Assembly: GCA_900114885.1 (NCBI GenBank)
Contig: FOUN01000016.1
Coordinates: 1-64,000, forward strand
Direction: 5' to 3'
Source of the DNA: Psychrobacillus psychrodurans
GTDB taxonomy: Bacteria; Bacillota; Bacilli; Bacillales_A; Planococcaceae
DNA: 64,000 nucleotides
Part shown: piece after piece, positions 1 through 64,000 of the stretch
Numbering within the stretch: the stretch's first letter is position 1
Layout: the number at the start of each line of letters is the position of its first letter
Made by a program: the position numbers and the translations under genes
Notes under the pieces: model-generated
Told to the model about the DNA's origin: nothing
Databases searched by the model: none
What the model saw: only the letters and a program-made list of their open reading frames with translations

Positions 1-54
1 GGAAGCGTGGCGACACGTGCAGCTGACGAATACTAATCGATCGAGGACTTAACC
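1..54 (+). rRNA. rrl: 23S rRNA, 3' end (partial)
   Basis: The first bases match the conserved 3' terminus of Bacillus 23S rRNA (tactaatcgatcgaggactt followed by aacc). Only the last ~54 nt are inside the window. The exact 3' end is estimated from the family. It is followed by a ~117-nt spacer and then 5S rRNA. Confidence 0.93.
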
Positions 55-171
55 AAATTTGTTTAACGTAACAATGTCGTTTATCCAGTTTTGAGAGTAC
101 AAAAAAGTATAAAAAAAGCTTGAATTAATTTCTAGTTTTGTTATAATAAATATTGTCTTTCAAATTAATAA

Positions 172-290
172 TGTCTAGTGATGATGGCGAAGAGGTCACA
201 CCCGTTCCCTTACCGAACACGGAAGTTAAGCTCTTCAGCGCCGATGGTAGTTGGGGGTCTCCCCCTGTGAGAGTAGGACGTCGCTAGGCT
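172..290 (+). rRNA. rrf: 5S rRNA
   Basis: The typical Firmicute 5S core is present (gaagaggtcacacccgttcc, then ccgaacacggaagttaagct). The ends pair: gtctagtg at 173-180 with cgctaggc at 282-289. Length is ~118 nt, normal for 5S. It heads the tRNA array of the same operon. Confidence 0.96.
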
Positions 291-297
291 GTATTAT

Positions 298-372
298 TCC
301 GAAGTAGCTCAGTGGTAGAGCAATCGACTGTTAATCGATCGGTCGTAGGTTCGAGTCCTACCTTCGGAGCCA
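298..372 (+). tRNA. tRNA-Asn (GTT)
   Basis: Cloverleaf with 7-bp acceptor TCCGAAG/CTTCGGA, anticodon GTT in the loop of ctgttaat, T-loop ttcgagtc, and encoded CCA at 370-372. First tRNA after 5S. Confidence 0.97.
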
Positions 373-377
373 TTTTA

Positions 378-469
378 GGAGAGCTGTCCGAGTGGCCGAA
401 GGAGCACGATTGGAAATCGTGTAGGCGGGTTAAACTGTCTCAAGGGTTCAAATCCCTTGCTCTCCGCCA
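378..469 (+). tRNA. tRNA-Ser (GGA)
   Basis: Class II tRNA with long variable arm. Acceptor GGAGAGC/GCTCTCC, anticodon GGA in gattggaaatc, CCA encoded at 467-469. Confidence 0.97.
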
Positions 470-493
470 GATAAGTTTTCTACATAAAAGTAT

Positions 494-568
494 GGCCCCT
501 TGGTCAAGCGGTTAAGACACCGCCCTTTCACGGCGGTAACACGGGTTCGAATCCCGTAGGGGTCACCA
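494..568 (+). tRNA. tRNA-Glu (TTC)
   Basis: Acceptor GGCCCCT/AGGGGTC, anticodon TTC in ccctttcacgg, CCA encoded at 566-568. Near identical to the Bacillus tRNA-Glu. Confidence 0.97.
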
Positions 569-580
569 TTTATTTCAATT

Positions 581-607
581 AAGTTGACACAGAGATACGA
601 AGCTTAT
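581..607 (+). repeat. Partial copy of tRNA-spacer repeat (tail only)
   Basis: This segment repeats the 3' tail of the 100-bp spacer repeat at 624-723 (gttgacacagagatacgaag versus gttgacgcagagatgcgaag). It suggests a third, truncated copy directly upstream. Confidence 0.6.
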
Positions 608-623
608 CTTATGTAAAATTAGG

Positions 624-723
624 AGAAGCGAGTAAATCAAGGAAGCAATTGAGAGAATGAAGGAGCGTACTTATGTACGTGACTGATTGAACGAATGAAG
701 TTGACGCAGAGATGCGAAGCTTA
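624..723 (+). repeat. tRNA-spacer repeat, copy A
   Basis: A ~100-bp segment between tRNA-Glu and tRNA-Val that recurs at 1147-1246. Shared blocks include gaaggagcgtact, a small GTAC...GTAC inverted repeat, and gaacgaatgaag. No ORF with a ribosome site was found. Such spacers often hold RNA processing sites; that role is inference. Confidence 0.7.
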
Positions 724-738
724 TCGTAATATTACCCA

Positions 739-814
739 GGAGGATTAGCTCAGCTGGGAGAGCATCTGCCTTACAAGCAGAGGGTCGGCGGTTCGAGCCC
801 GTCATCCTCCACCA
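739..814 (+). tRNA. tRNA-Val (TAC)
   Basis: Acceptor GGAGGAT with its complement near 804-810, anticodon TAC in gccttacaagc, T-arm ggcggttcgagcccg, CCA at 812-814. Confidence 0.97.
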
Positions 815-834
815 TTTCTTTAAGAAATAAATTA

Positions 835-863
835 GTAAGCATTCTATTGTCGCGGGTGGAGCA
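835..863 (+). pseudogene. Remnant of tRNA-fMet 5' end plus upstream flank
   Basis: Positions 835-863 repeat 954-983, which covers the flank and first 14 nt of tRNA-fMet, with a few substitutions and one lost G in the acceptor stem. The similarity stops after ggagca and unrelated sequence follows to about 953. It looks like a broken duplicate of the initiator tRNA gene or the scar of an insertion. Confidence 0.6.
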
Positions 864-969
864 AATCGCTTTACGAAGCAAGCGATTAACACCGATGTAG
901 GCGTCAGCCGAAGCAGGTGTCCTACTTTTCTCATTCGTAGTAGCTTGGTGTTTGTAAGTATTTTATTGT

Positions 970-1044
<75 letters not shown>

Positions 1045-1047
1045 AAT

Positions 1048-1123
1048 GGTCCCGTGGTGTAGCGGTTAACATGCCTGCCTGTCACGCAGGAGATCGCCGG
1101 TTCGATCCCGGTCGGGACCGCCA
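1048..1123 (+). tRNA. tRNA-Asp (GTC)
   Basis: Acceptor GGTCCCG/CGGGACC, anticodon GTC in gcctgtcacgc, CCA at 1121-1123. Only 3 nt separate it from tRNA-fMet. Confidence 0.97.
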
Positions 1124-1146
1124 TTTATTTTATTTGAGATTTGAGA

Positions 1147-1246
1147 TAAGCAAGAAGATCGAGGAAGCGATTGAGTGATGGAAGGAGCGTACTAAAGTAC
1201 GTGACTGACTGAACGAATGAAGCTGACAAAGAGATTCGCAGCCTAG
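1147..1246 (+). repeat. tRNA-spacer repeat, copy B
   Basis: Second ~100-bp copy of the spacer at 624-723, between tRNA-Asp and tRNA-Phe. The GTAC inverted repeat and the following gtgactgactgaacgaatga block are kept, while the flanks drift. Confidence 0.7.
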
Positions 1247-1260
1247 CACAAATCGAAGTA

Positions 1261-1336
1261 GGCTCAGTAGCTCAGTCGGTAGAGCAAAGGACTGAAAATC
1301 CTTGTGTCGGCGGTTCGATTCCGTCCTGAGCCACCA
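1261..1336 (+). tRNA. tRNA-Phe (GAA)
   Basis: Acceptor GGCTCAG/CTGAGCC, anticodon GAA in gactgaaaatc, CCA at 1334-1336. Confidence 0.97.
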
Positions 1337-1345
1337 TATTTATAC

Positions 1346-1421
<76 letters not shown>

Positions 1422-1428
1422 CTATACT

Positions 1429-1512
1429 GGTGGGGTAGCGAAGTGGCTAAACGCGGCGGACTGTAAATCCGCTCCTTCGGGTTCGGCGGTTCGAATCCGT
1501 CCCCCACCACCA
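1429..1512 (+). tRNA. tRNA-Tyr (GTA)
   Basis: Class II bacterial tRNA-Tyr with a long variable arm. Acceptor GGTGGGG/CCCCACC, anticodon GTA in gactgtaaatc, CCA at 1510-1512. Confidence 0.97.
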
Positions 1513-1522
1513 GTTTTTATTT

Positions 1523-1596
1523 AGGGGCATAGTTTAACGGTAGAATAGAGGTCTCCAAAACCTTTGATGTGGGTTCGATTCCTACTGCCCCTGCCA
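1523..1596 (+). tRNA. tRNA-Trp (CCA)
   Basis: Acceptor AGGGGCA/TGCCCCT, anticodon CCA in gtctccaaaac, discriminator G, CCA at 1594-1596. Confidence 0.97.
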
Positions 1597-1620
1597 AATT
1601 ATAAGTTAACTTTGAATAAT

Positions 1621-1697
1621 GGCGGTTGTGGCGAAGTGGTTAACGCACCGGATTGTGATTCCGGCATTCGTGGGTTCAATTCCCATCAGTCGCCCCA
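1621..1697 (+). tRNA. tRNA-His (GTG), copy 1
   Basis: Anticodon GTG in gattgtgattc. The extra G-1 pairs with C73. The acceptor stem GCGGTTG/CAGTCGC is fully paired, including wobbles. CCA at 1695-1697. Confidence 0.96.
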
Positions 1698-1730
1698 TAT
1701 TCCTTAGTAGTTAGCTCTTTTTTTATTTGT

Positions 1731-1807
1731 GGCGGTCGTGGCGAAGTGGTTAACGCATCGGATTGTGATTCCGACACTCGGGGGTTCAATTCCCCTCGTC
1801 CGCCCCA
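1731..1807 (+). tRNA. tRNA-His (GTG), copy 2 with acceptor mismatch
   Basis: Tandem second tRNA-His with the same anticodon arm loop. In its acceptor stem, T1736 faces T1799 (a U-U mismatch), while the other six pairs and G-1:C73 hold. The variable and T-arm regions also differ from copy 1. It may be a diverging duplicate; function is not decided by sequence. Confidence 0.88.
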
Positions 1808-1808
1808 T

Positions 1809-1880
1809 TGGGGTATAGCCAAGCGGTAAGGCAATGGATTTTGATTCCATCATGCCCTGGTTCGAATCCAGGTACCCCAG
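1809..1880 (+). tRNA. tRNA-Gln (TTG), no encoded CCA
   Basis: Acceptor TGGGGTA/TACCCCA, anticodon TTG in gattttgattc, discriminator G1880. The next bases are tttttt, so CCA must be added after transcription. Confidence 0.95.
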
Positions 1881-1886
1881 TTTTTT

Positions 1887-1961
1887 GCGGAAGTAGTTCA
1901 GTGGTAGAACACCACCTTGCCAAGGTGGGGGTCGCGAGTTCGAACCTCGTCTTCCGCTCCA
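1887..1961 (+). tRNA. tRNA-Gly (GCC)
   Basis: Acceptor GCGGAAG/CTTCCGC, anticodon GCC in ccttgccaagg, CCA at 1959-1961. Confidence 0.97.
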
Positions 1962-1973
1962 TTACTTAATTAT

Positions 1974-2047
1974 GGCGGCATAGCCAAGTGGTAAGGCACA
2001 GGTCTGCAACACCTTTATCACCGGTTCAAATCCGGTTGCCGCCTCCA
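1974..2047 (+). tRNA. tRNA-Cys (GCA)
   Basis: Acceptor GGCGGCA/TGCCGCC, anticodon GCA in gtctgcaacac, CCA at 2045-2047. Confidence 0.96.
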
Positions 2048-2082
2048 ATTTTTATAATAACTGCCTAGTAGTATTTTATTTT

Positions 2083-2165
2083 GCCGGTGTGGCGGAATTG
2101 GCAGACGCGCGGGACTCAAAATCCCGTATCCTCTGGATGTGTCGGTTCGACCCCGACCACCGGTA
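2083..2165 (+). tRNA. tRNA-Leu (CAA), prophage attachment gene
   Basis: Class II tRNA. Acceptor GCCGGTG/CACCGGT with an initial G-U pair, anticodon CAA in gactcaaaatc, no encoded CCA. Its last 20 nt lie within the 21-bp sequence repeated at the far end of the prophage, so integration keeps the tRNA intact. The flank at attR also lacks CCA, so the ancestral gene lacked it too. Confidence 0.95.
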
Positions 2166-2166
2166 T
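2146..2166 (+). other. attL core (21-bp direct repeat)
   Basis: Identical to 35557-35577. It covers the 3' half of the tRNA-Leu T-loop and T-stem, the acceptor 3' strand and two following bases. The flanking bases differ on both sides, which defines the repeat limits. Confidence 0.95.
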
Positions 2167-2206
2167 AACGCGGGGAATTTCATGTAAGAATGATTTTTCT
2201 CTAATT

Positions 2207-2247
2207 GCTTATGAATGCTGTCCTATCAGCGTTTGTAAGCTTTTTTT
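2207..2247 (+). terminator. Phage-carried terminator for the tRNA operon
   Basis: A 14-bp stem (2207-2220 with 2227-2240, three G-U pairs) and 6-nt loop are followed by seven T. It lies inside the prophage 41 nt after tRNA-Leu, so it can end the rRNA-tRNA transcript in the lysogen. It also lies just past the stop of the convergent integrase gene. Confidence 0.88.
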
Positions 2248-2299
2248 ATTTCTTTAACTTGTTTTTGAACTCGATTGAATAAGATTGAGTTTGAAATTA

Positions 2300-2319
2300 T
2301 TTTACACATTTTTTACACA
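2300..2319 (+). repeat. Putative integrase arm-type sites, attL side
   Basis: Two copies of TTTTACACA at 2300-2308 and 2311-2319, 11 bp apart (one helical turn). The same pair with the same spacing occurs at 35494-35513 near attR. The second copy overlaps the integrase stop codon. Assignment as Int arm sites is inference. Confidence 0.6.
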
Positions 2320-3416
2320 ACCATATTTCTAAATGTATTAATGGTAGTTTGTTCATCTTCTTCACGAAGTTCTTTTATAAGATGGGAATAATCCTTTAAC
2401 GTCGTTTGAATATCCTTATGTCCAAGTCTTTCTGCTATATAGTATATAGAAGTTTTCTTATATAACAACACGCTGGCATGAGTATGTCGAAGACCATGGA
2501 CAGTAATCGTATCAGTGATACCTAAATCCTTTAACAAGCCTCTTAACAGTTTATTTGCATTTCCATTTGATATAACTTTGTATTTTGATTGTGCACTAAA
2601 AAAAACAAGTCTGTGAAGATTTGTAGGAGTGGTATCAAATAATTTTTCAAAAGTATCCATTGTTTTTTTATCCATTTTAATAACTCGCACAGATTGTTCA
2701 TTTTTAGTTGGCCCAAAGCCATCACACATTTTGGGTAAGTATCCCCAAGTTTTTTCTATATTGATTAGTTGGTTATCAAAATCAAAGTCTTTCCTCGTTA
2801 AACCTACCATCTCGCCAAATCTCATTCCTGAAGTCAAACCGAGTAGTAAGATATAGTATCCTAATCCAAGATCTAATCTTTTGTAAATCTCTTTAAGCAA
2901 TTTTTCACTTTCTTCAAAATGAAGATGTTTCTCGCTAGGTTTCTTTGCTGGTACACTACCAGTAAGTACTGATTTCCTCGTAAAATCAATACGTATTATA
3001 CTTTCTTCCACTGCATCAAGTACACATGACCTTATATGAGTATGGACTTTCTCCACCGTTTCTCTTGCACGAGTTGAACCATAAACATTTAAAAACTCTT
3101 GATAGTCACGTCTTTTAATATCTTGAATATGCTTATTACCAAAATAAGTTCTAATTGCTACAAGGGTGTATTTGTAATGTTCTAGTGTACTCTTGGTAAC
3201 ATTCTTCTTGTATAACTTGTACCATTCTTCAAAGTATTCATCAAAAGGTAAAGGTTTAGCATTCATAATTATACCTTTACTTAAACTAGCCTCTACCTCA
3301 GCTGCGGCAATTTGTGCAGCCTTTTTTGTAGTAAAACCACTTTTTCTAAATGGTGTATTACCTTTGTTTGAAACAGTGTATTGCCATGTCTTCCCGCGTT
3401 TTTGGAAACTAGCCAT
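2313..3416 (-). CDS. int: Phage integrase, tyrosine recombinase
   Basis: Carries out site-specific integration and excision at tRNA-Leu. The 367 aa have three parts: an N-terminal arm-binding domain (about 1-50), a SAM-like core-binding domain (about 58-160) and the catalytic domain (about 165-350). Catalytic residues are visible: R199 in SGMRFGE, probable K238, H307-x-x-R310 in HGLRH, H333 in LGHKD and Y343 in DYSH. ATG start after the ribosome site aaaggag. It lies next to attL and is transcribed toward it, as in many Bacillus and Lactococcus phages. The length is typical. Confidence 0.96.
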   Translation of the reverse strand: MASFQKRGKTWQYTVSNKGNTPFRKSGFTTKKAAQIAAAEVEASLSKGIIMNAKPLPFDEYFEEWYKLYKKNVTKSTLEHYKYTLVAIRTYFGNKHIQDIKRRDYQEFLNVYGSTRARETVEKVHTHIRSCVLDAVEESIIRIDFTRKSVLTGSVPAKKPSEKHLHFEESEKLLKEIYKRLDLGLGYYILLLGLTSGMRFGEMVGLTRKDFDFDNQLINIEKTWGYLPKMCDGFGPTKNEQSVRVIKMDKKTMDTFEKLFDTTPTNLHRLVFFSAQSKYKVISNGNANKLLRGLLKDLGITDTITVHGLRHTHASVLLYKKTSIYYIAERLGHKDIQTTLKDYSHLIKELREEDEQTTINTFRNMVV

Positions 3417-3497
3417 TTTTTTCTCCTTTCAAAACTTAGTTATATTTATATTTTAAGAATCACCCCTTTCAAAATAGCACATATGTTCTATTTTAGA

Positions 3498-3953
3498 TTA
3501 AAAAAACTCTTTTTCTATGTTTAACGGATCAAAATATATTCGAAATCCTTTGTAAGCAACAGAAAGACCATACCGTTGATTATATTTTTCAATCGCTTTG
3601 TACAAATATGTAGGTATTATCTCTAAGTGCAAGCAGATATCTTCGAGAGTGGTATGCCCCAAGTTATAACATTCTATCAATTTATCAAATGATATAATTT
3701 TTTCATAACCCCATGCCCTTGCCACTTTTTCCAACTTAATATTTCTAATGTTATCTAGATTTGTTATGTCACCATATGTTGTTTCATAGTGTCCAAGTTC
3801 CTCTGCCAATACGCAATGTTTTTCATAATACTCTAGGCGACTATTTATCAGAATAAGATTATCGTAATAAATACCAGGCAAACCTTTAGGCATATCTATT
3901 CGTTCTATGATGTTGATATGGGGATATTCTGATTTTAACGATTCGTATGCCAA
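3498..3953 (-). CDS. ImmA/IrrE-like protein (degenerate HExxH)
   Basis: A 151-aa protein with the look of phage ImmA/IrrE (DUF955) proteins, which relieve repression by cutting or removing the neighbouring phage repressor. The zinc-site region reads VLAEELGHYE. The Glu and second His of HExxH are present (E52, H55), but the first His position holds Glu (E51). The gene follows the repressor gene by 10 nt on the same strand, so it is probably co-transcribed from the repressor promoter. Whether it is an active peptidase is uncertain. Confidence 0.8.
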   Translation of the reverse strand: MAYESLKSEYPHINIIERIDMPKGLPGIYYDNLILINSRLEYYEKHCVLAEELGHYETTYGDITNLDNIRNIKLEKVARAWGYEKIISFDKLIECYNLGHTTLEDICLHLEIIPTYLYKAIEKYNQRYGLSVAYKGFRIYFDPLNIEKEFF

Positions 3954-3963
3954 TTAGTCCACC

Positions 3964-4314
3964 TCACTTTTTGCGGCTAGATTTAATAAACTCTATATAA
4001 TTTTTGATAGTTTCCAATTCTTCTTCAGTTACGTCCTCATCGATATGTGCAGCAATTGTCTCAATGTTTTTATGTTCGTTTTTAGAAACCTCTAAGGAAC
4101 TATTTCCATTCATTTCATCTAAAGTCACATTAAAAAAATTAGCGATTGCGCTTGCGTGATCAATTGAAGGTGAAGTTTCTCCACTTTCCCAACGAGCGTA
4201 AGTTGTTTTGGTAAAACGAATCGAAAACTTGCTGTTCAGCCTATTCACTAATTCGTCCATCGAAAAATTATGTGCGTTTCTAAATCTTTTAAGGTTTTCA
4301 GAAAATATACTCAT
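3964..4314 (-). CDS. CI-like XRE-family phage repressor
   Basis: A 116-aa DNA-binding protein with an N-terminal helix-turn-helix of the XRE/Cro-CI type (about 8-68, with TKTTYARWESG and PSIDHASAIA recognisable). A short acidic C-terminal tail of about 40 residues may self-associate. There is no S24 peptidase domain, so induction probably goes through the adjacent ImmA-like protein rather than RecA-driven self-cleavage. It is divergent from the Cro-like gene across a 184-bp switch region, the classic lysogeny layout. Confidence 0.88.
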   Translation of the reverse strand: MSIFSENLKRFRNAHNFSMDELVNRLNSKFSIRFTKTTYARWESGETSPSIDHASAIANFFNVTLDEMNGNSSLEVSKNEHKNIETIAAHIDEDVTEEELETIKNYIEFIKSSRKK

Positions 4315-4365
4315 GTCATACCCCTTATCAAAATGTTTAATTTCTTTGTCTGAAATTAATATTAC

Positions 4366-4484
4366 ATTATATGTGCCGTTTTTGCAACAATAATTACAAA
4401 TTTATATACCGATAATGAAATAAATTAATTGACTTTTAATTTTATGCTTGTATTATTGTAAATATAACGTACCGATTTTGGTAC
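4366..4484. promoter_or_regulatory. Lysogeny switch: divergent promoters and operators
   Basis: Rightward promoter: TTGACT at 4429-4434, 16 bp, TATTAT at 4451-4456. Leftward promoter: TATAAT on the minus strand at 4366-4371 with a TTATTG -35 sixteen bp before it. Candidate operators: the palindrome GTACC-N6-GGTAC at 4469-4484 lies between the rightward -10 and the Cro-like start, and a half-site TACCGAT recurs at 4407-4413 and 4470-4476. The repressor-binding role is inference from position. Confidence 0.65.
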
Positions 4485-4498
4485 AAGGAGGTGTGTAA

Positions 4499-4735
4499 AT
4501 GAATAGAGATAGTTTTAAGAAGTTGCAGTTATTTTTAGTCGAAAAAAATATAAAACAAAAGGAACTTGCTGAAAAAGTAGGAATACCAGCGGTTTCACTT
4601 AATCAAAAGATTCACCGTAATGGCAGTTCTTTCACTCTCGAAGAAGCTTCTAGGATTTGTGAATACTTAGATTTATCACTTGATGAGTATTTTTTTGTTG
4701 AAAACGTGCCAATTTCGGAACAAAAAGAGATTTAA
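4499..4735 (+). CDS. Cro-like XRE-family regulator
   Basis: A 78-aa single-domain XRE helix-turn-helix protein (KQKELAEKVGIPAVSLNQKI is the motif region, about 20-39). It starts the rightward early operon after the ribosome site aaggaggtg. Size and position, first gene divergent from the repressor, fit Cro, which favours the lytic cycle. It might instead be an early activator. Confidence 0.85.
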   Translation: MNRDSFKKLQLFLVEKNIKQKELAEKVGIPAVSLNQKIHRNGSSFTLEEASRICEYLDLSLDEYFFVENVPISEQKEI

Positions 4736-4759
4736 TTATATTAGAAAGGAATGATGAGA

Positions 4760-5089
4760 TTGCAACAACTTTCAGTAAATCTAACAATTCCAATACCAAT
4801 TGATCAAGTGCTAATTTCCAAAGTCGAATTAAAAGAATTAAAAGAACAACAGCTAGAAGGAGTTTACTGGAGCATGAAAGACTTGGAAGAACGTACAGGC
4901 AAAAAGCATGAGTGGATAAAAGAAAATATCTTATATCCCACTAAATTTGTAAAAATATTAGATGTAAAAAATGGAGGTTGTGTTTATTATCCCACTAAAA
5001 ATGGAGAGAAGTGGACATTTCAAGCAACTAAAATGGCAAAGTTTTTAGAATCAAACTTTCACAACATATTCGGAGGAGGTATTCAATGA
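4760..5089 (+). CDS. DUF771-type phage early protein
   Basis: About 109 aa. The region VYWSMKDLEERTGKKHEWIKENI and the following FQATKMAKFLESNF look like the DUF771 family found early in Bacillus, Lactococcus and Staphylococcus phages, probably a helix-turn-helix DNA-binding fold. I prefer the TTG at 4760 because agaaagga then sits 10 nt upstream; the ATGs at 4751/4754 are too close to it. It overlaps the next small ORF by 4 nt. Confidence 0.75.
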   Translation: MQQLSVNLTIPIPIDQVLISKVELKELKEQQLEGVYWSMKDLEERTGKKHEWIKENILYPTKFVKILDVKNGGCVYYPTKNGEKWTFQATKMAKFLESNFHNIFGGGIQ

Positions 5090-5175
5090 CCATAACTGCA
5101 AACATCATCATATTTGGGTTTCTTGGTTCATTAGGTTTGTGGAGTATGAAAAAAATGTGGAGGGAGATGGATTAG
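5086..5175 (+). CDS. Small hydrophobic phage peptide (29 aa)
   Basis: A 29-codon ORF starting inside the stop of the upstream gene (ATGA overlap) with a strong site ggaggaggt before it. The peptide has one hydrophobic stretch (NIIIFGFLGSLGLW) and a basic/acidic tail, so it is probably a single membrane span. Function unknown. Tight coupling on both sides supports translation. Confidence 0.55.
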   Translation: MTITANIIIFGFLGSLGLWSMKKMWREMD

Positions 5176-5355
5176 ATGATTCCACTAAATGGATTTGTAT
5201 GGGAAATAACATCTAACAAAGATGAAAAGTGGCGTGTTGTTTCAGAGGGACCAAACTTGGAAGAAGCGATTGCGGTATTTCGTAAAATTCATAGGTATTC
5301 AGCAATTCTGTTTAAAGTAAAATATCTCAAATTCAGAGGGGAGAATGAAGCATGA
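5176..5355 (+). CDS. Hypothetical phage protein (59 aa)
   Basis: A 59-aa ORF beginning at the base after the previous stop, with the site gggagatg just upstream, and ending in a 4-nt ATGA overlap with the Rha-like gene. The sequence is soluble-looking with mixed charge (FVWEITSNKDEKWRVVSEG). No family recognised. Its packing into the operon argues it is real. Confidence 0.6.
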   Translation: MIPLNGFVWEITSNKDEKWRVVSEGPNLEEAIAVFRKIHRYSAILFKVKYLKFRGENEA

Positions 5356-6071
5356 GCGAATTAAAAGTAATTAATTTAGAAGGTCAACTTGTAACAGATA
5401 GTCGTGAGGTTGCAGAAATGATTGGCAAAGAGCACAAAGAATTAATGCGTTCTATACGTCAATATTCAGGTGTTTTAACCAGCGCAAAGTTGCGCTCGTT
5501 AGATTTCTTCATCCCAAGTTACTACAACGATGCAAAGAAAGAACAAAGACCATGCTTCTTGTTAACAAGAAAAGGTTGCGACATGGTAGCTAATAAAATG
5601 ATTGGTGACAAAGGAATACTATTCACTGCTGCATATGTTACTCGTTTTGAAGAAATGGAAAATCAAATTAAACAACCAATTTCTAGCACCAAAGCACTTT
5701 TACAAGCTGCACTTGAACAAGAAGAACGTATTGGATTTGTAGAAGGACGAGTTGAATCACTTGAAAATAACATGCGGATTGATGGTGGACAAGAATATCG
5801 CATTAGTAAAAACGGTAAAAGTAAAGTTGTTGAATGTTTAGGTGGCATTGATACAAAAGCATATAAAGAAATCAGCAAAAGAGCATTCTCTCAATTTTGG
5901 AATGAATTTAAAAGATACTTCGAGATTCCTAGATATGGGGAACTACCAAAAGTACGTTTTGATGAAGCACTCCAATTTATAAACGAATGGTCACCTAATA
6001 CAGCAATGCGTATGGAAGTTAAAGCTTTAAACGCTCAACAACACTTGCCATTAGGGAGTGAGCAACAATGA
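5352..6071 (+). CDS. Rha-family regulator with ORF6C domain
   Basis: A 239-aa two-domain phage regulatory protein. Residues about 5-105 are a Rha domain (TDSREVAEMIGKEHKELMRSI, then FLLTRKGCDMVANKM and VTRFEEME). Residues about 150-230 are an ORF6C-type domain (GIDTKAYKEISKRAFSQFW). Rha-type proteins interfere with phage development in lambdoid phages, and antirepressors share this architecture, so it is probably an antirepressor or early regulator. It overlaps the genes on both sides by 4 nt. Confidence 0.85.
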   Translation: MSELKVINLEGQLVTDSREVAEMIGKEHKELMRSIRQYSGVLTSAKLRSLDFFIPSYYNDAKKEQRPCFLLTRKGCDMVANKMIGDKGILFTAAYVTRFEEMENQIKQPISSTKALLQAALEQEERIGFVEGRVESLENNMRIDGGQEYRISKNGKSKVVECLGGIDTKAYKEISKRAFSQFWNEFKRYFEIPRYGELPKVRFDEALQFINEWSPNTAMRMEVKALNAQQHLPLGSEQQ

Positions 6072-6349
6072 ATCTAAATATTTACAAGGCAGAAGATCAC
6101 TCAGTTGCACAAAAAGAAATTGATTGCATAATGGATTGTTCAATGATGCTGGAAGTGCATATTGAAAAAGGTAATTTTACTAAAGCACTTGATTTAACAA
6201 AGGATATGTACAAATCTATCTCCGTTTTGCAAAAACTGATTAAAGAAAAAGAATCTCACAAACAACTGAGTTCAATAGTTTCTAAACTTGCTAGTATCGG
6301 AGTTGATTCATCTATTGTTACTAAGTATTTGGACAATAAAAAAAGCTGA
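6068..6349 (+). CDS. Hypothetical phage early protein (93 aa)
   Basis: A 93-aa mostly helical protein (KALDLTKDMYKSISVLQKLIKEKE). Start overlaps the upstream stop (ATGA) after the site gggagtgag. No family recognised. Position between the Rha-like regulator and the replication genes suggests an early role. Confidence 0.7.
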   Translation: MNLNIYKAEDHSVAQKEIDCIMDCSMMLEVHIEKGNFTKALDLTKDMYKSISVLQKLIKEKESHKQLSSIVSKLASIGVDSSIVTKYLDNKKS

Positions 6350-6447
6350 ACGACTCGGCAAAGTCTTCAGCACATCTATAAATATTCAACCTCATTATCA
6401 TACAGAAAACGAATTTAGTCAATCAACTATAGAGAAAGGTGAGAATT

Positions 6448-7347
6448 ATGAGTGACGTTAAATGGATTAAATTGAGCACTAAAATGTTCGAAGACGAGAA
6501 AATAAAGCTCATCGAACAAATGCCCGAAGCTGATACATTACTTGTTATTTGGATTAAATTATTGTCTCAAGCAGGCAGAGCAAATGACCATGGATATATT
6601 TATTTAGCTGAAAATATTCCTTATACAGAAGAAATGTTATCGACGATTTTCAATAGACCATTAAATATTGTGAGAATGGCTCTAGGTGTATTTAGACAAT
6701 TTGGCATGATAGAAATTGATGAAGCCAATTTTATAAGTATTTGCAATTGGGAAAAGCATCAAAATGTCGCTGGACTGGATAAAATACGCGAACAAAATCG
6801 CTTGCGAAAGCAAAAAGAACGTGAAAGAAAGAAATTAGAGTTACCTTCGCCAACTGGTCACGTGACAGTCACGCAAGGTCACGCAACAGAACAAGAAACA
6901 GAACTAGAACTAGAAGAAGAACTAGATAAAGATAAAGATTTAAACCAACAACAAACAAGTATAACTAATCCCAATAGTACTATCTCTACTATAGGTGAAG
7001 TTGTTGGTTATAAAGACGTAATTAATTTTGTAAATAACAATATCCAACCAGTCACTCCGTATATCGGTGAAACAATTGACTACTGGTTAAAAGATATGTC
7101 TAGTGATGTAGTTTTAGAAGCTTTGAAACTATCAATTGAATCAAATGCCCGTTCAAAAATTAAATATACAGAAGGAATACTAAAGAATTGGTCTGATCAG
7201 TTAGTAAAAACAATAGATGATGTTAAAAAACTGAATGCTAAACCATCTTCTAATAAACCATCTCTATTCCAACCTTCTGAAGAAGCTCTTAAAAGAGAAG
7301 AAGATGCTATTCGTGAATATGAAGCACGAATGAAGGTGAATGTATGA
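6448..7347 (+). CDS. Phage replisome organizer, DnaD-like
   Basis: About 299 aa. The N-terminal part (about 1-125) is the phage replisome-organizer winged helix (VKWIKLSTKMFEDEKIKLIE). A charged linker follows (RLRKQKERERKK and a glutamate-rich stretch), then a C-terminal DnaD-like domain (about 190-245, VVLEALKLSIESN). Such proteins bind the phage origin and recruit the helicase loader, here the next gene, which overlaps by 4 nt. I chose the ATG at 6448 over the GTG at 6439, because that GTG is part of the ribosome-site region gaaaggtgag. Confidence 0.88.
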   Translation: MSDVKWIKLSTKMFEDEKIKLIEQMPEADTLLVIWIKLLSQAGRANDHGYIYLAENIPYTEEMLSTIFNRPLNIVRMALGVFRQFGMIEIDEANFISICNWEKHQNVAGLDKIREQNRLRKQKERERKKLELPSPTGHVTVTQGHATEQETELELEEELDKDKDLNQQQTSITNPNSTISTIGEVVGYKDVINFVNNNIQPVTPYIGETIDYWLKDMSSDVVLEALKLSIESNARSKIKYTEGILKNWSDQLVKTIDDVKKLNAKPSSNKPSLFQPSEEALKREEDAIREYEARMKVNV

Positions 7348-8192
7348 AGAAAGCAACGGATATGTGGTCAATGTTCGGAGGATTAAGGCAGGAGAGTTTA
7401 TTTTTTAAAGTATACCCAGAGCTTACGGACAAAGTTACTAATGTAAGAATGGGGAAGGTTGAATGTCCTTCATGTAATCAGCTGAAAAAAGATGCTTGGG
7501 TGTATGAGAAAGATGGACAAGAACATTGGGAATCAGTTTGGCCCAAGTGCGGTGACTGTGAAAAGAATGTTGTTTCTACACACGTCACTCAACAAATGAA
7601 GCAAAAGCATGAAAAAGTTATAGAGAATGATTGGTATTTTCTAAGCGAGACGGATGCTGCAGGATTCAAGAATTTTGAAGAACACAACAAGTCAGCTTCA
7701 GTAGCTAAGTCAAAAGCAAAGGATTTTACGAAAAAACTTATTGATGGTGAACAAATGAACCTTCTTGTTATGGGAATACCAGGCACAGGCAAATCACATC
7801 TAAGTAAAGCTATAGCAAGAACATTAAAGCATGAAGGTAAAACAGTAGCATTCATTACTGCAGCACATCTTTTCACAAAAATAAAAGCAACTTTCAATAA
7901 TCAACCTGCTAGAGATAGATTCAACGAACAATTTCAAAAGTTCGACTTAGTTGTGATTGATGATGTCGGTTTAGAAACGAAAAAGATTTCAGAAGTATCT
8001 TGGTCAACATCTGAATGGACGGATCTACTAAATATGCGTGAAGGTAAATCAACTGTTTGGACAACCAATTTTGATGAAATCGCATTAGGACAAGTCATTG
8101 GTAATCGAACAGTATCTCGAATGTATGAAAATACTATGTTTATTGATATTTTCACAGGCGAAGATTATCGGAAAACCAAAATGAGAAAGTAA
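7344..8192 (+). CDS. DnaC-like helicase loader ATPase
   Basis: A 282-aa AAA+ ATP-binding protein that loads replicative helicase at the phage origin. Visible parts: an N-terminal zinc-binding cluster (CPSCNQ at about 34, then CGDC about 35 residues on), Walker A GIPGTGKSH (about 142-150), Walker B LVVIDDVG (about 199-206), and an arginine-containing sensor region near ISRM/GNRTVSRMYE. Overlaps the replisome organizer by 4 nt, the usual DnaD-DnaC pair of Bacillus phages. Confidence 0.92.
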   Translation: MKKATDMWSMFGGLRQESLFFKVYPELTDKVTNVRMGKVECPSCNQLKKDAWVYEKDGQEHWESVWPKCGDCEKNVVSTHVTQQMKQKHEKVIENDWYFLSETDAAGFKNFEEHNKSASVAKSKAKDFTKKLIDGEQMNLLVMGIPGTGKSHLSKAIARTLKHEGKTVAFITAAHLFTKIKATFNNQPARDRFNEQFQKFDLVVIDDVGLETKKISEVSWSTSEWTDLLNMREGKSTVWTTNFDEIALGQVIGNRTVSRMYENTMFIDIFTGEDYRKTKMRK

Positions 8193-8211
8193 TAGGTTTG
8201 GAGGTAATAAG

Positions 8212-8343
8212 ATGGCTAATTGGATACAAGGACAAGGATTTTACCTTGTCCAATCATCAAAGGACCAGAAGAAAACGGATTTAAAATTATTAGAAATCCG
8301 ATTACAAGAAGCCGAATTGAAATTAGGCACTCGAAATGGCTAA
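8212..8343 (+). CDS. Small phage protein (43 aa)
   Basis: A 43-aa ORF with the strong site ggaggtaata before ATG. Two short helical halves (WIQGQGFYLVQSS and KTDLKLLEIRLQEAELKLG). Overlaps the next small ORF by 8 nt in another frame. Function unknown. Confidence 0.6.
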   Translation: MANWIQGQGFYLVQSSKDQKKTDLKLLEIRLQEAELKLGTRNG

Positions 8344-8467
8344 ACAAAAATGGATGTTACTCTATCGTTTAGAAAACTCGCAGCGTGTTTGGATTTATGA
8401 ACCATTACAAAAGCATGAATTGAATGCTCGTATACGTAATGGTTGGAGCGAATGGAAAGGGAGATGA
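8336..8467 (+). CDS. Small phage protein (43 aa)
   Basis: A 43-aa basic ORF (KQKWMLLYRLENSQRVWIYE) that starts within the previous gene and ends in tga overlapping the ribosome-site region of the next. No strong ribosome site; translation may depend on coupling. Function unknown. Confidence 0.45.
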   Translation: MAKQKWMLLYRLENSQRVWIYEPLQKHELNARIRNGWSEWKGR

Positions 8468-8472
8468 AAACC

Positions 8473-8631
8473 ATGTGCCCAAATTGTGCAGGAAAAGAAA
8501 CGGCGGAATTTATGAAAAAAGGTGATTTGGAAAATCATTTAATGCTCAATAAGTGTTGGGAATGTGATTGTGTGTTTATATCATTTGATTTTAAATCAGC
8601 AGAAGAATTGGAAATGGCGGTGAGCCATTAA
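8473..8631 (+). CDS. Small zinc-ribbon protein (52 aa)
   Basis: 52 aa with two CxxC pairs (CPNC near the start, CWEC at about 36), a zinc-ribbon pattern. The ATG at 8473 is preferred: aaagggag ends 9 nt before it, whereas the TTG further upstream would lie inside the previous gene. Stop overlaps the next start (taatg). Confidence 0.65.
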   Translation: MCPNCAGKETAEFMKKGDLENHLMLNKCWECDCVFISFDFKSAEELEMAVSH

Positions 8632-8822
8632 TGGGAACATACAATAATCTGTTTTTCATGTGTGAAAACTGTAACTCTCCAGTTGTAATTTCTGAGTCAC
8701 TTGAAAAGTCGGTGTTGCAAAAATCGACTGCTATTCATTGCCAGTATTGTGATTATGCAAACTTAGATTTAGAAGCACTAAAAGAATATGCAAAACTAAC
8801 TAGAGATTATGCAAGTAATTGA
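8631..8822 (+). CDS. Small zinc-ribbon protein (63 aa)
   Basis: 63 aa with CENC and CQYC pairs about 26 residues apart, a second small zinc-ribbon directly coupled to the first (1-nt overlap). The tandem pair suggests duplication, though similarity outside the cysteines is weak. Function unknown. Confidence 0.7.
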   Translation: MGTYNNLFFMCENCNSPVVISESLEKSVLQKSTAIHCQYCDYANLDLEALKEYAKLTRDYASN

Positions 8823-8869
8823 TTAGGACACATTAGACACATTATGTGAAGTAGAAAAGGAGAATGAAA

Positions 8870-9118
8870 ATGAAGAAACAAACACCTTCACACAGAAATG
8901 ATTTATCTTTAGGCGAATCAAAACGAACAGATAGACCAATCCGTTTTATCGCAAAGAAAAACATTTATTGGGACGATTGGGGACATATGAGACTTGTGTT
9001 TAGTAATGGTAAGGGGTATTCAGGGATTTTGCATTCAGATGGGAAAATAACAGCAGAAAGCCCTTATTATGGAGTGTCAGATTATGTAGATGAATCAGAA
9101 ATTGAAATATTAAATTAA
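8870..9118 (+). CDS. Hypothetical phage protein (82 aa)
   Basis: An ~82-aa basic protein, apparently a beta-rich fold (WDDWGHMRLVFSNGKGYSG). ATG at 8870 fits the site aaaagga; the ATG at 8864 is too close. No family recognised. Confidence 0.65.
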   Translation: MKKQTPSHRNDLSLGESKRTDRPIRFIAKKNIYWDDWGHMRLVFSNGKGYSGILHSDGKITAESPYYGVSDYVDESEIEILN

Positions 9119-9163
9119 TGCAAAATACGACCAAAAAGTGTCTTACGAAAGGAGATAAAAACA

Positions 9164-9382
9164 ATGAGAGTACTAGATATGTCAAAAGTATGTGCTAGTA
9201 TCACTAAACATTGTAGTGTGTGTAATAAATTATTCATACTTGCTCCTCAACATATGTACAAGACATATGACAACAGAAGCAACGTTCAATATCAATGTAG
9301 CTATTCTCATTACAGAGAATCTGGAGGAGATAAGGGTGTTTATGGTCAACAGCAGCCGCGAAAGTCGAGGAAGAACAAATGA
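9164..9382 (+). CDS. Cys-containing hypothetical phage protein (72 aa)
   Basis: 72 aa with CSVC and one later Cys, plus a basic tail (PRKSRKNK). Good site aaaggagat 8 nt before ATG. It ends overlapping the next gene by 4 nt. Function unknown; possibly a small nucleic-acid-binding zinc protein. Confidence 0.65.
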   Translation: MRVLDMSKVCASITKHCSVCNKLFILAPQHMYKTYDNRSNVQYQCSYSHYRESGGDKGVYGQQQPRKSRKNK

Positions 9383-9591
9383 ACTACCATCTCTTCGAAC
9401 ATGAAAAAATCAAAGTAAATATGGTATTTGAACAACATGAAATAAAGAATTTCATCTTTCTTTGGAAAGAAGGCTACGACATTTTTACAATTTCAGAAAA
9501 AATGAAAAGAGGAACTATGGATATAGCGCTTTTAATTGTTGATCGTGCTGAAATAGGGGAAATTAAAAAAAGATCCAGAGGAATGTTTTAA
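9379..9591 (+). CDS. HTH-like small phage protein (70 aa)
   Basis: 70 aa. The middle, EIKNFIFLWKEGYDIFTISE followed by KMKRGTMDIALLIVDRA, resembles a short homeodomain-like helix-turn-helix seen in phage early regions. It overlaps the upstream gene by 4 nt. Role not known. Confidence 0.6.
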   Translation: MNYHLFEHEKIKVNMVFEQHEIKNFIFLWKEGYDIFTISEKMKRGTMDIALLIVDRAEIGEIKKRSRGMF

Positions 9592-9617
9592 ACAAGAATT
9601 ATGAGTGAGGTGAAAAT

Positions 9618-10160
9618 ATGAATTTAGTACAGCCAATCAGAGACAAAGAAGTTCTAAAGGAAATGAGAAATTATTTCAAAGAGCAAAATGAACGGAATTA
9701 TGTAATGTTTCTGTTAGGCATCCATACAGGTTTACGTATATCAGATATTCTCGCCCTTAAAGTAAAAGATGTACAAGGGTGGGAAATCTTTATAAAAGAA
9801 AAGAAAACCAAAAAGACTAGAGAAATTAAAATGACATCTGAATTAAAAAGGGCAGTAAGATCTCACATTCAAGGAAAGCCCAGACATGAATATTTAATAA
9901 AGTCCAGAGAAGGAAAGAACAAACCTATTTCTCGTAGTATGGCTTACAAAATATTAAACCAAGCTGCAGAAGAATTTGGACTAGAAAGAATTGGTACTCA
10001 TTCCCTTAGAAAAACATATGGGTATCATCATTACAAAAAATTTAATGACATAGTTACACTCCAAGAGGCGCTAAATCATGATGAAATGAACGTTACCAAA
10101 CGTTATATAGGCATAAAACAGGATGAATTAAACAAACAACAAACCAAAATAGATTGGTAG
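9618..10160 (+). CDS. Core-only tyrosine recombinase
   Basis: A 180-aa XerC/D-like catalytic domain without arm-binding or SAM-like domains. Catalytic positions can be seen: R in TGLRISD (about 35), K in KEKKTKK, HxxR in HSLRKT (about 130-133), H in LNHDEM and Y in KRYIG. Compact recombinases like this are common in the early region of Bacillus prophages and are distinct from the integrase at attL. Possible roles are multimer resolution or recombination; not determined. ATG with gagtgaggtg upstream. Confidence 0.85.
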   Translation: MNLVQPIRDKEVLKEMRNYFKEQNERNYVMFLLGIHTGLRISDILALKVKDVQGWEIFIKEKKTKKTREIKMTSELKRAVRSHIQGKPRHEYLIKSREGKNKPISRSMAYKILNQAAEEFGLERIGTHSLRKTYGYHHYKKFNDIVTLQEALNHDEMNVTKRYIGIKQDELNKQQTKIDW

Positions 10161-10249
10161 AAACCTATTTTTATTTACAAAATAAGTTATCTACAAAAAG
10201 TCGTTGTGTAATTAGGAAAATTATATTATTGAAAAGCCTTATAGAACAC

Positions 10250-10294
10250 GCTACAAAGTCGTGGAGTTGTATTCCACACAATATAGGTTGTAGC
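10250..10294 (+). ncRNA. Structured intergenic RNA element (hypothetical)
   Basis: The 203-bp gap between the recombinase and the next gene holds nested inverted repeats. GCTACAA at 10250-10256 pairs with TTGTAGC at 10288-10294, and inside it GTGGA at 10261-10265 pairs with TCCAC at 10273-10277. There is no T-run, so it is not a simple terminator. It could be an operator or an RNA switch. No known class recognised. Confidence 0.35.
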
Positions 10295-10363
10295 CAACTC
10301 AAAGGGTTAAAAATTGGAAATTAAGAGGTTTTATAAGGGTTTTATACGAGAAGGAGTGAAAAA

Positions 10364-10864
10364 ATGATTAAACTAGGAGAATTAGAACCAGGTACACTAT
10401 TCAAAAAAAATGGTACTTACGCAATCAAAAGTGAATATCGAAATACCAAAGGGACTTGTGAATCTTACATCATAGGTACTGGCGAGATGTTTTGGGGTGG
10501 CACTGGAAATCCAAATGCTTTAAAAGTAGAGCCGATTAATTTTGAAGGGCTTATCGAACAAGTCGAGAAAATTGAAATTTTAGAGAAGGAGAAAGAAACT
10601 TTTAGACGTATGATTACGGAAGATTTAAAACCTGTAAACGTGTTATTAGAGAAAGAAAACCAAAAGCTTCGTGAAGAAATTCAACAATATAAAAGCAAGT
10701 ACGAAAACACAGGTTCGATGTTTGGTAGACAAGCCCAACGAACTTTGATTGATGAGAATAAAAAGTTGAGGGAAGCTTTGGAAGAAATATCAAAGTATGA
10801 CCATGATCCTTACGCTCGAAGGTTTGCGTTATTCGCACAAAGAGCATTGGAGGACAACCAATGA
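10364..10864 (+). CDS. Coiled-coil phage protein (166 aa)
   Basis: 166 aa. The first ~60 residues form a compact, probably beta-rich domain (TLFKKNGTYAIKSEY). The remainder is predicted coiled coil (IEQVEKIEILEKEKE, then ENQKLREEIQQYKSKYEN). ATG after the site gaaggagtg. It overlaps the following ORF by 4 nt. Function unknown. Confidence 0.75.
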   Translation: MIKLGELEPGTLFKKNGTYAIKSEYRNTKGTCESYIIGTGEMFWGGTGNPNALKVEPINFEGLIEQVEKIEILEKEKETFRRMITEDLKPVNVLLEKENQKLREEIQQYKSKYENTGSMFGRQAQRTLIDENKKLREALEEISKYDHDPYARRFALFAQRALEDNQ

Positions 10865-11040
10865 TTCCAATCATCTACTTCGTAGCAGTCATCAAAGACG
10901 GCACAATGTACTGGCAAGATGAACGTCTATATCGTACAGAAGAAGGGGCTAGGAAACGTAAAGAGAAGTTACTAGCCCAACATCCGAAACATTTAACTGT
11001 CTTGTATGCAGATGAATTTAAACAGGCAATTGGAGGTTAA
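10861..11040 (+). CDS. Hypothetical phage protein (59 aa)
   Basis: 59 aa, coupled to the upstream gene by an ATGA overlap. Short beta-type start (IIYFVAVIKDGTMYWQDERL) then a basic helix. It ends with ggaggttaa, which serves as the ribosome site of the dUTPase gene. Function unknown. Confidence 0.65.
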   Translation: MIPIIYFVAVIKDGTMYWQDERLYRTEEGARKRKEKLLAQHPKHLTVLYADEFKQAIGG

Positions 11041-11043
11041 ACA

Positions 11044-11580
11044 ATGAATCTTAATAAATTATTTGAAACACAAAGAATACTAGATATACGTATTGAAAAG
11101 GAACATCCAAGAGGTGAGGGTGAATATCGTTTATCGAAAAAGATTTTGTCTTTACTGGTAGAACTTGCTGAATGTGCAAATGAATGGCGAGGGTTTAAGT
11201 TTTGGAGTACTAACCAAAATCCAAACACTGCAAAACCTGTGACAACTTTTTATGGGTCTAGGAACGGAGAAACAACAAATCCACTATTAGAAGAATATGT
11301 TGACTGCTTACATTTCATATTGTCGATTGGATTGGAACTAGAATTCGAATACATTGTAGAATGCATAAGAATCCCACAAGAAAACACAACAGATGCGTTC
11401 TTAGATTTATTTGAAGCAATTAGCATTTTGGATATGGATAGAACTCCTTTCGATTATGATTTAGTTTTTGATAGATTCATAGTACTAGGAGAAATGCTAG
11501 GCTTCACATGGGAACAAATCGAACAAGCCTATTACGACAAAAATGCAATCAATCACACCAGACAAGATACAGGTTATTAA
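11044..11580 (+). CDS. Dimeric dUTPase (dUTPase_2 / MazG-like)
   Basis: Hydrolyses dUTP to dUMP and pyrophosphate, keeping uracil out of phage DNA. The 178-aa all-helical protein has the metal-binding signature of the dimeric family: ExxE in ELAECANEWRGFKFW (about 41-55) and ExxxD in EEYVDCLHF (about 84-92). This class is unrelated to trimeric dUTPases. It sits at the end of the replication block. Ribosome site ggaggt. Confidence 0.87.
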   Translation: MNLNKLFETQRILDIRIEKEHPRGEGEYRLSKKILSLLVELAECANEWRGFKFWSTNQNPNTAKPVTTFYGSRNGETTNPLLEEYVDCLHFILSIGLELEFEYIVECIRIPQENTTDAFLDLFEAISILDMDRTPFDYDLVFDRFIVLGEMLGFTWEQIEQAYYDKNAINHTRQDTGY

Positions 11581-11581
11581 T

Positions 11582-11713
11582 ATGAGTCGAGAAGATAGAG
11601 AATTTCTAATCGTAACGTTGACCGAACTATCCAGAAATAAAACGGAATCCTATTTCCGCAATCTGACTGATAAGGAGTTAGAAAAGGAATACGACAGAAT
11701 GATGGAGAGGTGA
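11582..11713 (+). CDS. BH0509-type small phage protein (43 aa)
   Basis: 43 aa with the opening MSREDRE and an ending LTDKELEKEYDRMMER, resembling the short BH0509 family carried by Bacillus phages. It starts one base after the dUTPase stop and ends 4 nt before the next start. Function unknown; the family assignment is by eye. Confidence 0.6.
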   Translation: MSREDREFLIVTLTELSRNKTESYFRNLTDKELEKEYDRMMER

Positions 11714-11717
11714 TAAC

Positions 11718-12137
11718 ATGGCAGCAATAAAACTTAGATCAGGCACAATAAAACACATTGAAGCCGAAATATATGATTATCACGACACATTGAAACGAAT
11801 CAAAGAAAGACGTGAGGAATTGATGTCTAATCCACCAAGAGAAGAAGGCATGCCATCAAGTCCAACACTTCCATCATCAACTGTGGAAAGATACGCTACT
11901 CGATTAACTATGGATAGACAGTTACAAGAATTAGAACGAGTGGCTTTAGCAGTCGAGCATGTATATAACTTGTGTGATGATGGGAGAAAGAAATTAATCC
12001 GCTTGAAGTATTGGACAAAGCCACAACTGAAGTCATGGGAAGGTATTGCATTAGATTTACACATAAGTAAACGTCAAGCATACCGTTGGCGAGATGAAGT
12101 TGTACAAGCTGTTGGTGAGCAATTGGGTTGGAGATAG
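11718..12137 (+). CDS. RinA/DUF722-type late-gene activator
   Basis: 139 aa. The N-terminal helical half (EAEIYDYHDTLKRIKERREE) is followed by a C-terminal sigma-region-4-like helix-turn-helix (KSWEGIALDLHISKRQAYRWRDEV cut here to its key residues W105 and Y118-R119 by estimate). This is the RinA family, which turns on packaging and morphogenesis transcription in staphylococcal and Bacillus phages. Last clear gene before the packaging region, as expected. Confidence 0.85.
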   Translation: MAAIKLRSGTIKHIEAEIYDYHDTLKRIKERREELMSNPPREEGMPSSPTLPSSTVERYATRLTMDRQLQELERVALAVEHVYNLCDDGRKKLIRLKYWTKPQLKSWEGIALDLHISKRQAYRWRDEVVQAVGEQLGWR

Positions 12138-12170
12138 ATCGTAGACACAAATTGCGAAGGAGTGACCACG

Positions 12171-12260
12171 TTGTATTGTGATATTTGTGGAGAACAAATA
12201 GATATATTTTACCCAATTACTATATGCGATTGTAATAGAAAGGAAACGTTAAAAGAATAG
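12171..12260 (+). CDS. Cysteine-rich micropeptide (29 aa)
   Basis: A TTG-started 29-codon ORF with the strong site gaaggagtg 6-13 nt upstream. The peptide has CDIC and CDC, spaced like a tiny zinc knuckle. No neighbour overlap, so support is the ribosome site and cysteine pattern only. Confidence 0.4.
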   Translation: MYCDICGEQIDIFYPITICDCNRKETLKE

Positions 12261-12442
12261 AAGTATTAATGTTGCAGTACCACCATAAAACGAAACATGT
12301 CACTTTCATGTCACTTTTGGCATATAAAACCATGATATATTGATATTGTAAGAGAAATAACAAGAAATACTAATTCTGCTACAGTAATTCTTGTGAAAGA
12401 AAAAGAAACAGGATCTTCATAAAATTGTTAGTCTTCCACGCT

Positions 12443-12479
12443 AAAAAAGCACTTAGGTATTATACCTAGGTGCTTTTTC
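12443..12479 (+). terminator. Terminator after early operon
   Basis: An 11-bp stem GCACTTAGGTA/TACCTAGGTGC with a 3-nt loop, flanked by A-run and T-run (ctttttct). It separates early genes from the packaging region. 12261-12442 contains nothing else I can support. Confidence 0.85.
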
Positions 12480-12485
12480 TATTGT

Positions 12486-12578
12486 GAATCAGTGGCGGAA
12501 TAGGTAGACGCTTCGGGAAAGGCTTTCCGCAATGAGGGACCGAGGAGCTATGTGAGGTGCAAATCCTCACCTGATTCT
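12486..12578 (+). ncRNA. tRNA-Leu-like phage RNA with aberrant anticodon arm
   Basis: Ends pair perfectly as a 7-bp acceptor (12486-12492 with 12571-12577). T8-G9 and a tRNA-Leu-like D-arm follow (ggcggaataggtagacgc), and a T-arm-like hairpin (gtgagg, loop tgcaaat, cctcac) precedes the 3' strand. The middle does not make a normal anticodon arm: ggaaa/tttcc closes a 3-nt loop, and cttcgg (12511-12516) can pair with ccgagg (12540-12545) instead. The T-stem has 6 bp, the T-loop starts TGC rather than TTC, and no CCA is encoded. Probably a tRNA-derived non-coding RNA rather than a decoding tRNA. Confidence 0.65.
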
Positions 12579-12688
12579 TATTAATAAAAATACATAAAAG
12601 GTGGTGAGTCATTCTTGAATACTGATAAGTCAAATCGAGAAAGGGAATGGTGATCCATTATCTGTGAGCTATCACTTGAATAGCAAAT

Positions 12689-13006
12689 ATGATTAGGGAG
12701 GGATGGAGTATTAATTTGCCAGATGGAATGAGTGTAGATCTTGCTATAAATAAACGAACAGGAAAATTGGTTTATCAGATAAGTTACACCGAAGAATATA
12801 TGACAAGAACAATGTTGTCTATTCTCGACGAACGAATTGCAAGAGCTGAGATAGCCTTAAAGATATGTAAACATACAAAGCGAAAGCACCAACTAACAAA
12901 GTTGTATGTAAGACTTATCGAGATTCGAAACGAACAACAAAATAAATTAAATGATTTGGTGATTAATCATGTTACAGCATACGGAGATAGCCAAGAAGTT
13001 CTATAA
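12689..13006 (+). CDS. Hypothetical phage protein (up to 105 aa)
   Basis: Up to 105 aa, with a beta-rich N-terminal part (VDLAINKRTGKLVYQISY) and a long basic helix (KHTKRKHQLTKLYVRLIEIR). Start uncertain: ATG 12689, or TTG 12716 placed after agggaggg. Its 3' end overlaps the HNH gene by 38 nt in another frame. No family recognised. Confidence 0.6.
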   Translation: MIREGWSINLPDGMSVDLAINKRTGKLVYQISYTEEYMTRTMLSILDERIARAEIALKICKHTKRKHQLTKLYVRLIEIRNEQQNKLNDLVINHVTAYGDSQEVL

Positions 13007-13271
13007 GAGCAAAGCATGGCGATTGTGTAGAGAGTCTTACATTCCAACTGTATACGGATTGTGCGAACACTGTGAAGAACCTGGTTACATTCTCGATCAC
13101 ATCGAAGAGATAAACATCAACAACATTATTGATCCTAACATTACACTGAATCATGATAACCTTCAGTTCCTTTGCACATCTTGTCACAACAAGAAAACAT
13201 TTGGAAGTACAGAAGTCACTCGTGATGATGTGATGTTCGATTCAAACGGAAATTTAATTCCAAAGAAATAA
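12969..13271 (+). CDS. HNH endonuclease (packaging-associated)
   Basis: A 100-aa HNH nuclease. The zinc cysteines CEHC (about 32-35) and CTSC (about 68-71) frame the beta-beta-alpha metal site, with DHIEEI giving the DH pair (about 43-44), then N and HNKK. In HK97-like cos phages an HNH protein encoded beside the terminase stimulates cos cleavage, which fits its place directly before the terminase genes. Confidence 0.9.
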   Translation: MLQHTEIAKKFYKSKAWRLCRESYIPTVYGLCEHCEEPGYILDHIEEININNIIDPNITLNHDNLQFLCTSCHNKKTFGSTEVTRDDVMFDSNGNLIPKK

Positions 13272-13410
13272 ATATTTATTATTTTCTAATCCCCCCCTTC
13301 AAAAAAATAAAAAATAAATTCAAAAGGACCGGAGGAGGAGCTTCAGAGAACGCACAGGCGGTTTTCAAAAGTACCCCCCACCCAAAAACTCGACGGTTTT
13401 CAGAAAAAAG
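13272..13410 (+). other. Candidate cos region
   Basis: A non-coding stretch between the HNH and small-terminase genes, the usual place of cos in this phage group. It holds a C-run (tccccccctt), a purine-rich block ggaccggaggaggagc, a second C-run taccccccaccc, and two copies of ggttttca (about 13362 and 13395). The cleavage position cannot be read from the sequence. Confidence 0.45.
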
Positions 13411-13422
13411 GTGGTGTTTTTA

Positions 13423-13785
13423 TTGGTAACTAAAAAGACTCTTCCAGAAGTAAGAGATATTAACAAAGAGATCAAAAGACTTACAGGAATTATCGAAGAG
13501 TTAGATGAGAATAAAAAGGCATTGGCAATTGGGCCAATTAGAGACTTAGCTTTCATGCGAGTTACAATGGAAAAATTAAAAGATAATGTTAATCGTGAAG
13601 ATATTATTGTGGAAATGGATCAAGGTGGTTATTCAATTGAAGTGATTAACAGATCTTTGAAACAATATAACGATATGATTCCTAAATATAATTCAACGAA
13701 ACAATTATTAATTAACTTATTCCCAAAAGAAGTTGTCAACTTAATGGATGATGGGTTCGAGACCTATGTGAATAGTCGTGATTAA
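13423..13785 (+). CDS. terS: Terminase small subunit, P27-like
   Basis: About 120 aa. Recognises phage DNA at the packaging start and feeds it to the large subunit. Helical, with an N-terminal KEIKRLTGIIEELDENKKAL and a helix-turn-helix-like middle (GYSIEVINRSLKQYND). TTG at 13423 is preferred because aggtgg then sits 8 nt upstream. Overlaps the large subunit by 8 nt. Confidence 0.82.
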   Translation: MVTKKTLPEVRDINKEIKRLTGIIEELDENKKALAIGPIRDLAFMRVTMEKLKDNVNREDIIVEMDQGGYSIEVINRSLKQYNDMIPKYNSTKQLLINLFPKEVVNLMDDGFETYVNSRD

Positions 13786-15463
13786 ATATCCATTAGCATA
13801 TAACCCCATTTTAGAATATTGGAATGAAATCGAAAGTGGCAAGGTTACTGTTTCGTTAAAAGTGAAATCAACATACAAAGAGCTTGTAAGAATCATCTAT
13901 GATAAAGATTCTATTTGGGAATACAATCCTAAACGCGGTAATCACGCACTGGAATTTGTTGAAAACTTTTGCAAACATTCTAAAGGTAAAATGGGTGGAC
14001 AATCTTTTATATTAGAACTTTGGCAAAAAGCAATGACTGCCGCCTTGTTTGGATTTGTTCATAAAATAGATGGTACTAGAAAGCATAAAGAGTTCATTTT
14101 GATTGTAGCTCGTAAAAACGGGAAATCTGCATGGGGTTCTGCTGTTGCTTTATATATGTTAATGGCCGATGGAGAAAAAGGGCCAGAAGTAGTTTCAGCT
14201 GCAACAAAAAAAGACCAAGCAAAAATCATTTGGCTAGAAGCTAAAAAGATGGTTAAGAAATCTCCAGCATTAAACAAACGAGTTCGTTCTTTAGTTGCTG
14301 AATTAATTACAGATTTTAATGACGGATCATTTAGACCATTATCAAGTGATAGTAATACCCTTGATGGTTTAAACCCTCATTGTTCTTTAATTGATGAATT
14401 ACATGCCATCTTAGATGTAAACTTATATAACGTTATCATTGATGGTATGAGTGCAAGGGAACAACCTATATCCATTATTACAACTACTGCTGGTACTATT
14501 CGTGAAGGTATCTTCGATATTAAATATGAAGAAGCTGAAAAAATTATTAACGGCTACAGTGATCCTGAAGGTTATCATGATGATAGAGTTCTAGCATTAA
14601 TTTATGAATTGGACAAGCGAGAAGAATGGACAGAAGAGGATTGTTGGCAAAAGGCTAATCCAGGACTAGGGACCATTAAAAACCATGATGAATTAAAACG
14701 TAAAGTTGAAAAAGCTAAAGAAAATCCTTTGTTGGTAAAGAACTTACTGACAAAGGATTTTAATATACGGGAAACTTCTTCTGAAGCGTGGCTGACATTT
14801 GAACAAATTAATAATCAAGAAACATTTGATATTAAAGAGTTAAAACCACGTTATGCAATTGGTGGTGCAGATTTATCAAGTACTGTAGATTTAACTGCAG
14901 CATGTGCAATGTTCCAAGTTCCTGGAGATAGCACAGTTTATGTTAAACACATGTATTGGCTTCCAGAAGACTTATTGGAATTAAGAACAACAGAAGACAA
15001 AATACCTTATAACATTTGGAGAGATATGGGGTTACTCAGAACCACTCCAGGAAATACGGTACATCACAAATTTGTAACTGAATGGTTCCAAGAATTACAA
15101 ACAGAGTATGACGTATATATATCTTGGGTTGGTTATGATGGTTGGTCTGCTAAGTATTGGGTAGAAGATATGCAAAATAATTTTGGACAAGAATCAATGA
15201 TTCCTGTTATTCAAGGCAAAAAGACTTTATCAGCACCAATGAAAACACTAGGTGCAGATCTTGAAGCCAAAAAGATAAATTATGAAAACAATCCGATAAC
15301 AAAGTGGTGCTTAACTAATACATCAGTTGAAATCGATAAAAATAACAACATCCAACCTCACAAAGGAAGAAATCAAAGAAGACGTATAGATGGTACAGCC
15401 GCTATGTTAAATGCTTACGTTATTTTCAATGACAAATACAGTGATTATGAAAATATGATTTAA
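13778..15463 (+). CDS. terL: Terminase large subunit (Terminase_1)
   Basis: 561 aa. ATP-driven packaging motor plus nuclease. Walker A-like ARKNGKSAWGS (111-121), Walker B with catalytic Glu in SLIDELH (D206-E207), and C-terminal RNase H-like nuclease acidic residues (GGADLSS near 365, a later Asp near DGTAAM). Full length for the HK97-like family. GTG start coupled to the small subunit. Confidence 0.95.
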   Translation: MIKYPLAYNPILEYWNEIESGKVTVSLKVKSTYKELVRIIYDKDSIWEYNPKRGNHALEFVENFCKHSKGKMGGQSFILELWQKAMTAALFGFVHKIDGTRKHKEFILIVARKNGKSAWGSAVALYMLMADGEKGPEVVSAATKKDQAKIIWLEAKKMVKKSPALNKRVRSLVAELITDFNDGSFRPLSSDSNTLDGLNPHCSLIDELHAILDVNLYNVIIDGMSAREQPISIITTTAGTIREGIFDIKYEEAEKIINGYSDPEGYHDDRVLALIYELDKREEWTEEDCWQKANPGLGTIKNHDELKRKVEKAKENPLLVKNLLTKDFNIRETSSEAWLTFEQINNQETFDIKELKPRYAIGGADLSSTVDLTAACAMFQVPGDSTVYVKHMYWLPEDLLELRTTEDKIPYNIWRDMGLLRTTPGNTVHHKFVTEWFQELQTEYDVYISWVGYDGWSAKYWVEDMQNNFGQESMIPVIQGKKTLSAPMKTLGADLEAKKINYENNPITKWCLTNTSVEIDKNNNIQPHKGRNQRRRIDGTAAMLNAYVIFNDKYSDYENMI

Positions 15464-15478
15464 AGGAGGTGAGACATA

Positions 15479-16714
15479 TTGGGATTGTTTGAGAAGATAT
15501 TTCCAAAAAAGGCAGAAGAAAAAAAGATAGAGGGTTATTTTAAAACACTTAGTGCATATTCACCAGCGTTTACTACTTACGCAGGCGGCATTTACGAAAT
15601 GGAACTAACTAGAGCGGCCATTCACAGCTTTGCGAATTCTTGCAGTAAATTAAAACCAGAAATAAAAGGTACTGCTTATAAAAATTTAGAGAAAACCTTG
15701 CAATTTAAGCCAAATGAATATATGGATACTTCAAAATTTATTTATCGGCTAGCTACTATACTTAGTGTCAATACAACATCCTTTATTATACCTCTGTATG
15801 CAGATGATTATGAAACAATTATCGGATATTACCCAATACTTCCGCAAAGTACAGAAGTAGTAGAAGCCCAAGGTGAGCCTTGGTTACGATACACGTTCGC
15901 AAATGGAAATAAAGCTGCTATTGAATTAAGTCGAGTTGGGATATTAACACAATATCAGTACAAAGATGATTTCTTTGGAGATGGTAATGAGGCATTAATG
16001 CCAACTTTGAATCTATTAGACATTCAAAAACAAGGTATTGAAGAAGGTATAAAACAATCTGCTATGATTCGATTTATGGCTAAGCTTGGTACTAATACAA
16101 GGTCTGAAGATATTAAAAAAGAAAGAGATCGCTTTTCAGCAGATAATCTTAGTGCAGATAATTCTTCAGGATTAATGATGTTTGACACTAAATATTCAGA
16201 AGTAAAGCAAATAGACAGTAAACCGTTCATTGTTGACGCTGAACAAATGAAGTTAATACAAAACAATGTCTTTAATTATTTTGGAACAAATGAAAAAATA
16301 CTTCAAAACAGTTATAACGAGGACGAATGGAATGCTTTTTATGAAGGTAAGATAGAACCTTTCGCTATACAGTTAAGCTTGGTAATGTCTAATATGACGT
16401 TTACGAAAAATGAATTAGCTTACGGTAATCAAATTTTTTTCACTGCAAATCGCATGCAATATGCCTCTAATACAACCAAATTACAAGTGTCTACACAACT
16501 ATTTGACCGAGGTATGATTAACAGAAACGGTGTAATGGATATTTGGAATATGGCCCATGTTGAAGGTGGCGATAAATATTATATTCGTAGAGAATACACA
16601 GAAGTAGATAAACTACACGATGAAGGGGGCGATAACATTGCCGTTAGTGAAAAACAGGGAATATCGGAATCTAGCGATATTGCAACCACAGGAACAACAG
16701 AAACGGATATCTAG
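15479..16714 (+). CDS. Portal protein, HK97 family
   Basis: 411 aa, forming the dodecameric ring at one capsid vertex through which DNA passes. Matches the HK97 portal pattern: ELTRAAIHSFANSCSKLKP near the start, then the wing and stem and clip domains with a characteristic GTNEKILQNSYNEDEWNAFY-type segment (about 275-295). TTG start after the very strong site aaaggaggtgag. Its end overlaps the protease gene in another frame. Confidence 0.94.
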   Translation: MGLFEKIFPKKAEEKKIEGYFKTLSAYSPAFTTYAGGIYEMELTRAAIHSFANSCSKLKPEIKGTAYKNLEKTLQFKPNEYMDTSKFIYRLATILSVNTTSFIIPLYADDYETIIGYYPILPQSTEVVEAQGEPWLRYTFANGNKAAIELSRVGILTQYQYKDDFFGDGNEALMPTLNLLDIQKQGIEEGIKQSAMIRFMAKLGTNTRSEDIKKERDRFSADNLSADNSSGLMMFDTKYSEVKQIDSKPFIVDAEQMKLIQNNVFNYFGTNEKILQNSYNEDEWNAFYEGKIEPFAIQLSLVMSNMTFTKNELAYGNQIFFTANRMQYASNTTKLQVSTQLFDRGMINRNGVMDIWNMAHVEGGDKYYIRREYTEVDKLHDEGGDNIAVSEKQGISESSDIATTGTTETDI

Positions 16715-17237
16715 TGAACATTACGTAGAGGGATATGCATGTGTTTTTAACAAACCATATGAACTTTATGAAATGGATGGCATTAAATTCTATGAGGTCA
16801 TTGATCGCCACGCATTAGTTGGTGCTGATGTAAGTGACGTCATTTTACAATATGATCATGAAGGAAAAGTATTGGCAAGAAATTCGAATAACACTTTATT
16901 AGTTGAGACCGATGATTACGGTCTTTTTGTTTGCGCTGATTTAGGTAAGTCGTCCTCTAGTAAAGAACTGTATGAAGAAATCAGCAGTGGTTTAGTTACT
17001 CGAATGTCATGGGCTTTCACTGTGGCTGAAGAGGAATATAACCGAGAAACACGTACTAGAACCATTAAGAAGGTCAAAAAACTATATGATGTATCAGCGG
17101 TAAGCATCCCAGCGAACCAAGATACTGAAATATCCGCTCGTTCCTACTTTGACGGAGTGATTGAAGTAGAGAAACGGGAGTCGTTAGAGCGGCGCAAGAT
17201 GAAATTAAAACTAAAACTAAAACTGGAGGAATTATAA
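16638..17237 (+). CDS. HK97-type prohead protease
   Basis: About 199 aa. Serine protease that cuts the capsid protein's N-terminal delta domain during maturation. Family segments: EGYACVFNKPYEL, then ILQYDHEGKVLARN with the catalytic His (about 69), and a Ser in the GLVTRMSWAF segment. TTG 16638 has aggggg 9 nt upstream, so I prefer it to the ATG at 16620. Lies between portal and capsid as usual. Confidence 0.9.
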   Translation: MPLVKNREYRNLAILQPQEQQKRISSEHYVEGYACVFNKPYELYEMDGIKFYEVIDRHALVGADVSDVILQYDHEGKVLARNSNNTLLVETDDYGLFVCADLGKSSSSKELYEEISSGLVTRMSWAFTVAEEEYNRETRTRTIKKVKKLYDVSAVSIPANQDTEISARSYFDGVIEVEKRESLERRKMKLKLKLKLEEL

Positions 17238-17238
17238 A

Positions 17239-18369
17239 ATGACTAGATTAAAAGAGATTGAAAAACGTATGGCAGCTATTTCTGTGGAGTTAGAAAATGA
17301 CGGGGCAGACTTAGAGGCTCTTGATACTGAAATTACAGAATTAAAAGAGGAACGTCAGGCAATTAACGCTAAAATTGAAAAACGTAAAACCTTAATCAGT
17401 ACTGTAGCTTCAATGGAATTAACACCAACCAAAACATTTGATTTAGAGGAGCGTAAAAAAATGGATAAAGAACTTAATGAAGGCTCAGTGGAATATCGTA
17501 ACGCTTTTCTAAAAAAATTATTAAATGAAGAATTAACTGAATTAGAAAAAAGAGCATTTATCCACACAACTGAAAATACAGGGGAAGTAATTCCTACTGA
17601 ATTACAAAACAAAATATATTCAACCATGGAAGAAGCTCATCCATTATTGAAAGACGTTCAAGTGTTACGTACAGGTACTGTTATTTCAATCGTTAAACAT
17701 ACAGCTATTGTTGCTGGTGACGCTGCACAGGTAGCAGAAGGTGTTGCAAATGCAGATGAAGAAAACACATTTGTTAACGTAACTCTATCTGGTAAAGATT
17801 TCTCTAAACATGTCGACTTTTCATATCGTCTAGGTAAAATGTCAATTCCTGCATTTGAACAATATCTAGTAAAAGAAATTTCTGATCGAATTGGCGCAGC
17901 TATGACTCGTGATATCGTGGCACAAATTAAAGTTGATTTAGCGACAACAAACAAAATTAATGCAGTTACTCCTGGAACTTTGTCTATAAAAGATTTCTTC
18001 AGCGGTCTTGGTTTATTAAAAAAAGCTGGACGAGTAAATGTTTATGCGAACAATGCAACTTTTTATGGAAGTATCGCAAATATGACAGATGCGGATACAA
18101 AACTTTCGTTCATTCCTAATTACCAAGAAGCAATTTCTGGACAAATCTTAGGAAAAGGAATTAAAGAAGAGGATGCTTTAGCAGAAGGTGAAGTATTAAT
18201 TCTTGATCCGTCTCAATTCGTTTACAACGTAGTTCAAGACATTATGCTAGAGCGTGATAAAAACATCAAAACGCATGTTCATACTATCGCTGGTTTCGCT
18301 ATCGCAGAAGGTACCTTAACTAACGACAAAGCCGGAGCACTTATCACTGTTGGTGTAGCAACTCCATAA
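17239..18369 (+). CDS. Major capsid protein, HK97 fold, with delta domain
   Basis: 376 aa. Residues about 1-75 are a charged coiled coil (EIEKRMAAISVELENDG, then TELKEERQAINAKIEKRK), the scaffold-like delta domain removed by the protease. The rest is the HK97 shell domain (VIPTELQNKIYSTMEEAHPL, VFVNVTL-type strand, spine helix and a C-terminal AFAIAEG-type segment). One base follows the protease stop. Confidence 0.95.
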   Translation: MTRLKEIEKRMAAISVELENDGADLEALDTEITELKEERQAINAKIEKRKTLISTVASMELTPTKTFDLEERKKMDKELNEGSVEYRNAFLKKLLNEELTELEKRAFIHTTENTGEVIPTELQNKIYSTMEEAHPLLKDVQVLRTGTVISIVKHTAIVAGDAAQVAEGVANADEENTFVNVTLSGKDFSKHVDFSYRLGKMSIPAFEQYLVKEISDRIGAAMTRDIVAQIKVDLATTNKINAVTPGTLSIKDFFSGLGLLKKAGRVNVYANNATFYGSIANMTDADTKLSFIPNYQEAISGQILGKGIKEEDALAEGEVLILDPSQFVYNVVQDIMLERDKNIKTHVHTIAGFAIAEGTLTNDKAGALITVGVATP

Positions 18370-18386
18370 TGAAAGGGGATGTTTAA

Positions 18387-18632
18387 ATGGGTAAATTTAA
18401 TATTCTGAAACGGTTTAGAGATCGTGAAGGAAAAGAACTTAAAGGGCTTACTTCTAAACAGGTGTTAGCTTTAAAAGTATATGAAGCTGGGAAAGTTTAT
18501 GAATCCGATAATAAAGAGTGGACTGAATATCTTGTTAAAGAAGGTTTTCTCAAAAGTACGGGAACGAAAACAACCACCGTAAAGAAAGAAGAAAAAGCTA
18601 AACGGCAGCCTAGCAAGAAAGAAAGTGAATAA
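18387..18632 (+). CDS. Hypothetical virion-region protein (81 aa)
   Basis: 81 aa with a basic, lysine-rich tail (TTVKKEEKAKRQPSKK). It sits between capsid and head-tail connector genes, where HK97-like phages often carry a small variable protein. Ribosome site aaaggggatg. Function unknown. Confidence 0.7.
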   Translation: MGKFNILKRFRDREGKELKGLTSKQVLALKVYEAGKVYESDNKEWTEYLVKEGFLKSTGTKTTTVKKEEKAKRQPSKKESE

Positions 18633-18634
18633 TT

Positions 18635-18928
18635 ATGCCTTTACTTGATGATGTAAAAAAAGCTTTACGAGTTTCTTCCACAACTTATGATGATGAAGTG
18701 AATGATCTAATAGATGCTGGCAAGTCTGATTTAAGACTTGCTGGTATTTATTTTAAAGACCAAACAGATACAATAACTATAGATCCACTTATAAAACGTG
18801 CATTAATTACGTATTGCAAAGCTAACTTTGGTTATGAAAATATGGATGCAGATAGGTTTAGAGATTCCTATGTAATGCTAAAACAACATTTGAGTTTGGC
18901 GGGTGATTATCGTGAGCCGATGGTCTGA
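18635..18928 (+). CDS. Head-tail connector (adaptor, gp6-like)
   Basis: 97 aa, all helical. LLDDVKKALRVSS, then DEVNDLIDAGKSDLRLAGI and KRALITYCKANFGY are the pattern of the phage head-tail connector family that docks under the portal. Overlaps the next gene. Confidence 0.87.
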   Translation: MPLLDDVKKALRVSSTTYDDEVNDLIDAGKSDLRLAGIYFKDQTDTITIDPLIKRALITYCKANFGYENMDADRFRDSYVMLKQHLSLAGDYREPMV

Positions 18929-19223
18929 AGTTATTAATTTAGTATCCATTGGAAAGGGAGAAGATGAAGATGGTTTCCCAGCAAATATAGAAATTGTTGG
19001 TGGGGATGTTTTCGCAAATGAGCTTCCAGTTAATTCGAGTGAATTCTATCAAGCTTCACAAGCAGGGTATCTAATTGCAGTAACTTTTAAAATTCGGTCT
19101 GTTGATTACCAAGGGGAAGAATCGTTAATTTTTGAGAAAGAGCCTTATCGAATTGTTAGAACATATAAAAAAGGTGAATTTATTGAGTTGTCGTGTGAGA
19201 AGAGAGCTGTTGAACATGGCTAA
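18912..19223 (+). CDS. Head closure (stopper) protein
   Basis: About 103 aa, beta-rich, of the head-tail stopper type that keeps DNA in the filled capsid. Ends with FEKEPYRIVRTYKKGEFIEL typical of this position. GTG 18912 gives MSRWSEVINL; GTG 18903 is a possible alternative. Overlaps the connector gene and, in another frame, the start of gp10. Confidence 0.82.
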   Translation: MSRWSEVINLVSIGKGEDEDGFPANIEIVGGDVFANELPVNSSEFYQASQAGYLIAVTFKIRSVDYQGEESLIFEKEPYRIVRTYKKGEFIELSCEKRAVEHG

Positions 19224-19578
19224 TATAACCTTTGAAGGGTTAGCAGATTTACAACGCCAACTAGCTAACCTTTCCAACAGAACAAGCGTAGAAAAGAAAG
19301 CACTAGAAGCAGCAGGAGAACATTTACAGAATGCTATTATTGATTCTGTTCCAGTTAAAACAGGAGCATTAAAAGAGTCAATAACCAAGAGTGATGCGAT
19401 GGGGGGGGAAGTTTTTGTAGGTCCTTCACAACAAGGTCCTGCTTTCCGTGCTCACTTTGTAGAATTTGGCACATCTAAGATGCCAGCACAACCTTTCATG
19501 CGTCCTGCATTTGAACGTGAAAAAGCAACTCTTGAACGTATTATGGCAGATGAAATCAGAAGGGGGCTAAACCTATGA
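19216..19578 (+). CDS. HK97 gp10-type tail completion protein
   Basis: 120 aa from the ATG at 19216, giving MANITFEGLADLQRQL; a longer reading would run through the preceding gene. Family marks: VPVKTGALKESI and HFVEFGTSKMPAQPFMRPA. It completes the head-tail junction. Overlaps the next gene by 4 nt. Confidence 0.9.
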   Translation: MANITFEGLADLQRQLANLSNRTSVEKKALEAAGEHLQNAIIDSVPVKTGALKESITKSDAMGGEVFVGPSQQGPAFRAHFVEFGTSKMPAQPFMRPAFEREKATLERIMADEIRRGLNL

Positions 19579-19907
19579 GTTTAAATAGTTTAATACTTTC
19601 CACACTAGCCCCTATTACTGATCCTGTTAAATTTAGGGTATACACAGGTACTTCTACGACTTATGTTACTTTCTTCGAAGTAATAGACGTACCAAAATTA
19701 CATGCAGATGATGAATTAAAGAAAACAGAGACAACAATACAAGTTGATGTGTGGTCTAAAGGGAACTTTATTCCGTTAGTTAAACAAGTTAAACAGTTAA
19801 TGAAGGATGCAGGGTTTTCATATTCAAGTGGTCGTGATTTTTACGAGACAGATACGAAGTTCTATCATTATGCTTTAACTTATAAATATCCAGTGAGCAT
19901 CTCATAA
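19575..19907 (+). CDS. Tail terminator-like protein (DUF3168-type)
   Basis: 110 aa. TTIQVDVWSKGNFIPLVKQV and the ending YHYALTYKYPV fit the DUF3168/gp17-like group that caps the growing siphovirus tail tube. Coupled to gp10 and followed by the major tail protein, as expected. Confidence 0.82.
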   Translation: MSLNSLILSTLAPITDPVKFRVYTGTSTTYVTFFEVIDVPKLHADDELKKTETTIQVDVWSKGNFIPLVKQVKQLMKDAGFSYSSGRDFYETDTKFYHYALTYKYPVSIS

Positions 19908-19947
19908 GAGGTGTTTTTATTTTGCAAATTAAAAGGAGGCCAACTAA

Positions 19948-20517
19948 ATGGCATATGTAGGATTAAAGAAATTACACGTTGCAGTATTGACGGCAGAGGA
20001 AACAAATACCTATGCAGTACCAAGTCAGTTATCTCCAGCAGTTTCTGCTAACGTTACACCAAACTTTACAACAACTCCATTATATGGTGATGATCGCATG
20101 GTTTACGTTGAAGAAGCCCTTGGTGATATCGATGTAGAAATTGCAGTTACAGATTTAACGGATGAAGATTATGCATTATTAATGGGTGTTACTCCTCATA
20201 CAGATGGCGTTATTGAGGATTCTGTGGACGATGAAGCACCATATGTAGCAATAGGTTGGGAAATGCCTAAACCAGAAGGTGGAGTAGCATTACGTTGGTA
20301 TTACAAAGGGAAATTTTCAAAAGGTGCAGACGGAGCTACAACTAAAGGTGAAAACACTGAATTCCAAACACCAACGATTTCAGCTAAATTTATGGCACGC
20401 GAGGACGGCAAATGGAGAGCACGGGTAGATTTTGCAAGTGCAGCTACAATTGATGCATCTGTCCGTGATTCATGGTTTACAAAAGTATATGCTCCAACTC
20501 CAGTACCAACACCATAA
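19948..20517 (+). CDS. Major tail tube protein (phi13-like)
   Basis: 189 aa, forming the hexameric tail tube. MAYVGLKKLHVAVLT, then PLYGDDRMVYVEEALGDIDV and GVALRWYYKGKFSKG fit the phi13-type major tail protein. Strong site aaaaggagg. A terminator directly follows, a common place to reduce expression of downstream tail genes. Confidence 0.92.
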   Translation: MAYVGLKKLHVAVLTAEETNTYAVPSQLSPAVSANVTPNFTTTPLYGDDRMVYVEEALGDIDVEIAVTDLTDEDYALLMGVTPHTDGVIEDSVDDEAPYVAIGWEMPKPEGGVALRWYYKGKFSKGADGATTKGENTEFQTPTISAKFMAREDGKWRARVDFASAATIDASVRDSWFTKVYAPTPVPTP

Positions 20518-20529
20518 GTCAAAACTATT

Positions 20530-20556
20530 AAGAGTCGAGTAATTCGGCTCTTTTTT
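20530..20556 (+). terminator. Terminator after major tail protein
   Basis: 7-bp stem AGAGTCG/CGGCTCT (one G-U) with a 7-nt loop and six T. Weak enough to act as an attenuator between highly expressed structural genes and the tail assembly genes. Confidence 0.75.
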
Positions 20557-20576
20557 AATTATTAGGAGGAATCAAT

Positions 20577-20891
20577 TTGAATATCACATTAGTGAAAGAC
20601 GGAGAGAAAAAAACATATTCACAGTTTTTCGTATCGGCTAGGTTTATGCGAAAAGCATTGGAATTACGGAAAGAGATGAACCTTAATAACTTGTCTTTGG
20701 AAGATGTAGATACAGCTATCAATTTTACGATAGAAGTTTTTGACAAGCAATTTACTTTCGATGAGGTATACGACGGTATTGAATACGATAATTTGATACC
20801 AATTATTTTTGATGGAGTATTTATGAACATACTTCAAGGTCGTAAGCAAGAAGTCGTGGGGGAAGAGGGAAACGAAAAAAAGGAAGTTTAA
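20577..20891 (+). CDS. Tail assembly chaperone gpG
   Basis: 104 aa. Soluble chaperone that, with its frameshifted form, coats the tape measure protein during tail assembly. SARFMRKALELRKEMNL and FTIEVFDKQFTFDEVYDGI fit the Gram-positive gpG family. It ends GNEKKEV after a 7-A run that forms a -1 slip site. Confidence 0.88.
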   Translation: MNITLVKDGEKKTYSQFFVSARFMRKALELRKEMNLNNLSLEDVDTAINFTIEVFDKQFTFDEVYDGIEYDNLIPIIFDGVFMNILQGRKQEVVGEEGNEKKEV

Positions 20892-21064
20892 CTTGGGAAG
20901 ATGTTTATCAATCGGTTAAAGATTATTACAGATATTTAATTGATATAAAAGGATATAAGTTATTTGAAATTGATGATATGGATATTCGTTTTTTTCAAGA
21001 GTTATATGAAGAACATGAAGAATCAAATGTAATTGCATATGCAGATGATGTTCCATGGTTATAG
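20577..21064 (+). CDS. Tail assembly chaperone gpGT (-1 frameshift product)
   Basis: Codons GAA AAA AAG at 20874-20882 contain the slip heptamer A AAA AAG (20876-20882). A -1 shift there avoids the TAA at 20889 and continues for 60 codons (GSLTWEDVYQSVKDYYRYLI at the start, ADDVPWL at the end) to TAG at 21062-21064. The product is about 162 aa. The extension lacks its own start and ribosome site and ends 18 nt before the tape measure gene, exactly the gpG/gpGT arrangement. Confidence 0.87.
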
Positions 21065-21081
21065 ATTGTGAGGTGAAATAA

Positions 21082-24000
21082 TTGGCAGATGATGTAGGTA
21101 ATTTGAGGGTTGGTCTCTCACTTGATTCAGCTACTTTCGATCAATCTTTAAAAAGTGTAGATAGAAATTTAAAAGCACTTGGTGGAGAAATGGCAATCAT
21201 TCGTGCGAGAGGTACCGAATGGGGAAATTCAATTGATGGATTACGCACTAAACAAAATACTCTATCAACTATGCTTGAATCACAGGATGTAAAAGTACGA
21301 AAATTAAACAAATCTTATCAACGTGCAGTACAAGAACAAGGAGCTAACTCGCAAGCAGCTGAAAACTTAGCAGTTAAACTAAATCGTGCTACTGCTGAAA
21401 TGACCAGAACTGAAACAGAGCTAGGACAAGTCACGTCTGAATTGAATAGGCAACAAGCTGAATTGGCACAAAGCGAAAATGCTTGGAATCAATTAAGTGC
21501 TTCCGCAGCTACTGCAGGTACTGCCCTATCCAACGCAGGAGCCAAAATGAAGGATGTTGGTCGAACATTAACTACCTCAGTCACACTTCCTGTATTAGCA
21601 GTTGGGGCAGCTTCTGTTAAAACCGCTATGGAATTTGAAGCGCAAATGGATAGGGTTGGAGCTATTGCTGGTGCTACCTCTGAAGAAATGGAAAGTTTAT
21701 CTGAAACAGCTTTAGAACTAGGTGCTAATACTTCTAAATCAGCGAGTGAAGTTGCTAAAGGTATGGAAGAAATGGCTGCTATGGGATTCACCGCAAATGA
21801 GGTTATTGGAGCAATGCCCGGTGTTATTGCCGCAGCTGAAGCATCTGGTTCAGATATGGCACAAACTGCTGAAGTTATGGCTTCCACACTTAATATTTTC
21901 AGTCTTAAAGCAGAAGATGCTAGTAAAGTTGCAGATGTATTAGCAACTACTGCAAATATTTCCGCAGCTAGTTTAACGGATATGCAATATGCCCTTAAAT
22001 ATGCTGGTCCTCCAGCGGCAGCATTAGGAGTAAGCTTAGAAGAATTATCTGCAGGTATTGGTATTATGACGAATGCTGGTATGAAGGGTGAACAAGCCGG
22101 AACCACATTACGTGGGGCTTTACTAGGCTTATTAGATCCATCCGAAGAAAACTCTAAACGAATGGAAAAAATGGGAATCGCCATCACGGACAACAACGGA
22201 AACTTTGTAGGTCTTTCAAAATTAATTAGAGGTTTATCAGTAGCTTTAGAAGATCAAACAGATACACAAAAGGCTGCAACCATATCAGCATTAGTTGGTA
22301 AAGAAGCAGTATCAGGTATGTTATCGCTTATGAAAGCCGGTCCAGATACTATTGATAAGATGACTAAATCACTTGAAGAAAGTGGTGGAGCTTCTGCAAT
22401 AGCAGCCGCTAAAATGAAAGACAATTTAAAAGGTGCGTTAGATGAGTTGGGTGGTTCTCTTGAAACCGCAGCTATTTCTATTGGTACTGCACTTACTCCA
22501 ACTATTAGAGAAGCAAGTGAAAAAATTGGAGAGCTAGTGGATGATTTTCAAGAATTAAGTCCAGAAACCCAAAACACTATTATTAAAATGGCTGGACTAG
22601 CAGCCGCAATTGGTCCTGTTGTTTTAGCTGGTGGTTTTCTCGCATCAAGTTTAGGATCTATTTTAAAAATAGCATCTCCATTAATTTCAGTTGTTGGAAG
22701 TGCTGGTCTAGCAGGTTCTTTTGCTGCATTAGCTAATCCAATTGGTTTAACTGTTGCAGGAATTGGACTGTTAACAACAACAGTTGGTGCAGGATTATTG
22801 GCGTACAAAGAAGCTAATGAAGTTAATATTGAAGTATTAGAATCTAAACAAAAAGAGATTGCCAAAAATGATGAACTAATAGATAGTTTTGACTCCCTTC
22901 AGTCTAAAAATAGATTGACCAATGAACAGATGCTTAGATACTTAGATATTCAAGCAGAATTAGAAGCTACTACTGCGCCAGAAAAAGTAGCAGCGTTAAA
23001 AGATGAGCAAGGAAAACTGTTAGAAAAAAGCACTTTAACAAATGATCAAATGGATGAATTTTTAGGATTGAATCAAAAGGTAATAGATACTGCGCCTTCT
23101 ACTGTGAAAGCTATTAGTACACAGGGAGAAGCCTATGCTCTTAACACAGGAGCACTAAAGGAACTTAATGCAGAGAAAGCTAAAGAGTTGCAAAACTCTG
23201 CATACGAAACATTGACAAAAGCCATAGAGAAAGAAAATGGTTTGTTAAAGGAACAAAAAGGGTTATTAGAAGAAATCAATCAGAAAAACATATTACAACA
23301 AGAAAATACTAATAAAGTCAGTTCTTTAAGGCAAGAAATTATAGGTCATGAACGAACTATTCTTGAATTAGAGAATCAGAAAAATGGAGCATCGGCTCAA
23401 GAAATTATACAACTCGATACGAAAATAACTAGAGAAAAAGATGTTCTATTGCAAAAAAATGAACAGAAGAAACGTGCTGAAGAAATGATAATTACCTATG
23501 GTAATCAAATCGATAAACGTGATGAAATGTTAGGAAAGAACCGCCAAGAATTAGCTCAACTTGAAGAAGCTAAATTCAAATATGAGGAAATAATACTTGC
23601 TCAAGTAGGTATTACAGCTGAAAAAGGTAGAGGTGGAGTACAACTTAGCGCGGAACTTGAAAAGCTAGAACTGCAAAAAACAAAACTTAGTGAATTGTTA
23701 GCGGCAGGTAAAATAGGTACTGCTGAATATCAAGAACAAAACTCGAAAATTGATTCACAGATAGGAAAACTACAGTCTGCGAAAAGTGAATTACAGCTAA
23801 TAAATGATGTAGCTGGTAAGACGGTTTTCAAAGATGTAAAAATTTCAGAAACCCCAAAAAATTTCTGGGATACATTAGATGAAAATTTAAGGCGACCAAT
23901 TACAAAAACTGTTAGTATCCGTTACAACAATATGAATGGTCCACAAGAGGTCGGATATGCTACAGGTACACGAAATGCACCAGGTGGAATGGCGTGGGTA

Positions 24001-24252
24001 GGCGAAGAAGGTCCAGAACTTATGTATGTACCTAAAGCTTCAAAAATCATTCCAAACAATGATTCTATGGCTTTGTTGAATAAGTGGAATATACCAACTG
24101 AAACTTCTATTAAAGGTAATACAAGCAACACAAAATCATATCAAGCATCAGTGGTTAACAATTTTTATTCACCTGTGAATTCGCCATCCGAAAATGCCCG
24201 TAAAATCACACAAGCACAACGACAAATGGCAATGGAATGGGGGTTAAGTTAA
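21082..24252 (+). CDS. Tail tape measure protein
   Basis: 1056 aa, sets tail length and is ejected during DNA injection. N-terminal coiled coil (about 20-150), TP901-type core (about 180-480, alanine/glycine-rich with TAEVMASTLNIF), hydrophobic stretches (about 500-590, VVLAGGFLASSLGSIL), long coiled-coil region (about 600-900) and a C-terminal glycine-rich part. It is the longest gene of the prophage. TTG start with the site gaggtgaaat. About 1056 residues suggests a tail of roughly 150 nm by the usual rule. Confidence 0.96.
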   Translation: MADDVGNLRVGLSLDSATFDQSLKSVDRNLKALGGEMAIIRARGTEWGNSIDGLRTKQNTLSTMLESQDVKVRKLNKSYQRAVQEQGANSQAAENLAVKLNRATAEMTRTETELGQVTSELNRQQAELAQSENAWNQLSASAATAGTALSNAGAKMKDVGRTLTTSVTLPVLAVGAASVKTAMEFEAQMDRVGAIAGATSEEMESLSETALELGANTSKSASEVAKGMEEMAAMGFTANEVIGAMPGVIAAAEASGSDMAQTAEVMASTLNIFSLKAEDASKVADVLATTANISAASLTDMQYALKYAGPPAAALGVSLEELSAGIGIMTNAGMKGEQAGTTLRGALLGLLDPSEENSKRMEKMGIAITDNNGNFVGLSKLIRGLSVALEDQTDTQKAATISALVGKEAVSGMLSLMKAGPDTIDKMTKSLEESGGASAIAAAKMKDNLKGALDELGGSLETAAISIGTALTPTIREASEKIGELVDDFQELSPETQNTIIKMAGLAAAIGPVVLAGGFLASSLGSILKIASPLISVVGSAGLAGSFAALANPIGLTVAGIGLLTTTVGAGLLAYKEANEVNIEVLESKQKEIAKNDELIDSFDSLQSKNRLTNEQMLRYLDIQAELEATTAPEKVAALKDEQGKLLEKSTLTNDQMDEFLGLNQKVIDTAPSTVKAISTQGEAYALNTGALKELNAEKAKELQNSAYETLTKAIEKENGLLKEQKGLLEEINQKNILQQENTNKVSSLRQEIIGHERTILELENQKNGASAQEIIQLDTKITREKDVLLQKNEQKKRAEEMIITYGNQIDKRDEMLGKNRQELAQLEEAKFKYEEIILAQVGITAEKGRGGVQLSAELEKLELQKTKLSELLAAGKIGTAEYQEQNSKIDSQIGKLQSAKSELQLINDVAGKTVFKDVKISETPKNFWDTLDENLRRPITKTVSIRYNNMNGPQEVGYATGTRNAPGGMAWVGEEGPELMYVPKASKIIPNNDSMALLNKWNIPTETSIKGNTSNTKSYQASVVNNFYSPVNSPSENARKITQAQRQMAMEWGLS

Positions 24253-25115
24253 TGCGTACCGTAATTAAATATACAAATTCCCGTGGGGAATCAGTCACAT
24301 TTAACAAATTTGATTCCCCCTTCCATGCGAACAAAGTTACTGGTCTAGGTGAAGTTGAAGTTGATAATCAAACGCAAAAGGCTCCTTATCAGGACGGTTC
24401 TTCTTATACAGATTCACTACTTGACGAAAGACTAATTAGCTTTGAAATCACAATTTTAGGGGAAAATGATACTGATATCTCTAATAAACGTTCACAGTTA
24501 GCAAGAGTTTTGAATCCTAAATTAGGTGAAGGTCTATTAGAAGTTACTTACGGAACTGTGGTACGTGTTATTAATGCTATTGCGGAACATATACCAAATT
24601 ATCCGTCCGGTAATGAAAATAGAGGGACAAGATACCAAACGGGGTTAGTTGATTTGATTTGCACCAATCCATATTGGCGCTCTACATCGATTGTCGAAGA
24701 ACCAGCATTTGAACCCCTGTTTCAATTTCCTTTTGAAGGTGAATTTGAATTGGGGATGCAACGGGATAGAAGAACTATTGTTAATGATGGCGATTCACCG
24801 GCACCATTGTTTGTAGAGTTCTTTGGTCCAGCATTGAATCCAAAAATTATTAATAATACTACAGGTGAATATATAAAAATTAATCAGCAACTAAATGAAA
24901 ATGAGCGAATGTTAATCGATACAACAGACGGTAAAAAGTCTGTTGTTTTTATGGATTCAACTGGAGTTAAAAGAAATGTTTTCAATTGGATTGACCTAAA
25001 TAGTACTTTTTTTAAATTGGAAATAGGTGAAAACGACATTGAATATACAGCGGATAGCGACATTCAAGGCGCAGTTGTGAATATAAGTTATAGCAAGCTT
25101 TATACAGCAGTATAG
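24252..25115 (+). CDS. Distal tail protein (Dit-like)
   Basis: About 287 aa from ATG 24252, which overlaps the tape measure stop by one base and has ggggg 8-12 nt upstream. GLGEVEVDNQTQKAPYQDGS near the N-terminus and the Dit-like two-domain length fit the hub that joins tail tube to baseplate. It follows the tape measure as expected. Confidence 0.88.
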   Translation: MRTVIKYTNSRGESVTFNKFDSPFHANKVTGLGEVEVDNQTQKAPYQDGSSYTDSLLDERLISFEITILGENDTDISNKRSQLARVLNPKLGEGLLEVTYGTVVRVINAIAEHIPNYPSGNENRGTRYQTGLVDLICTNPYWRSTSIVEEPAFEPLFQFPFEGEFELGMQRDRRTIVNDGDSPAPLFVEFFGPALNPKIINNTTGEYIKINQQLNENERMLIDTTDGKKSVVFMDSTGVKRNVFNWIDLNSTFFKLEIGENDIEYTADSDIQGAVVNISYSKLYTAV

Positions 25116-25130
25116 AAAGGAAGTGAGTTT

Positions 25131-27071
25131 GTGGCTCAAAAGAGTTGGTTTTTTAATAGCGCACCCGGTGACCCAAGAATTTATCAAGCATCTGATTTTG
25201 CTCAGTATTTTGGTAAAGTACTATCTACCGGACTGTTGCACATCGATGAAGTACCTGGGTTACAAGTTAAAGCAGATGGTACAGATTTAAGAACATATGT
25301 TGAACCAGGTGGAGCAATTATGGAAGGGTATGCTTATGAAAATACCGATAATGAATATCTAGCTCATAGCTTACCAGAAGTAAGTCTAGATCGCATCGAT
25401 AGAATTGTACTTCGATTAGATGAGAAAAATGCAAATCGCTATATTAGGTTATTTGTGGTTGAAGGAGAGCCGTCCACAGAACCAGTTGCACCTACTTTAC
25501 AAAGAGATAACTTAGTATGGGAATTATCACTAGCTCAAGTAAGAATAAGAGCAAATACATCCACAATTAATCCGTCTGATGTATTTGATGAACGTCTTGA
25601 TAGAACTGTTTGTGGACTTGTATTCTCACTCATTAGCAAGCCTGCTATGGCAGATATACAAACAGGCGGTTATGCAGTTACTGCAACTGTGGAAGGGCAA
25701 ACAGACTTTGAAATACCTCTTCAGTCGTTCGATAAGGTAGGCGATGGATTAACAGTATTTGTCGAAGGGGAAAAGGCAGCATATAGTTCTTATGAAGTCC
25801 TTTATCCTAGAACGGTACGATTTTCTATAGGAGTACCTATTGGAACACTAGTAGAGTTCGAAATTATTAGGGGAGTACTAACGCTTGAGGATGGATATGT
25901 AGTAACTGCAGGAGAAGTTGGAATCATCGATGCAGGTGGTTATTATGAGAGTGAGAATGTAGAAGGTGCTTTGCAGAAAATTGGACAATCTTTATTTTCG
26001 CCAAAACCTAAAATATATGGAATTAGTATCGATTTAGATAATCAGGACCCACTTACAGGTGTCCAACGTATAAATGATTCAACAACTTTCCTATCTCAAG
26101 CAGAATTTGAAAATGTTTACCCTTTCAATCAAATTAGACCTTGTGTACTTAAAAATGGAATCGTTCAATATTACTTAAATCCAAATGATTGGACGAAAAA
26201 AATAGATGGAACCCCATCAAATATCACTGATTTTGCGCCTGGTGATGTAATGATTGAGATTCCAAAAGTGTATTGGTCTATAACGCGTGACAGCAACTCC
26301 ATAAAAGTTAGAATATCCAAAGAAAAAATAGACGAATCATTTGTAGCTCTTGCTCACTCCATCGGGAATAGTGAATTAAACTTTTTGTATATCTCTAGTT
26401 ATGTAGCTACTTTAGATAGTGATAATAAATTACGATCTATTTCCGGTAAGTCAGCCTACCAAAATGCCTCTTTATTGAATTATAGAACATATGCTAGAAA
26501 TAACGGAAATGGATACAATGCAATAAGTTATTATCAAGTACTGCTTATACAAGTTCTATATTTGATCCGTTTTGCAAATCGTGATTCTAAAAATACAATT
26601 GGAAGCACAACGTTTAATCAGACGAGTGGTTCGAGGGATAGTGCTGGAATGAATGTATTATCCCCATCTACAGGAATAATGAAGTTTTTAGGTTTAGAAC
26701 AATTTTTAAATAACCATTTAATGAAAGTAGAAGGTGCAATTTCTGTAAGTGGGAAATTTCGAGTGACAAATGATCCAACAAAGTATTCTGATGTAGGTGA
26801 AGAGTATGAAATTTTAAATGGAAACATCTCAACGATTCAAGGATTTATTAAAGATGTACTAGGTAATAACAAAGGTGCTTTTTTAACGGTTGATAACGTC
26901 GGTTCCTCTAGTACTTACTATACGGACCAAGCGTATATGACTGGAAGTGGATCCTATCATTTTGGATTTGGAACAAGTGCAGGGATGTTTTCAGCAAGAA
27001 TATTGAGTGCTGGTGCTGTTTCTTCTCCATCCACCTATTCAAGGCTGATTTATTTAGGAAATGGGGTGTAA
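25131..27071 (+). CDS. Baseplate/receptor-binding protein with C-type-lectin-like end
   Basis: 646 aa. The first ~150 residues look like a baseplate-attachment domain (WFFNSAPGDPRIYQASDFAQ, VDRIVLRLD-type strand). The middle (about 170-280) is beta-rich. The last ~330 residues (GDVMIEIPKVYWSI, YISSYVATLDSDNKLRSISG, YYQVLLIQVLYLI, FLGLEQFLNNHLMKVEGA) resemble the C-type-lectin / formylglycine-enzyme-like folds used by phage receptor-binding tips. Probably binds the host surface. GTG start after gaaaggaagtg. Confidence 0.8.
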   Translation: MAQKSWFFNSAPGDPRIYQASDFAQYFGKVLSTGLLHIDEVPGLQVKADGTDLRTYVEPGGAIMEGYAYENTDNEYLAHSLPEVSLDRIDRIVLRLDEKNANRYIRLFVVEGEPSTEPVAPTLQRDNLVWELSLAQVRIRANTSTINPSDVFDERLDRTVCGLVFSLISKPAMADIQTGGYAVTATVEGQTDFEIPLQSFDKVGDGLTVFVEGEKAAYSSYEVLYPRTVRFSIGVPIGTLVEFEIIRGVLTLEDGYVVTAGEVGIIDAGGYYESENVEGALQKIGQSLFSPKPKIYGISIDLDNQDPLTGVQRINDSTTFLSQAEFENVYPFNQIRPCVLKNGIVQYYLNPNDWTKKIDGTPSNITDFAPGDVMIEIPKVYWSITRDSNSIKVRISKEKIDESFVALAHSIGNSELNFLYISSYVATLDSDNKLRSISGKSAYQNASLLNYRTYARNNGNGYNAISYYQVLLIQVLYLIRFANRDSKNTIGSTTFNQTSGSRDSAGMNVLSPSTGIMKFLGLEQFLNNHLMKVEGAISVSGKFRVTNDPTKYSDVGEEYEILNGNISTIQGFIKDVLGNNKGAFLTVDNVGSSSTYYTDQAYMTGSGSYHFGFGTSAGMFSARILSAGAVSSPSTYSRLIYLGNGV

Positions 27072-27075
27072 GATT

Positions 27076-27387
27076 ATGAGAGTAAGAGGAACTCAACCAA
27101 ATGTGACGCCTATCGAAGTTGGTAAAACTACTGTTTTTATTCGAACGAATATAACTCGAGTGGAAACAGAGGAGTTTTCTGGTTGGGAATATGATGAAGA
27201 ACAGGTTCCAGTTACTGATTTTATTGCTAGATTACAAAATGAAAAAGACGTTTTACAAGAGGAAGTATACGTATTACAGGAAGTTACATTCGATGCTGTA
27301 ACAGAAAGTGAGTCAACAAAAGCCGAACTTTTAGTCTTACAAGAATTAGTATTCGATTTAATAGTGAGCCAAGAAGGTACTGTTTGA
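27076..27387 (+). CDS. Small tail/baseplate protein with coiled coil
   Basis: About 103 aa. Short beta-type N-terminal half (VEVGKTTVFIRTNITRVE-like) and a C-terminal repeat-like coiled coil (QNEKDVLQEEVYVLQE, then LLVLQELVFDLIV). ATG 27076 has ggggtg 9 nt upstream. Similar small genes follow receptor-binding genes in Bacillus prophages. Exact role unknown. Confidence 0.65.
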   Translation: MRVRGTQPNVTPIEVGKTTVFIRTNITRVETEEFSGWEYDEEQVPVTDFIARLQNEKDVLQEEVYVLQEVTFDAVTESESTKAELLVLQELVFDLIVSQEGTV

Positions 27388-27449
27388 TGAAAATCATTCA
27401 TAACCTTCTTTTTTGTTTGCTACTTTTCACATTGAAGGGAGGTGGTCGC

Positions 27450-27599
27450 ATGGCATTCGTATCACTATGTGTTTCGTTAATTATGGCAAAACGTCGTACA
27501 TTTGAACAAGTTCCTACTCGTTATCAGTCTGATGTACAAGCTGATTTATTAGCATTAGGTCTTGATACAAACGGAGATGTTATCCAGTCAGCAGAATGA
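27450..27599 (+). CDS. CD1375-type small phage protein (49 aa)
   Basis: 49 aa from ATG 27450, preceded by the strong site gaagggaggtgg. VSLIMAKRRTFEQVPTRYQS resembles the short CD1375/XkdX-like proteins encoded between tail fibre and baseplate genes. The longer frame upstream (from 27384) is probably not translated as part of it. Confidence 0.7.
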   Translation: MAFVSLCVSLIMAKRRTFEQVPTRYQSDVQADLLALGLDTNGDVIQSAE

Positions 27600-27651
27600 T
27601 TTAAAAAGCGCTCGTTAAGGGCGTCTCTTCTACTTAAAACGAGGTGGCTAC

Positions 27652-28806
27652 ATGACGTTACCAATTAGAATAATGACAAAGCAATTCGAGTTAATCGATG
27701 AAATAGATCAGTATAGTTCATTACAAATAACCCGCTCTTGGAATGGTATTGGTTCCATTGAATTAAGAATTAATCGCTATTTAAAGGGCGCTGATAAATT
27801 AGTTAAAGGCGCTATTATCTTCCCACAAAATAAACTGAATAAAGCGTATGTAATTCGCTATCGTGAAATTGAATTGGACCAGCAAGGTAAGATTACAGAG
27901 AATTGGCTTATAAAAGCATTACCGTTAAAAAGTTGGTTAGGGCAACGTTTAACTTATCCTCCTGTAAATGAAGCACAAGATAGTATAGAATCCGATGCTG
28001 AATCAGTAATGTTGCATTATATTTTGAACAACGCAATAGCTCCTTTAGATTCAAATAGAATTATCCCTAATTTAATTGTGGAGGAAAATTTACATCGTGG
28101 ATCAAATGTTACTTGGCAATCTCGTTATAAAAACCTAGCGGAAGAAATGACGGAAATTAGTTTATTAAGTAGTCTCGGTTGGAACATAGATATTGATTAT
28201 CAACAAAGAAAATTTGTTTTTAGAATACTAAAAGGTAGGAATTTAACAATTAATCAATCCGTGTTACCGCCAGCTATATTTAGTCCTGAATTCAATACGC
28301 TCGGTCAATTATCATATACAGAATCTGAATTGAATTACCGTAATCACGCCATTGTAGCTGGTCAAGGTGAAGGTGTAGAAAGACGAACCGTAGAAGTAGG
28401 TTCATCCACGGGATTTGATCGCTATGAATTGTTCGTGGATGCTAGAGATGTTGCGGAAGAAACAGAAGGGGATAATCCTCAACCTCGCCCGGCAGCTGAT
28501 ATTGATACTGATTTAATTAATCGCGGAGAACAAAAGTTAAGTGAGTATCAACAAGAAACTTTTCTAGAAGGACAATCCCTTCCACAATCAAAGTTAGTAT
28601 ACGGTATTGATTATGATTTAGGAGATATCGTTACCCTCCAAAATCGTGACTGGGGTGTAACACTCGATACTCCTATAACAGAAGTAAAAGAAATCTATGA
28701 GCCTGGTAAGACGGGTATTAATCTAACTTACGGTTACAATAGACCCACATTGATTAGTAAAATAAAGCAAGAGTTGAGTGGGATGAAGAATGAAATGGTG
28801 AGGTAA
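27652..28806 (+). CDS. Phage tail protein, ReqiPepy6 Gp37-like
   Basis: 384 aa. LPIRIMTKQFELIDEIDQYS, FNGIGSIELRI-type segment (WNGIGSIELRINRY) and the C-terminal LVYGIDYDLGDIVTLQN strongly resemble the Gp37-like siphovirus family, part of the tail tip. In many such phages it lies before the fibres; here it follows the receptor-binding gene. ATG with cgaggtgg upstream. Confidence 0.88.
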   Translation: MTLPIRIMTKQFELIDEIDQYSSLQITRSWNGIGSIELRINRYLKGADKLVKGAIIFPQNKLNKAYVIRYREIELDQQGKITENWLIKALPLKSWLGQRLTYPPVNEAQDSIESDAESVMLHYILNNAIAPLDSNRIIPNLIVEENLHRGSNVTWQSRYKNLAEEMTEISLLSSLGWNIDIDYQQRKFVFRILKGRNLTINQSVLPPAIFSPEFNTLGQLSYTESELNYRNHAIVAGQGEGVERRTVEVGSSTGFDRYELFVDARDVAEETEGDNPQPRPAADIDTDLINRGEQKLSEYQQETFLEGQSLPQSKLVYGIDYDLGDIVTLQNRDWGVTLDTPITEVKEIYEPGKTGINLTYGYNRPTLISKIKQELSGMKNEMVR

Positions 28807-28840
28807 AACAGCATAAGCTAGCGTTATTTTTTATAAAAAA

Positions 28841-28880
28841 ATGAAGAGTAGGTAGAAATTAATATAAAGCCTACTCTTCT
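28841..28880 (-). terminator. Terminator for the AbiAlpha-like gene
   Basis: Perfect 10-bp stem gaagagtagg (28843-28852) / cctactcttc (28870-28879). On the minus strand it is followed by a run of T. It ends the leftward gene and faces the rightward tail operon. Confidence 0.8.
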
Positions 28881-28889
28881 AACTTATAA

Positions 28890-29636
28890 CTATTTAATAC
28901 ATGATTCATAAAAGTTTTTACCAAACATGGTAACAGCTGCGTGAGTTCTAATAATTTTACTTTCACCTAATGAGTTTGCAATTTCTATTGATTGTTTTGT
29001 GACGGGGTGATTTTCTATATCTTCATAAAAAGTATCATCAGTTAACCGACCCTCATTATAAAGGTTAATCAGGCCCAATCGATTTAAATTATCTAAATAT
29101 GAATGGACATTATTAGGGAATTCACAACCAACTTTATATGAAACATCTGAGAAATTCTCTAATATAGGAGAATGATTAGAGCCGATTTGGCTGATAACTT
29201 TTATGGTTGGAAAATGATTACCTTTTATATGTTTCAGAATTTTAGCTTCATCAGGCGCAAGTTGTTTAATAATTTCAACGTAAGAAGGATGGACAGTATT
29301 TTCTTTTTCACTATCCATACTTGCTGCAATTAAGTTGGCAAACATATCACGGAGTTCTTCAGAGTGAATATAATATTTCGATGCCTCAATAGCAGGTCCT
29401 AGTATATGCATTTCTGGTTCAATAATGTTTTCTGGTAAAATATTTTCAACTTTAGCGTTAACTTTTTCTACAAAATCTTCATAATTTAGTTGATGTTTAT
29501 ATTCTTGTTTTTTTAACCATAAAGAAACATGGTTACCAAATACAAGATTCCATACTCCAGAAACAGTATTACCAACACTCTGTGCAACAGGAGTAGCAGC
29601 TTCATCTATAAATTTAGGTAGAATATTAATTTCCAT
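28890..29636 (-). CDS. AbiAlpha-like (DUF4393) protein, prophage moron
   Basis: 248 aa from ATG at 29636 (aaaggtggtg 7 nt upstream). Amphipathic N-terminus (EAATPVAQSVGNTVSGVWNL) followed by a helical domain with ELRDMFANLIAASMDSEK and HPSYVEIIKQLAPDEAKILKH, the pattern I know from DUF4393/Abi_alpha proteins, a family linked to abortive infection. Encoded opposite to the tail and lysis genes, with its own terminator, as for a lysogenic-conversion gene. Probable role: protection of the lysogen against other phages. Family match is by eye; function in this phage is inferred. Confidence 0.75.
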   Translation of the reverse strand: MEINILPKFIDEAATPVAQSVGNTVSGVWNLVFGNHVSLWLKKQEYKHQLNYEDFVEKVNAKVENILPENIIEPEMHILGPAIEASKYYIHSEELRDMFANLIAASMDSEKENTVHPSYVEIIKQLAPDEAKILKHIKGNHFPTIKVISQIGSNHSPILENFSDVSYKVGCEFPNNVHSYLDNLNRLGLINLYNEGRLTDDTFYEDIENHPVTKQSIEIANSLGESKIIRTHAAVTMFGKNFYESCIK

Positions 29637-29678
29637 TTTTTCACCACCTTTCAAAATCAATTATAGGAGGATTTATCT

Positions 29679-29783
29679 ATGGAAACAATATACAGTCACC
29701 CTTGGTTAACATCATTTTTTATTTTCCAATTAGGTTTCTGGGTTACAGTTGCATTTAGTCAAGTTAAACTAAGCAAGGATTAA
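29679..29783 (+). CDS. Small membrane peptide (34 aa)
   Basis: 34 aa with the strong site taggagg before ATG, one hydrophobic span (TSFFIFQLGFWVTVAF) and a short basic tail. Followed by its own terminator. Divergent from the AbiAlpha-like gene by 42 nt. Could be a lysis accessory or a partner of the moron; not known. Confidence 0.55.
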   Translation: METIYSHPWLTSFFIFQLGFWVTVAFSQVKLSKD

Positions 29784-29807
29784 AGTTAAATGTAAGAGAT
29801 TTCTCAG

Positions 29808-29836
29808 CCTTCCACAATTATGTGGAGGGTATTTTT
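29808..29836 (+). terminator. Terminator before lysis cassette
   Basis: 9-bp stem CCTTCCACA/TGTGGAGGG (one G-U) with a 4-nt loop, then atttttag. It separates the small membrane ORF from the lysis genes. Confidence 0.8.
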
Positions 29837-29859
29837 AGTTACCAAAAAGGGGTGAGAAG

Positions 29860-30246
29860 GTGACAAGAGGGGTAGGTTCTATGCAAGAAACCTTTGAAAA
29901 GGTAGCAAAACATGATGAATTATTCCACGAAGAAGTTTTACCAAGACTAAAAAAGTTAGAAGAAGTGCAAGAGGAATTTAGAGTAGAAATTGGGAAAATT
30001 ACCGCATCTCAAACTAGCTTAGAATTGACAGTGATGAAAGATGGTCAACAAACTCGAGACTTACTTGGCCGATTCGTAGACCATTACTTCGGTACTGATG
30101 ATAAAAAACTTGTGATGAAAGAAAAGGTGACTTTGACACAATTAAGCTTAAGGGCGAAAATAACACTCGGCTTTATAGGCGTCTTAGGCGGTTCCGGTGG
30201 AATATTAGCAGGGGTCGCAGCAGTTATTGAAATAATAAAAAATTAG
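29860..30246 (+). CDS. XhlA-like lysis accessory protein
   Basis: 128 aa. Coiled-coil N-terminal two thirds (FEKVAKHDELFHEEVLPRLK and following) and a C-terminal membrane helix (LGFIGVLGGSGGILAGVAAV), the layout of XhlA-type proteins that work with holins. GTG at 29860 or ATG at 29881 (with agaggggtagg before it) can be the start. First of three lysis genes. Confidence 0.75.
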   Translation: MTRGVGSMQETFEKVAKHDELFHEEVLPRLKKLEEVQEEFRVEIGKITASQTSLELTVMKDGQQTRDLLGRFVDHYFGTDDKKLVMKEKVTLTQLSLRAKITLGFIGVLGGSGGILAGVAAVIEIIKN

Positions 30247-30258
30247 GAGGAAATTAAA

Positions 30259-30522
30259 ATGACAGAAGTATTATTATTCTCAACAGTAATTGTCCCAATA
30301 GTTTTGGGTGTAGTGGAATTAATTAAAAGATCAGTATCGGAGAAACTTAATAAAAACCTCATACCACTCATCGCATTTGCGGTGGGTATTTTTATTGGCT
30401 TTGCAGGCGAACCGTTTACTGATTTAGATTTAACCTTAAGACTATGGGCAGGAGCTTTAGCTGGACTCGCTTCTACAGGTTTATTTGAAATTGGGAACGA
30501 AAGAAATGAAGGTGTTGAGTAG
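30259..30522 (+). CDS. Holin
   Basis: 87 aa with two hydrophobic spans (about 5-20, LFSTVIVPIVLGVVEL; about 36-52, IPLIAFAVGIFIGF) and a third weaker one (about 65-80, WAGALAGLASTGLF), ending in a charged tail. Strong site taggagg. Overlaps the endolysin start (tagtg). Releases the amidase by forming membrane holes. Confidence 0.87.
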   Translation: MTEVLLFSTVIVPIVLGVVELIKRSVSEKLNKNLIPLIAFAVGIFIGFAGEPFTDLDLTLRLWAGALAGLASTGLFEIGNERNEGVE

Positions 30523-31283
30523 TGGCTAAAATACAAGACATCCGAAATAAAGTAGCTCCTTCAAAATCAACTCGTAAAACATCACAAATAACCAAAATAG
30601 CACGTCACCATTCAGCTACAACGAGTGGTGACTATTTCGCCTTTTGGAATAACCGTTGGAAAGGTCTTGGTTGGGGGAAAGGTGGATATCATGAAATTAT
30701 TTTAACCGATGGAACAGTTCAACTTTGTTACGATCCGATTTATCCTACTAACGGGATTGGTAATCATAATACAAACACCTATCATATTTGTGTGGTTGGG
30801 AATGGTGCATTTACTGCAGCACAAGAAAGAGCATTTGAGGAAAGATGTTTAATAGCTATACAGAACTTTGATTTAAGTGTAGATGATGTACTTGGTCATA
30901 ATGAATTTAAAGGGACAGCAACATCTTGTCCAGGAATAAATATGGATAGCGTCCGTAAACGGTTGAAATCTTTATTAATACCGAACCAAGTTGGAGGTGT
31001 TTCTAATGATAAAATAATGTGGGGTAAAACAGAATTAAAGCCTGGTCAAATAGGTAAGGTAACAATACTCAAAAGAATTAACTTGTGGCAAGATGGTCCG
31101 ACCGGTAAACTTCAAATGGTTCGTGTTTTGAATCCTGGTGAAGAGTATCGTGTATATCGATATCGTGAAGATCATGATGGTCAATATAATGTTGGCGGTG
31201 GCATGTGGGTTACTAAAATGGACGGACATATTAAGTATGAAACTCCTTCAAAAGCAATGTTGGAACAATTAAATAACAGATAA
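30522..31283 (+). CDS. Endolysin: N-acetylmuramoyl-L-alanine amidase + SH3-like domain
   Basis: 253 aa. Residues about 22-150 are an Amidase_2/PGRP domain that cuts the bond between muramic acid and L-Ala. Zinc ligands by comparison with T7 lysozyme: H29 (RHHSA), H126 (LGHNEF) and C136 (TSCPG), with Y56 in GGYHEI. Residues about 164-250 form a C-terminal SH3-like wall-binding domain (MWGKTELKPGQIGK, GEEYRVYRY, VGGGMWV). That same domain recurs in the secreted protein at 34694-35353. GTG start overlaps the holin stop. Confidence 0.95.
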   Translation: MAKIQDIRNKVAPSKSTRKTSQITKIARHHSATTSGDYFAFWNNRWKGLGWGKGGYHEIILTDGTVQLCYDPIYPTNGIGNHNTNTYHICVVGNGAFTAAQERAFEERCLIAIQNFDLSVDDVLGHNEFKGTATSCPGINMDSVRKRLKSLLIPNQVGGVSNDKIMWGKTELKPGQIGKVTILKRINLWQDGPTGKLQMVRVLNPGEEYRVYRYREDHDGQYNVGGGMWVTKMDGHIKYETPSKAMLEQLNNR

Positions 31284-31287
31284 TATC

Positions 31288-31321
31288 AAGCCTTGCTACT
31301 TAATTGTAGTGGGGCTTTTTT
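31288..31321 (+). terminator. Terminator after lysis cassette
   Basis: 12-bp stem AAGCCTTGCTAC/GTAGTGGGGCTT with G-U pairs and a 6-nt loop, then T-rich tract. Marks the end of the late operon. Confidence 0.8.
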
Positions 31322-31342
31322 ATTTTGGTCTAAAATAAAGAT

Positions 31343-31371
31343 TTCACTTTTTAAGGTATCATTGCTATATT
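31343..31371 (+). promoter_or_regulatory. Promoter of the unknown moron
   Basis: TTCACT at 31343-31348, 17-bp spacer, TATATT at 31366-31371: a sigma-A-type promoter directly after the late terminator and about 40 bp before the moron start. It would allow expression in the lysogen. Confidence 0.6.
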
Positions 31372-31411
31372 AATTTAAGTAAAAGGTACTTATACAAAAA
31401 GGAGAATGGTC

Positions 31412-32350
31412 ATGAGAATAAGAGAAATGTTAGAAATTTTGGATGAAAATATAGACTACTTAGAAGTTGAGCATGTTATAAGTAATAATAAATACGAGTT
31501 AATTAATTTACCGAAAATTTCCTTAGCAATAAATAAAATTAATGAATTAGGATTTATAGACAACCAATTTGAAATAATAAATAAAGATCTTAGACATGTT
31601 TTCAATGATAGAAGTCCTCAAATATGGGTTGACACGAATGTATTTGAAAAAGTGAAAAATGTTGTAAGTCAAGTATATACTTTATCAATTGCAGTATTTA
31701 ATGCTCTTAACCAAGCTATATCAGAACAAGATGAATTATCAATAAGTTTTAAGCTACCTCATTATAATCAACTTTCAGAAGTTGCAACATTCATTAAAGA
31801 TATTGATAATATTTGCGGCCAAACATTAACAGGAAAATTTAAAGCAAACGTCAAGTTTCAGAATTTTGATACTGGATCTGAATGGATTGAAATAGTAATA
31901 GACAATAAGGAAGCTTTTTTGTTCTTTGGACAAATTGTTTCCAGTGCTTTCAAATATCTTCGAGAACATCTTACGCAACTTAAACAAACACAAAGTATAC
32001 TTCAAACTATAGAAATTGATGAAAAAGCTGAAGAAGCAAGAAAATTAATGCTAGAAGCATTAGATAATAATGTAAAAGCTCAAGCTAGACTCAATGCAAA
32101 AATGTTAATGGAAGATTTCAATATCGATATAAAAGATAATGATTACCATGGTAAATTGACATATTCGATTTCTAAATTAGCTGAGCTAATCCAAAAGGGA
32201 ACAGAGGTACATACTGCTATCAATGCACCAGAAGATAGTAAAGAAGTTTATCCAGATCCAAAACAATTAATTCTTGTTGATAAAGATGTTAAATTTATAT
32301 CTGAAAAGAATCCTAAAGAAAAAGACCAACAAAATGAGGATAATGAATAA
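31412..32350 (+). CDS. Unknown moron protein (312 aa), candidate defence gene
   Basis: About 312 aa, not recognised with certainty. ATG 31412 fits the site aaggag; 31406 is too close. It is helical with a central beta segment GKFKANVKFQNFDTGSEWIE followed by a hydrophobic helix (FLFFGQIVSSAFKYLREHL), then a long charged helix (EKAEEARKLMLEALDNNVKA). The 'FDTGSEWIEI + hydrophobic helix' pattern reminds me of helical proteins found in anti-phage islands, but this is only a visual impression. It has its own promoter (31343) and terminator (32361), so it is an autonomous moron. Confidence 0.8.
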   Translation: MRIREMLEILDENIDYLEVEHVISNNKYELINLPKISLAINKINELGFIDNQFEIINKDLRHVFNDRSPQIWVDTNVFEKVKNVVSQVYTLSIAVFNALNQAISEQDELSISFKLPHYNQLSEVATFIKDIDNICGQTLTGKFKANVKFQNFDTGSEWIEIVIDNKEAFLFFGQIVSSAFKYLREHLTQLKQTQSILQTIEIDEKAEEARKLMLEALDNNVKAQARLNAKMLMEDFNIDIKDNDYHGKLTYSISKLAELIQKGTEVHTAINAPEDSKEVYPDPKQLILVDKDVKFISEKNPKEKDQQNEDNE

Positions 32351-32360
32351 CTATGTTATG

Positions 32361-32385
32361 GCACCTCTAATCAGGTGCTTTTTTT
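32361..32385 (+). terminator. Terminator after the unknown moron
   Basis: 6-bp GC-rich stem GCACCT/AGGTGC with a 6-nt loop and seven T. Closes the promoter-gene-terminator unit. Confidence 0.85.
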
Positions 32386-32405
32386 ATTTGTCCAAAAATT
32401 ACTAG

Positions 32406-32434
32406 TTGTAAAATGGAACGATTGTTCGTATACT
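32406..32434 (+). promoter_or_regulatory. LexA-boxed promoter of the UvrX operon
   Basis: TTGTAA at 32406-32411, 17-bp spacer, TATACT at 32429-32434. The spacer contains GGAACGATTGTTCG (32415-32428), one base away from the Bacillus LexA (DinR) consensus CGAAC-N4-GTTCG. LexA bound here would block RNA polymerase, giving SOS-induced expression. Confidence 0.85.
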
Positions 32435-32458
32435 AATCAAAAGAAGGAGGGAACAGAT

Positions 32459-32680
32459 GTGCGTATAAATATTTTAAAATCCATGCAACTCAATCAAATT
32501 ATTGAAATTATTTACATGAAAAATAATGGTGAAATCAGCAAAAGAAAAGTAAAGGTGTTATCTGTGGAGGGCAATACATTTAAAGCTTATTGTTTTTTAC
32601 GAAATACCAAAAGGACTTTTAAAGTTGGTAATGTACTAGCATTTGTTCCCATCATCCATAAGGAGCGTGAGGTTGTATGA
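32459..32680 (+). CDS. Small WYL-like protein (73 aa)
   Basis: 73 aa from GTG 32459 (aaggaggg upstream). QIIEIIYMKNNGEISKRKVK and AYCFLRNTKRTFKVGNVLAF look like a stand-alone WYL-type sensor/ligand domain fold without its usual helix-turn-helix. First gene of the SOS operon; overlaps the next by 4 nt. Function unknown. Confidence 0.7.
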   Translation: MRINILKSMQLNQIIEIIYMKNNGEISKRKVKVLSVEGNTFKAYCFLRNTKRTFKVGNVLAFVPIIHKEREVV

Positions 32681-32880
32681 ATAGTCGTCAAAAAGAAATT
32701 TATGAATACATCAAACACTTTTTAGCAGAAAATAAATATTCTCCATCAATGAGAGAGGTCGGCAATGCTGTTGGAATAAAGTCATCTTCGACTATTCATA
32801 AACATCTAGATAATATGAGGAAAAATGGTTACATCGATTTCATTAACTCATCCCCAAGAACTTTGCAAATAATCCGATGA
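32677..32880 (+). CDS. LexA DNA-binding-domain-only protein
   Basis: 67 aa corresponding to the LexA N-terminal winged helix (RQKEIYEYIKHFLAENKYSP, then SMREVGNAVGIKSSSTIHKH). The C-terminal S24 peptidase domain is missing, so it cannot self-cleave and lacks the usual dimer part. It follows a LexA box and may bind SOS operators weakly, perhaps as a regulator or competitor of host LexA. Coupled on both sides by 4-nt overlaps. Confidence 0.85.
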   Translation: MNSRQKEIYEYIKHFLAENKYSPSMREVGNAVGIKSSSTIHKHLDNMRKNGYIDFINSSPRTLQIIR

Positions 32881-34139
32881 TTGATTATAGCGCATTACCT
32901 AACCGCTCAATTGCTTGTATAGATATGATGAGCTTTTATGTGTCTTGCATTGCAGTTTTACATGACTTAGATGTTAGAACCGTTCCAATTGCTATTGTTG
33001 GTAATTTCGAACAAAAAGGAGCTGTTGTTTTGGCAGCTTCCCCACCTATGAAAAAACGATTTGGGGTGAAAACAGCATCCACAAGATTACATGAAATACC
33101 TAGTCATCCAGATATAAGATTGTTTGAACCGAAAATGCAGTACTTCCTTGAAATGAGTATGGCAGTTACAAATATCCTCCACAAATATGTTCCGCCAGAA
33201 GCAGTTCATGTATACAGTGTGGATGAAAGTTTCATCGATTTAACTGGTACTGAAAAGCTTTGGGGATCTCCGGAAAATACAGTAAAAGAAATTCAAAAAG
33301 AAATATTAGAAACCTTACAATTACATTCATCTGCTGGAATGGGACCAAACATGCTATTGGCAAAACTTGCGCTAGATCTGGATGCTAAGAAAACAGGATT
33401 TGCTAAATGGACATATGATGATGTGCAAACTAAATTATGGCCAGTAACTCCGTTAACAGAAATGTGGGGTATTGGTAGAGGTACTGAAAAAACATTAAAC
33501 AATATGGGCATCACGAGTATAGGTCAATTAGCTAGAACGCCTTTAGAGGTATTAGAAGATAAATTTGGCGTTATGGGAAATCAATTATTTCATCATGCAC
33601 ACGGAATTGATTTATCCGATATGAGCTCACCTTCAGTAGAAAGACAAGTAAGTTTTGGTAAAAGCCAAATCCTCATGAGAGACTACAATAAAATTGAAGA
33701 AGTAAAAGCAGTCATTCTTGAAATGTGCGAAGACGTAGCAAAGAGGGCTAGAGATACTTTCCAAGCAGCTAGAACTATTTCGTTAGGAATTGGCTATAGT
33801 AAAAATGCATTTGGTGGAGGGTTTCAGAGAGCTAGAACAATACACGATGCTACGAACGATACCATGAAAATTTACAACGTTTGCTTAGATTTGTTAAATG
33901 AAAATTATAATAAAAATCCTGTAAGGCACATATCCATCTCCATAACAAAATTAGAAGACGAACACTCCATGCAGTTAAGTTTATTTGAAAAGAAAAACTG
34001 GAAGAACAGAAAACTTGCGACTGCTATGGACGACATTAGAAATCGATATGGATCCGCTGCATTATTAAGAGCAGTGTCTTATACTCCTGCAGGTACTGCA
34101 GTAAAAAGGTCGAAAATGGTTGGCGGTCATAAAGAATAG
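32877..34139 (+). CDS. uvrX: UvrX-type Y-family DNA polymerase (ImpB/UmuC)
   Basis: 420 aa. Error-prone translesion polymerase. Palm catalytic acids: D16 in CIDMMSFYVS and D116-E117 in YSVDESFIDLTG. A helix-hairpin-helix thumb follows (MWGIGRGTEKTLNNMGITSI), then a little-finger domain and the C-terminal SLFEKK-type segment. The MQLSLF stretch (about 364-369) resembles a beta-clamp-binding motif. B. subtilis UvrX (SP-beta) and YqjW have the same make-up. Here it is SOS-controlled together with YolD-like and LexA-DBD genes. Confidence 0.92.
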   Translation: MIDYSALPNRSIACIDMMSFYVSCIAVLHDLDVRTVPIAIVGNFEQKGAVVLAASPPMKKRFGVKTASTRLHEIPSHPDIRLFEPKMQYFLEMSMAVTNILHKYVPPEAVHVYSVDESFIDLTGTEKLWGSPENTVKEIQKEILETLQLHSSAGMGPNMLLAKLALDLDAKKTGFAKWTYDDVQTKLWPVTPLTEMWGIGRGTEKTLNNMGITSIGQLARTPLEVLEDKFGVMGNQLFHHAHGIDLSDMSSPSVERQVSFGKSQILMRDYNKIEEVKAVILEMCEDVAKRARDTFQAARTISLGIGYSKNAFGGGFQRARTIHDATNDTMKIYNVCLDLLNENYNKNPVRHISISITKLEDEHSMQLSLFEKKNWKNRKLATAMDDIRNRYGSAALLRAVSYTPAGTAVKRSKMVGGHKE

Positions 34140-34150
34140 GAGTGGTTCAT

Positions 34151-34480
34151 TTGATTAGAGATCGCGGTATGATGAAATGGCAAGGCATGATGTTAACAGA
34201 ACACGTAGTGATGTTGAAAGAATATAATCAGGAAATTAGAAAAAAACTTAGGCCAGTATTAGATGAATGGGATTATGATGCCATTCAACATACTTTGGAT
34301 GCAGCCATTAAAAGTAAAGCTGATACGAAAATTAAAAGATGGAAAGATGGAGAATTTATTTATAATAGAGGAACAGTAGAAAATGTGAATTTGCAGAAGC
34401 GAGAAATCGAATTGCAAGATCCTTTTTATTTGTTATCATTAAAGCTTGATGAAATAGTAGACGTAACTATTATGGATTAA
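34151..34480 (+). CDS. YolD-like protein
   Basis: About 109 aa from TTG 34151 (ataggagtgg upstream). MMLTEHVVMLKEYNQEIRKK and the middle beta region fit the YolD family, which is encoded beside UvrX/YqjW-type polymerases and predicted to act with them. Follows the polymerase by 11 nt. Confidence 0.82.
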   Translation: MIRDRGMMKWQGMMLTEHVVMLKEYNQEIRKKLRPVLDEWDYDAIQHTLDAAIKSKADTKIKRWKDGEFIYNRGTVENVNLQKREIELQDPFYLLSLKLDEIVDVTIMD

Positions 34481-34494
34481 AGGTCGTGAGTGAA

Positions 34495-34665
34495 TTGGAT
34501 AGAACGGAAGAACTATTTAATAAGTTATTGGATGAACACCCTCCAGAATTAATATTAGGTGCATTAGATGAAATGTCACGCATGTCGAGAAATGAACTAT
34601 TAGCATTGTCAGAGCTATGTGAAGTCATAAATAGAGTAGAAGCTAAAAACCACCAACCAGATTAA
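34495..34665 (+). CDS. Hypothetical protein at end of SOS operon (56 aa)
   Basis: 56-aa acidic helical protein (DRTEELFNKLLDEHPPELIL). Start TTG 34495 with aaaggt 10 nt upstream; GTG 34486 is too close. The stop lies inside the loop of the following terminator. Function unknown. Confidence 0.65.
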   Translation: MDRTEELFNKLLDEHPPELILGALDEMSRMSRNELLALSELCEVINRVEAKNHQPD

Positions 34666-34680
34666 TGGGAGGTGGTTTTT
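34646..34680. terminator. Terminator between SOS operon and Ltp-like gene
   Basis: Stem AAAACCACC/GGTGGTTTT with a T-rich 3' side on both strands, between convergent genes. It probably serves both. Confidence 0.75.
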
Positions 34681-34693
34681 ACTTTAATGAAAA

Positions 34694-35353
34694 TTATAAA
34701 TTATCTATCGCGTACTGTGCTTCTTCCGGAGTGAATTTTTCACCATAAACCGAAACCAATTGATCGTAAATAGCAGATTCCGACATGCTCATATTTACTG
34801 AATATGACTGTGCCTTTTTTAATGCATTTTCTTTCCAATTGACTACAAGGGTATCGATAGCGTATTGCGCGGCTTCTGGAGGGAATTTCTCTCCATATTC
34901 AGAAGTCAACTGTTCATAAATTCTTGCCTTTGATAAGTGCATATTTTTCGCGTATATTTCTGCTTTATTTAATGCCGATTTATATTCTCTAGAAACAGAT
35001 TCTTTTTGTAGTAAAGCTAGTTTGGATTTAGATGGCGTTTCATATTTTACCTTCGCATTTTTCTGTACAAAGCTACCTCCACCAACTCCATAAAGACCAC
35101 CATGATTGCTCTTGTAACTATATACACGATATTCTTCGCCTTTTTTCATCGAACGGACAGTAGTAAGGGAACCGTCACTTTCTAATTTGACCAAATTAGT
35201 ATTAGAAAGTATAGTAGCTTTACCGATTTGACCTAATTTTAGTTCTGTTTTTCCCCACATCACTTTAGCAGCACTTGCACTATTGCCATTAAAAGATACA
35301 ATTCCAACTACTAACATTACCACGACTATTGCTTTAATTAATTTAGAAAACAA
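34694..35353 (-). CDS. Secreted Ltp-type superinfection-exclusion protein with endolysin SH3 domain
   Basis: 219 aa. Residues 1-29 are a signal peptide (KLIKAIVVVMLVVGIV, cut probably after SASAA). There is no lipobox Cys, unlike classic Ltp. Residues about 30-115 closely repeat the SH3-like C-terminal domain of the prophage endolysin (MWGKTELK, GQIGK, GEEYRVY, VGGG, KYETPSK shared). Residues about 125-170 and 173-219 are two Ltp-type repeats (SKARIYEQLTSEYGEKF; SESAIYDQLVSVYGEKF), known from the TP-J34 Ltp lipoprotein that blocks DNA injection of other phages. TTG start with aggaggag. It lies beside attR on the opposite strand, a lysogenic-conversion position. Confidence 0.87.
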   Translation of the reverse strand: MFSKLIKAIVVVMLVVGIVSFNGNSASAAKVMWGKTELKLGQIGKATILSNTNLVKLESDGSLTTVRSMKKGEEYRVYSYKSNHGGLYGVGGGSFVQKNAKVKYETPSKSKLALLQKESVSREYKSALNKAEIYAKNMHLSKARIYEQLTSEYGEKFPPEAAQYAIDTLVVNWKENALKKAQSYSVNMSMSESAIYDQLVSVYGEKFTPEEAQYAIDNL

Positions 35354-35493
35354 AGTATATCTCCTCCTACATCCTAATAGTACAAGTATACTATTAATTC
35401 AGTATATAGGAAGTGATATTTAATTACCGGAAAATCATTTATGAAAATACAGAAGGAGACTATTTCAAGGTGGTATTATTTTGTTTATAAATA

Positions 35494-35513
35494 TTTTACA
35501 CATATTTTACACA
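35494..35513 (+). repeat. Putative integrase arm-type sites, attR side
   Basis: TTTTACACA at 35494-35502 and 35505-35513, 11 bp apart, matching the pair at 2300-2319. On the excised circle these would flank the core. The rest of 35354-35556 is AT-rich and holds -10-like TATACT sequences for the leftward Ltp-like gene. Confidence 0.6.
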
Positions 35514-35556
35514 AAAAATCTCTAGAGTACTGTTATCAATAGGGTTATAAAGTATA

Positions 35557-35577
35557 TTCGACCCCGACCACCGGTAT
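35557..35577 (+). other. attR core (21-bp direct repeat)
   Basis: Identical to 2146-2166, the 3' end of tRNA-Leu. Beyond it host sequence resumes. The upstream flank (agtata) differs from the tRNA, showing that the tRNA itself is at attL. Confidence 0.95.
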
Positions 35578-35610
35578 TATTATGTGTTTTGCGTCAATAT
35601 ACGTAAAATT

Positions 35611-35657
35611 AAAGACACCCATTAACACTGTTAAATCAGCGTTAATGGGTGTCTTTT
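35611..35657 (+). terminator. Original tRNA-operon terminator, displaced by the prophage
   Basis: Very strong hairpin: AAAGACACCCATTAAC..CTG with the complementary CAG..GTTAATGGGTGTCTTT, one mismatch, a 6-nt loop and T-run. No gene lies between attR and it, so before integration it lay about 34 nt after tRNA-Leu and must have ended the rRNA-tRNA transcript. 35658-35861 holds no gene. Confidence 0.88.
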
Positions 35658-35861
35658 GTGTAGAGAGAAAAAGAAAGAGTTTTGAACTGAACTTCCACAT
35701 GCATCAAAAATAACCTAGTCCTAAAAGGAATTTAAGAGAAGGTTAAGTTGAATAAAAATCTGTATTACTGTCACAATATCTCTGGAGCCTCTATTAAAAT
35801 GTTAACAATACGGTGATCATCGTATGATATACTTTAGTAAACATTTTGGAGGGTTATCCGC

Positions 35862-36314
35862 TTGAGTACTAATTTTGAAGTGAAAAGAAATACCCACCTT
35901 TCTAAGCAACAGGTATATGATGGTTTGATTGATCTGGATGCTGCTAATTACTGGATGCAGGGGCTTGTAGGTATTGAACGATTGGATGTTGGACTAATGC
36001 AAGTGGGCAGTGAGTGGAAGGAATCTAGAAAGATGTTTGGACAAGTGGCTACGGAACATTTTGAAGTTGTTGAACTCAATGAGCCAGATAAAATTGTTCT
36101 TCGCTGTGATGGTAAGAAAGGAACAACTGGTAAAGGAGAATATATTTTTACCTATAAAGTAACTTCATCTGATAACCTTACGGAGATAAAGTTAATCGGA
36201 GAAATAAAAGGTCTCACAGGCATAACTAAACTTTTTGGTAAAATGATGGCTGGCACCTTTAAAAAAGCTTCTGCAAAGGATTTAGACGCATTGATAGCAT
36301 TTTTAGAGAGATAA
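35862..36314 (+). CDS. SRPBCC (START-like) family protein
   Basis: 150 aa. Ligand-binding helix-grip fold: N-terminal FEVKRNTHLSKQQVYDGLID, beta sheet (ATEHFEVVELNEPDKIVLRC), then a long C-terminal helix (SAKDLDALIAFLER). The last signature is usual for polyketide-cyclase-like SRPBCC proteins. Substrate unknown. TTG with ggagggtt upstream. Stands alone. A weak palindrome acggtgatcatcgt precedes it (35810-35823) and could be an operator. Confidence 0.83.
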   Translation: MSTNFEVKRNTHLSKQQVYDGLIDLDAANYWMQGLVGIERLDVGLMQVGSEWKESRKMFGQVATEHFEVVELNEPDKIVLRCDGKKGTTGKGEYIFTYKVTSSDNLTEIKLIGEIKGLTGITKLFGKMMAGTFKKASAKDLDALIAFLER

Positions 36315-36538
36315 TTAGTAGCAGCAGTCTTTATATGTTTTAGTGAACTTTAGTTATAAAATCTGTTAACGGTCATGTAGGTATTATTCAAATCAATTTA
36401 GATTGAAAGTTATAACTAGTAAACACTATATTGAATTGATTTAATTTTCAATCTTTATTACAATGATGAAGAAGGTTTGCGAGTTTTGAATGGTACAAGG
36501 CTATTTAAATTTAAAATGAATTAAATTGGGGGAGAATT

Positions 36539-36934
36539 ATGGGGAGATTAGTTCATTTTGAAATTCATGTGGATGACATGGACCGTGCAAAAAAGTTTTA
36601 TGGAGAAATATTTGGGTGGACATTTGAAGACTGGACTGATTATGCGGGGCTTCCTTATTTTGGGGCTATTACTGGCGATGCAAGTCAGCCTGGTATTGAT
36701 GGGGCTTTAATGAAACGTCAAACACCTCCACCAGGACAACATCAGCCTATGAATGGCTTCTCTTGTACACTGGGCGTGGAAGATTACGATTCAACGGAAA
36801 CTAAAATACTTGAGTATGGTGGACAGGTGGCAATGCCAAAGTATGCTCTGCCTGGAATGGCTTGGCAGGGATATTATTCTGATACTGAGGGTAATGTTTT
36901 TGGGATTCATCAGCCTGATAAGAATGCAAAGTAA
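36539..36934 (+). CDS. VOC-family (glyoxalase/dioxygenase-like) protein
   Basis: 131 aa. Two beta-alpha-beta-beta-beta units of the vicinal-oxygen-chelate fold: HFEIHVDDMDRAKKFYGEIF and, later, YYSDTEGNVFGIHQPD with the usual metal-site E/H pattern. Reaction not predictable. gggggag ribosome site. 36315-36538 upstream holds nothing but AT-rich sequence. Confidence 0.87.
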   Translation: MGRLVHFEIHVDDMDRAKKFYGEIFGWTFEDWTDYAGLPYFGAITGDASQPGIDGALMKRQTPPPGQHQPMNGFSCTLGVEDYDSTETKILEYGGQVAMPKYALPGMAWQGYYSDTEGNVFGIHQPDKNAK

Positions 36935-36961
36935 AATCTATAAAGTAAGGAAGCTTATTCC

Positions 36962-36997
36962 TGCGTTTGAGATTACTCTGATCTCGAACGCATTTTT
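36962..36997 (+). terminator. Terminator after VOC gene
   Basis: 12-bp stem TGCGTTTGAGAT/ATCTCGAACGCA (one G-U), 7-nt loop, five T. Confidence 0.85.
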
Positions 36998-37068
36998 AAA
37001 TTTTTACAAGATTATTGTATGGATAACATGGCAAAAGTTATATATTAGAATAGTGAAGGTGATACATA

Positions 37069-37449
37069 GTGGATAAACTAAACAGAACAATTCTAGATGT
37101 AGATACATTTATTCTGAATTTACCAGATGATATTCAGAGCATTACAAAGGTTTTAAGAGAAATTATTTTAGCTGCTTCACCTGCTCTTGTAGAAGAATAT
37201 AAATGGTCGATGCCTAACTACTCATATAAAGGGTTAGTTTGTTATCTACAAACAGCTAAAAAGCATGTTAATTTAGGTTTTCATAAAGGAAATGAACTTG
37301 TAGAAAAAGACATAAATAATTTATTACAGGGTTCGGGTAAAACAATGAGACATATTAGAATTACAAAAATGGAAGATATCCAATCAGAAACTTTTATCTC
37401 TCTTATTCAAACTGCTATTACCTTAAATGAAGGAGAATTTAATGACTAA
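37069..37449 (+). CDS. DUF1801 (YdhG-like) protein
   Basis: 126 aa. ILNLPDDIQSITKVLREIIL, then EYKWSMPNYSYKGLVCYLQT and HVNLGFHKGNEL fit the DUF1801 family (YdhG/YjbR-like fold, structurally near frataxin). Role unknown. GTG start with gaaggtg. Overlaps the next gene by 8 nt. Confidence 0.82.
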   Translation: MDKLNRTILDVDTFILNLPDDIQSITKVLREIILAASPALVEEYKWSMPNYSYKGLVCYLQTAKKHVNLGFHKGNELVEKDINNLLQGSGKTMRHIRITKMEDIQSETFISLIQTAITLNEGEFND

Positions 37450-37903
37450 TTTTGATGAATTATCAACTGTGAGTGTAGGAATGCTAATAAGAAAGCCAGT
37501 GCATGAGGTATTCGAAGCTTTTATTGATCCAACTATTACGACAAAATTTTGGTTTACAAAGAGTAGCGGGAGATTAGAAAAAGGAAGATGTATTCGTTGG
37601 GAATGGGAGATGTACGGAGTTTCAGCTGAGCTCGATGTGAAGGAAATTGAACAAAACAAGCGGATTCTTATCCAATTTGATGATGAAACAACTGCTGAAT
37701 GGCTATTTACCCAAAGAGAATCAGAAGGAACATTTGTCGAAATCAAAAATTATGGCTTCAAGGGTAATCTAACTGAAATAGCAAATCAAGTAATAGATTC
37801 AACCGGTGGCTATACAATTGTTCTTTGTGGCCTTAAAGCATTGCTGGAGCATAATATAAAGTTAAATTTAGTCGCTGATAAGTTTCCAGATGCAATCGTG
37901 TAA
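37442..37903 (+). CDS. SRPBCC/AHSA1-like protein
   Basis: 153 aa from ATG 37442 (aaggag upstream). VGMLIRKPVHEVFEAFIDPT and TKFWFTKSSGRLEKG are typical of the AHSA1 branch of SRPBCC proteins; ends with the long helix (GLKALLEHNIKL). Probably ligand-binding or stress-related. Co-transcribed with the DUF1801 gene. Confidence 0.85.
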   Translation: MTNFDELSTVSVGMLIRKPVHEVFEAFIDPTITTKFWFTKSSGRLEKGRCIRWEWEMYGVSAELDVKEIEQNKRILIQFDDETTAEWLFTQRESEGTFVEIKNYGFKGNLTEIANQVIDSTGGYTIVLCGLKALLEHNIKLNLVADKFPDAIV

Positions 37904-37950
37904 AATTATGAAAAGCAGGCTCTTCTATAGGAGCCTGCTTTTCATAATTT
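37903..37950. terminator. Perfect 20-bp bidirectional terminator
   Basis: 20-bp perfect inverted repeat (37903-37922 with 37931-37950) and an 8-nt loop. It starts on the last base of the upstream stop codon and sits between convergent genes, with A/T-rich outer parts that give U-tails both ways. Confidence 0.9.
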
Positions 37951-38038
37951 GAACAAATGAACCACATTGCATTTCTTCGTACCTGTCTCAAAAGAGTAAA
38001 GCACTTTTTGGTTAGGTTTGGAGGCCATTATATAAAAT

Positions 38039-38410
38039 TTATCTATGTTGATCTAGAAGAATCTGATTGCCATCTGGATCTTCGATTGTAAAATGTGTAG
38101 GTCCAACCGTAGTTTCATCAGCTTCGGTCTGAAATTTTATTCCTTTTTGTTTAAGCTGATTTTGAAGTTCACGAACGTCAGTGAAAGATTCTAGGTTTTC
38201 CGCGTTGCTATTCCATCCTGGATTAAAGGTTAAAATATTTTTTTCAAACATTCCTTGAAATAAACCGATAATAGTATCTTCATTTTTCATAATTAACCAA
38301 TTTTGAGTGATCTCCCCTCCAAGAGTTTGAAAACCAAGTTTTTCATAAAAATCTTTTGAAGCATTAATATCTTTAACATCTAAACTTAAAGAAAATACAC
38401 CTAGTTTCAT
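38039..38410 (-). CDS. VOC-family protein
   Basis: 123 aa. VFSLSLDVKDINASKDFYEK begins the first half and FTIEDPDGNQILLDQHR ends the second; metal-site E in the last strand. Typical VOC length. ATG with aaaggtgg. Not closely similar to the VOC gene at 36539. Confidence 0.87.
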   Translation of the reverse strand: MKLGVFSLSLDVKDINASKDFYEKLGFQTLGGEITQNWLIMKNEDTIIGLFQGMFEKNILTFNPGWNSNAENLESFTDVRELQNQLKQKGIKFQTEADETTVGPTHFTIEDPDGNQILLDQHR

Positions 38411-38490
38411 GTTTCTCCACCTTTCACAATTAATAACTGAAAATTATATCAATTATAAGTATAGAGTATTCTAATAATATTTACTATAAC

Positions 38491-38532
38491 AAAAAGGTTC
38501 ACAAGATAGCTTAGTAAGCTTTCCTGTGAACT
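38491..38532 (-). terminator. Terminator after alpha/beta hydrolase gene
   Basis: Stem GTTCACA/TGTGAAC with an inner AGCTT/AAGCT extension, T-run on the minus strand (ccttttt). Confidence 0.75.
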
Positions 38533-38551
38533 TATTTCTTATAAAGCTTAT

Positions 38552-39331
38552 CTATCCGATAAACTGTTTTATAAGTTCGTTAAACTTTACTCGTTCTTCC
38601 CAGAAAAGCCCATGGCCGCTGTAATGAAAGGGTACGAGATGTGAATTTTTTATTGTTTGATTTAGTATTTGAGCTTGTTCATATGGGATCACCTTATCAT
38701 GTACTCCATGAACGATTAATGTAGGGACTGATATTTTGGGGAGATCTGCATTGAGGTTTTCATCCCTCAAGGTGTTGATGATTGCTGCCGTAGACCAACC
38801 TGCTGCTTGTAATCCTAACCCAGTAAACCAATTAGAGAATGGAGCTGTAATATATTGAAAGAAAAAAGTATCTGTTACTCCTTGCATCATTTTGGGGCGG
38901 TCATTTAATGCTTCTGTAAGTAGAGTATTCGCAGTTTCCTTTGTAAATCCAGTGGGAGCCGCGGCATCTATTAAAATTAGTTTTGACACACCAAAAGCAT
39001 GGCGAGCAGTATAGCGTATAGCGATTGCTCCTCCAGTCGAATGGCCGATTAGTGTAAAATTATCTAGTTGGAGCGTACGGACTACGGCGTGGATGTCATC
39101 TGCTAGTCTGTCGTAATTGTAGCCATTCATAGGTTTATCTGATTTTCCAAATCCTCTCCAGTCTATACCAATGCAGCGGTATCCCATTTGAGGTAAGGCA
39201 TCAAATTGATATTCAAATTGTTCATGACTTAATGGCCAACCATGTAAAAATACAATTGTCTTGCTTGCATTTGGATTAATATCCTCGACAAATAAGTTTA
39301 CTCCTTGTTCAACGTTTACAAAGTATCCCAC
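38552..39331 (-). CDS. Alpha/beta hydrolase (haloperoxidase-like)
   Basis: 259 aa. Nucleophile elbow GHSTGG (Ser near residue 97), acid in HGVHDKVIP and His in HYSGHGLF give the catalytic triad; the oxyanion region is FLHGWPLSHEQF. Looks like the non-haem haloperoxidase/esterase group. Substrate unknown. GTG start after ggaggaatta. Confidence 0.9.
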   Translation of the reverse strand: MGYFVNVEQGVNLFVEDINPNASKTIVFLHGWPLSHEQFEYQFDALPQMGYRCIGIDWRGFGKSDKPMNGYNYDRLADDIHAVVRTLQLDNFTLIGHSTGGAIAIRYTARHAFGVSKLILIDAAAPTGFTKETANTLLTEALNDRPKMMQGVTDTFFFQYITAPFSNWFTGLGLQAAGWSTAAIINTLRDENLNADLPKISVPTLIVHGVHDKVIPYEQAQILNQTIKNSHLVPFHYSGHGLFWEERVKFNELIKQFIG

Positions 39332-39539
39332 ATTAATTCCTCCATAAAAATAGAATTACTAGTATAAGATACTCAAAAGGAAACATATGAGTGAATGGCA
39401 AAATGTGTTCTACAAACACAAGTTACACAAGAAGAATCGTAAGTCTATTATCTCACCTCTTTATATAAAATAGAAAATTATTGGCATTCCTTAATCCACA
39501 TTGTATTAAAGTAGGTTATTTGGTATATTATTAGTAATA

Positions 39540-39776
39540 CAATCTGCGAAGTGACCAAGTAGATGAGAATTGTGAAACAGAAAGTATAGCAAACGCTGAG
39601 AGCTATATCACCACTTCTTGTTGAAACCTATCACGGAGATGTTATGCAAACATAACCGATTCGTTTTCGTTACCAAACGTTTAGAGGGCTTAAATTTTTT
39701 TGAGCTAAACTAAGGTGGTACCACGTCTATTCAGCACAGAGACGTCCTTTTACGAGGATGTCCCTGTGCTTTTTTA
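39540..39776 (+). promoter_or_regulatory. T-box riboswitch upstream of proS
   Basis: Stem I base gaagtg (39548-39553) pairs with cacttc (39612-39617). The conserved T-box aaggtggtaccacg is at 39712-39725 and a terminator (cagcacagagacgtcc with ggatgtccctgtg) ends in a T-run at about 39776. Uncharged tRNA-Pro should favour the antiterminator; UGGU in the T-box matches an ACCA tRNA end. A CCA codon lies near 39611, but the specifier loop is not resolved by eye. 39332-39539 holds nothing I can name. Confidence 0.9.
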
Positions 39777-39922
39777 ATTCAATTTAGCAGTTGGAAGTAC
39801 TCCGCTAATCGAATTAAAATATCTAGCGGGTGATACAGACTTTGAAATGGGTAGTACACATTTTAAAATCTGTACGGACTAAGCCGTGGTGTAATGGATT
39901 GACTTAAATAGGAGGAATTTAG

Positions 39923-41362
39923 ATGACAAATCAGCAACAAAATGATTTTACAAAATGGTATATCGACACAATTCAGAAAGCAGATTTAATGGATTACACT
40001 CCAGTTCGTGGATGTATTGCCTTTAAACCAGATGGCTTTGAAATTTGGGAGCATATTCAAGATGAAATGAACAGACGTTTTAAAGAAACAGGACATCGTA
40101 ATGCCTATTTCCCTATGCTAATTCCTGAATCCTTTTTTCAAAAGGAGAAGGATCATATTGAAGGATTTGCTCCAGAGCTTCCATGGGTAACGGAAGCAGC
40201 TGGTGAGAAATTGGAAGAACGTTTAGCGTTACGTCCAACATCAGAAACGATGATTGGTCATTTGTATTCAGATTGGATTAAGAGTTATCGTGATCTGCCA
40301 GTGCTTATCAACCAATGGGCAAACGTGTTCCGTTGGGAAAAGAAAACTCTTCCATTCATTCGTACTTCTGAATTTTTATGGCAAGAGGGGCATACAGCTC
40401 ATGTAGATGAAGAAGAAGCACGTAACGAAACAATGCAAATGCTTAACATCTATAAAGAGGTTGTAGAGGAGCTTTTAGCTATTCCGGTATATGATGGTCA
40501 GAAAACACCTTCCGAACGTTTTGCAGGAGCTGTAGATACATATTCTATCGAAGCTATGATGAAAGATGGTAAAGCTGTTCAAGCTGGGACATCTCATTAC
40601 CTTGGGACAAAGTTTGCGGAAGCATTTGATATCAAATATTTAAACAAAGAAAACAAACATCAGCATGTGCATACAACATCTTGGGGTACATCAACTCGCT
40701 TAATCGGTTCGGTTATTATGGTACATGGTGACGAGCAAGGGCTTGTATTACCTCCACGTGTTGCACCAACTCAAGTAGTACTAATTCCTGTTGGTCCTTG
40801 GAAGAAAAATCCAACGATAATGGAAAAATTAGATGAGCTTTATGCAGCGTTAAAAGCAAAAGGTATTCGTGTACGTCTTGACGATTCAGACCAATCTCCT
40901 GGATATAAATTCAACGAGTGGGAGCTTAAAGGTGTACCAGTTCGTATTGAGTTAGGGCCTCGTGATTTGGAAAACAATCAAGCGTTAATCAAAGTACGTG
41001 ATGAAGCTGAAAAAGTTTCTGTGGAGCTAGCAACAGCTGTTGAATGTATTGAAGGTGCGCTAACAACAATGCAAACACGCTTACTTGAAAAAGCTCGTGC
41101 ATTCCGTGATGAAAACTCCCATACAAATGTAGATTCCCTAGAGCAGTTAAAGCAACATCTTACGGATTCAACAGAAAAAGGAGAAATTCCTGGATGGATT
41201 CTTGCAGGATGGTGTGGAGATGACGCTTGTGAAGAGAATGTGAAGAATGAAACTAAATTTACGACACGTAATATACCATTCAATCCACCAGCAGAAAAAG
41301 CAACATGTATCAACTGTGGTAAGGATTCTAAACATACGGTATGGTTCGGTCGTGCCTATTAA
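39923..41362 (+). CDS. proS: Prolyl-tRNA synthetase, archaeal/eukaryote-like type
   Basis: 479 aa. Charges tRNA-Pro. It lacks the bacterial editing insertion and has the C-terminal zinc-like extension of the type 3 enzyme (CGDDACEE and CINCGKD), so it is the archaeal-like form rather than the ~570-aa bacterial form. Class II motifs: PMLIPESFF region, motif 2 RTSEFLWQEGHTAH, motif 3 near GTKFAEAF/RLIGSVIMVHGDEQGL. Strong site taggagg. Controlled by the T-box leader. Confidence 0.96.
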   Translation: MTNQQQNDFTKWYIDTIQKADLMDYTPVRGCIAFKPDGFEIWEHIQDEMNRRFKETGHRNAYFPMLIPESFFQKEKDHIEGFAPELPWVTEAAGEKLEERLALRPTSETMIGHLYSDWIKSYRDLPVLINQWANVFRWEKKTLPFIRTSEFLWQEGHTAHVDEEEARNETMQMLNIYKEVVEELLAIPVYDGQKTPSERFAGAVDTYSIEAMMKDGKAVQAGTSHYLGTKFAEAFDIKYLNKENKHQHVHTTSWGTSTRLIGSVIMVHGDEQGLVLPPRVAPTQVVLIPVGPWKKNPTIMEKLDELYAALKAKGIRVRLDDSDQSPGYKFNEWELKGVPVRIELGPRDLENNQALIKVRDEAEKVSVELATAVECIEGALTTMQTRLLEKARAFRDENSHTNVDSLEQLKQHLTDSTEKGEIPGWILAGWCGDDACEENVKNETKFTTRNIPFNPPAEKATCINCGKDSKHTVWFGRAY

Positions 41363-41383
41363 TAATTAGAGATTAACAAAGAA

Positions 41384-41418
41384 AAATCAACCATTGTTTG
41401 CTAAATGGTTGATTTTTT
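41384..41418 (+). terminator. Terminator after proS
   Basis: Stem AAATCAACCAT/ATGGTTGATTT with a 10-nt loop and T-run; A-rich 5' side also gives a weaker reverse signal for the convergent gene. Confidence 0.85.
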
Positions 41419-41464
41419 ATTCTAAAAAAGAGGATTATCAACACTATCAAAATCCCCTAGTTTT

Positions 41465-42094
41465 TTATTTTGATCCGGCTACCCAGTTCATACCCCAGCT
41501 GTATGCATTATCCATCTCTTTATGCCCTTTATAGTACTCTACTAGACGCTCAATTTTGAAAGTCTCATTATTTACATTTTCAATCATTGCAACTGCACAC
41601 ATAATTTGCCCATTTCTATGTTCATCTAGCTTAACCTCGATATTGGGGCCAGCAGGATATGATAATGTAATAACTCCATCTGCTTCTGCCCAATTAGCTA
41701 CACCTTTATAGATGAATGAATATACGAGAATACGTTTAATATCGGATATCTTATTTCCATCGATTCTAAGGTTTTCTCCTCCAGATATGGAGCCAGTACG
41801 ATCATCGCCATCGAGTTCGATATACGGGGATTGTTTTAGTGTGCCAAAAGCATTTCCTAAAGCCTGTATACACCCTTTTTCACCATTATTTAATTCATAT
41901 AAACAGCCTAAATCTAGATCCACACCTTTAGATTTACCACCTAGTAAGGTGGAAAAGAACCCAGTAGATTTTGAGTTGACCTGTTGATTCCATTGGAGAT
42001 TTACTAAGATTTCACCAATATTATTATTGTTGCTCTTAGTGAGATTAATAGATTGTCCTTTTTTCTTAAGTTCGATTTTGTTCAAGTTCACCAT
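41465..42094 (-). CDS. TerD-family (tellurium/stress) protein
   Basis: 209 aa. Calcium-binding TerD-type beta sandwich: VDLDLGCLYELNNGEKG, SPYIELDGDDRTG and GENLRI are the conserved acid-rich segments. It has a longer linker (SKSTGFFSTLLGGKSKG) near residue 50. Third gene of a leftward three-gene unit with ATP-grasp and B3/B4 genes. Likely in Ter-type stress or metabolite pathways. Confidence 0.88.
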   Translation of the reverse strand: MVNLNKIELKKKGQSINLTKSNNNNIGEILVNLQWNQQVNSKSTGFFSTLLGGKSKGVDLDLGCLYELNNGEKGCIQALGNAFGTLKQSPYIELDGDDRTGSISGGENLRIDGNKISDIKRILVYSFIYKGVANWAEADGVITLSYPAGPNIEVKLDEHRNGQIMCAVAMIENVNNETFKIERLVEYYKGHKEMDNAYSWGMNWVAGSK

Positions 42095-42137
42095 TAATAT
42101 ATCACTCCTCTTTTATTCAACTATATGCCATTTAAGG

Positions 42138-43196
42138 TTAAGCTAATATAGCAGATTCTTTAGATGGTAAGATTACAGGTTGTTCAATATGAGTTGCTCT
42201 CACTCCAAACTTAGGAAGAAGAGCCTCCACATGCCCATTTAGTAATAACTTTATAGCATAATAGGGAATATTAATATCTGCAAGGCAGCTAATATGCATT
42301 CCTCCACTCATGCGGGGATTGATCTCAAGTAGTTTTGGTATTCCATCTTTATATTTGACTTGAATGTTATACACATAAGGAAATTTATATTGTGCAGCCA
42401 TTTTCTCAGCAATTTCATTTAATTCTCTATTATATTCAATCTCACGGATTCGTCCATTTCCTTTTTTTCGAGGTATAGCAACAAGCAAAGTGCCATCTGT
42501 ATCAGCTAAACAATCAATACTATACTCATGGCCATCTAAATATTCTATTACCATTAGATCCGAGAAATGCTCCTGCGTTTTTAAAATTTTATAAGCTGTA
42601 TCATAAGAAATCTTTTGGGTAGAAGTTGTATTGTATATAAATGGAATGGTATCAGCGATGTCATCTATAATACGGAAACCACTTGCTCCTTCTCCGATTA
42701 CTGGCTTAATACATAGTTTCGTATCATCCTTACCCAAATCGGCATAAGCCTGTTGGAAACCTGCAGCATTATTTACTATTCTATATGAAGGAATAGTCAC
42801 GATAAAATTCCCTACTTTTTCCTGGTCCTGTAAAGACCGATACATCGCTGCTTTATCGTCTATCATGGCCATTAAATCACCATCTGGGCAAACTAACACT
42901 TTCACACCAATTTTATTGAACTTGTCTAAGTGTTTAGAAATGAGTACATTCTCTTTTCGCGGTACAAAAATATGTATCTGATTTTGTAGACAATAGTCAA
43001 TACAAAACTGAAGATAGTCTTCGCCCGTAATATCTGGTTCAGTACTAAATACATCACAGTAATTAAAATACACAGTATCCGGATTAGGATGTGTACCGTA
43101 AATAACAAATTCCTGTTGATCCGGATTATGGCGAATCAGCTCCATATAATGTGACACAGTGGAAAACCATCTATTGAACCAAATATTGAGTACCAT
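42138..43196 (-). CDS. ATP-grasp ligase-like protein
   Basis: 352 aa. ATP-grasp fold: phosphate-loop-like VIGEGASGFRI (about 165-175), ATP/metal residues in MVIEYLDGHEYSID and LEINPRMSGGMH (about 300-312). Makes amide or thioester bonds in known relatives; substrate unknown. ATP-grasp enzymes occur next to TerD genes in Ter-linked biosynthetic clusters (known from the family). aaaggag ribosome site, 12 nt after the B3/B4 gene. Confidence 0.87.
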   Translation of the reverse strand: MVLNIWFNRWFSTVSHYMELIRHNPDQQEFVIYGTHPNPDTVYFNYCDVFSTEPDITGEDYLQFCIDYCLQNQIHIFVPRKENVLISKHLDKFNKIGVKVLVCPDGDLMAMIDDKAAMYRSLQDQEKVGNFIVTIPSYRIVNNAAGFQQAYADLGKDDTKLCIKPVIGEGASGFRIIDDIADTIPFIYNTTSTQKISYDTAYKILKTQEHFSDLMVIEYLDGHEYSIDCLADTDGTLLVAIPRKKGNGRIREIEYNRELNEIAEKMAAQYKFPYVYNIQVKYKDGIPKLLEINPRMSGGMHISCLADINIPYYAIKLLLNGHVEALLPKFGVRATHIEQPVILPSKESAILA

Positions 43197-43208
43197 TATT
43201 ATTCTCCT

Positions 43209-43889
43209 TTACTTTTTAGGAACATAACCAATTAAACTAGTATCAAATTCTCCACCATGTATTTGCGTGAACATGGTAGCCATAGAGTGAAGTAATTTCT
43301 TACTTTCCTCAATCCCTAATGAAGGACGTAGAAATACGACTTGTAGAGCCTCTGTAGTATTTTCAGTCACAGCAGTTCGAACAGAATCCACAAATGGGCT
43401 ACCAAATGGTCCTATGTCATCTTGAAGAGTAAGTATATTGTTTAATTTATTTTCTCTACCATTTAAACCGTTATATACTGTTTCTTTATTGCCAATTGTA
43501 AGTGTTATATCACCTTCAATTTTTGCCACATCATAGATTCCCATTGGAATTTCATATTGCATAGAGAAAAAGTTATTTACATCCACAGCGGAATGCATCG
43601 GTGTGATATAATTTTGTTTTGCAATCCTTCTGTACATAGCTTCCATTGAAGGTCTATAACGATTTGGATCAGCACCAAACTTTTTCCAAAGTGCTCTCCA
43701 TTCTTTTATCCCATCGAAATCAGTTACGACTTTGTCATCTAGTTCAAAGAAAAGTTGCTCCTGAAATAATTGAAGACGTCCTTTAAGCATTTGAGGCGAA
43801 GAAGTAACAATAATTTTGGTATAATGAATAATGCCTATTTTAAAGGTAGGTTCTATTTCAACTATTGAATCATCCAGTTTTACTATCAT
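43209..43889 (-). CDS. Stand-alone B3/B4 tRNA-editing-like protein
   Basis: 226 aa from ATG at 43889 (aaggatgg upstream). EWRALWKKFGADPNRYRPSM and the following LPMGIYD-type segment (YEIPMGIYDVAKIEG) match the B3/B4 domain of phenylalanyl-tRNA synthetase beta, where it removes misacylated Tyr. Free-standing copies exist in many bacteria, function mostly unknown. First gene of the Ter/ATP-grasp unit and divergent from queG. Confidence 0.85.
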   Translation of the reverse strand: MIVKLDDSIVEIEPTFKIGIIHYTKIIVTSSPQMLKGRLQLFQEQLFFELDDKVVTDFDGIKEWRALWKKFGADPNRYRPSMEAMYRRIAKQNYITPMHSAVDVNNFFSMQYEIPMGIYDVAKIEGDITLTIGNKETVYNGLNGRENKLNNILTLQDDIGPFGSPFVDSVRTAVTENTTEALQVVFLRPSLGIEESKKLLHSMATMFTQIHGGEFDTSLIGYVPKK

Positions 43890-43944
43890 ATCAACCATCC
43901 TTACACTTATTTTCTTTAGTGTAGCATAAGAAAGGAGAACATTT

Positions 43945-45084
43945 GTGAATATCATTCAGTTTCAACAAAACCTCATAGATTACGCTGCATCCATTGGAAT
44001 TGATAAAATTGGATTTACTTCTGTTTCTCCATTTCATGAATTAAAAAATAGATTGATCAGGCAGCAGGAATTAGGGTATGCTTCCGGATTTGAAGAATCT
44101 AATATTGAGAAAAGAGTGCATCCTAAGATGTTGCTTGAAGAATCAAGTAGTATCATATCTATAGCAATTGCGTACCCCTCCAAAATGAAGGATGCTCCAC
44201 AAAGTGTGAAGGGGGCAAGACGAGGAATCTTTGCCCGTGCGTCATGGGGTATAGATTATCATACCGTTTTACGAGAAAAATTAGCACTTTTAGAATTATA
44301 TATTTTAACTCATATTCCAGATGCAAAACTCCGTTCAATGGTTGATACGGGAGAACTTTCTGATCGGGCTGTGGCGGAAAGAGCAGGTATTGGATGGAGT
44401 GCGAAAAACTGCTCTATTATAACTCCTGAGTTTGGTTCCTATGTTTATCTCGGGGAAATGATTACGTCAATTCCTTTTGCTCCGAGTGAACAGATGGAGG
44501 AACAATGTGGTGATTGCCGGTTATGCTTAGATGTTTGTCCGACTGGAGCATTAATACAAGGCGGACAACTTAATGCACAGCGCTGTATTGCTTTTATCAC
44601 TCAAACGAAAACAATGGTTCCAGACGAATTTCGTACGAAAATAGGAAATCGGATATACGGCTGTGATACTTGCCAAACAGTTTGTCCAAAAAACAAAGGG
44701 AAAGCTAATCTCCACCAAGAATCGTTTAAACCAGACCCTGAATTAGTGAAGCCTTTACTTTTACCTTTACTTAAAATGACGAATCGAACGTTCAAAGAAA
44801 CGTACGGTCATATGTCTGGTGCGTGGAGAGGGAAGAATCCGATCCAGCGAAATGCTATAATCGCATTAGCTCATTTTAAAGAGCAAGAAGCTGTTCCAAC
44901 GCTTATAGATTTAATGCAAAATGATGCTAGACCAGTAATTAGAGGTACAGCTGCATGGGCTATAGGTAAAATAAATTCAAAAGAAGGCTTACTTGCCCTC
45001 AAAAAAGCTGAACAGCATGAACAAGTTGAAGAAGTTTTAAAAGAGATTCGAAAAGGATTAGAGTACTATACAATTGAGAACTAG
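43945..45084 (+). CDS. queG: Epoxyqueuosine reductase
   Basis: 379 aa. Last step of queuosine synthesis: reduces epoxyqueuosine at tRNA position 34 using cobalamin and two 4Fe-4S clusters. Cluster cysteines: CGDCRLCLDVCP (about 190-201) and CDTCQTVCPKNK (about 240-252). N-terminal cobalamin-binding part and C-terminal HEAT-like repeats (VPTLIDLMQNDARPVIRGTA). GTG with aaaggag upstream. 12 nt before the next gene. Confidence 0.96.
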   Translation: MNIIQFQQNLIDYAASIGIDKIGFTSVSPFHELKNRLIRQQELGYASGFEESNIEKRVHPKMLLEESSSIISIAIAYPSKMKDAPQSVKGARRGIFARASWGIDYHTVLREKLALLELYILTHIPDAKLRSMVDTGELSDRAVAERAGIGWSAKNCSIITPEFGSYVYLGEMITSIPFAPSEQMEEQCGDCRLCLDVCPTGALIQGGQLNAQRCIAFITQTKTMVPDEFRTKIGNRIYGCDTCQTVCPKNKGKANLHQESFKPDPELVKPLLLPLLKMTNRTFKETYGHMSGAWRGKNPIQRNAIIALAHFKEQEAVPTLIDLMQNDARPVIRGTAAWAIGKINSKEGLLALKKAEQHEQVEEVLKEIRKGLEYYTIEN

Positions 45085-45096
45085 GAAGTGGAGTAA

Positions 45097-45570
45097 TTGA
45101 GTATTAATGTTGTTTTATATCAACCAGAAATACCAGCTAATACTGGGAATATAGCTAGAACTTGTGCGGGAACAGGTGTTAAATTACATTTAATCCGACC
45201 TTTAGGCTTTTCTACAGATGATAAAATGCTAAAAAGAGCCGGACTAGATTATTGGGAACATGTAGACATTACCTATTATGATGGACTAGATGAATTTTTT
45301 GCTGCACATCCATCTGGAGAGTATTATTTAATCACTAAATTTGGTGCTAAGCCACACACTACTTTTGACTTTAGTGATTCGGAAAAAGATCACTTTTTTA
45401 TTTTTGGACGTGAGACAAAAGGTTTGCCACGTGAGTTTATCGACGCACACCCGGATCGTGCTTTACGTATTCCTATGAATGATAATATTCGTTCGCTAAA
45501 TTTATCGAACACAGCTGCGATACTAATCTACGAGGCATTACGTCAACAGAATTATCCAAATTTACACTAG
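45097..45570 (+). CDS. trmL: tRNA (cytidine/uridine-34-2'-O)-methyltransferase
   Basis: 157 aa SPOUT/SpoU-type enzyme methylating the wobble ribose of tRNA-Leu. Marks: YQPEIPANTGNIARTCA at the start, FGRETKGLP and the knot end MNDNIRSLNLSNTAAILIYE. Paired with queG, also a wobble-position enzyme. TTG start with gtggag. Confidence 0.95.
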   Translation: MSINVVLYQPEIPANTGNIARTCAGTGVKLHLIRPLGFSTDDKMLKRAGLDYWEHVDITYYDGLDEFFAAHPSGEYYLITKFGAKPHTTFDFSDSEKDHFFIFGRETKGLPREFIDAHPDRALRIPMNDNIRSLNLSNTAAILIYEALRQQNYPNLH

Positions 45571-45765
45571 AAAAGCGCAAGTGCTTATGTTATGGAAGTC
45601 AGTCTAAGATCTCGACATCGTGTCGCGACGACTGACTGACTGAACCACATCCTGTGGGCCTCCGACAAGCGTTGGAAGAATGACGGTAAAAGCGTTCTGT
45701 GCCTTTATCCGACATTCTGAAACGACTCGAGGGGCGAGGCATGTAGCTAGACAGATAAAAAAACG
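45571..45765 (+). repeat. Intergenic dispersed-repeat-like element
   Basis: GC-richer segment after trmL with internal inverted pieces (aaaagcgcaagtgctt; tctcgacatcgtgtcgcgacg; gactgactgactg; ctccgacaagcgttgg). It has no ORF. The pattern 'aaaagcg...ccgacaagcg(c/t)tgg...cgaggggcgaggc' resembles dispersed repeats known in Bacillales genomes. Confidence 0.55.
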
Positions 45766-45766
45766 G

Positions 45767-45796
45767 ACGATGTCATAAAAGACTCGCCCGTTTTAA
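45767..45796. terminator. Terminator hairpin after repeat
   Basis: Aaaacgg-a-cga with tcg-c-ccgtttt, one internal mismatch. It can serve the leftward small gene at 45802 and rightward readthrough. Confidence 0.6.
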
Positions 45797-45801
45797 ATAG
45801 A

Positions 45802-45897
45802 TTATTTTTCAGATGCACCTGGTTTGTCGTCGTATCCAGCTTTGAAAATTGCAGCAAGGAACGAAATACAAACACCAAGAATAAGGATTAATTTCAT
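45802..45897 (-). CDS. Small membrane peptide (31 aa)
   Basis: 31 aa with a hydrophobic span (LILILGVCISFLAAIF) and a charged tail (YDDKPGASEK). Strong site gaggaggc before ATG and a terminator after it. Similar tiny membrane peptides are common in Bacillales. Function unknown. Confidence 0.6.
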   Translation of the reverse strand: MKLILILGVCISFLAAIFKAGYDDKPGASEK

Positions 45898-46054
45898 ATG
45901 GAGTGCCTCCTCTTTAGTATTCTGCACCTAGTATACCCTAAATTGTTTGAAAAAGAAATAATGCGAAAAAATGAAATTTGACAAAAATCGTTCATTTGAA
46001 TGTTGCAACCTTTCGAATATTCTACTAACATTAAGAAAAGGAGTGATTTTTGGA

Positions 46055-46237
46055 ATGAATGAATTCAAAAATGGTCCAGAGAACGGTTCAATGGCAACTA
46101 ACATGGAAGAAGTAAAGCAATTAGGAAAACAGATGGATAGAATGAGGGACAATAAAGAGCTAGAAGAAGATAATCGTGTATCTGATCCTGCTCAATCTGA
46201 AGTCACTTCTTCCATGAAGAAAAGAGAAAACGACTGA
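46055..46237 (+). CDS. Small hydrophilic protein (60 aa)
   Basis: 60 aa, highly charged, Asn/Glu-rich (FKNGPENGSMATNMEEVKQL), predicted helical and soluble. ATG 46055 after aaaggag. A terminator overlaps its end. Composition recalls small spore or stress proteins, but no family is recognised. Confidence 0.65.
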   Translation: MNEFKNGPENGSMATNMEEVKQLGKQMDRMRDNKELEEDNRVSDPAQSEVTSSMKKREND

Positions 46238-46254
46238 TTTATATCAGTCGTTTT
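46227..46254 (+). terminator. Terminator overlapping small-gene stop
   Basis: AAAACGACTGAT stem with ATCAGTCGTTTT, short loop, followed by cctcat. It overlaps the stop codon of the 60-aa gene. Confidence 0.75.
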
Positions 46255-46277
46255 CCTCATAAGAAAGGATGAAAAAA

Positions 46278-47108
46278 TTGACTTTAAATATACATTCAAC
46301 GAAACAATTAGCAAACGGAATTGAGATGCCAAGACTTGGTTTAGGTGTTTATAAAATGACAGAACCAGATATTGCTATTCAAGCAATTACAGCTGCATTG
46401 GATTATGGTTATCGTCATATTGATACTGCAAGTTTGTACGCCAACGAAAAAGAAGTAGGAGATGCCATCCGAGCATCAAATGTTCCGCGCAAAGACATAT
46501 TCATTACAACAAAAGTATGGAACACAGATCAAGGTTACGATCAAACACTCAGAGCATTCGAAAAATCTTTAGAGTTATTAGGAATGGACTACGTAGATTT
46601 ATATTTAACGCATTGGCCAGTAAAAGAAACTTTTGTAGATACATATCGAGCGATAGAACGTCTATATGATGAAAAGCTAATACGTGCTACTGGAGTAGCG
46701 AATCATCATGCACATCATTTAGAGGCAATTGCTGCAAAAGCAAACATTAAACCAATGGTCAACCAAATTGAATGTCATCCGCGACTTACTCAGTTTGATC
46801 TACGTGAGTATTGTGAAGAGCAGGGAATAGCGATAACTTCGTGGTCACCACTAGCAAGAGGTCGAATACTAGAAGAGCCAACATTGAAACGGATTAGTAC
46901 AAAATACAGTAAATCGACTGCTCAAACAATTATTAGATGGCATCTGCAACATGATTTAATCGTTATTCCTAAATCAGAAAATCCATCTAGAATCGCTGAG
47001 AATATGGATGTATATGACTTTGAGTTATCCTTCGAGGATATGAAAAATATTGATGCGCTGAATTTAAATGAGCGGACTGGTAAAGATCCAGATAATTTTA
47101 GTTTCTAA
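46278..47108 (+). CDS. Aldo/keto reductase
   Basis: About 276 aa NADPH-dependent reductase of the TIM-barrel family. Catalytic tetrad: D and Y in RHIDTASLYANE, K in TTKVWNTD and H in LTHWPV. Also PKSENPSRIAEN for the cofactor. TTG 46278 is preferred since aagaaagga is 9 nt upstream; the ATG at 46269 touches it. Related to B. subtilis YvgN/YtbE. Confidence 0.92.
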   Translation: MTLNIHSTKQLANGIEMPRLGLGVYKMTEPDIAIQAITAALDYGYRHIDTASLYANEKEVGDAIRASNVPRKDIFITTKVWNTDQGYDQTLRAFEKSLELLGMDYVDLYLTHWPVKETFVDTYRAIERLYDEKLIRATGVANHHAHHLEAIAAKANIKPMVNQIECHPRLTQFDLREYCEEQGIAITSWSPLARGRILEEPTLKRISTKYSKSTAQTIIRWHLQHDLIVIPKSENPSRIAENMDVYDFELSFEDMKNIDALNLNERTGKDPDNFSF

Positions 47109-47271
47109 TCCTGTTTCAGTGAACGCTCTCCATGTACGAGACAGAACCTCCTTGAATTAGTAAACTTCGGCTGGACATATATAGCCTTTGTCCCAATGTA
47201 TACTCCAAGCAGATTCGACTTTCTCGCTATCCCCACTTCTTAAAAGCAACTAATAATTCAATAATCAACTA

Positions 47272-47323
47272 GCACGGTAGTTTTTCTTCAATCAAGAAGG
47301 AAACTAACGTGTTTTTATATTAT
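47272..47323 (+). terminator. Probable terminator in 47109-47406 gap
   Basis: Imperfect long stem: cacggtagtttttctt with aagaaggaaactaacgtg, then tttttatatt. Nothing else is seen in this 298-bp gap. Confidence 0.55.
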
Positions 47324-47406
47324 TGGAAAATATTACTCTTTAATGAAACCTATTACATATTTTAACGTATTAGTAATATAGTTTAATAAATATTAGATGA
47401 GGTCCC

Positions 47407-47685
47407 TTGATGAATATATTTTTTGAAAAAACTAATAAGAAAAAAAGTAGTACACCATTCATAATACTAAAACTGTTATTGCTAGGCTTGATGATTGCAA
47501 TGTTAGTAATGGCCATTATAAACGGTATTGATATTTTCTATGTGAAGTTAGTGTTCGTGTTTGTAGGAATTAATTCCATCTTAGAAGGAATAGAAAGTTA
47601 TCTACAGAAAGAAAGTAAGAAAATTATAGGAAGAGAAATAGGATTAGGGGTTTTGTATATCCTATTCGCAATTATCCTGCATTGA
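47407..47685 (+). CDS. Small membrane protein (92 aa)
   Basis: 92 aa with three hydrophobic spans (FIILKLLLLGLMIAMLVMAI, VKLVFVFVGINSILEGI, LGVLYILFAIILH). Soluble basic N-terminus (EKTNKKKSS). TTG 47407 or ATG 47410 after gaggt. No reliable family. Confidence 0.7.
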   Translation: MMNIFFEKTNKKKSSTPFIILKLLLLGLMIAMLVMAIINGIDIFYVKLVFVFVGINSILEGIESYLQKESKKIIGREIGLGVLYILFAIILH

Positions 47686-47751
47686 TGAAAGGCAATTGGT
47701 TAGGAATCATTTCTAACGAATGATGAAATAAAGCATTAGAAGGTGATAAAT

Positions 47752-48300
47752 ATGAAACAGTGGAAAATGTTAAAGTCTGAATATGTTCATAAAAGCCCTT
47801 ATGGAAATATTAGAAAAGATATATGTGAGCTCCCAAATGGGATTGTGATCAATGATTATTATGTAAATGAATATTCCGATTGGGTGAATGCAGTTGTGCT
47901 TACAAAAGAAAACCAAATGGTGCTTGTCGAACAATATAGACATGCTGGAAATGATAATTATTTTGAAATTCCAGCAGGAAAAAAAGAAAACAATGAGACA
48001 GACGAAGAAGGCATTATTAGAGAAATTAAAGAAGAAACTGGCTATGTTTCACATCTGAAACCTATTTTGTTAGGTGAATTTATGATAAATCCCGCCACAC
48101 AAAATAACAAAATTAAAACCTTTCTTTTACAAGATGCAGTTAAACAATATGAACAAGATTTAGATGAAACCGAACAGATAAATATAAAGCTGATTGATTT
48201 TGAGTTATTAGGATCGCTAATAAAAACGAATGAGATTAAAACGCAGTTGTTCACTGCTAGTGCTTATTTTATGGCTAAAAACTTTTTGTCCGAAAGCTGA
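47752..48300 (+). CDS. Nudix hydrolase (ADP-ribose pyrophosphatase-like)
   Basis: 182 aa from ATG 47752 (agaaggtg upstream). Nudix box with G...E..REIKEETG: GKKENNETDEEGIIREIKEE is the core (about 85-105). Long N-terminal half (VVLTKENQMVLVEQYRHAGN) as in NudF-type ADP-sugar hydrolases. Confidence 0.88.
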   Translation: MKQWKMLKSEYVHKSPYGNIRKDICELPNGIVINDYYVNEYSDWVNAVVLTKENQMVLVEQYRHAGNDNYFEIPAGKKENNETDEEGIIREIKEETGYVSHLKPILLGEFMINPATQNNKIKTFLLQDAVKQYEQDLDETEQINIKLIDFELLGSLIKTNEIKTQLFTASAYFMAKNFLSES

Positions 48301-48336
48301 TAAGAGTTTGATTTTTAAGTGAAATAACTTTAAGGA

Positions 48337-48684
48337 GTGATTATTATTTCTAGTTCAACGATATTGATTTTTTGTGTAATTACTGGTGTATGTATCTTTG
48401 TCAATTTTGTTCTTTGGGTTCTGTATAAGAATGAACCTAAGACTGATAAGGGATTTGCATTTCCTTATTTTAAGTTGAGCTATAGAAGAAGAATGCTTCG
48501 CACGTTATGGTCACTTCCAATTTACATCGTATGTTTCTTTATTATATACCGATATCCATTATTGCCCACTAATATAGTCATTGTATTCTTCAGCATTTGT
48601 ATTATCGGAGAAGTAATCCAATTTTACTATAACTTCAATAAATGGAACAAATATGAGAGGCATGCCTCAAGAGAAGAATTATGA
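48337..48684 (+). CDS. Membrane protein coupled to Nudix gene (up to 115 aa)
   Basis: Up to 115 aa with three hydrophobic segments (TILIFCVITGVCIFVNFVLW, LWSLPIYIVCFFIIY, IVIVFFSICIIGEVIQF). Start unclear: aaggag overlaps the GTG at 48337, so an ATT at 48343/48346 or TTG 48364 may be used. Its stop overlaps the next start (ATGATG). Confidence 0.6.
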   Translation: MIIISSSTILIFCVITGVCIFVNFVLWVLYKNEPKTDKGFAFPYFKLSYRRRMLRTLWSLPIYIVCFFIIYRYPLLPTNIVIVFFSICIIGEVIQFYYNFNKWNKYERHASREEL

Positions 48685-49391
48685 TGGATGAACAGGATCG
48701 TTTTGAAGTCAGTTTTCGCAATCCCATTGTTCGTATGTGGTTTTATATTGTACTTCCAACAGGGATTATTTCAGCTGTTTTATTTTTAGTTTTACCAAGG
48801 GAAACGCATGATGTTATTAGAATTTGGGGTTACATGATATTATGTGGCTTTTTTATTTGGACTTTTATATATAAAAGAAAGGGTAGAAATAACAAGGGGG
48901 TAAATAGAATGATTATGCCTACGCATATTGTAGCTGTTGGGGGAATTGTTGAAAATGAGCAAGGAGAAATTCTTTTAGTAAAAACGCAGCATGGAGGATG
49001 GGTCTATCCTGGTGGACAAGTGGAAGTTGGAGAAAATCTAATAGATGCGTTAGTTCGAGAAGTAAAAGAAGAAAGTGGAATTGATATTGAAGTAGGTCAC
49101 TTAATAGGAACCTATTCAAATACAGGAATCTATAAATGGTATGACGAAGTTACAGATGTGCCTACTAAAGTAATGTTCGATTTTGTAGGTAAGCCTATTG
49201 GTGGAGTGTTAAGTACCTCCGAGGAAACTTCTGAGAGTTGTTGGGTTAAGAAGGAGAGAGTACTAGAATTCATAACTGCCCCTGCTGTTAGAGCACGATA
49301 CGAGGCATATGAAAGCTTTAAAGGCGAGGTAAAATATATGGAGTATGTAACAAATCCTAAGTTTGAAGTGAAAATGGATAAAAATATTTAG
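48681..49391 (+). CDS. Membrane-anchored Nudix hydrolase
   Basis: 236 aa. Two N-terminal membrane spans (about 18-38, WFYIVLPTGIISAVLFLVL; about 46-62, WGYMILCGFFIWTFIY) followed by a Nudix domain with box GGQVEVGENLIDALVREVKE and EESG (about 110-135). Substrate unknown. The fusion puts a nucleotide-type hydrolase at the membrane beside a small membrane protein encoded upstream. Confidence 0.85.
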   Translation: MMDEQDRFEVSFRNPIVRMWFYIVLPTGIISAVLFLVLPRETHDVIRIWGYMILCGFFIWTFIYKRKGRNNKGVNRMIMPTHIVAVGGIVENEQGEILLVKTQHGGWVYPGGQVEVGENLIDALVREVKEESGIDIEVGHLIGTYSNTGIYKWYDEVTDVPTKVMFDFVGKPIGGVLSTSEETSESCWVKKERVLEFITAPAVRARYEAYESFKGEVKYMEYVTNPKFEVKMDKNI

Positions 49392-49403
49392 ATTGATTGG
49401 TTA

Positions 49404-49445
49404 AAAAAAGCAGATGAGAAATTCTCATTTCTCATCTGTTTTTTT
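49404..49445 (+). terminator. Terminator after Nudix pair
   Basis: 12-bp perfect stem CAGATGAGAAAT/ATTTCTCATCTG, 4-nt loop, A-run and T-run. Confidence 0.92.
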
Positions 49446-49561
49446 CGATTACGCAACATTCCACAAATTATCTGCAACGTTGAGAGGCTGTAACGCAACA
49501 TTCAATAGCCTTTTTGCATTGTCCCACAAATAATCTTCCGTTATTCTATTCCTACTATCTT

Positions 49562-50410
49562 TTATCTTTTATCTTCAACAACTAGCACTTCGCCTGTTAT
49601 TGGGTGGTTAAATTGAACTTTAAATGCATGTAGCTCATACATTTTAGTAGGTGTTTTTTTAGCTCCATATAGTTCGTCCCCTACAATTGGATGTCCTAAG
49701 TGAGCTAAGTGGACACGGATTTGGTGCGTCCGTCCAGTTTCTAAAATTGCATGTATTTTCGTGAACTGTTCATGCTTTCCTGCAATTTCATAATGAGTGA
49801 TCGCATTTTGCCCAGATGGTGATACTCTTTTTCGAGTTGGATGGTGACGGTCGTTTCCAATAGCTGCTCGAATAGTACCATGCTGATTTTTTACTTGGCC
49901 TTCTACTATTGCTTCATAGGTGCGGACGATTGTTTTATTTTCCAACATTCGATCAAGCATACCTTTGACAAGTGGATTTTTTGCAATGACGATTAATCCC
50001 TTAGTGCCTTCATCGATGCGATGTACATGTTCCCCGTAATGATGACCTTTACTGTGTAAATAATTTGTTACGGTGTTCATAAAGGTATGATTTTGACCTT
50101 CTTCGTTTGGATGCGTGGATACACCACGTGGTTTAGAGGCAATTAGTAAATACTCATCCTCATACGTCACATACAAAGGGATTTGATCGGAAAGAAGATA
50201 GTTAGAGGATTCTCCTTCCCATTTAATGACAAGTACATCCCCTTTTTTGTTCGGAAGTTTCCATTGAAGAAGTTCTTCGTTCTTATTGCTCACGGCCTTT
50301 TGCATACGTAGTTCATGTATTAACTTTTTACCTAGCTTCCACTTTTCTTGGAAAAGACTGTCGATAGTTAAACCATCCTCTTGGATAGTATAAGTGAATG
50401 TATGAATCAT
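49562..50410 (-). CDS. RluA-family RNA pseudouridine synthase
   Basis: 282 aa. Converts uridine to pseudouridine in rRNA or tRNA. Catalytic-loop motif HRIDEGTKGL (usual HRLDxxTSG; Asp kept, Thr-Lys in place of Thr-Ser), GRTHQIRVHL and ARKTLYL-type end GDELYGAKK. S4-like N-terminal region is short. aaaggag ribosome site. Target site unknown. Confidence 0.92.
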   Translation of the reverse strand: MIHTFTYTIQEDGLTIDSLFQEKWKLGKKLIHELRMQKAVSNKNEELLQWKLPNKKGDVLVIKWEGESSNYLLSDQIPLYVTYEDEYLLIASKPRGVSTHPNEEGQNHTFMNTVTNYLHSKGHHYGEHVHRIDEGTKGLIVIAKNPLVKGMLDRMLENKTIVRTYEAIVEGQVKNQHGTIRAAIGNDRHHPTRKRVSPSGQNAITHYEIAGKHEQFTKIHAILETGRTHQIRVHLAHLGHPIVGDELYGAKKTPTKMYELHAFKVQFNHPITGEVLVVEDKR

Positions 50411-50428
50411 TAATTTTCCCGCTCCTTT

Positions 50429-50463
50429 AAAAAAAGGGCCTGTCTACTCGACATGACCCTTTT
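50429..50463 (-). terminator. Terminator after bdbA-like gene
   Basis: On the minus strand, AAAAGGGTCATGTC and GACAGGCCCTTTTTTT form a strong hairpin and T-run, directly after the thioredoxin-like gene. Confidence 0.85.
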
Positions 50464-50465
50464 GG

Positions 50466-50936
50466 TTATTTTAAAACGACTTCATCAAAGAACTCTTGAA
50501 TCTGTTCATTAGAAATGGCGCCTTCTACTCTTACAACCTCTTTGCCATCTTCAAAATAAATCATTGTTGGTGTTGCTTGGATAAGGTAGTCATTCCATCC
50601 TTTTTCATATTCAAGTACATTATATTTGACGATTTCAATGTCATTTTTTTCAGCAAGTGGAGATAGACGTGGTGTCATTTCTTGGCAATGTACACATTCT
50701 GGGCTGAAGAAATAAGCTGTAACAGGTTCCCCAGTAGCAATCTTTTTCTTCAAGTCTTCTGGTAAAATAATGTTCTGATAGTTTGGGTCATCGATAAGAT
50801 CGATGGTAGATTGCTTTAAGTTGTCAGTATCGTATGGGTTATTAGCTAACGCATCCTTGTTTTTCTGAGAGTTTAAAACAAAGATTAATACAAAGATTGC
50901 AATAATAATACCACCAAATATAAGTAGTTTCTTCAA
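50466..50936 (-). CDS. Membrane-anchored thiol-disulfide oxidoreductase (BdbA-like)
   Basis: 157 aa from TTG 50936 (ggaggaa upstream). One N-terminal membrane anchor (LLIFGGIIIAIFVLIFVL), then a thioredoxin fold with CVHC active site (SPECVHCQEM) and cis-Pro in ATPTMIYF. It oxidises cysteines in exported proteins with the BdbC partner encoded immediately upstream (1-nt gap). Confidence 0.9.
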   Translation of the reverse strand: MKKLLIFGGIIIAIFVLIFVLNSQKNKDALANNPYDTDNLKQSTIDLIDDPNYQNIILPEDLKKKIATGEPVTAYFFSPECVHCQEMTPRLSPLAEKNDIEIVKYNVLEYEKGWNDYLIQATPTMIYFEDGKEVVRVEGAISNEQIQEFFDEVVLK

Positions 50937-50937
50937 G

Positions 50938-51363
50938 TTATTTTTCCTCCTTGATGTTTCTCCATACAATAACACTTGTAATTGCGATTAAAATAAATGC
51001 AACTAGAGCTAAAAATGGAATTGTTATAAAGCCTGCATAGTTTATATATTCCCCTGTACAAGCAACTCTCCCACAAGCTGGTGCCGATTCTTGCATGAAA
51101 GTCAGTTTTTGAATGCTATAATGATAGGCAGAAATACATCCACCGATCACAGAGAATACAAGTGAGGTTACTGCGATTTTCGGATTCTTTTGAACGTATG
51201 CAACTCCCAATATTAGCACAAGTGGATACATGAGTATACGTTGGTACCAACATAGATCACAGGGTTCGTACCCTCTTATCTCTGAAAAATAGAGGGAACC
51301 TAACGTTGCAGTTAAAGCAACGGTCCACATAAATAATAGTAGATTTTCTATTTTTTTTGTCAT
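50938..51363 (-). CDS. Disulfide bond formation protein BdbC/DsbB-like
   Basis: 141 aa with four membrane spans. Quinone-linked oxidant of BdbA. Active cysteines CDLC (about 36-39) and the second pair in ACGRVACTG (about 97-103). Directly precedes the BdbA-like gene on the same strand. Confidence 0.94.
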   Translation of the reverse strand: MTKKIENLLLFMWTVALTATLGSLYFSEIRGYEPCDLCWYQRILMYPLVLILGVAYVQKNPKIAVTSLVFSVIGGCISAYHYSIQKLTFMQESAPACGRVACTGEYINYAGFITIPFLALVAFILIAITSVIVWRNIKEEK

Positions 51364-51492
51364 ATGAACTCCTTTAAATTACTTTGAACTCAAATTAAAG
51401 TATAAGGCTTCTTTAATTACATGTAAAATATTTTATCTGAAGTGAAAAGAGCTATATAATGAAAGTTACTTAATAAAAGAGGAGCCGATAAA

Positions 51493-53034
51493 ATGACAGA
51501 GGAATTTGATTTATCTCAGTTTGAACAAAGCATGATTATAAGACAAATGTCTTTTTCTGATATAGAGTCAATTTTAGAAATTCAGCGTTTATGTTTTCCG
51601 GGTATGGATCCATGGAAAGTTGCCCATTTACGTAGTCACTTAACTATTTTCCCAGAAGGGCAGTTAGTTGCTGAGCTAGACGGAAAAGTAATTGGTTCTT
51701 GTTCAAGTCTTATTATTAATTTTGATGAGTATGATGACCGCCATTCCTGGTCGGATGTGACAGATGCAGGATATATTACAAACCATAATCCCGAAGGATA
51801 TAACTTATACGGGATCGAGGTAATGGTACACCCAGAATATAGAAGAATGAAGGTTGGTCAACGTTTATATGAGGGTAGAAAAGATATTGCAAGACAATTC
51901 AATTTAAAATCAATAATTATTGGAGGGCGTATTCCAAACTATCATAAATTTGCGGATGAAATGTCACCAAGGGAATACGTGACGTCTGTTTCTCGCCATA
52001 AAATATATGATCCAGTTTTAACATTCCAATTAATGAATGGCTTTACATTGATGCGTATTAATCCTAATTATCTACCAGATGACAGAGCATCTGCCAAATA
52101 TGCGACACTGATGGAGTGGAATAATGTTGATTATATTCCACTTTCGAAACGTCATTTCAAAACGAGCTATCCTGTAAGAATTTGTGCTGTGCAGTATATG
52201 ATGCGTAAAATTAATTCATTTGAAGAGTTTGCTAACCAATGTGAATATTTTGTTGATGTGGCGTCCGATGCTCAATCTGATTTTGTTGTGTTTCCGGAAA
52301 TCTTTACTACACAGCTAATGTCGTTCTTGAATGAACCATCACCAAGTCAGGCGGTTCGTAAATTGACGGAGTACACTCCGCAATATATGGAGTTGTTTTC
52401 AGATTTATCGATCCGTTACAACATTAATATTATTGCTGGCTCTCACTTTGTGGAAGAAGAAAATGAGGAAATATATAATATCGCTTATTTATTCCACCGA
52501 GATGGCGCAATTGATAAGCAATATAAAATCCATATTACACCGAACGAACGCAAATGGTGGGGGATTAGTGCAGGTGACTCCGTTCAGGTATTTGATACGG
52601 ATTGTGGTAAAATTGCGATTCAAATTTGTTATGATATAGAGTTTCCAGAGCTTGCACGTATTGCAACAGATATGGGTGCGAATATTATTTTCTCACCATT
52701 TTGTACAGAGGATCGTCAAGGTTACCTGCGTGTTCGTTATTGTGCACAAGCACGGGCAATTGAAAATCAAATCTATACAGTTATTTCAGGGACAGTTGGA
52801 AACTTACCGCAAACAGAAAATATGGATATTCAATATGCACAATCTGCTATTTTCGCACCATCTGACTTTGAATTTGCCCGAGATGGTATTGTAGGGGAAA
52901 CTGAGCCGAATGTAGAAATGGTTTTAATAGGAGATGTAGATTTAGAAATCCTACGACGTCAACGTCAAGACGGGACGGTCAAACAATTAAAAGATAGACG
53001 TCATGATATATATAGTGTCAATTATAAAAAATGA
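51493..53034 (+). CDS. GNAT acetyltransferase / carbon-nitrogen hydrolase fusion
   Basis: 513 aa. Residues about 12-195 are a GNAT domain (acetyl-CoA loop near VMVHPEYRRMKVGQRLYEG). Residues about 228-500 are a nitrilase-superfamily domain with triad E269 (FVVFPEIF), K345 (QYKIHITP) and C379 (IQICYDIEFPE). The fusion is known in Bacillales (B. subtilis YhcX-like). Substrates unknown; may link acylation to amide hydrolysis. ATG with agaggag. Confidence 0.93.
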   Translation: MTEEFDLSQFEQSMIIRQMSFSDIESILEIQRLCFPGMDPWKVAHLRSHLTIFPEGQLVAELDGKVIGSCSSLIINFDEYDDRHSWSDVTDAGYITNHNPEGYNLYGIEVMVHPEYRRMKVGQRLYEGRKDIARQFNLKSIIIGGRIPNYHKFADEMSPREYVTSVSRHKIYDPVLTFQLMNGFTLMRINPNYLPDDRASAKYATLMEWNNVDYIPLSKRHFKTSYPVRICAVQYMMRKINSFEEFANQCEYFVDVASDAQSDFVVFPEIFTTQLMSFLNEPSPSQAVRKLTEYTPQYMELFSDLSIRYNINIIAGSHFVEEENEEIYNIAYLFHRDGAIDKQYKIHITPNERKWWGISAGDSVQVFDTDCGKIAIQICYDIEFPELARIATDMGANIIFSPFCTEDRQGYLRVRYCAQARAIENQIYTVISGTVGNLPQTENMDIQYAQSAIFAPSDFEFARDGIVGETEPNVEMVLIGDVDLEILRRQRQDGTVKQLKDRRHDIYSVNYKK

Positions 53035-53055
53035 TAGAGAGGGGTTAACAAGCAT

Positions 53056-54777
53056 ATGCGATATAGACAACTATTTGACCAATGGAATAACTTCTCAGAG
53101 CTAGAGTCAAATTGGAAGGAGGATCTTCAACTCCTAACAAAAGATGAAAAAAAAATGGAAGATGCATTCTACCGTGATTTAGAGTTCGGAACTGGCGGGA
53201 TGCGAGGGGAGATCGGTGCTGGTACGAATCGTATAAATACGTATACTGTTCGTAAAGCGACCACTGGACTTGCTTCTTATATTAAAGGGGCTGGAGCAGA
53301 AGCGATGGAGCGTGGAGTAGTTATTGCTTATGATAGTCGTAGGTACTCTCCCGAATTTGCGCTGGAAGCAGCTAATACACTAGCATCTAATGGTATAAAA
53401 GCTTATCTATTTAATGAGCCTAGAACTACACCCCAGCTTTCATTTTCAGTAAGACATTTACATGCATTCATGGGAATAGTCATTACTGCAAGTCATAATC
53501 CTCCTGAATATAATGGGTACAAGGTTTATGGCGAGGATGGAGCACAGTTAAATCTAGAAGACGCCGAAGTAGTTATCCAACACGTAAATGATGCGGGAGA
53601 TGCAATTCATATCGATCAAAGAAATCCAGATAAAAAATTAGTAATACAGTTAGATGAGATAATGGATCAAGCATATATGGATGCGTTAAAAACAGTTCAG
53701 GAAAATGGAGAATTCGCATCATCTTCTGGCTTGAAAGTAGTATTCACTCCTTTACATGGAGCATCTGGAAAAACGGTTAAGAGAATATTAAGTGAGGTTG
53801 GCTACGAGCACATCTCCTATGTAGAGGAACAAATGGAGCCAAATGGAGATTTCCCAACAGTGGAATCTCCAAATCCAGAAGAGCAAAGTGCTTTTGAATA
53901 TGCTATTCAATATGGAGAGAAAAATGGTGCTGATATTCTAATAGCAGTCGATCCAGATGGTGATCGCGTAGGTATTGCTGTCAAAACTGCTTCTAAATAT
54001 AAGCTTTTAACGGGCAATCAAACCGGGGCAATATTAATCGAATATCTATTGTCACAGCGTAAAGCAAAAGGGAATATACCGGCAAATGGACGGGTATTTA
54101 AAACCATTGTTACTTCTGATTTAGGACGAGTAATAGCCGAATATTACAGTGTTAGTACAGAAGATGTATTAACTGGTTTCAAATTTATCGGTGAAAAGAT
54201 TAAGAAATATGAAGAGACCAAAGAGTTTGAGTTTTTATTTGGATATGAAGAAAGTTATGGTTATTTGATAAAAAACTTTGCACGTGACAAAGATGCAGTA
54301 CAAAGTGTGCTTGCGATAATAGAAGCTGCTTCCTATTATAAAAAACAAGGTAAGACTCTACTCGACGTATTATCTCATTTATATGAAAGACATGGTTTCT
54401 ATTTGGAAGGACTCAGATCTGTTACGAAAAAAGGAGTAAGTGGAGCGAATTCAATTCAAAACTTACTTGAGCAGGTTCGTGTAAATAGAATTACGGAAGT
54501 TGCCGGAATTACTGTTCTTTCCCAAGAGGATTACTTGCACTCAGTTAGAACATTCACAGATGGCCGAGAAACAGAGGAAATATTCCTGCCAAAATCAAAC
54601 GTTATTAAGTTCTTCCTAGCAGACGGCTCATGGGTTTGTGTGAGACCAAGCGGAACAGAGCCAAAAGTTAAATATTATTTCGGAGTGCTTAGTGGGTCAG
54701 AAGAAGAAAGTTCAAAAAAACTAAAAGCTTTACAAGATGATTTTTCATTGAAGATGAATCGTTATCTAGAAGAATAA
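53056..54777 (+). CDS. pgcA: Alpha-phosphoglucomutase
   Basis: 573 aa. Interconverts glucose-1-P and glucose-6-P, feeding UDP-glucose and wall teichoic acid or glycolipid synthesis. Phosphoserine S146 in TASHNPP, metal loop DPDGDRVG (about 305), sugar loop GYEESYGY and phosphate loop RPSGTEPK. Full length. It follows the fusion gene by 21 nt. Confidence 0.95.
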   Translation: MRYRQLFDQWNNFSELESNWKEDLQLLTKDEKKMEDAFYRDLEFGTGGMRGEIGAGTNRINTYTVRKATTGLASYIKGAGAEAMERGVVIAYDSRRYSPEFALEAANTLASNGIKAYLFNEPRTTPQLSFSVRHLHAFMGIVITASHNPPEYNGYKVYGEDGAQLNLEDAEVVIQHVNDAGDAIHIDQRNPDKKLVIQLDEIMDQAYMDALKTVQENGEFASSSGLKVVFTPLHGASGKTVKRILSEVGYEHISYVEEQMEPNGDFPTVESPNPEEQSAFEYAIQYGEKNGADILIAVDPDGDRVGIAVKTASKYKLLTGNQTGAILIEYLLSQRKAKGNIPANGRVFKTIVTSDLGRVIAEYYSVSTEDVLTGFKFIGEKIKKYEETKEFEFLFGYEESYGYLIKNFARDKDAVQSVLAIIEAASYYKKQGKTLLDVLSHLYERHGFYLEGLRSVTKKGVSGANSIQNLLEQVRVNRITEVAGITVLSQEDYLHSVRTFTDGRETEEIFLPKSNVIKFFLADGSWVCVRPSGTEPKVKYYFGVLSGSEEESSKKLKALQDDFSLKMNRYLEE

Positions 54778-54783
54778 TAGAGA

Positions 54784-54818
54784 AACAGGAAAAGTGAACT
54801 TGCTTTTCCTGTTTTTTT
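54784..54818 (+). terminator. Terminator after pgcA
   Basis: 11-bp stem AACAGGAAAAG/CTTTTCCTGTT, 8-nt loop, T-run. Confidence 0.92.
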
Positions 54819-55062
54819 CAAAAGAAAATATATATAAATGTAGAGTGAGCACTGGGTTCATGGGGCTTAAAGAACGAATAATCCTGTGATTTCCGTTATG
54901 TTTGTAAACTCTGTTGAATTGGTCATTCTAAATCCAACGCTAGATGAAGACAGTTAAAATTCTATGTACTAGAGTCCATTTCAACACTACTTATTTTCAA
55001 ATAAATTATGAATTAGTAAGTAATATTGTATTCAATTATACGTTTACTTCAAGTGGACATTG

Positions 55063-55180
55063 TTAATTGGAGCGCAGGGCGGCGACTCCAGTGGGAAAGC
55101 GTTAGGTGAAGACCCCGCAGCGGAGCGAGGAGGCTGAGGCAACGCCCACGGAAAGCGTCCGCCCGGAGCGGAAATAGATG
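55063..55180 (+). repeat. bcr-type dispersed repeat
   Basis: GC-rich segment ggagcgcagggcggcgactc ... gaccccgcagcggagcgagg ... ggaaagcgtccgcccggagc, strongly like the bcr1-like elements spread in Bacillales genomes. It stands out from the AT-rich surroundings. It lies in the 54820-55326 gap, where nothing else is seen. Confidence 0.8.
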
Positions 55181-55326
55181 GCATTTCTAGATTTCTGTTC
55201 TTAAACGTACCGATGCTTTACTTTCCTGTTTTTTTTCGGTCAAAAGTATGATATCGAGATCCTACAGTGAATAGTCGATAAGTGATAATATGGAATTAGA
55301 TGAATTACATACTTGGAGGAGTTTAC

Positions 55327-56442
55327 ATGCTATCAAATGAACTCTCGAACATTGAACTACTAAAAGAAATAGCAGAATTATTAAATGAAGAAACTGAAAT
55401 GGAAAAAATGCTACAAGGTGCCTTGCATAAACTATTAGAAGGTACATTATTTGAAACGGGTTGGATATTTTTTATTGATGAAAAAGGTAAGCAACAACTA
55501 ATTGCACATGAAAATTTGCCGAATGCATTAAAGCAAAATGACTGTAGACATTTACAGAAAGGTGGATGTTGGTGTGTTTCAAGATTTCAAAATGGGGAGC
55601 TAAAAAAGGCATCAAATATTATAGAGTGTAAAAGAATTGTCAACGCAAGAAAAATGAGTAATGAAGATAGTGGCGGTATTACGCATCATGCAACAGTTCC
55701 GTTACAATCAGGGCAAGAAAGCTTCGGGCTATTAAATGTAGCGACACCGAATACTATACGGTTCTCAGAGGGAGAACTTGCGTTACTAGAATCTGTAGCC
55801 TTTCAAATCGGGTCAGCTATAAAGCGAATCTTCCTTACTAAACAGGAGCAGCAGGTAGCTCTTGTACAGGAGCGTAATAGACTTGCACGAGATTTACATG
55901 ACTCGGTTAACCAATTGTTATTCTCTGTAACTCTGACTGCTCGCGGAGGAGTAGAAATGACGGAACAGCAGGAAATAAAAGATACCTTTAAAGAAATACA
56001 GTATTTAACGCAGGAAGCACTTACAGAAATGCGTGCACTCATATGGCAACTACGTCCAAAAGGATTGGAATCAGGTATTATCGAAGGTCTTAAAGGATAC
56101 GGAGATATTTTAGGACTTTCTTTGACAGTGAAGGTAAAGGGAGTTATTAATCTCCCTGCAATTATTGAAGAAACACTATTTCGAATTGCTCAGGAAGCAC
56201 TTAATAATGTTCGTAAGCATTCTGGTGTACTTCAAGCAGAACTATATTTAACGGTTACTCCTACGGATGTTTTATTAGTTGTAAAAGATGAAGGGTGTGG
56301 TTTCCATATGAAAGAGCCTAAAAAACTACATTCAATCGGTTTACAAAGCATGAAAGATAGAGCAAATTTTGTTGATGGAACGGTGGATTGGGTAACGGAG
56401 TGGGAAAAAGGAACAGAAATATTAGTGCGGTTACCTTATTAG
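55327..56442 (+). CDS. yhcY: Redox-sensing histidine kinase, AirS/YhcY-like
   Basis: 371 aa from ATG 55327 (tggaggag upstream). No membrane span: cytoplasmic GAF domain (about 20-165) then HisKA_3/HATPase (RLARDLHDSVNQ with H191; N-box EEALNNVRKHSG-like; G-box DEGCGF). Four cysteines in the GAF domain, C73-x7-C81-x-C83-x17-C101, match the iron-sulfur-type arrangement described for AirS, so it probably senses oxygen or redox state. Paired with the next gene. Confidence 0.9.
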   Translation: MLSNELSNIELLKEIAELLNEETEMEKMLQGALHKLLEGTLFETGWIFFIDEKGKQQLIAHENLPNALKQNDCRHLQKGGCWCVSRFQNGELKKASNIIECKRIVNARKMSNEDSGGITHHATVPLQSGQESFGLLNVATPNTIRFSEGELALLESVAFQIGSAIKRIFLTKQEQQVALVQERNRLARDLHDSVNQLLFSVTLTARGGVEMTEQQEIKDTFKEIQYLTQEALTEMRALIWQLRPKGLESGIIEGLKGYGDILGLSLTVKVKGVINLPAIIEETLFRIAQEALNNVRKHSGVLQAELYLTVTPTDVLLVVKDEGCGFHMKEPKKLHSIGLQSMKDRANFVDGTVDWVTEWEKGTEILVRLPY

Positions 56443-56455
56443 GGGGGGAATAGTT

Positions 56456-57103
56456 ATGATACGTGTACTAATTGCAGATGACCATCACGTTGTAAGAAGA
56501 GGATTAATGTTTTTTCTAAAAACGCAGAAGGATATGGATATTGTAGGCGAGGCTACAAACGGGAAAGAAGCTGTGCAGTTAACAGCAAATTTGAAGCCCG
56601 ATGTCATATTGATGGATCTAGTCATGCCAGTAATGGACGGAATAGAAGCAACGAAACGCATTAAGGCTACAGACCCAGAGATTCAAATACTAATGCTTAC
56701 TAGTTTCTCAGATAGAGATCATGTGATACCTGCCTTAAAAGCTGGAGCAGCGGGATATCAGCTAAAGGATATAGAACCAGATGACCTTGCCGATGCAATT
56801 CGAAAGCTAATGCGAGGTGAAAATACATTACACCCGGAGGCAACAACGCAGTTAGAAAAGGAGTGGGAGCCAGTTGTACCTAATCCTCACGAGGAGCATC
56901 CGTTAACTCCTAGGGAGCAGGATGTATTATCTGAATTGACAAAAGGAAAAAGTAATAGAGAAATAGCATCCTCATTGTTTGTAACCGAAAAAACAGTTAA
57001 AACGCATATTTCCAATATATTCGCCAAACTGCATGTTCAGGATCGTACACAAGCAGCCCTTTATGCAGTAAAACATGGTTTAACAGAACCAAGCGGACAG
57101 TAA
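56456..57103 (+). CDS. yhcZ: NarL-family response regulator, AirR/YhcZ-like
   Basis: 215 aa. Receiver domain with phospho-acceptor D54 in ILMDLVMPVMDG, Thr/Ser in MLTSFSD and Lys in QLKDIE. LuxR-type helix-turn-helix at about 150-210 (LTPREQDVLSEL, KTVKTHISNIFAKL). 13 nt after the kinase, one operon. Confidence 0.94.
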   Translation: MIRVLIADDHHVVRRGLMFFLKTQKDMDIVGEATNGKEAVQLTANLKPDVILMDLVMPVMDGIEATKRIKATDPEIQILMLTSFSDRDHVIPALKAGAAGYQLKDIEPDDLADAIRKLMRGENTLHPEATTQLEKEWEPVVPNPHEEHPLTPREQDVLSELTKGKSNREIASSLFVTEKTVKTHISNIFAKLHVQDRTQAALYAVKHGLTEPSGQ

Positions 57104-57106
57104 AAA

Positions 57107-57149
57107 ACACGGAGAATCGCAATGAGCATGCGATCCACCGTGTTTTTTT
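57107..57149 (+). terminator. Terminator after the two-component operon
   Basis: ACACGG...GAATCGCA with TGCGATcCACCGTGT and seven T; loop about 8 nt. Confidence 0.88.
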
Positions 57150-57212
57150 GTTAGTTCGATTCGTTGCGCATACAAACAGAGATACGCACGGAAATAAAAC
57201 TCACAAATCTTC

Positions 57213-58118
57213 TTAACCATCACCAAGCGTGTCCATATTTGGTTCAATATGCACTAGGATAACGGAAAATGGCTTTACCTTCATTATACGTTGTTCTATT
57301 TCCTCTGTAATACGATGGCTATTCACAACATTTAAATTTGGATCTACTGTTACAGTGAGATCGACAAACATCAAATTTCCATGCATTCTCGCTTTAAAAT
57401 CCGTTAGTTCATCAACACCCTCGACGAGTCTTACTATTGTAGACAAAGATTCGGCTTCCTCTACATTAAAGCCATCAGATAATGTGTAGGCTGCGTCATG
57501 AAAAATGGTATAGGCCGTATAGATAATGATTACTCCGACTAATAGGGCAGTTATTCCATCTAAAATTGGAAACCCTAAAATAGATCCGACTATACCAATG
57601 GTTGCACCGATACTAACTAATGCATCTGACCGATTGTCGTAGGCTGCAGCTTTTAAAGCAGCACTGTTTATACGATTTCCTAGCTGTAAATTATATCTAT
57701 AGACAACATACATAATAATGGCACTAACTAATCCAACAACAGCAGTTAGAAGTGAAGGAGTTTCTTCAATAGGGTTAGCAAGATGTTGAATTGCTTGAAT
57801 AAGTACTTGGATTCCGATAAAAGCCATGATGAACGCAGCTACAAGCGAAGCAATAGTTTCAGCACGTAAATGTCCATATTGATGATGACTATCGGGTGGT
57901 TTTTGAGAAATACGCAGTCCGATTAATATAGCGACAGAGGCAATAATATCTGTAAAATTATTTAGGCCATCTGCTTTTAAGGCCTCTGAAGATCCGATGA
58001 TACCAATGGTTAGCTTAAGTGTACTCAACAGTAGATAAATACTAATACTTATCCAGGCACCTTTTTCCCCTTCACGTAAGTTTGTATATAGCTCCACAAA
58101 GTTTCCTCTTTTCAACAA
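57213..58118 (-). CDS. Cation diffusion facilitator exporter
   Basis: 301 aa. Six membrane spans and a C-terminal ferredoxin-like cytoplasmic domain (RMHGNLMFVDLTVTVDPNLN). Metal-site DGLNNFTD in helix 2 (about 46-53) and DNRSD in helix 5 are visible, with HHQYGH between. By motif it is like the manganese exporters MneP/MneS of B. subtilis; metal is inferred. Confidence 0.9.
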   Translation of the reverse strand: MLKRGNFVELYTNLREGEKGAWISISIYLLLSTLKLTIGIIGSSEALKADGLNNFTDIIASVAILIGLRISQKPPDSHHQYGHLRAETIASLVAAFIMAFIGIQVLIQAIQHLANPIEETPSLLTAVVGLVSAIIMYVVYRYNLQLGNRINSAALKAAAYDNRSDALVSIGATIGIVGSILGFPILDGITALLVGVIIIYTAYTIFHDAAYTLSDGFNVEEAESLSTIVRLVEGVDELTDFKARMHGNLMFVDLTVTVDPNLNVVNSHRITEEIEQRIMKVKPFSVILVHIEPNMDTLGDG

Positions 58119-58131
58119 TTATAGACATAGG

Positions 58132-58159
58132 AAAACGACCCTCAAATGAGAGTCGTTTT
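58132..58159. terminator. Terminator between CorC-like and CDF genes
   Basis: AAAACGAC-CTC with GAG-GTCGTTTT; on the minus strand it ends the CNNM/CorC-like transcript. Confidence 0.75.
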
Positions 58160-58181
58160 ATTATGAGCTATAATAATTTTG

Positions 58182-59516
58182 TTATTCAACTATAGGTTCT
58201 AGTTCTTCAACTGGAGGAGCAGATTTAATAATCTCTAAGTATTGAATGTGGTGCCCGTCAACCTCTTTGATCATAAAATCATAGCCTTGTTCTTGAATTT
58301 TTTCACCTTTAATTGTTTCGTAGCTTTTCGTCATAAACCAACCACCGATAGTATCAATATCCTCTTCATCGATATCGATACCTAGTAGGTCATTAACATT
58401 TTCGATTAACATCTTGGCATCAACAATATAATGATTTTCTTCTAACTTTTGAACTTCTGGAAGTTCATCAGTATCAAATTCATCACGAATATCGCCAACG
58501 ATTTCCTCGATAATATCTTCTATAGTCACAAGTCCAGAAGTACCACCATATTCATCCATTAAGATTGCCATATGAATTCGTTCACGTTGTATCTTAAGTA
58601 ATAAATCAGCAATTGGCATATTCTCAATAACTCGGATAATTGGTTGCATATAATCGCTTACGGGTGTTGTTGCATTTGTAGGATCTTTTATATATGCCGT
58701 TAATAGATTTTTCATATTAACAAGTCCAATAATATGATCTTTGTCCCCATCAGTTATTGGATATCTTGTATATTGTTCTACACCGATTAGCTGAAATACC
58801 TCATCTAACGTAAAATCTTTATCAATAGAAGTTATTTCCGTGCGTGGAACCATAATTTCTTTTGCAATGCGATCATCAAATTCGAAAATTTTATTTACGT
58901 ATTTGTATTCGGCTTGATTGATCTCTCCGCCTTTAAAGCTATCAGAAAGTATCATACGAAGCTCTTCTTCGGAATGAGCAACCTCAGATTCTGAAACAGC
59001 ATCTAAACCAAATACTTTAGTTGCTAGAAAACGTGCGGAACCATTCATACCGTGAATAACTGGATACATAAGTTTATCAAAAATGATAAGCGGTTTTGCT
59101 ACTGCTAATGTAATTTGTTCAGACCTTTGAATGGCAAAAGTCTTTGGTGTTAACTCTCCTACAACTACATGAATATACGTTACAAGAGAGAATGCAATAA
59201 TAAATGAAAGTAAAGAGGCAACACTCTCTGGGAGCTCAAAATAATTAAATGCCGGATGTAGAATCCGTTCAATTGTCGGTTCTCCAAGCCACCCTAACCC
59301 TAAGGCTGTTATGGTGATTCCAAGCTGACAGGCAGATAGATATTCATCCAGATTGGAAACTACTTTTTTGGCATTTATCGCCTTAGTGTTCCCTTCAGCA
59401 ATAAGCTGATCAATTCTTGTAGTTCTTACTTTTACAATTGCAAACTCACTCGCAACGAAAAATGCAGTGAATGCGATTAAGACAGCAAACGCTGTCAATC
59501 GTATGGCTATGTCCAA
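58182..59516 (-). CDS. CNNM/CorC (HlyC) family transporter-like protein
   Basis: 444 aa. DUF21 membrane domain (about 1-190, SEFAIVKVRTTRIDQL and SACQLGITITALGLGW), two CBS motifs (EIMVPRTEITSIDKDF; PIIRVIENMPIADLL) and a C-terminal CorC_HlyC domain (TIGGWFMTKS). Family members export magnesium or affect ion balance (B. subtilis MpfA/YhdP-type). TTG start at 59516 has no ribosome site of its own; see the leader ORF. Confidence 0.92.
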   Translation of the reverse strand: MDIAIRLTAFAVLIAFTAFFVASEFAIVKVRTTRIDQLIAEGNTKAINAKKVVSNLDEYLSACQLGITITALGLGWLGEPTIERILHPAFNYFELPESVASLLSFIIAFSLVTYIHVVVGELTPKTFAIQRSEQITLAVAKPLIIFDKLMYPVIHGMNGSARFLATKVFGLDAVSESEVAHSEEELRMILSDSFKGGEINQAEYKYVNKIFEFDDRIAKEIMVPRTEITSIDKDFTLDEVFQLIGVEQYTRYPITDGDKDHIIGLVNMKNLLTAYIKDPTNATTPVSDYMQPIIRVIENMPIADLLLKIQRERIHMAILMDEYGGTSGLVTIEDIIEEIVGDIRDEFDTDELPEVQKLEENHYIVDAKMLIENVNDLLGIDIDEEDIDTIGGWFMTKSYETIKGEKIQEQGYDFMIKEVDGHHIQYLEIIKSAPPVEELEPIVE

Positions 59517-59520
59517 ATAA

Positions 59521-59556
59521 TTACTTTGTCCCTAACCCAAATGAGGGGTAAGACAA
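59521..59556 (-). CDS. Leader ORF (11 codons) ahead of CorC-like gene
   Basis: A perfect aggagg (minus strand, 59570-59565) lies 8 nt before a TTG opening an 11-codon ORF (LSYPSFGLGTK, stop). Only 4 nt separate its TAA from the TTG of the main gene. The same segment forms a hairpin (actttgtc with gacaaagt). The main gene is probably translated by coupling. Confidence 0.55.
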   Translation of the reverse strand: MSYPSFGLGTK

Positions 59557-59736
59557 AGTGTACACCTCCTGTTTTCTAAAAAATAGTTTATACGTTTAAT
59601 AATAAAATATAAAAAAAGAAATTACAAATCTTTCTACTTTATATAGAGATATTCTGTTAACAAAATTTACAAAAACTTAATATATATCATCTCATATATA
59701 TTAGATAATAGAGATTAATATATTGAGGAGGTTCAG

Positions 59737-60894
59737 ATGAAAAACAGATATTTAGAAATACTTAAGGCGTCAACAAAACTTGGTTTAACATCATTCGGAG
59801 GACCAGCTGCTCATATAGGATATTTTCGGGACGAGTACGTCGATAAAAGAAAATGGTTAGATGACAAATTGTATGCGGATATCGTTGCTTTGTGCCAGTT
59901 TTTACCGGGACCAGCCTCCTCTCAAGTAGGAATCTCTATTGGATTGATAAGAGGCGGATTACTGGGAGGCATTATTTCATGGATTGGATTTACTATGCCA
60001 TCAGTAATACTATTAATGTTATTTGCTGCATTCATTTCAAGTTCAGGATCATTTGATAGTGGATGGATCCAAGGGTTAAAAATAGTGGCGGTTGCTGTTG
60101 TTGCACATGCCTTAATGGGTATGCAAAAATCATTAGCTCCAGATAATATAAGGATTACGATTGCAATAGGATGCGCAATACTCGCGTTACTTTTTCCTAC
60201 TGCAGTTGGACAAATAGCAATTATTCTTATTGCGGGCATTTTTGGTTATTTCTATTTCAAAAATGCTTCAATCGATTCCGCTCCTGAGATGAAGCTAAGC
60301 TTTGGGAAAAAGACTGGACTAATTAGTTGGATATTGTTTTTTGTATTGCTTACTTTACTGCCTTTATTAAAGCCATTTGTACAATCTGTATACTATACAA
60401 TTTTTGATACTTATTACCGAGTTGGATCTATTGTATTTGGTGGTGGTCATGTTGTATTACCGATGCTACAAAGGGAAGTAGATGTGTCTGCGGATATGTT
60501 CCTTACTGGATACGGAGCAGCGCAAGCTGTACCTGGACCATTATTCACAATCGCTGGTTTTTTAGGACAAATAACTGCTGGTACAGGTGGAGCATTGATC
60601 GCAGTTTTTGCGATGTTCCTGCCATCATTTTTATTAGTCATTGGCACATTGCCATTTTGGTCAATTATTCGTTCTAAAGAAGGGATTCAAGCCGCTTTAA
60701 AGGGAGTTAATGCAGCTGTTGTAGGTATTCTTCTTGCAGCACTTTATGATCCGGTATTCACGAGCGCTGTGAATAGTCCTATTGATTTTGTTATTGTTTT
60801 AATTACTTTTACACTTTTAGTTGTGTTTAAATTAGCACCATACAAAGTGGTTCTCATAAGTGTTGTGTTAGGTGCAATTGTTCATTCATTATAA
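59737..60894 (+). CDS. Chromate-transporter (ChrA) family protein
   Basis: 385 aa, two homologous halves. N-terminal TSFGGPAAHIGYFRDEYV and CQFLPGPASSQVG, C-terminal FGGGHVVLPMLQREV and AQAVPGPLFTIAGFLG mark the duplicated CHR domains. About 10-12 membrane spans. Exports chromate in the namesake; many homologues have unknown anions. Strong site gaggaggtt. Confidence 0.92.
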   Translation: MKNRYLEILKASTKLGLTSFGGPAAHIGYFRDEYVDKRKWLDDKLYADIVALCQFLPGPASSQVGISIGLIRGGLLGGIISWIGFTMPSVILLMLFAAFISSSGSFDSGWIQGLKIVAVAVVAHALMGMQKSLAPDNIRITIAIGCAILALLFPTAVGQIAIILIAGIFGYFYFKNASIDSAPEMKLSFGKKTGLISWILFFVLLTLLPLLKPFVQSVYYTIFDTYYRVGSIVFGGGHVVLPMLQREVDVSADMFLTGYGAAQAVPGPLFTIAGFLGQITAGTGGALIAVFAMFLPSFLLVIGTLPFWSIIRSKEGIQAALKGVNAAVVGILLAALYDPVFTSAVNSPIDFVIVLITFTLLVVFKLAPYKVVLISVVLGAIVHSL

Positions 60895-60908
60895 AAATTC
60901 GAAAAGTA

Positions 60909-60938
60909 TTGACAATTAAATTTTCGGTATGCTACTGT
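60909..60938 (+). promoter_or_regulatory. Promoter of BmrCD-like operon
   Basis: TTGACA at 60909-60914, 18-bp spacer, TACTGT at 60933-60938, 39 nt before the leader-peptide start. Perfect -35. Confidence 0.65.
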
Positions 60939-60976
60939 TAATATACACAAAAAAATGGAAATGGAGGTATGACAAA

Positions 60977-61045
60977 ATGATTCGTTTAAAAAATAGCGTT
61001 GTTGACTTAATAATTTTTTCATACCTACCATTAGACCGGAAATGA
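60977..61045 (+). CDS. Leader peptide (22 aa), BmrB-like
   Basis: 22 codons, MIRLKNSVVDLIIF...LPLDRK, with ggaggt 9-14 nt before ATG. It lies between the promoter and an intrinsic terminator ahead of a multidrug ABC exporter. B. subtilis bmrCD has the same layout with BmrB, whose stalled translation prevents termination. No sequence match is claimed. Confidence 0.6.
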   Translation: MIRLKNSVVDLIIFSYLPLDRK

Positions 61046-61084
61046 TTTAATAGCAGACTTTTACGTATTGTATTGTCTATTATT

Positions 61085-61120
61085 AAGCGCATTACCTCTA
61101 TATGGGTAATGCGCTTTTTT
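61085..61120 (+). terminator. Attenuator terminator of BmrCD-like operon
   Basis: 12-bp perfect stem AAGCGCATTACC (61085-61096) / GGTAATGCGCTT (61105-61116), 8-nt loop, six T. It lies within the leader, before the structural genes, so read-through must be controlled. Confidence 0.88.
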
Positions 61121-61173
61121 ATGTCTTTTTACTTCCAATTTTTGGTGAAAAAATATGAAAAGGAGTGTTGAAT

Positions 61174-61230
61174 ATGAATATTCAACGGACAAAGCAAATT
61201 TTATTAAAGGAATCTCTTGAAGGTGGATAG
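61174..61230 (+). CDS. Second leader micro-ORF (18 aa)
   Basis: 18-codon ORF (MNIQRTKQILLKESLEGG) with aaaaggagtg 7 nt upstream, past the attenuator and 42 nt before the ABC gene. A longer ORF in another frame from ATG 61155 also exists. Real translation is uncertain. Confidence 0.35.
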   Translation: MNIQRTKQILLKESLEGG

Positions 61231-61272
61231 CTATTAAGTAATGTGTAGAAAGAAGAAAAGAGGGGTTATACA

Positions 61273-63015
61273 ATGTTTTCTGTTTTATTTAAATTGAAAT
61301 GGTTTTTTAAAGATCATTGGAAGCGTTATACAGTAGCAGTTAGTTTGTTAATAATTGCTAGTGCATTTGAGGTTTTGCCACCTTGGTTAGTTGGTGAGGC
61401 GATCGATGCAATTACTATGGGAGAAATGACAAAAGAATCCTTAATGCAATATGTACTCTATTTTGTTGGAATAATTATTATAGGTTATGGACTTAACTTT
61501 GTTTGGCAATATCAATTATTTGGTGGTTCGATCACAATTGAGCGTATATTGCGTTCAAAGTTAAATTTAAAATTTTTGAATATGACTCCTACTTTTTATG
61601 AAAAAAATCGTACGGGTGATTTAATGGCCCGTGCAACAAATGATTTGAATGCAGTAGCAACCACTGCAGGATTTGGGATTATGACATTAATTGATTCGAC
61701 CATGTATATGGCTGCACTTATTCTTGCAATGGGCTTTCTAATTTCATGGAAACTTACTATTTTTGCAATATTACCAATACCTATTTTAGCTTTTATAATG
61801 CAATACCTTGGTAAGATTATTCACGAAAAATATATGGTTGCACAGGATGCGTTTGGGGATTTAAATGACCGTGTATTAGAATCGGTTGCTGGGGTTCGAG
61901 TAATTCGTGCTTATGTCCAAGAAAGAGCCGATGAACAGAACTTTGCTAATATGAGTGAAGAAGTTTATGAGAAAAATATGATTGTAGAACGAATTGATGC
62001 ACTCTTTGGACCAATTACTAAAGTGGGAACTGGTATTAGTTATGTAGTTGCCCTAGGATATGGTGCTTATCTAGTATCAAAAGGTGAAATGACTGTTGGG
62101 AATTTAATCACTTTTAACGTGTACTTAGGAATGGCAATTTGGCCGATGTTTGCAATTGGTGAGTTAATCAATGTAATGCAACGTGGAAATGCATCGCTGG
62201 ATCGTGTGCAAGAAACATTAAACTACGATCAAGACGTAAAAGACCCTATTTCACCAGTTCAGTTAAATAGTGTGGAATCAATTGGGTTTACGGATGTTGG
62301 ATTCCAATACCCGTTGTCCCAGGTAAAAAACCTTCAAAACATTCGAGTGAAGCTACAGAAAGGTCAAACACTCGGGATTGTAGGCAAAACTGGTTCCGGT
62401 AAAACTACTTTTATGAAGCAGTTATTAAAGGAATATCCAATTGGAGCGGGGCAGCTAACAATAGGAGAAACTGCTATTTCAGCGCAAACGAAAGATCAGG
62501 TTCTCGAATGGATAGGATATGTTCCACAGGATCATGTTTTGTTTTCTAGAACGATTCGTCAAAACATTCTTTTTGGTAAAGAGGATGCGACGGAAGATGA
62601 GTTAGAAGAAGCGATTCGTCTAGCACATTTCCAAAAGGATCTAATGAATTTACCGATGGGCTTAGAAACGTTAGTGGGAGAAAAAGGTGTATCCTTATCT
62701 GGTGGACAAAAACAACGTGTATCCATTGCTCGTGCCCTTATTAAAAATCCAGAAATTTTACTGTTAGATGATTCTCTATCAGCAGTAGATGCAAAGACGG
62801 AAGCTAAAATTATCGAAAATATACAAAATGAACGTAGAGGAAAGACAACAATTATTACGACGCATCGATTATCGGGAATCCAACATGCTGACCATATAAT
62901 CGTTTTGGATGAAGGTCTTATTGTGGAAGAAGGATCTCATGAAGAACTTCTGACACAAAATGGTTGGTACAAAGAGCAATACGATCGTCAACAGCTAGAG
63001 GGGGTGTCGTCATGA
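61273..63015 (+). CDS. Heterodimeric ABC exporter subunit, BmrC/YheI-like
   Basis: 580 aa half-transporter: six membrane spans then nucleotide-binding domain. Walker A GKTGSGKTT (about 373), signature LSGGQKQR (about 475), Walker B ILLLDDS with Asp (D500 by count) where the catalytic Glu belongs, and H-loop TTHRLS. The Asp marks the degenerate site typical of BmrC. Multidrug export with the next gene; overlaps it by 4 nt. Related to B. subtilis YheI. Confidence 0.92.
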   Translation: MFSVLFKLKWFFKDHWKRYTVAVSLLIIASAFEVLPPWLVGEAIDAITMGEMTKESLMQYVLYFVGIIIIGYGLNFVWQYQLFGGSITIERILRSKLNLKFLNMTPTFYEKNRTGDLMARATNDLNAVATTAGFGIMTLIDSTMYMAALILAMGFLISWKLTIFAILPIPILAFIMQYLGKIIHEKYMVAQDAFGDLNDRVLESVAGVRVIRAYVQERADEQNFANMSEEVYEKNMIVERIDALFGPITKVGTGISYVVALGYGAYLVSKGEMTVGNLITFNVYLGMAIWPMFAIGELINVMQRGNASLDRVQETLNYDQDVKDPISPVQLNSVESIGFTDVGFQYPLSQVKNLQNIRVKLQKGQTLGIVGKTGSGKTTFMKQLLKEYPIGAGQLTIGETAISAQTKDQVLEWIGYVPQDHVLFSRTIRQNILFGKEDATEDELEEAIRLAHFQKDLMNLPMGLETLVGEKGVSLSGGQKQRVSIARALIKNPEILLLDDSLSAVDAKTEAKIIENIQNERRGKTTIITTHRLSGIQHADHIIVLDEGLIVEEGSHEELLTQNGWYKEQYDRQQLEGVSS

Positions 63016-64000
63016 GTACAGGAAAACGACTCTACCATTATGCGTTATTTTACAAAAAGCCAATTATTCTCGGTATACTCTTTTTAACTATTGCGGTGTT
63101 TGCTGATTTAACAGGTCCATTTATAGCTAAGAAAATTATCGATGATCATATTACTGAAGGAGCTATTAATCTTCAGCCTATATTAATGTTACTGGCAGTC
63201 TATTTTGGTTTAGCAATTGTAACAGCGGTTTTTAGATATTTTATGTTTATCAATTTACAGATTGGTGCAAATCGAGTTGTTCAGAAGCTGCGAAATGATG
63301 TTTTCGGGCATATTCAAACGTTGCCAATACAGTACTTTGACAACTTGCCTGCTGGAAAAGTTGTAGCACGTGTAACAAACGATACAGAAGCAATTCGTAA
63401 TTTATATGTGCAAGTATTATCTCAATTTGCGACTAGTATTATTTCTATTGCAGGGGTTTATGTTGCTCTGTTCATCTTAAATGTACAAATGGCTTTAATG
63501 GCACTATTCGTAGTTCCAATTGTGTATATTTGGATGATCGCTTATCGAAAGTATGCATCTAAATATAATCATGTGGTTCGTACAAAGATTGCCGATTTAA
63601 ATGCTATGTTGAATGAATCTATTCAAGGGATGTCTATTATCCAAGCATTTAAACGAGAGAAGCAAATGGAACGTGAATTTGAGGAGATGAATGAAGAACA
63701 TTATAGATATCAGAAAAAGTTACTTACTTTAGACTCAGCAACTTCATTTAACTTAGTAAGTGTACTCCGTACGATTATGTTTGTTATGTTCATCTGGTAT
63801 TTCGGAAGCTTATCTATGGAGCCGAATGCAATCATTTCAGCTGGTATGCTTTATGCATTCGTAGATTATACGACTCGATTATTTAATCCGATTACAGGGA
63901 TTGTTAACCAATTCGCTCAGTTAGAAAGATCATTGGTTGCTGGAACACGTGTGTTCCAATTACTTGATGAAACAGGGGAAGAAGTAAAAGATGAACGTAT
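63012..64000 (+). CDS. Heterodimeric ABC exporter subunit, BmrD/YheH-like (partial)
   Basis: First ~329 residues only; the gene continues past the window. ATG overlaps the upstream stop (ATGA). Membrane domain of the exporter type (KRLYHYALFYKKPIILGILF, then LPIQYFDNLPAGKVVARVTN, and NAMLNESIQGMSIIQAFKRE). The ATPase part with the canonical catalytic Glu should lie beyond 64000. Confidence 0.9.
   Translation, partial: MSTGKRLYHYALFYKKPIILGILFLTIAVFADLTGPFIAKKIIDDHITEGAINLQPILMLLAVYFGLAIVTAVFRYFMFINLQIGANRVVQKLRNDVFGHIQTLPIQYFDNLPAGKVVARVTNDTEAIRNLYVQVLSQFATSIISIAGVYVALFILNVQMALMALFVVPIVYIWMIAYRKYASKYNHVVRTKIADLNAMLNESIQGMSIIQAFKREKQMEREFEEMNEEHYRYQKKLLTLDSATSFNLVSVLRTIMFVMFIWYFGSLSMEPNAIISAGMLYAFVDYTTRLFNPITGIVNQFAQLERSLVAGTRVFQLLDETGEEVKDER

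What the first reader, a model, noticed from the sequence alone, without database searches (positions are those of the whole stretch)
34694..35353. Superinfection-exclusion repeats fused to the phage's own endolysin wall-binding domain
Seen: the secreted protein near attR has a signal peptide without lipobox, a domain about half identical by eye to the endolysin C-terminus (30522-31283, residues ~164-250), and two Ltp-type repeats. Known: TP-J34 Ltp is a membrane lipoprotein whose repeats stop DNA entry of other phages, apparently through their tape measure protein. Inference: here the repeats are held at the wall by the endolysin's SH3-like domain instead of a lipid, a wall-docked exclusion factor built from phage lysis parts.
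Basis: partly seen in the sequence, partly recalled or inferred. Interest (0 to 1): 0.85.

Follow-up and report, generated by a model that had tools for sequence, protein, structure and literature searches.

The report
Wall-anchored phage-blocking protein in a prophage
A dormant virus in a Bacillus-like bacterium carries a secreted protein that probably sits in the cell wall and stops rival viruses from injecting their DNA; it looks like a bacterial wall-binding tag joined to a blocking domain that is usually tied to the membrane.

Summary
Window 34694-35353 (-) encodes a 219-residue secreted protein: signal peptide without lipobox, an 87-residue basic domain, two PF07553 (Ltp) repeats (E 1.3e-48). 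It lies just inside attR of a siphoprophage (2146-35577) of Psychrobacillus. The basic domain is related to the phage's endolysin C-terminus (56% identity) and is predicted to fold like SH3-type wall-binding domains. The gene is a chimera. Codons 1-116 with upstream DNA match a gene at the same locus of Psychrobacillus phage PVJ1 and of one viral contig, where the anchor carries a different payload (phrog_8870); codons 121-219 match Ltp genes of relatives, the best a transmembrane type at 87% DNA identity. In some other phages each payload occurs as a lipoprotein beside the integrase. Wall-docked Ltp has precedents by architecture: pneumococcal CbpL, and a choline-binding-Ltp fusion found here in a viral contig. 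Best reading: an anchor-swapped Ltp superinfection-exclusion protein on an exchangeable-payload wall platform. No function was tested. New variant of a known kind.

The parts
34694..35353 (-). wall-anchored Ltp gene, 219 aa, TTG start
35267..35353 (-). signal peptide, residues 1-29, no lipobox
   Evidence: hydrophobic core; no Cys; cleavage site by eye
35006..35266 (-). SH3-like basic anchor domain, residues 30-116, pI 9.9, net charge +9
34992..35007 (-). recombination junction, gene nt 347-362 (codons 116-121)
   Evidence: homology to PVJ1/L075 ends at nt 347; homology to Ltp genes of relatives starts at nt 357-365 in six (L063, L046, L112, L217, L016, L061) and at 347 in one (L018)
34697..34999 (-). 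two PF07553 (Ltp) repeats, residues 119-219, pI 5.1, net charge -3
35354..35401 (-). conserved upstream region and ribosome-binding site shared with PVJ1 and L075 (includes palindrome AATAGTA-TACTTG-TACTATT within 35375-35395)
34645..34680 (.). hairpin between this gene and the convergent yolD side, terminator-like
   Evidence: -16.4 kcal/mol, z -4.3; 46-nt stretch, 83% identical, in L075; not picked up by the consensus scan
35557..35577 (.). attR core, 21 bp
2146..2166 (.). attL core, 3' end of tRNA-Leu(caa)
34142..34480 (+). YolD-family gene (PF08863), convergent neighbour; a relative lies beside the corresponding gene in PVJ1, L075 and L112
30522..31283 (+). endolysin (Amidase_2) with a paralogous C-terminal domain (about residues 164-251)

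Best explanation
A prophage lysogenic-conversion protein that most likely acts as a superinfection-exclusion factor. Shown from sequence: a gene for a secreted, non-lipid chimera of a Psychrobacillus secretion-plus-anchor cassette (predicted SH3-like fold) and a two-repeat Ltp payload whose nearest relatives are membrane-anchored, sitting beside yolD where related phages carry the same anchor with another payload. Inferred: the gene is read in the lysogen from its own upstream region; signal peptidase I releases the protein; the basic SH3-like domain binds teichoic acid or peptidoglycan and keeps the protein in the wall; the acidic Ltp repeats there meet the tape measure protein of an incoming siphophage as it leaves the tail and stop DNA entry, as proposed for TP-J34 Ltp.
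Confidence: 0.6

Rival explanations
1. Released decoy: the domain does not hold the protein; it is secreted and acts, if at all, as a soluble Ltp on phage tails, like UsLtp1.
For: UsLtp1 is active when secreted (PMC3952083). Three of 76 viral Ltp proteins look secreted without an anchor (L285, L286, L296, partly by eye).
Against: Basic SH3-like domain with wall-binding structural neighbours; the same domain on endolysin-type and other wall hydrolases.
Confidence: 0.15
2. Surface protein for something other than phage exclusion (adhesion, wall homeostasis), as CbpL is described in pneumococcus.
For: CbpL has a wall-docked Ltp domain and is studied for adhesion and virulence (PMC5137146 passages); host paralogues of the anchor carry non-phage payloads.
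Against: Prophage slot next to attR; the only PF07553 matches of this genome at E <= 0.001 are the two repeats of this gene; relatives of the alternative payload sit beside the integrase in phages SpT152 and Vegas.
Confidence: 0.15
3. Endolysin-receptor shield: the anchor domain, a paralogue of the endolysin wall-binding domain, occupies the same wall sites and protects lysogens from lysis from without; Ltp adds DNA-entry exclusion.
For: 48-56% identity to the endolysin domain; both are rows of the alignment behind the fold model.
Against: The two domains fall in separate clades, so a shared ligand is unknown; nothing tested.
Confidence: 0.05
4. One reading: the anchor was copied from this phage's endolysin.
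For: BLASTP E 9e-30 between the two.
Against: Tree and identities; the anchor with signal peptide and upstream DNA matches PVJ1 and L075 secreted proteins.
Confidence: 0.03

Closest known systems
Ltp of Streptococcus thermophilus phage TP-J34 (PF07553; PDB 4eqq)
   Same: Two Ltp repeats, acidic, exported, encoded by a temperate phage on the strand of the integrase.
   Different: TP-J34 Ltp is a lipoprotein with a Ser-rich spacer, encoded between metallopeptidase and int; here there is no lipobox, an SH3-like domain stands where lipid and spacer stood, and the gene is on the other side of attP from int.
UsLtp1, engineered secreted non-lipid derivative of TP-J34 Ltp (PMC3952083)
   Same: Secreted, no lipid.
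   Different: Engineered and, as described there, soluble; the window protein is natural and has a wall-type domain.
CbpL of Streptococcus pneumoniae (PMC5137146, passages)
   Same: Exported non-lipid protein with an Ltp domain, held at the wall by a wall-binding module.
   Different: Choline-binding module and Excalibur domain; not described as prophage-located in the passages read; one Ltp domain; studied for virulence.
PVJ1_00043 'stress protein' of Psychrobacillus phage PVJ1 and its kin in L075
   Same: Same locus, upstream region, signal peptide and anchor domain (84% over residues 1-119).
   Different: Payload is phrog_8870 (unknown function), not Ltp.
CwpV of Clostridioides difficile (PMC4737114, passages)
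   Same: Cell-wall protein that blocks phage DNA injection without affecting adsorption.
   Different: Host-encoded and phase-variable; its sequence was not compared here.

Membership tests
PF07553 Ltp repeat family | significant match to the repeat model over the curated cut-off | tested here: met
   two stretches, 163.4 bits against 23.2
Ltp-type superinfection-exclusion lipoproteins (TP-J34 type) | lipobox Cys and lipid anchor | tested here: not met
   no Cys in the protein; so it is an Ltp-repeat protein, not an Ltp lipoprotein
Ltp-type superinfection-exclusion lipoproteins (TP-J34 type) | acidic repeat domain with an export signal | tested here: met
   residues 119-219 pI 5.13, net -3; hydrophobic signal peptide core. 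Export itself is inferred.
Ltp-type superinfection-exclusion lipoproteins (TP-J34 type) | blocks DNA entry of other phages | not testable with these tools
   needs infection assays
Bacterial SH3 (SH3b) wall-binding domains | SH3b fold | tested here: inconclusive
Bacterial SH3 (SH3b) wall-binding domains | binds peptidoglycan or teichoic acid | not testable with these tools
   inferred from basic charge and company on wall hydrolases
Endolysin cell-wall-binding domain of this phage | descends from the endolysin lineage of the domain | tested here: not met
   9 of 9 endolysin rows form a clade (96/93) that excludes it
Wall-docked Ltp proteins (CbpL-like) | Ltp domain plus wall-binding-type module, no lipobox | tested here: met
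   architecture only; wall binding not shown; the anchor was not compared with choline-binding repeats beyond the absence of a Pfam match

The most novel reading that the evidence does not exclude
Psychrobacillus temperate phages run an exchangeable-payload exclusion platform: one cassette (upstream region, TTG start, signal peptide, SH3-like wall anchor, terminator) on which unrelated exclusion payloads are swapped at one junction. Ltp and phrog_8870, which in other phages are lipoproteins encoded beside the integrase, are both such payloads, so phrog_8870 would be an unrecognised superinfection-exclusion family, and wall docking a recurrent alternative to membrane docking for these factors.
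Probability: 0.35. Interest if true: 0.72.

Novelty: new variant of a known kind. Interest (0 to 1): 0.55.

Why it matters
It is a natural counterpart of the engineered secreted Ltp that inhibited phages the lipoprotein did not, and it asks directly whether an exclusion factor must sit at the membrane or can act from the wall. The same-locus payload swap gives a sequence-based handle on phrog_8870, a family without a named function in PHROGs, and predicts that it is an exclusion factor.

Tried and rejected
Endolysin origin of the anchor: rejected by tree and identities. Anchor as ordinary SH3_3: no profile support, though the predicted fold is SH3b-like. Anchor in Pfam: no family for the window domain at E <= 1; of 49 members one matched DUF5776 at 8.5e-4 and one SlpA at 0.083, among other scattered weak rows; hhalign to 18 DUF5776 copies gave 62%. 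SlpA (PF03217) was sought as a comparison set but 1 of 200 genomes matched, so it was not used. NCBIfam and PADLOC gave nothing for this protein. The 14-nt core of the upstream palindrome, with up to 2 mismatches, occurs once in the window, where shuffles average 0.7, and at 5 places with up to 1 mismatch in the genome against 3 for the control, so no regulon claim. 0 of 19 genomes of the genus match the PVJ1 payload (the tool notes that an empty answer without a positive control shows nothing). The choline-binding-Ltp protein was not found again: 3 of 398 phylum genomes matched it at E <= 1e-20, all through the Ltp part. In one search the 'secreted' group (41 rows) was labelled by me, includes two very distant rows (L050, L052, 26-27%), and rows with a domain match under 70 positions were dropped. 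In one search only proteins with exactly two repeats and at most 115 aa were treed (80 rows), and the bootstrap had not settled. Anchor labels rest on simple hydrophobicity and lipobox rules; I re-read 20 'neither' cases and by eye, and moved L296 from TM to secreted by eye. L112/L011 is labelled lipobox by the rule but its N-terminus is uncertain. Two full-protein alignments misplaced the Ltp rows (A2, A3) and were not used for modelling.

Full report
Observation. The gene at 34694-35353 (-) is an intact frame: 219 codons, TTG start preceded by AGGAGGAG, one signal peptide, no cysteine, then a basic domain and two Ltp repeats. PF07553 matches twice, E 1.3e-48; phrog_4980 'superinfection exclusion' matches over residues 3-219; the TP-J34 Ltp structure 4eqq matches residues 119-219 at 2e-17. 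The endolysin (Amidase_2) shares the domain: 48% over 113 aa, E 9e-30. The prophage runs from attL 2146-2166 in tRNA-Leu(caa) to attR 35557-35577 (21 identical bp). Among the 18 window proteins scanned with Pfam are integrase, M78 metallopeptidase, an HTH repressor candidate, Rha/ORF6C, terminase, portal, capsid, tape measure (PhageMin_Tail), Dit-like tail protein, Gp37-like protein, holin and endolysin. The host genus is taken as Psychrobacillus because contigs of its genus mates have the lengths of named Psychrobacillus contigs (G011:C11 278029 and G007:C21 40687).

Origin of the anchor. Tree of 53 domain copies (89 columns, many forks open): 9 of 9 endolysin rows form one clade (96/93). The window domain groups with the domains of PVJ1_00043 and L075 (87/82) inside a 27-row clade without endolysins (98/87). 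Identity of the window domain: 12 secreted host rows at 82.8-88.5%, the two phage proteins 87.5% and 86.4%, its own endolysin 55.7%.

A chimera at a swapped-payload locus. In the phages collection 70 records match and none covers 80% of the protein; in plasmids 32 match and none does. The best phage record, PVJ1, matches residues 1-119 at 84%. PVJ1_00043 and its kin in viral contig L075 share the upstream region, start codon, signal peptide and anchor, and lie near yolD and a lexA-like gene, with dinB also in PVJ1. DNA identity to PVJ1 is 77% over 398 nt and stops at the codon for residue 116; in L075 a 46-nt stretch at the terminator matches again. Towards the 3' end the window gene instead matches Ltp genes of relatives over nt 362-660: 87.3% (L063, TM type), 85.0% (L046, N-terminus not read), 84.6% (L112, N-terminus uncertain). 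In L112, from another member of the genus and by eye not in a prophage, such an Ltp gene is convergent to a short yolD-like frame, so both kinds of parent are seen next to a yolD relative. Synonymous divergence of the anchor from secreted relatives is 1.5-1.8 or not computable, of the Ltp half 0.36-0.53; dN/dS is well below 1 in both where computable. The comparators differ, but this fits a resident anchor cassette that received a newer payload.

The other payload. Residues 118-235 of PVJ1_00043 match phrog_8870, unknown function. Relatives of this part occur in 35 phage records, PVJ1 included. The three others that I read (Vegas, SpT152, phage 37; not scanned with PHROGs) begin with a lipobox by eye. 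In SpT152 the gene stands directly before int, in Vegas it follows int with two small frames between, and in phage 37 the neighbours are unnamed. TP-J34 ltp and the Ltp genes of Javan636 and S193 also stand directly before int. Two lipoprotein families with such a position have thus each been put on the same anchor in Psychrobacillus phages. That phrog_8870 excludes phages is my inference.

How Ltp repeats are held elsewhere. Of 80 viral loci kept from 137 relatives, 76 proteins are distinct: 14 lipobox, 56 transmembrane helix, 3 secreted without a visible anchor, 1 with choline-binding repeats, 2 with unreadable N-termini (rule-based, partly by eye). The choline-binding one, L244, has Choline_bind_1 E 7e-35 and PF07553 E 1e-49 and lies near an SPP1-type portal gene; L257 has a TM helix, PASTA and Ltp. 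The window Ltp falls in a 43-row clade with 37 TM, 4 lipobox and 1 unlabelled row (100/97); its nearest rows by path are L046, L011 and L063. None of the 84 domain-bearing proteins read has Ltp repeats (capped lists). So, by architecture, Ltp repeats have been joined to unrelated wall-type modules more than once, and the window's combination was seen only here in the collections searched.

Literature. TP-J34 Ltp is a lipoprotein proposed to act on the tape measure protein, and the secreted derivative UsLtp1 inhibited phages that the lipoprotein did not (PMC3952083, sections 3, 16, 17). CbpL carries a non-lipid, wall-docked Ltp domain that its authors call unique within the family (PMC5137146, passages). 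CwpV shows that a wall protein can block DNA injection; its authors note there is no direct evidence for Ltp binding the tape measure protein (PMC4737114, passages). The PVJ1 paper has no occurrence of 'stress protein' or 'superinfection' in its text (PMC8779076, term search). PMC11480721 was seen in passages. Six searches showed, in the titles and abstract starts of the rows listed (20 of 37, 20 of 36, 10 of 27, 2 of 2, 11 of 11, 1 of 1), no paper on a wall-docked phage Ltp.

Mechanism. Shown: architecture, chimera, locus, low dN/dS. Inferred: lysogenic expression, wall binding, tape-measure contact, exclusion. Compared with membrane docking, wall docking would place the repeats further out on the tail's path; UsLtp1 suggests that a lipid is not needed for activity.

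Noticed in passing
window 28890-29660 (-): Abi_alpha gene (PF14337 E 1e-59; PADLOC PDC-S47 E 4e-59) between tail and lysis genes, opposite to the late genes: a second likely anti-phage gene in the same prophage.
   Followed up: partly
window 31406-32350 (+): 314-aa protein without PHROG match or Pfam match over cut-off, next to the endolysin where PVJ1 is annotated with a DNA ligase and L075 and L163 have a ligase-like frame by eye: a second variable slot.
   Followed up: partly
window 35375-35395: Palindrome AATAGTA-TACTTG-TACTATT upstream of the gene, identical in PVJ1, altered in L075; one copy in the window. Possible operator.
   Followed up: partly
L244:2386-3309 (IMGVR_UViG_2832234917_000003): Signal peptide + choline-binding repeats + two Ltp repeats near an SPP1-type portal gene: a second wall-type Ltp fusion, in a viral contig.
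   Followed up: partly
L285, L286, L296: Ltp-repeat proteins with a signal peptide but no visible anchor: possible natural secreted Ltp.
   Followed up: no
plasmid records, e.g. NZ_LC201957.1 (2.5 kb), NZ_CP064763.1 (6.4 kb): Ltp genes on very small plasmids, so exclusion genes may travel outside phages.
   Followed up: no
L004, L007, L017, L102, L130 and other Psychrobacillus loci: Genus-wide set of small secreted proteins with one signal-plus-SH3-like N-terminus and many different C-terminal parts (Excalibur confirmed in L130; others such as a metallo-hydrolase-like part in L007 and L102 by eye).
   Followed up: partly
window 298-2166: Array of 16 tRNA genes; the prophage sits in the last one, tRNA-Leu(caa).
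   Followed up: no
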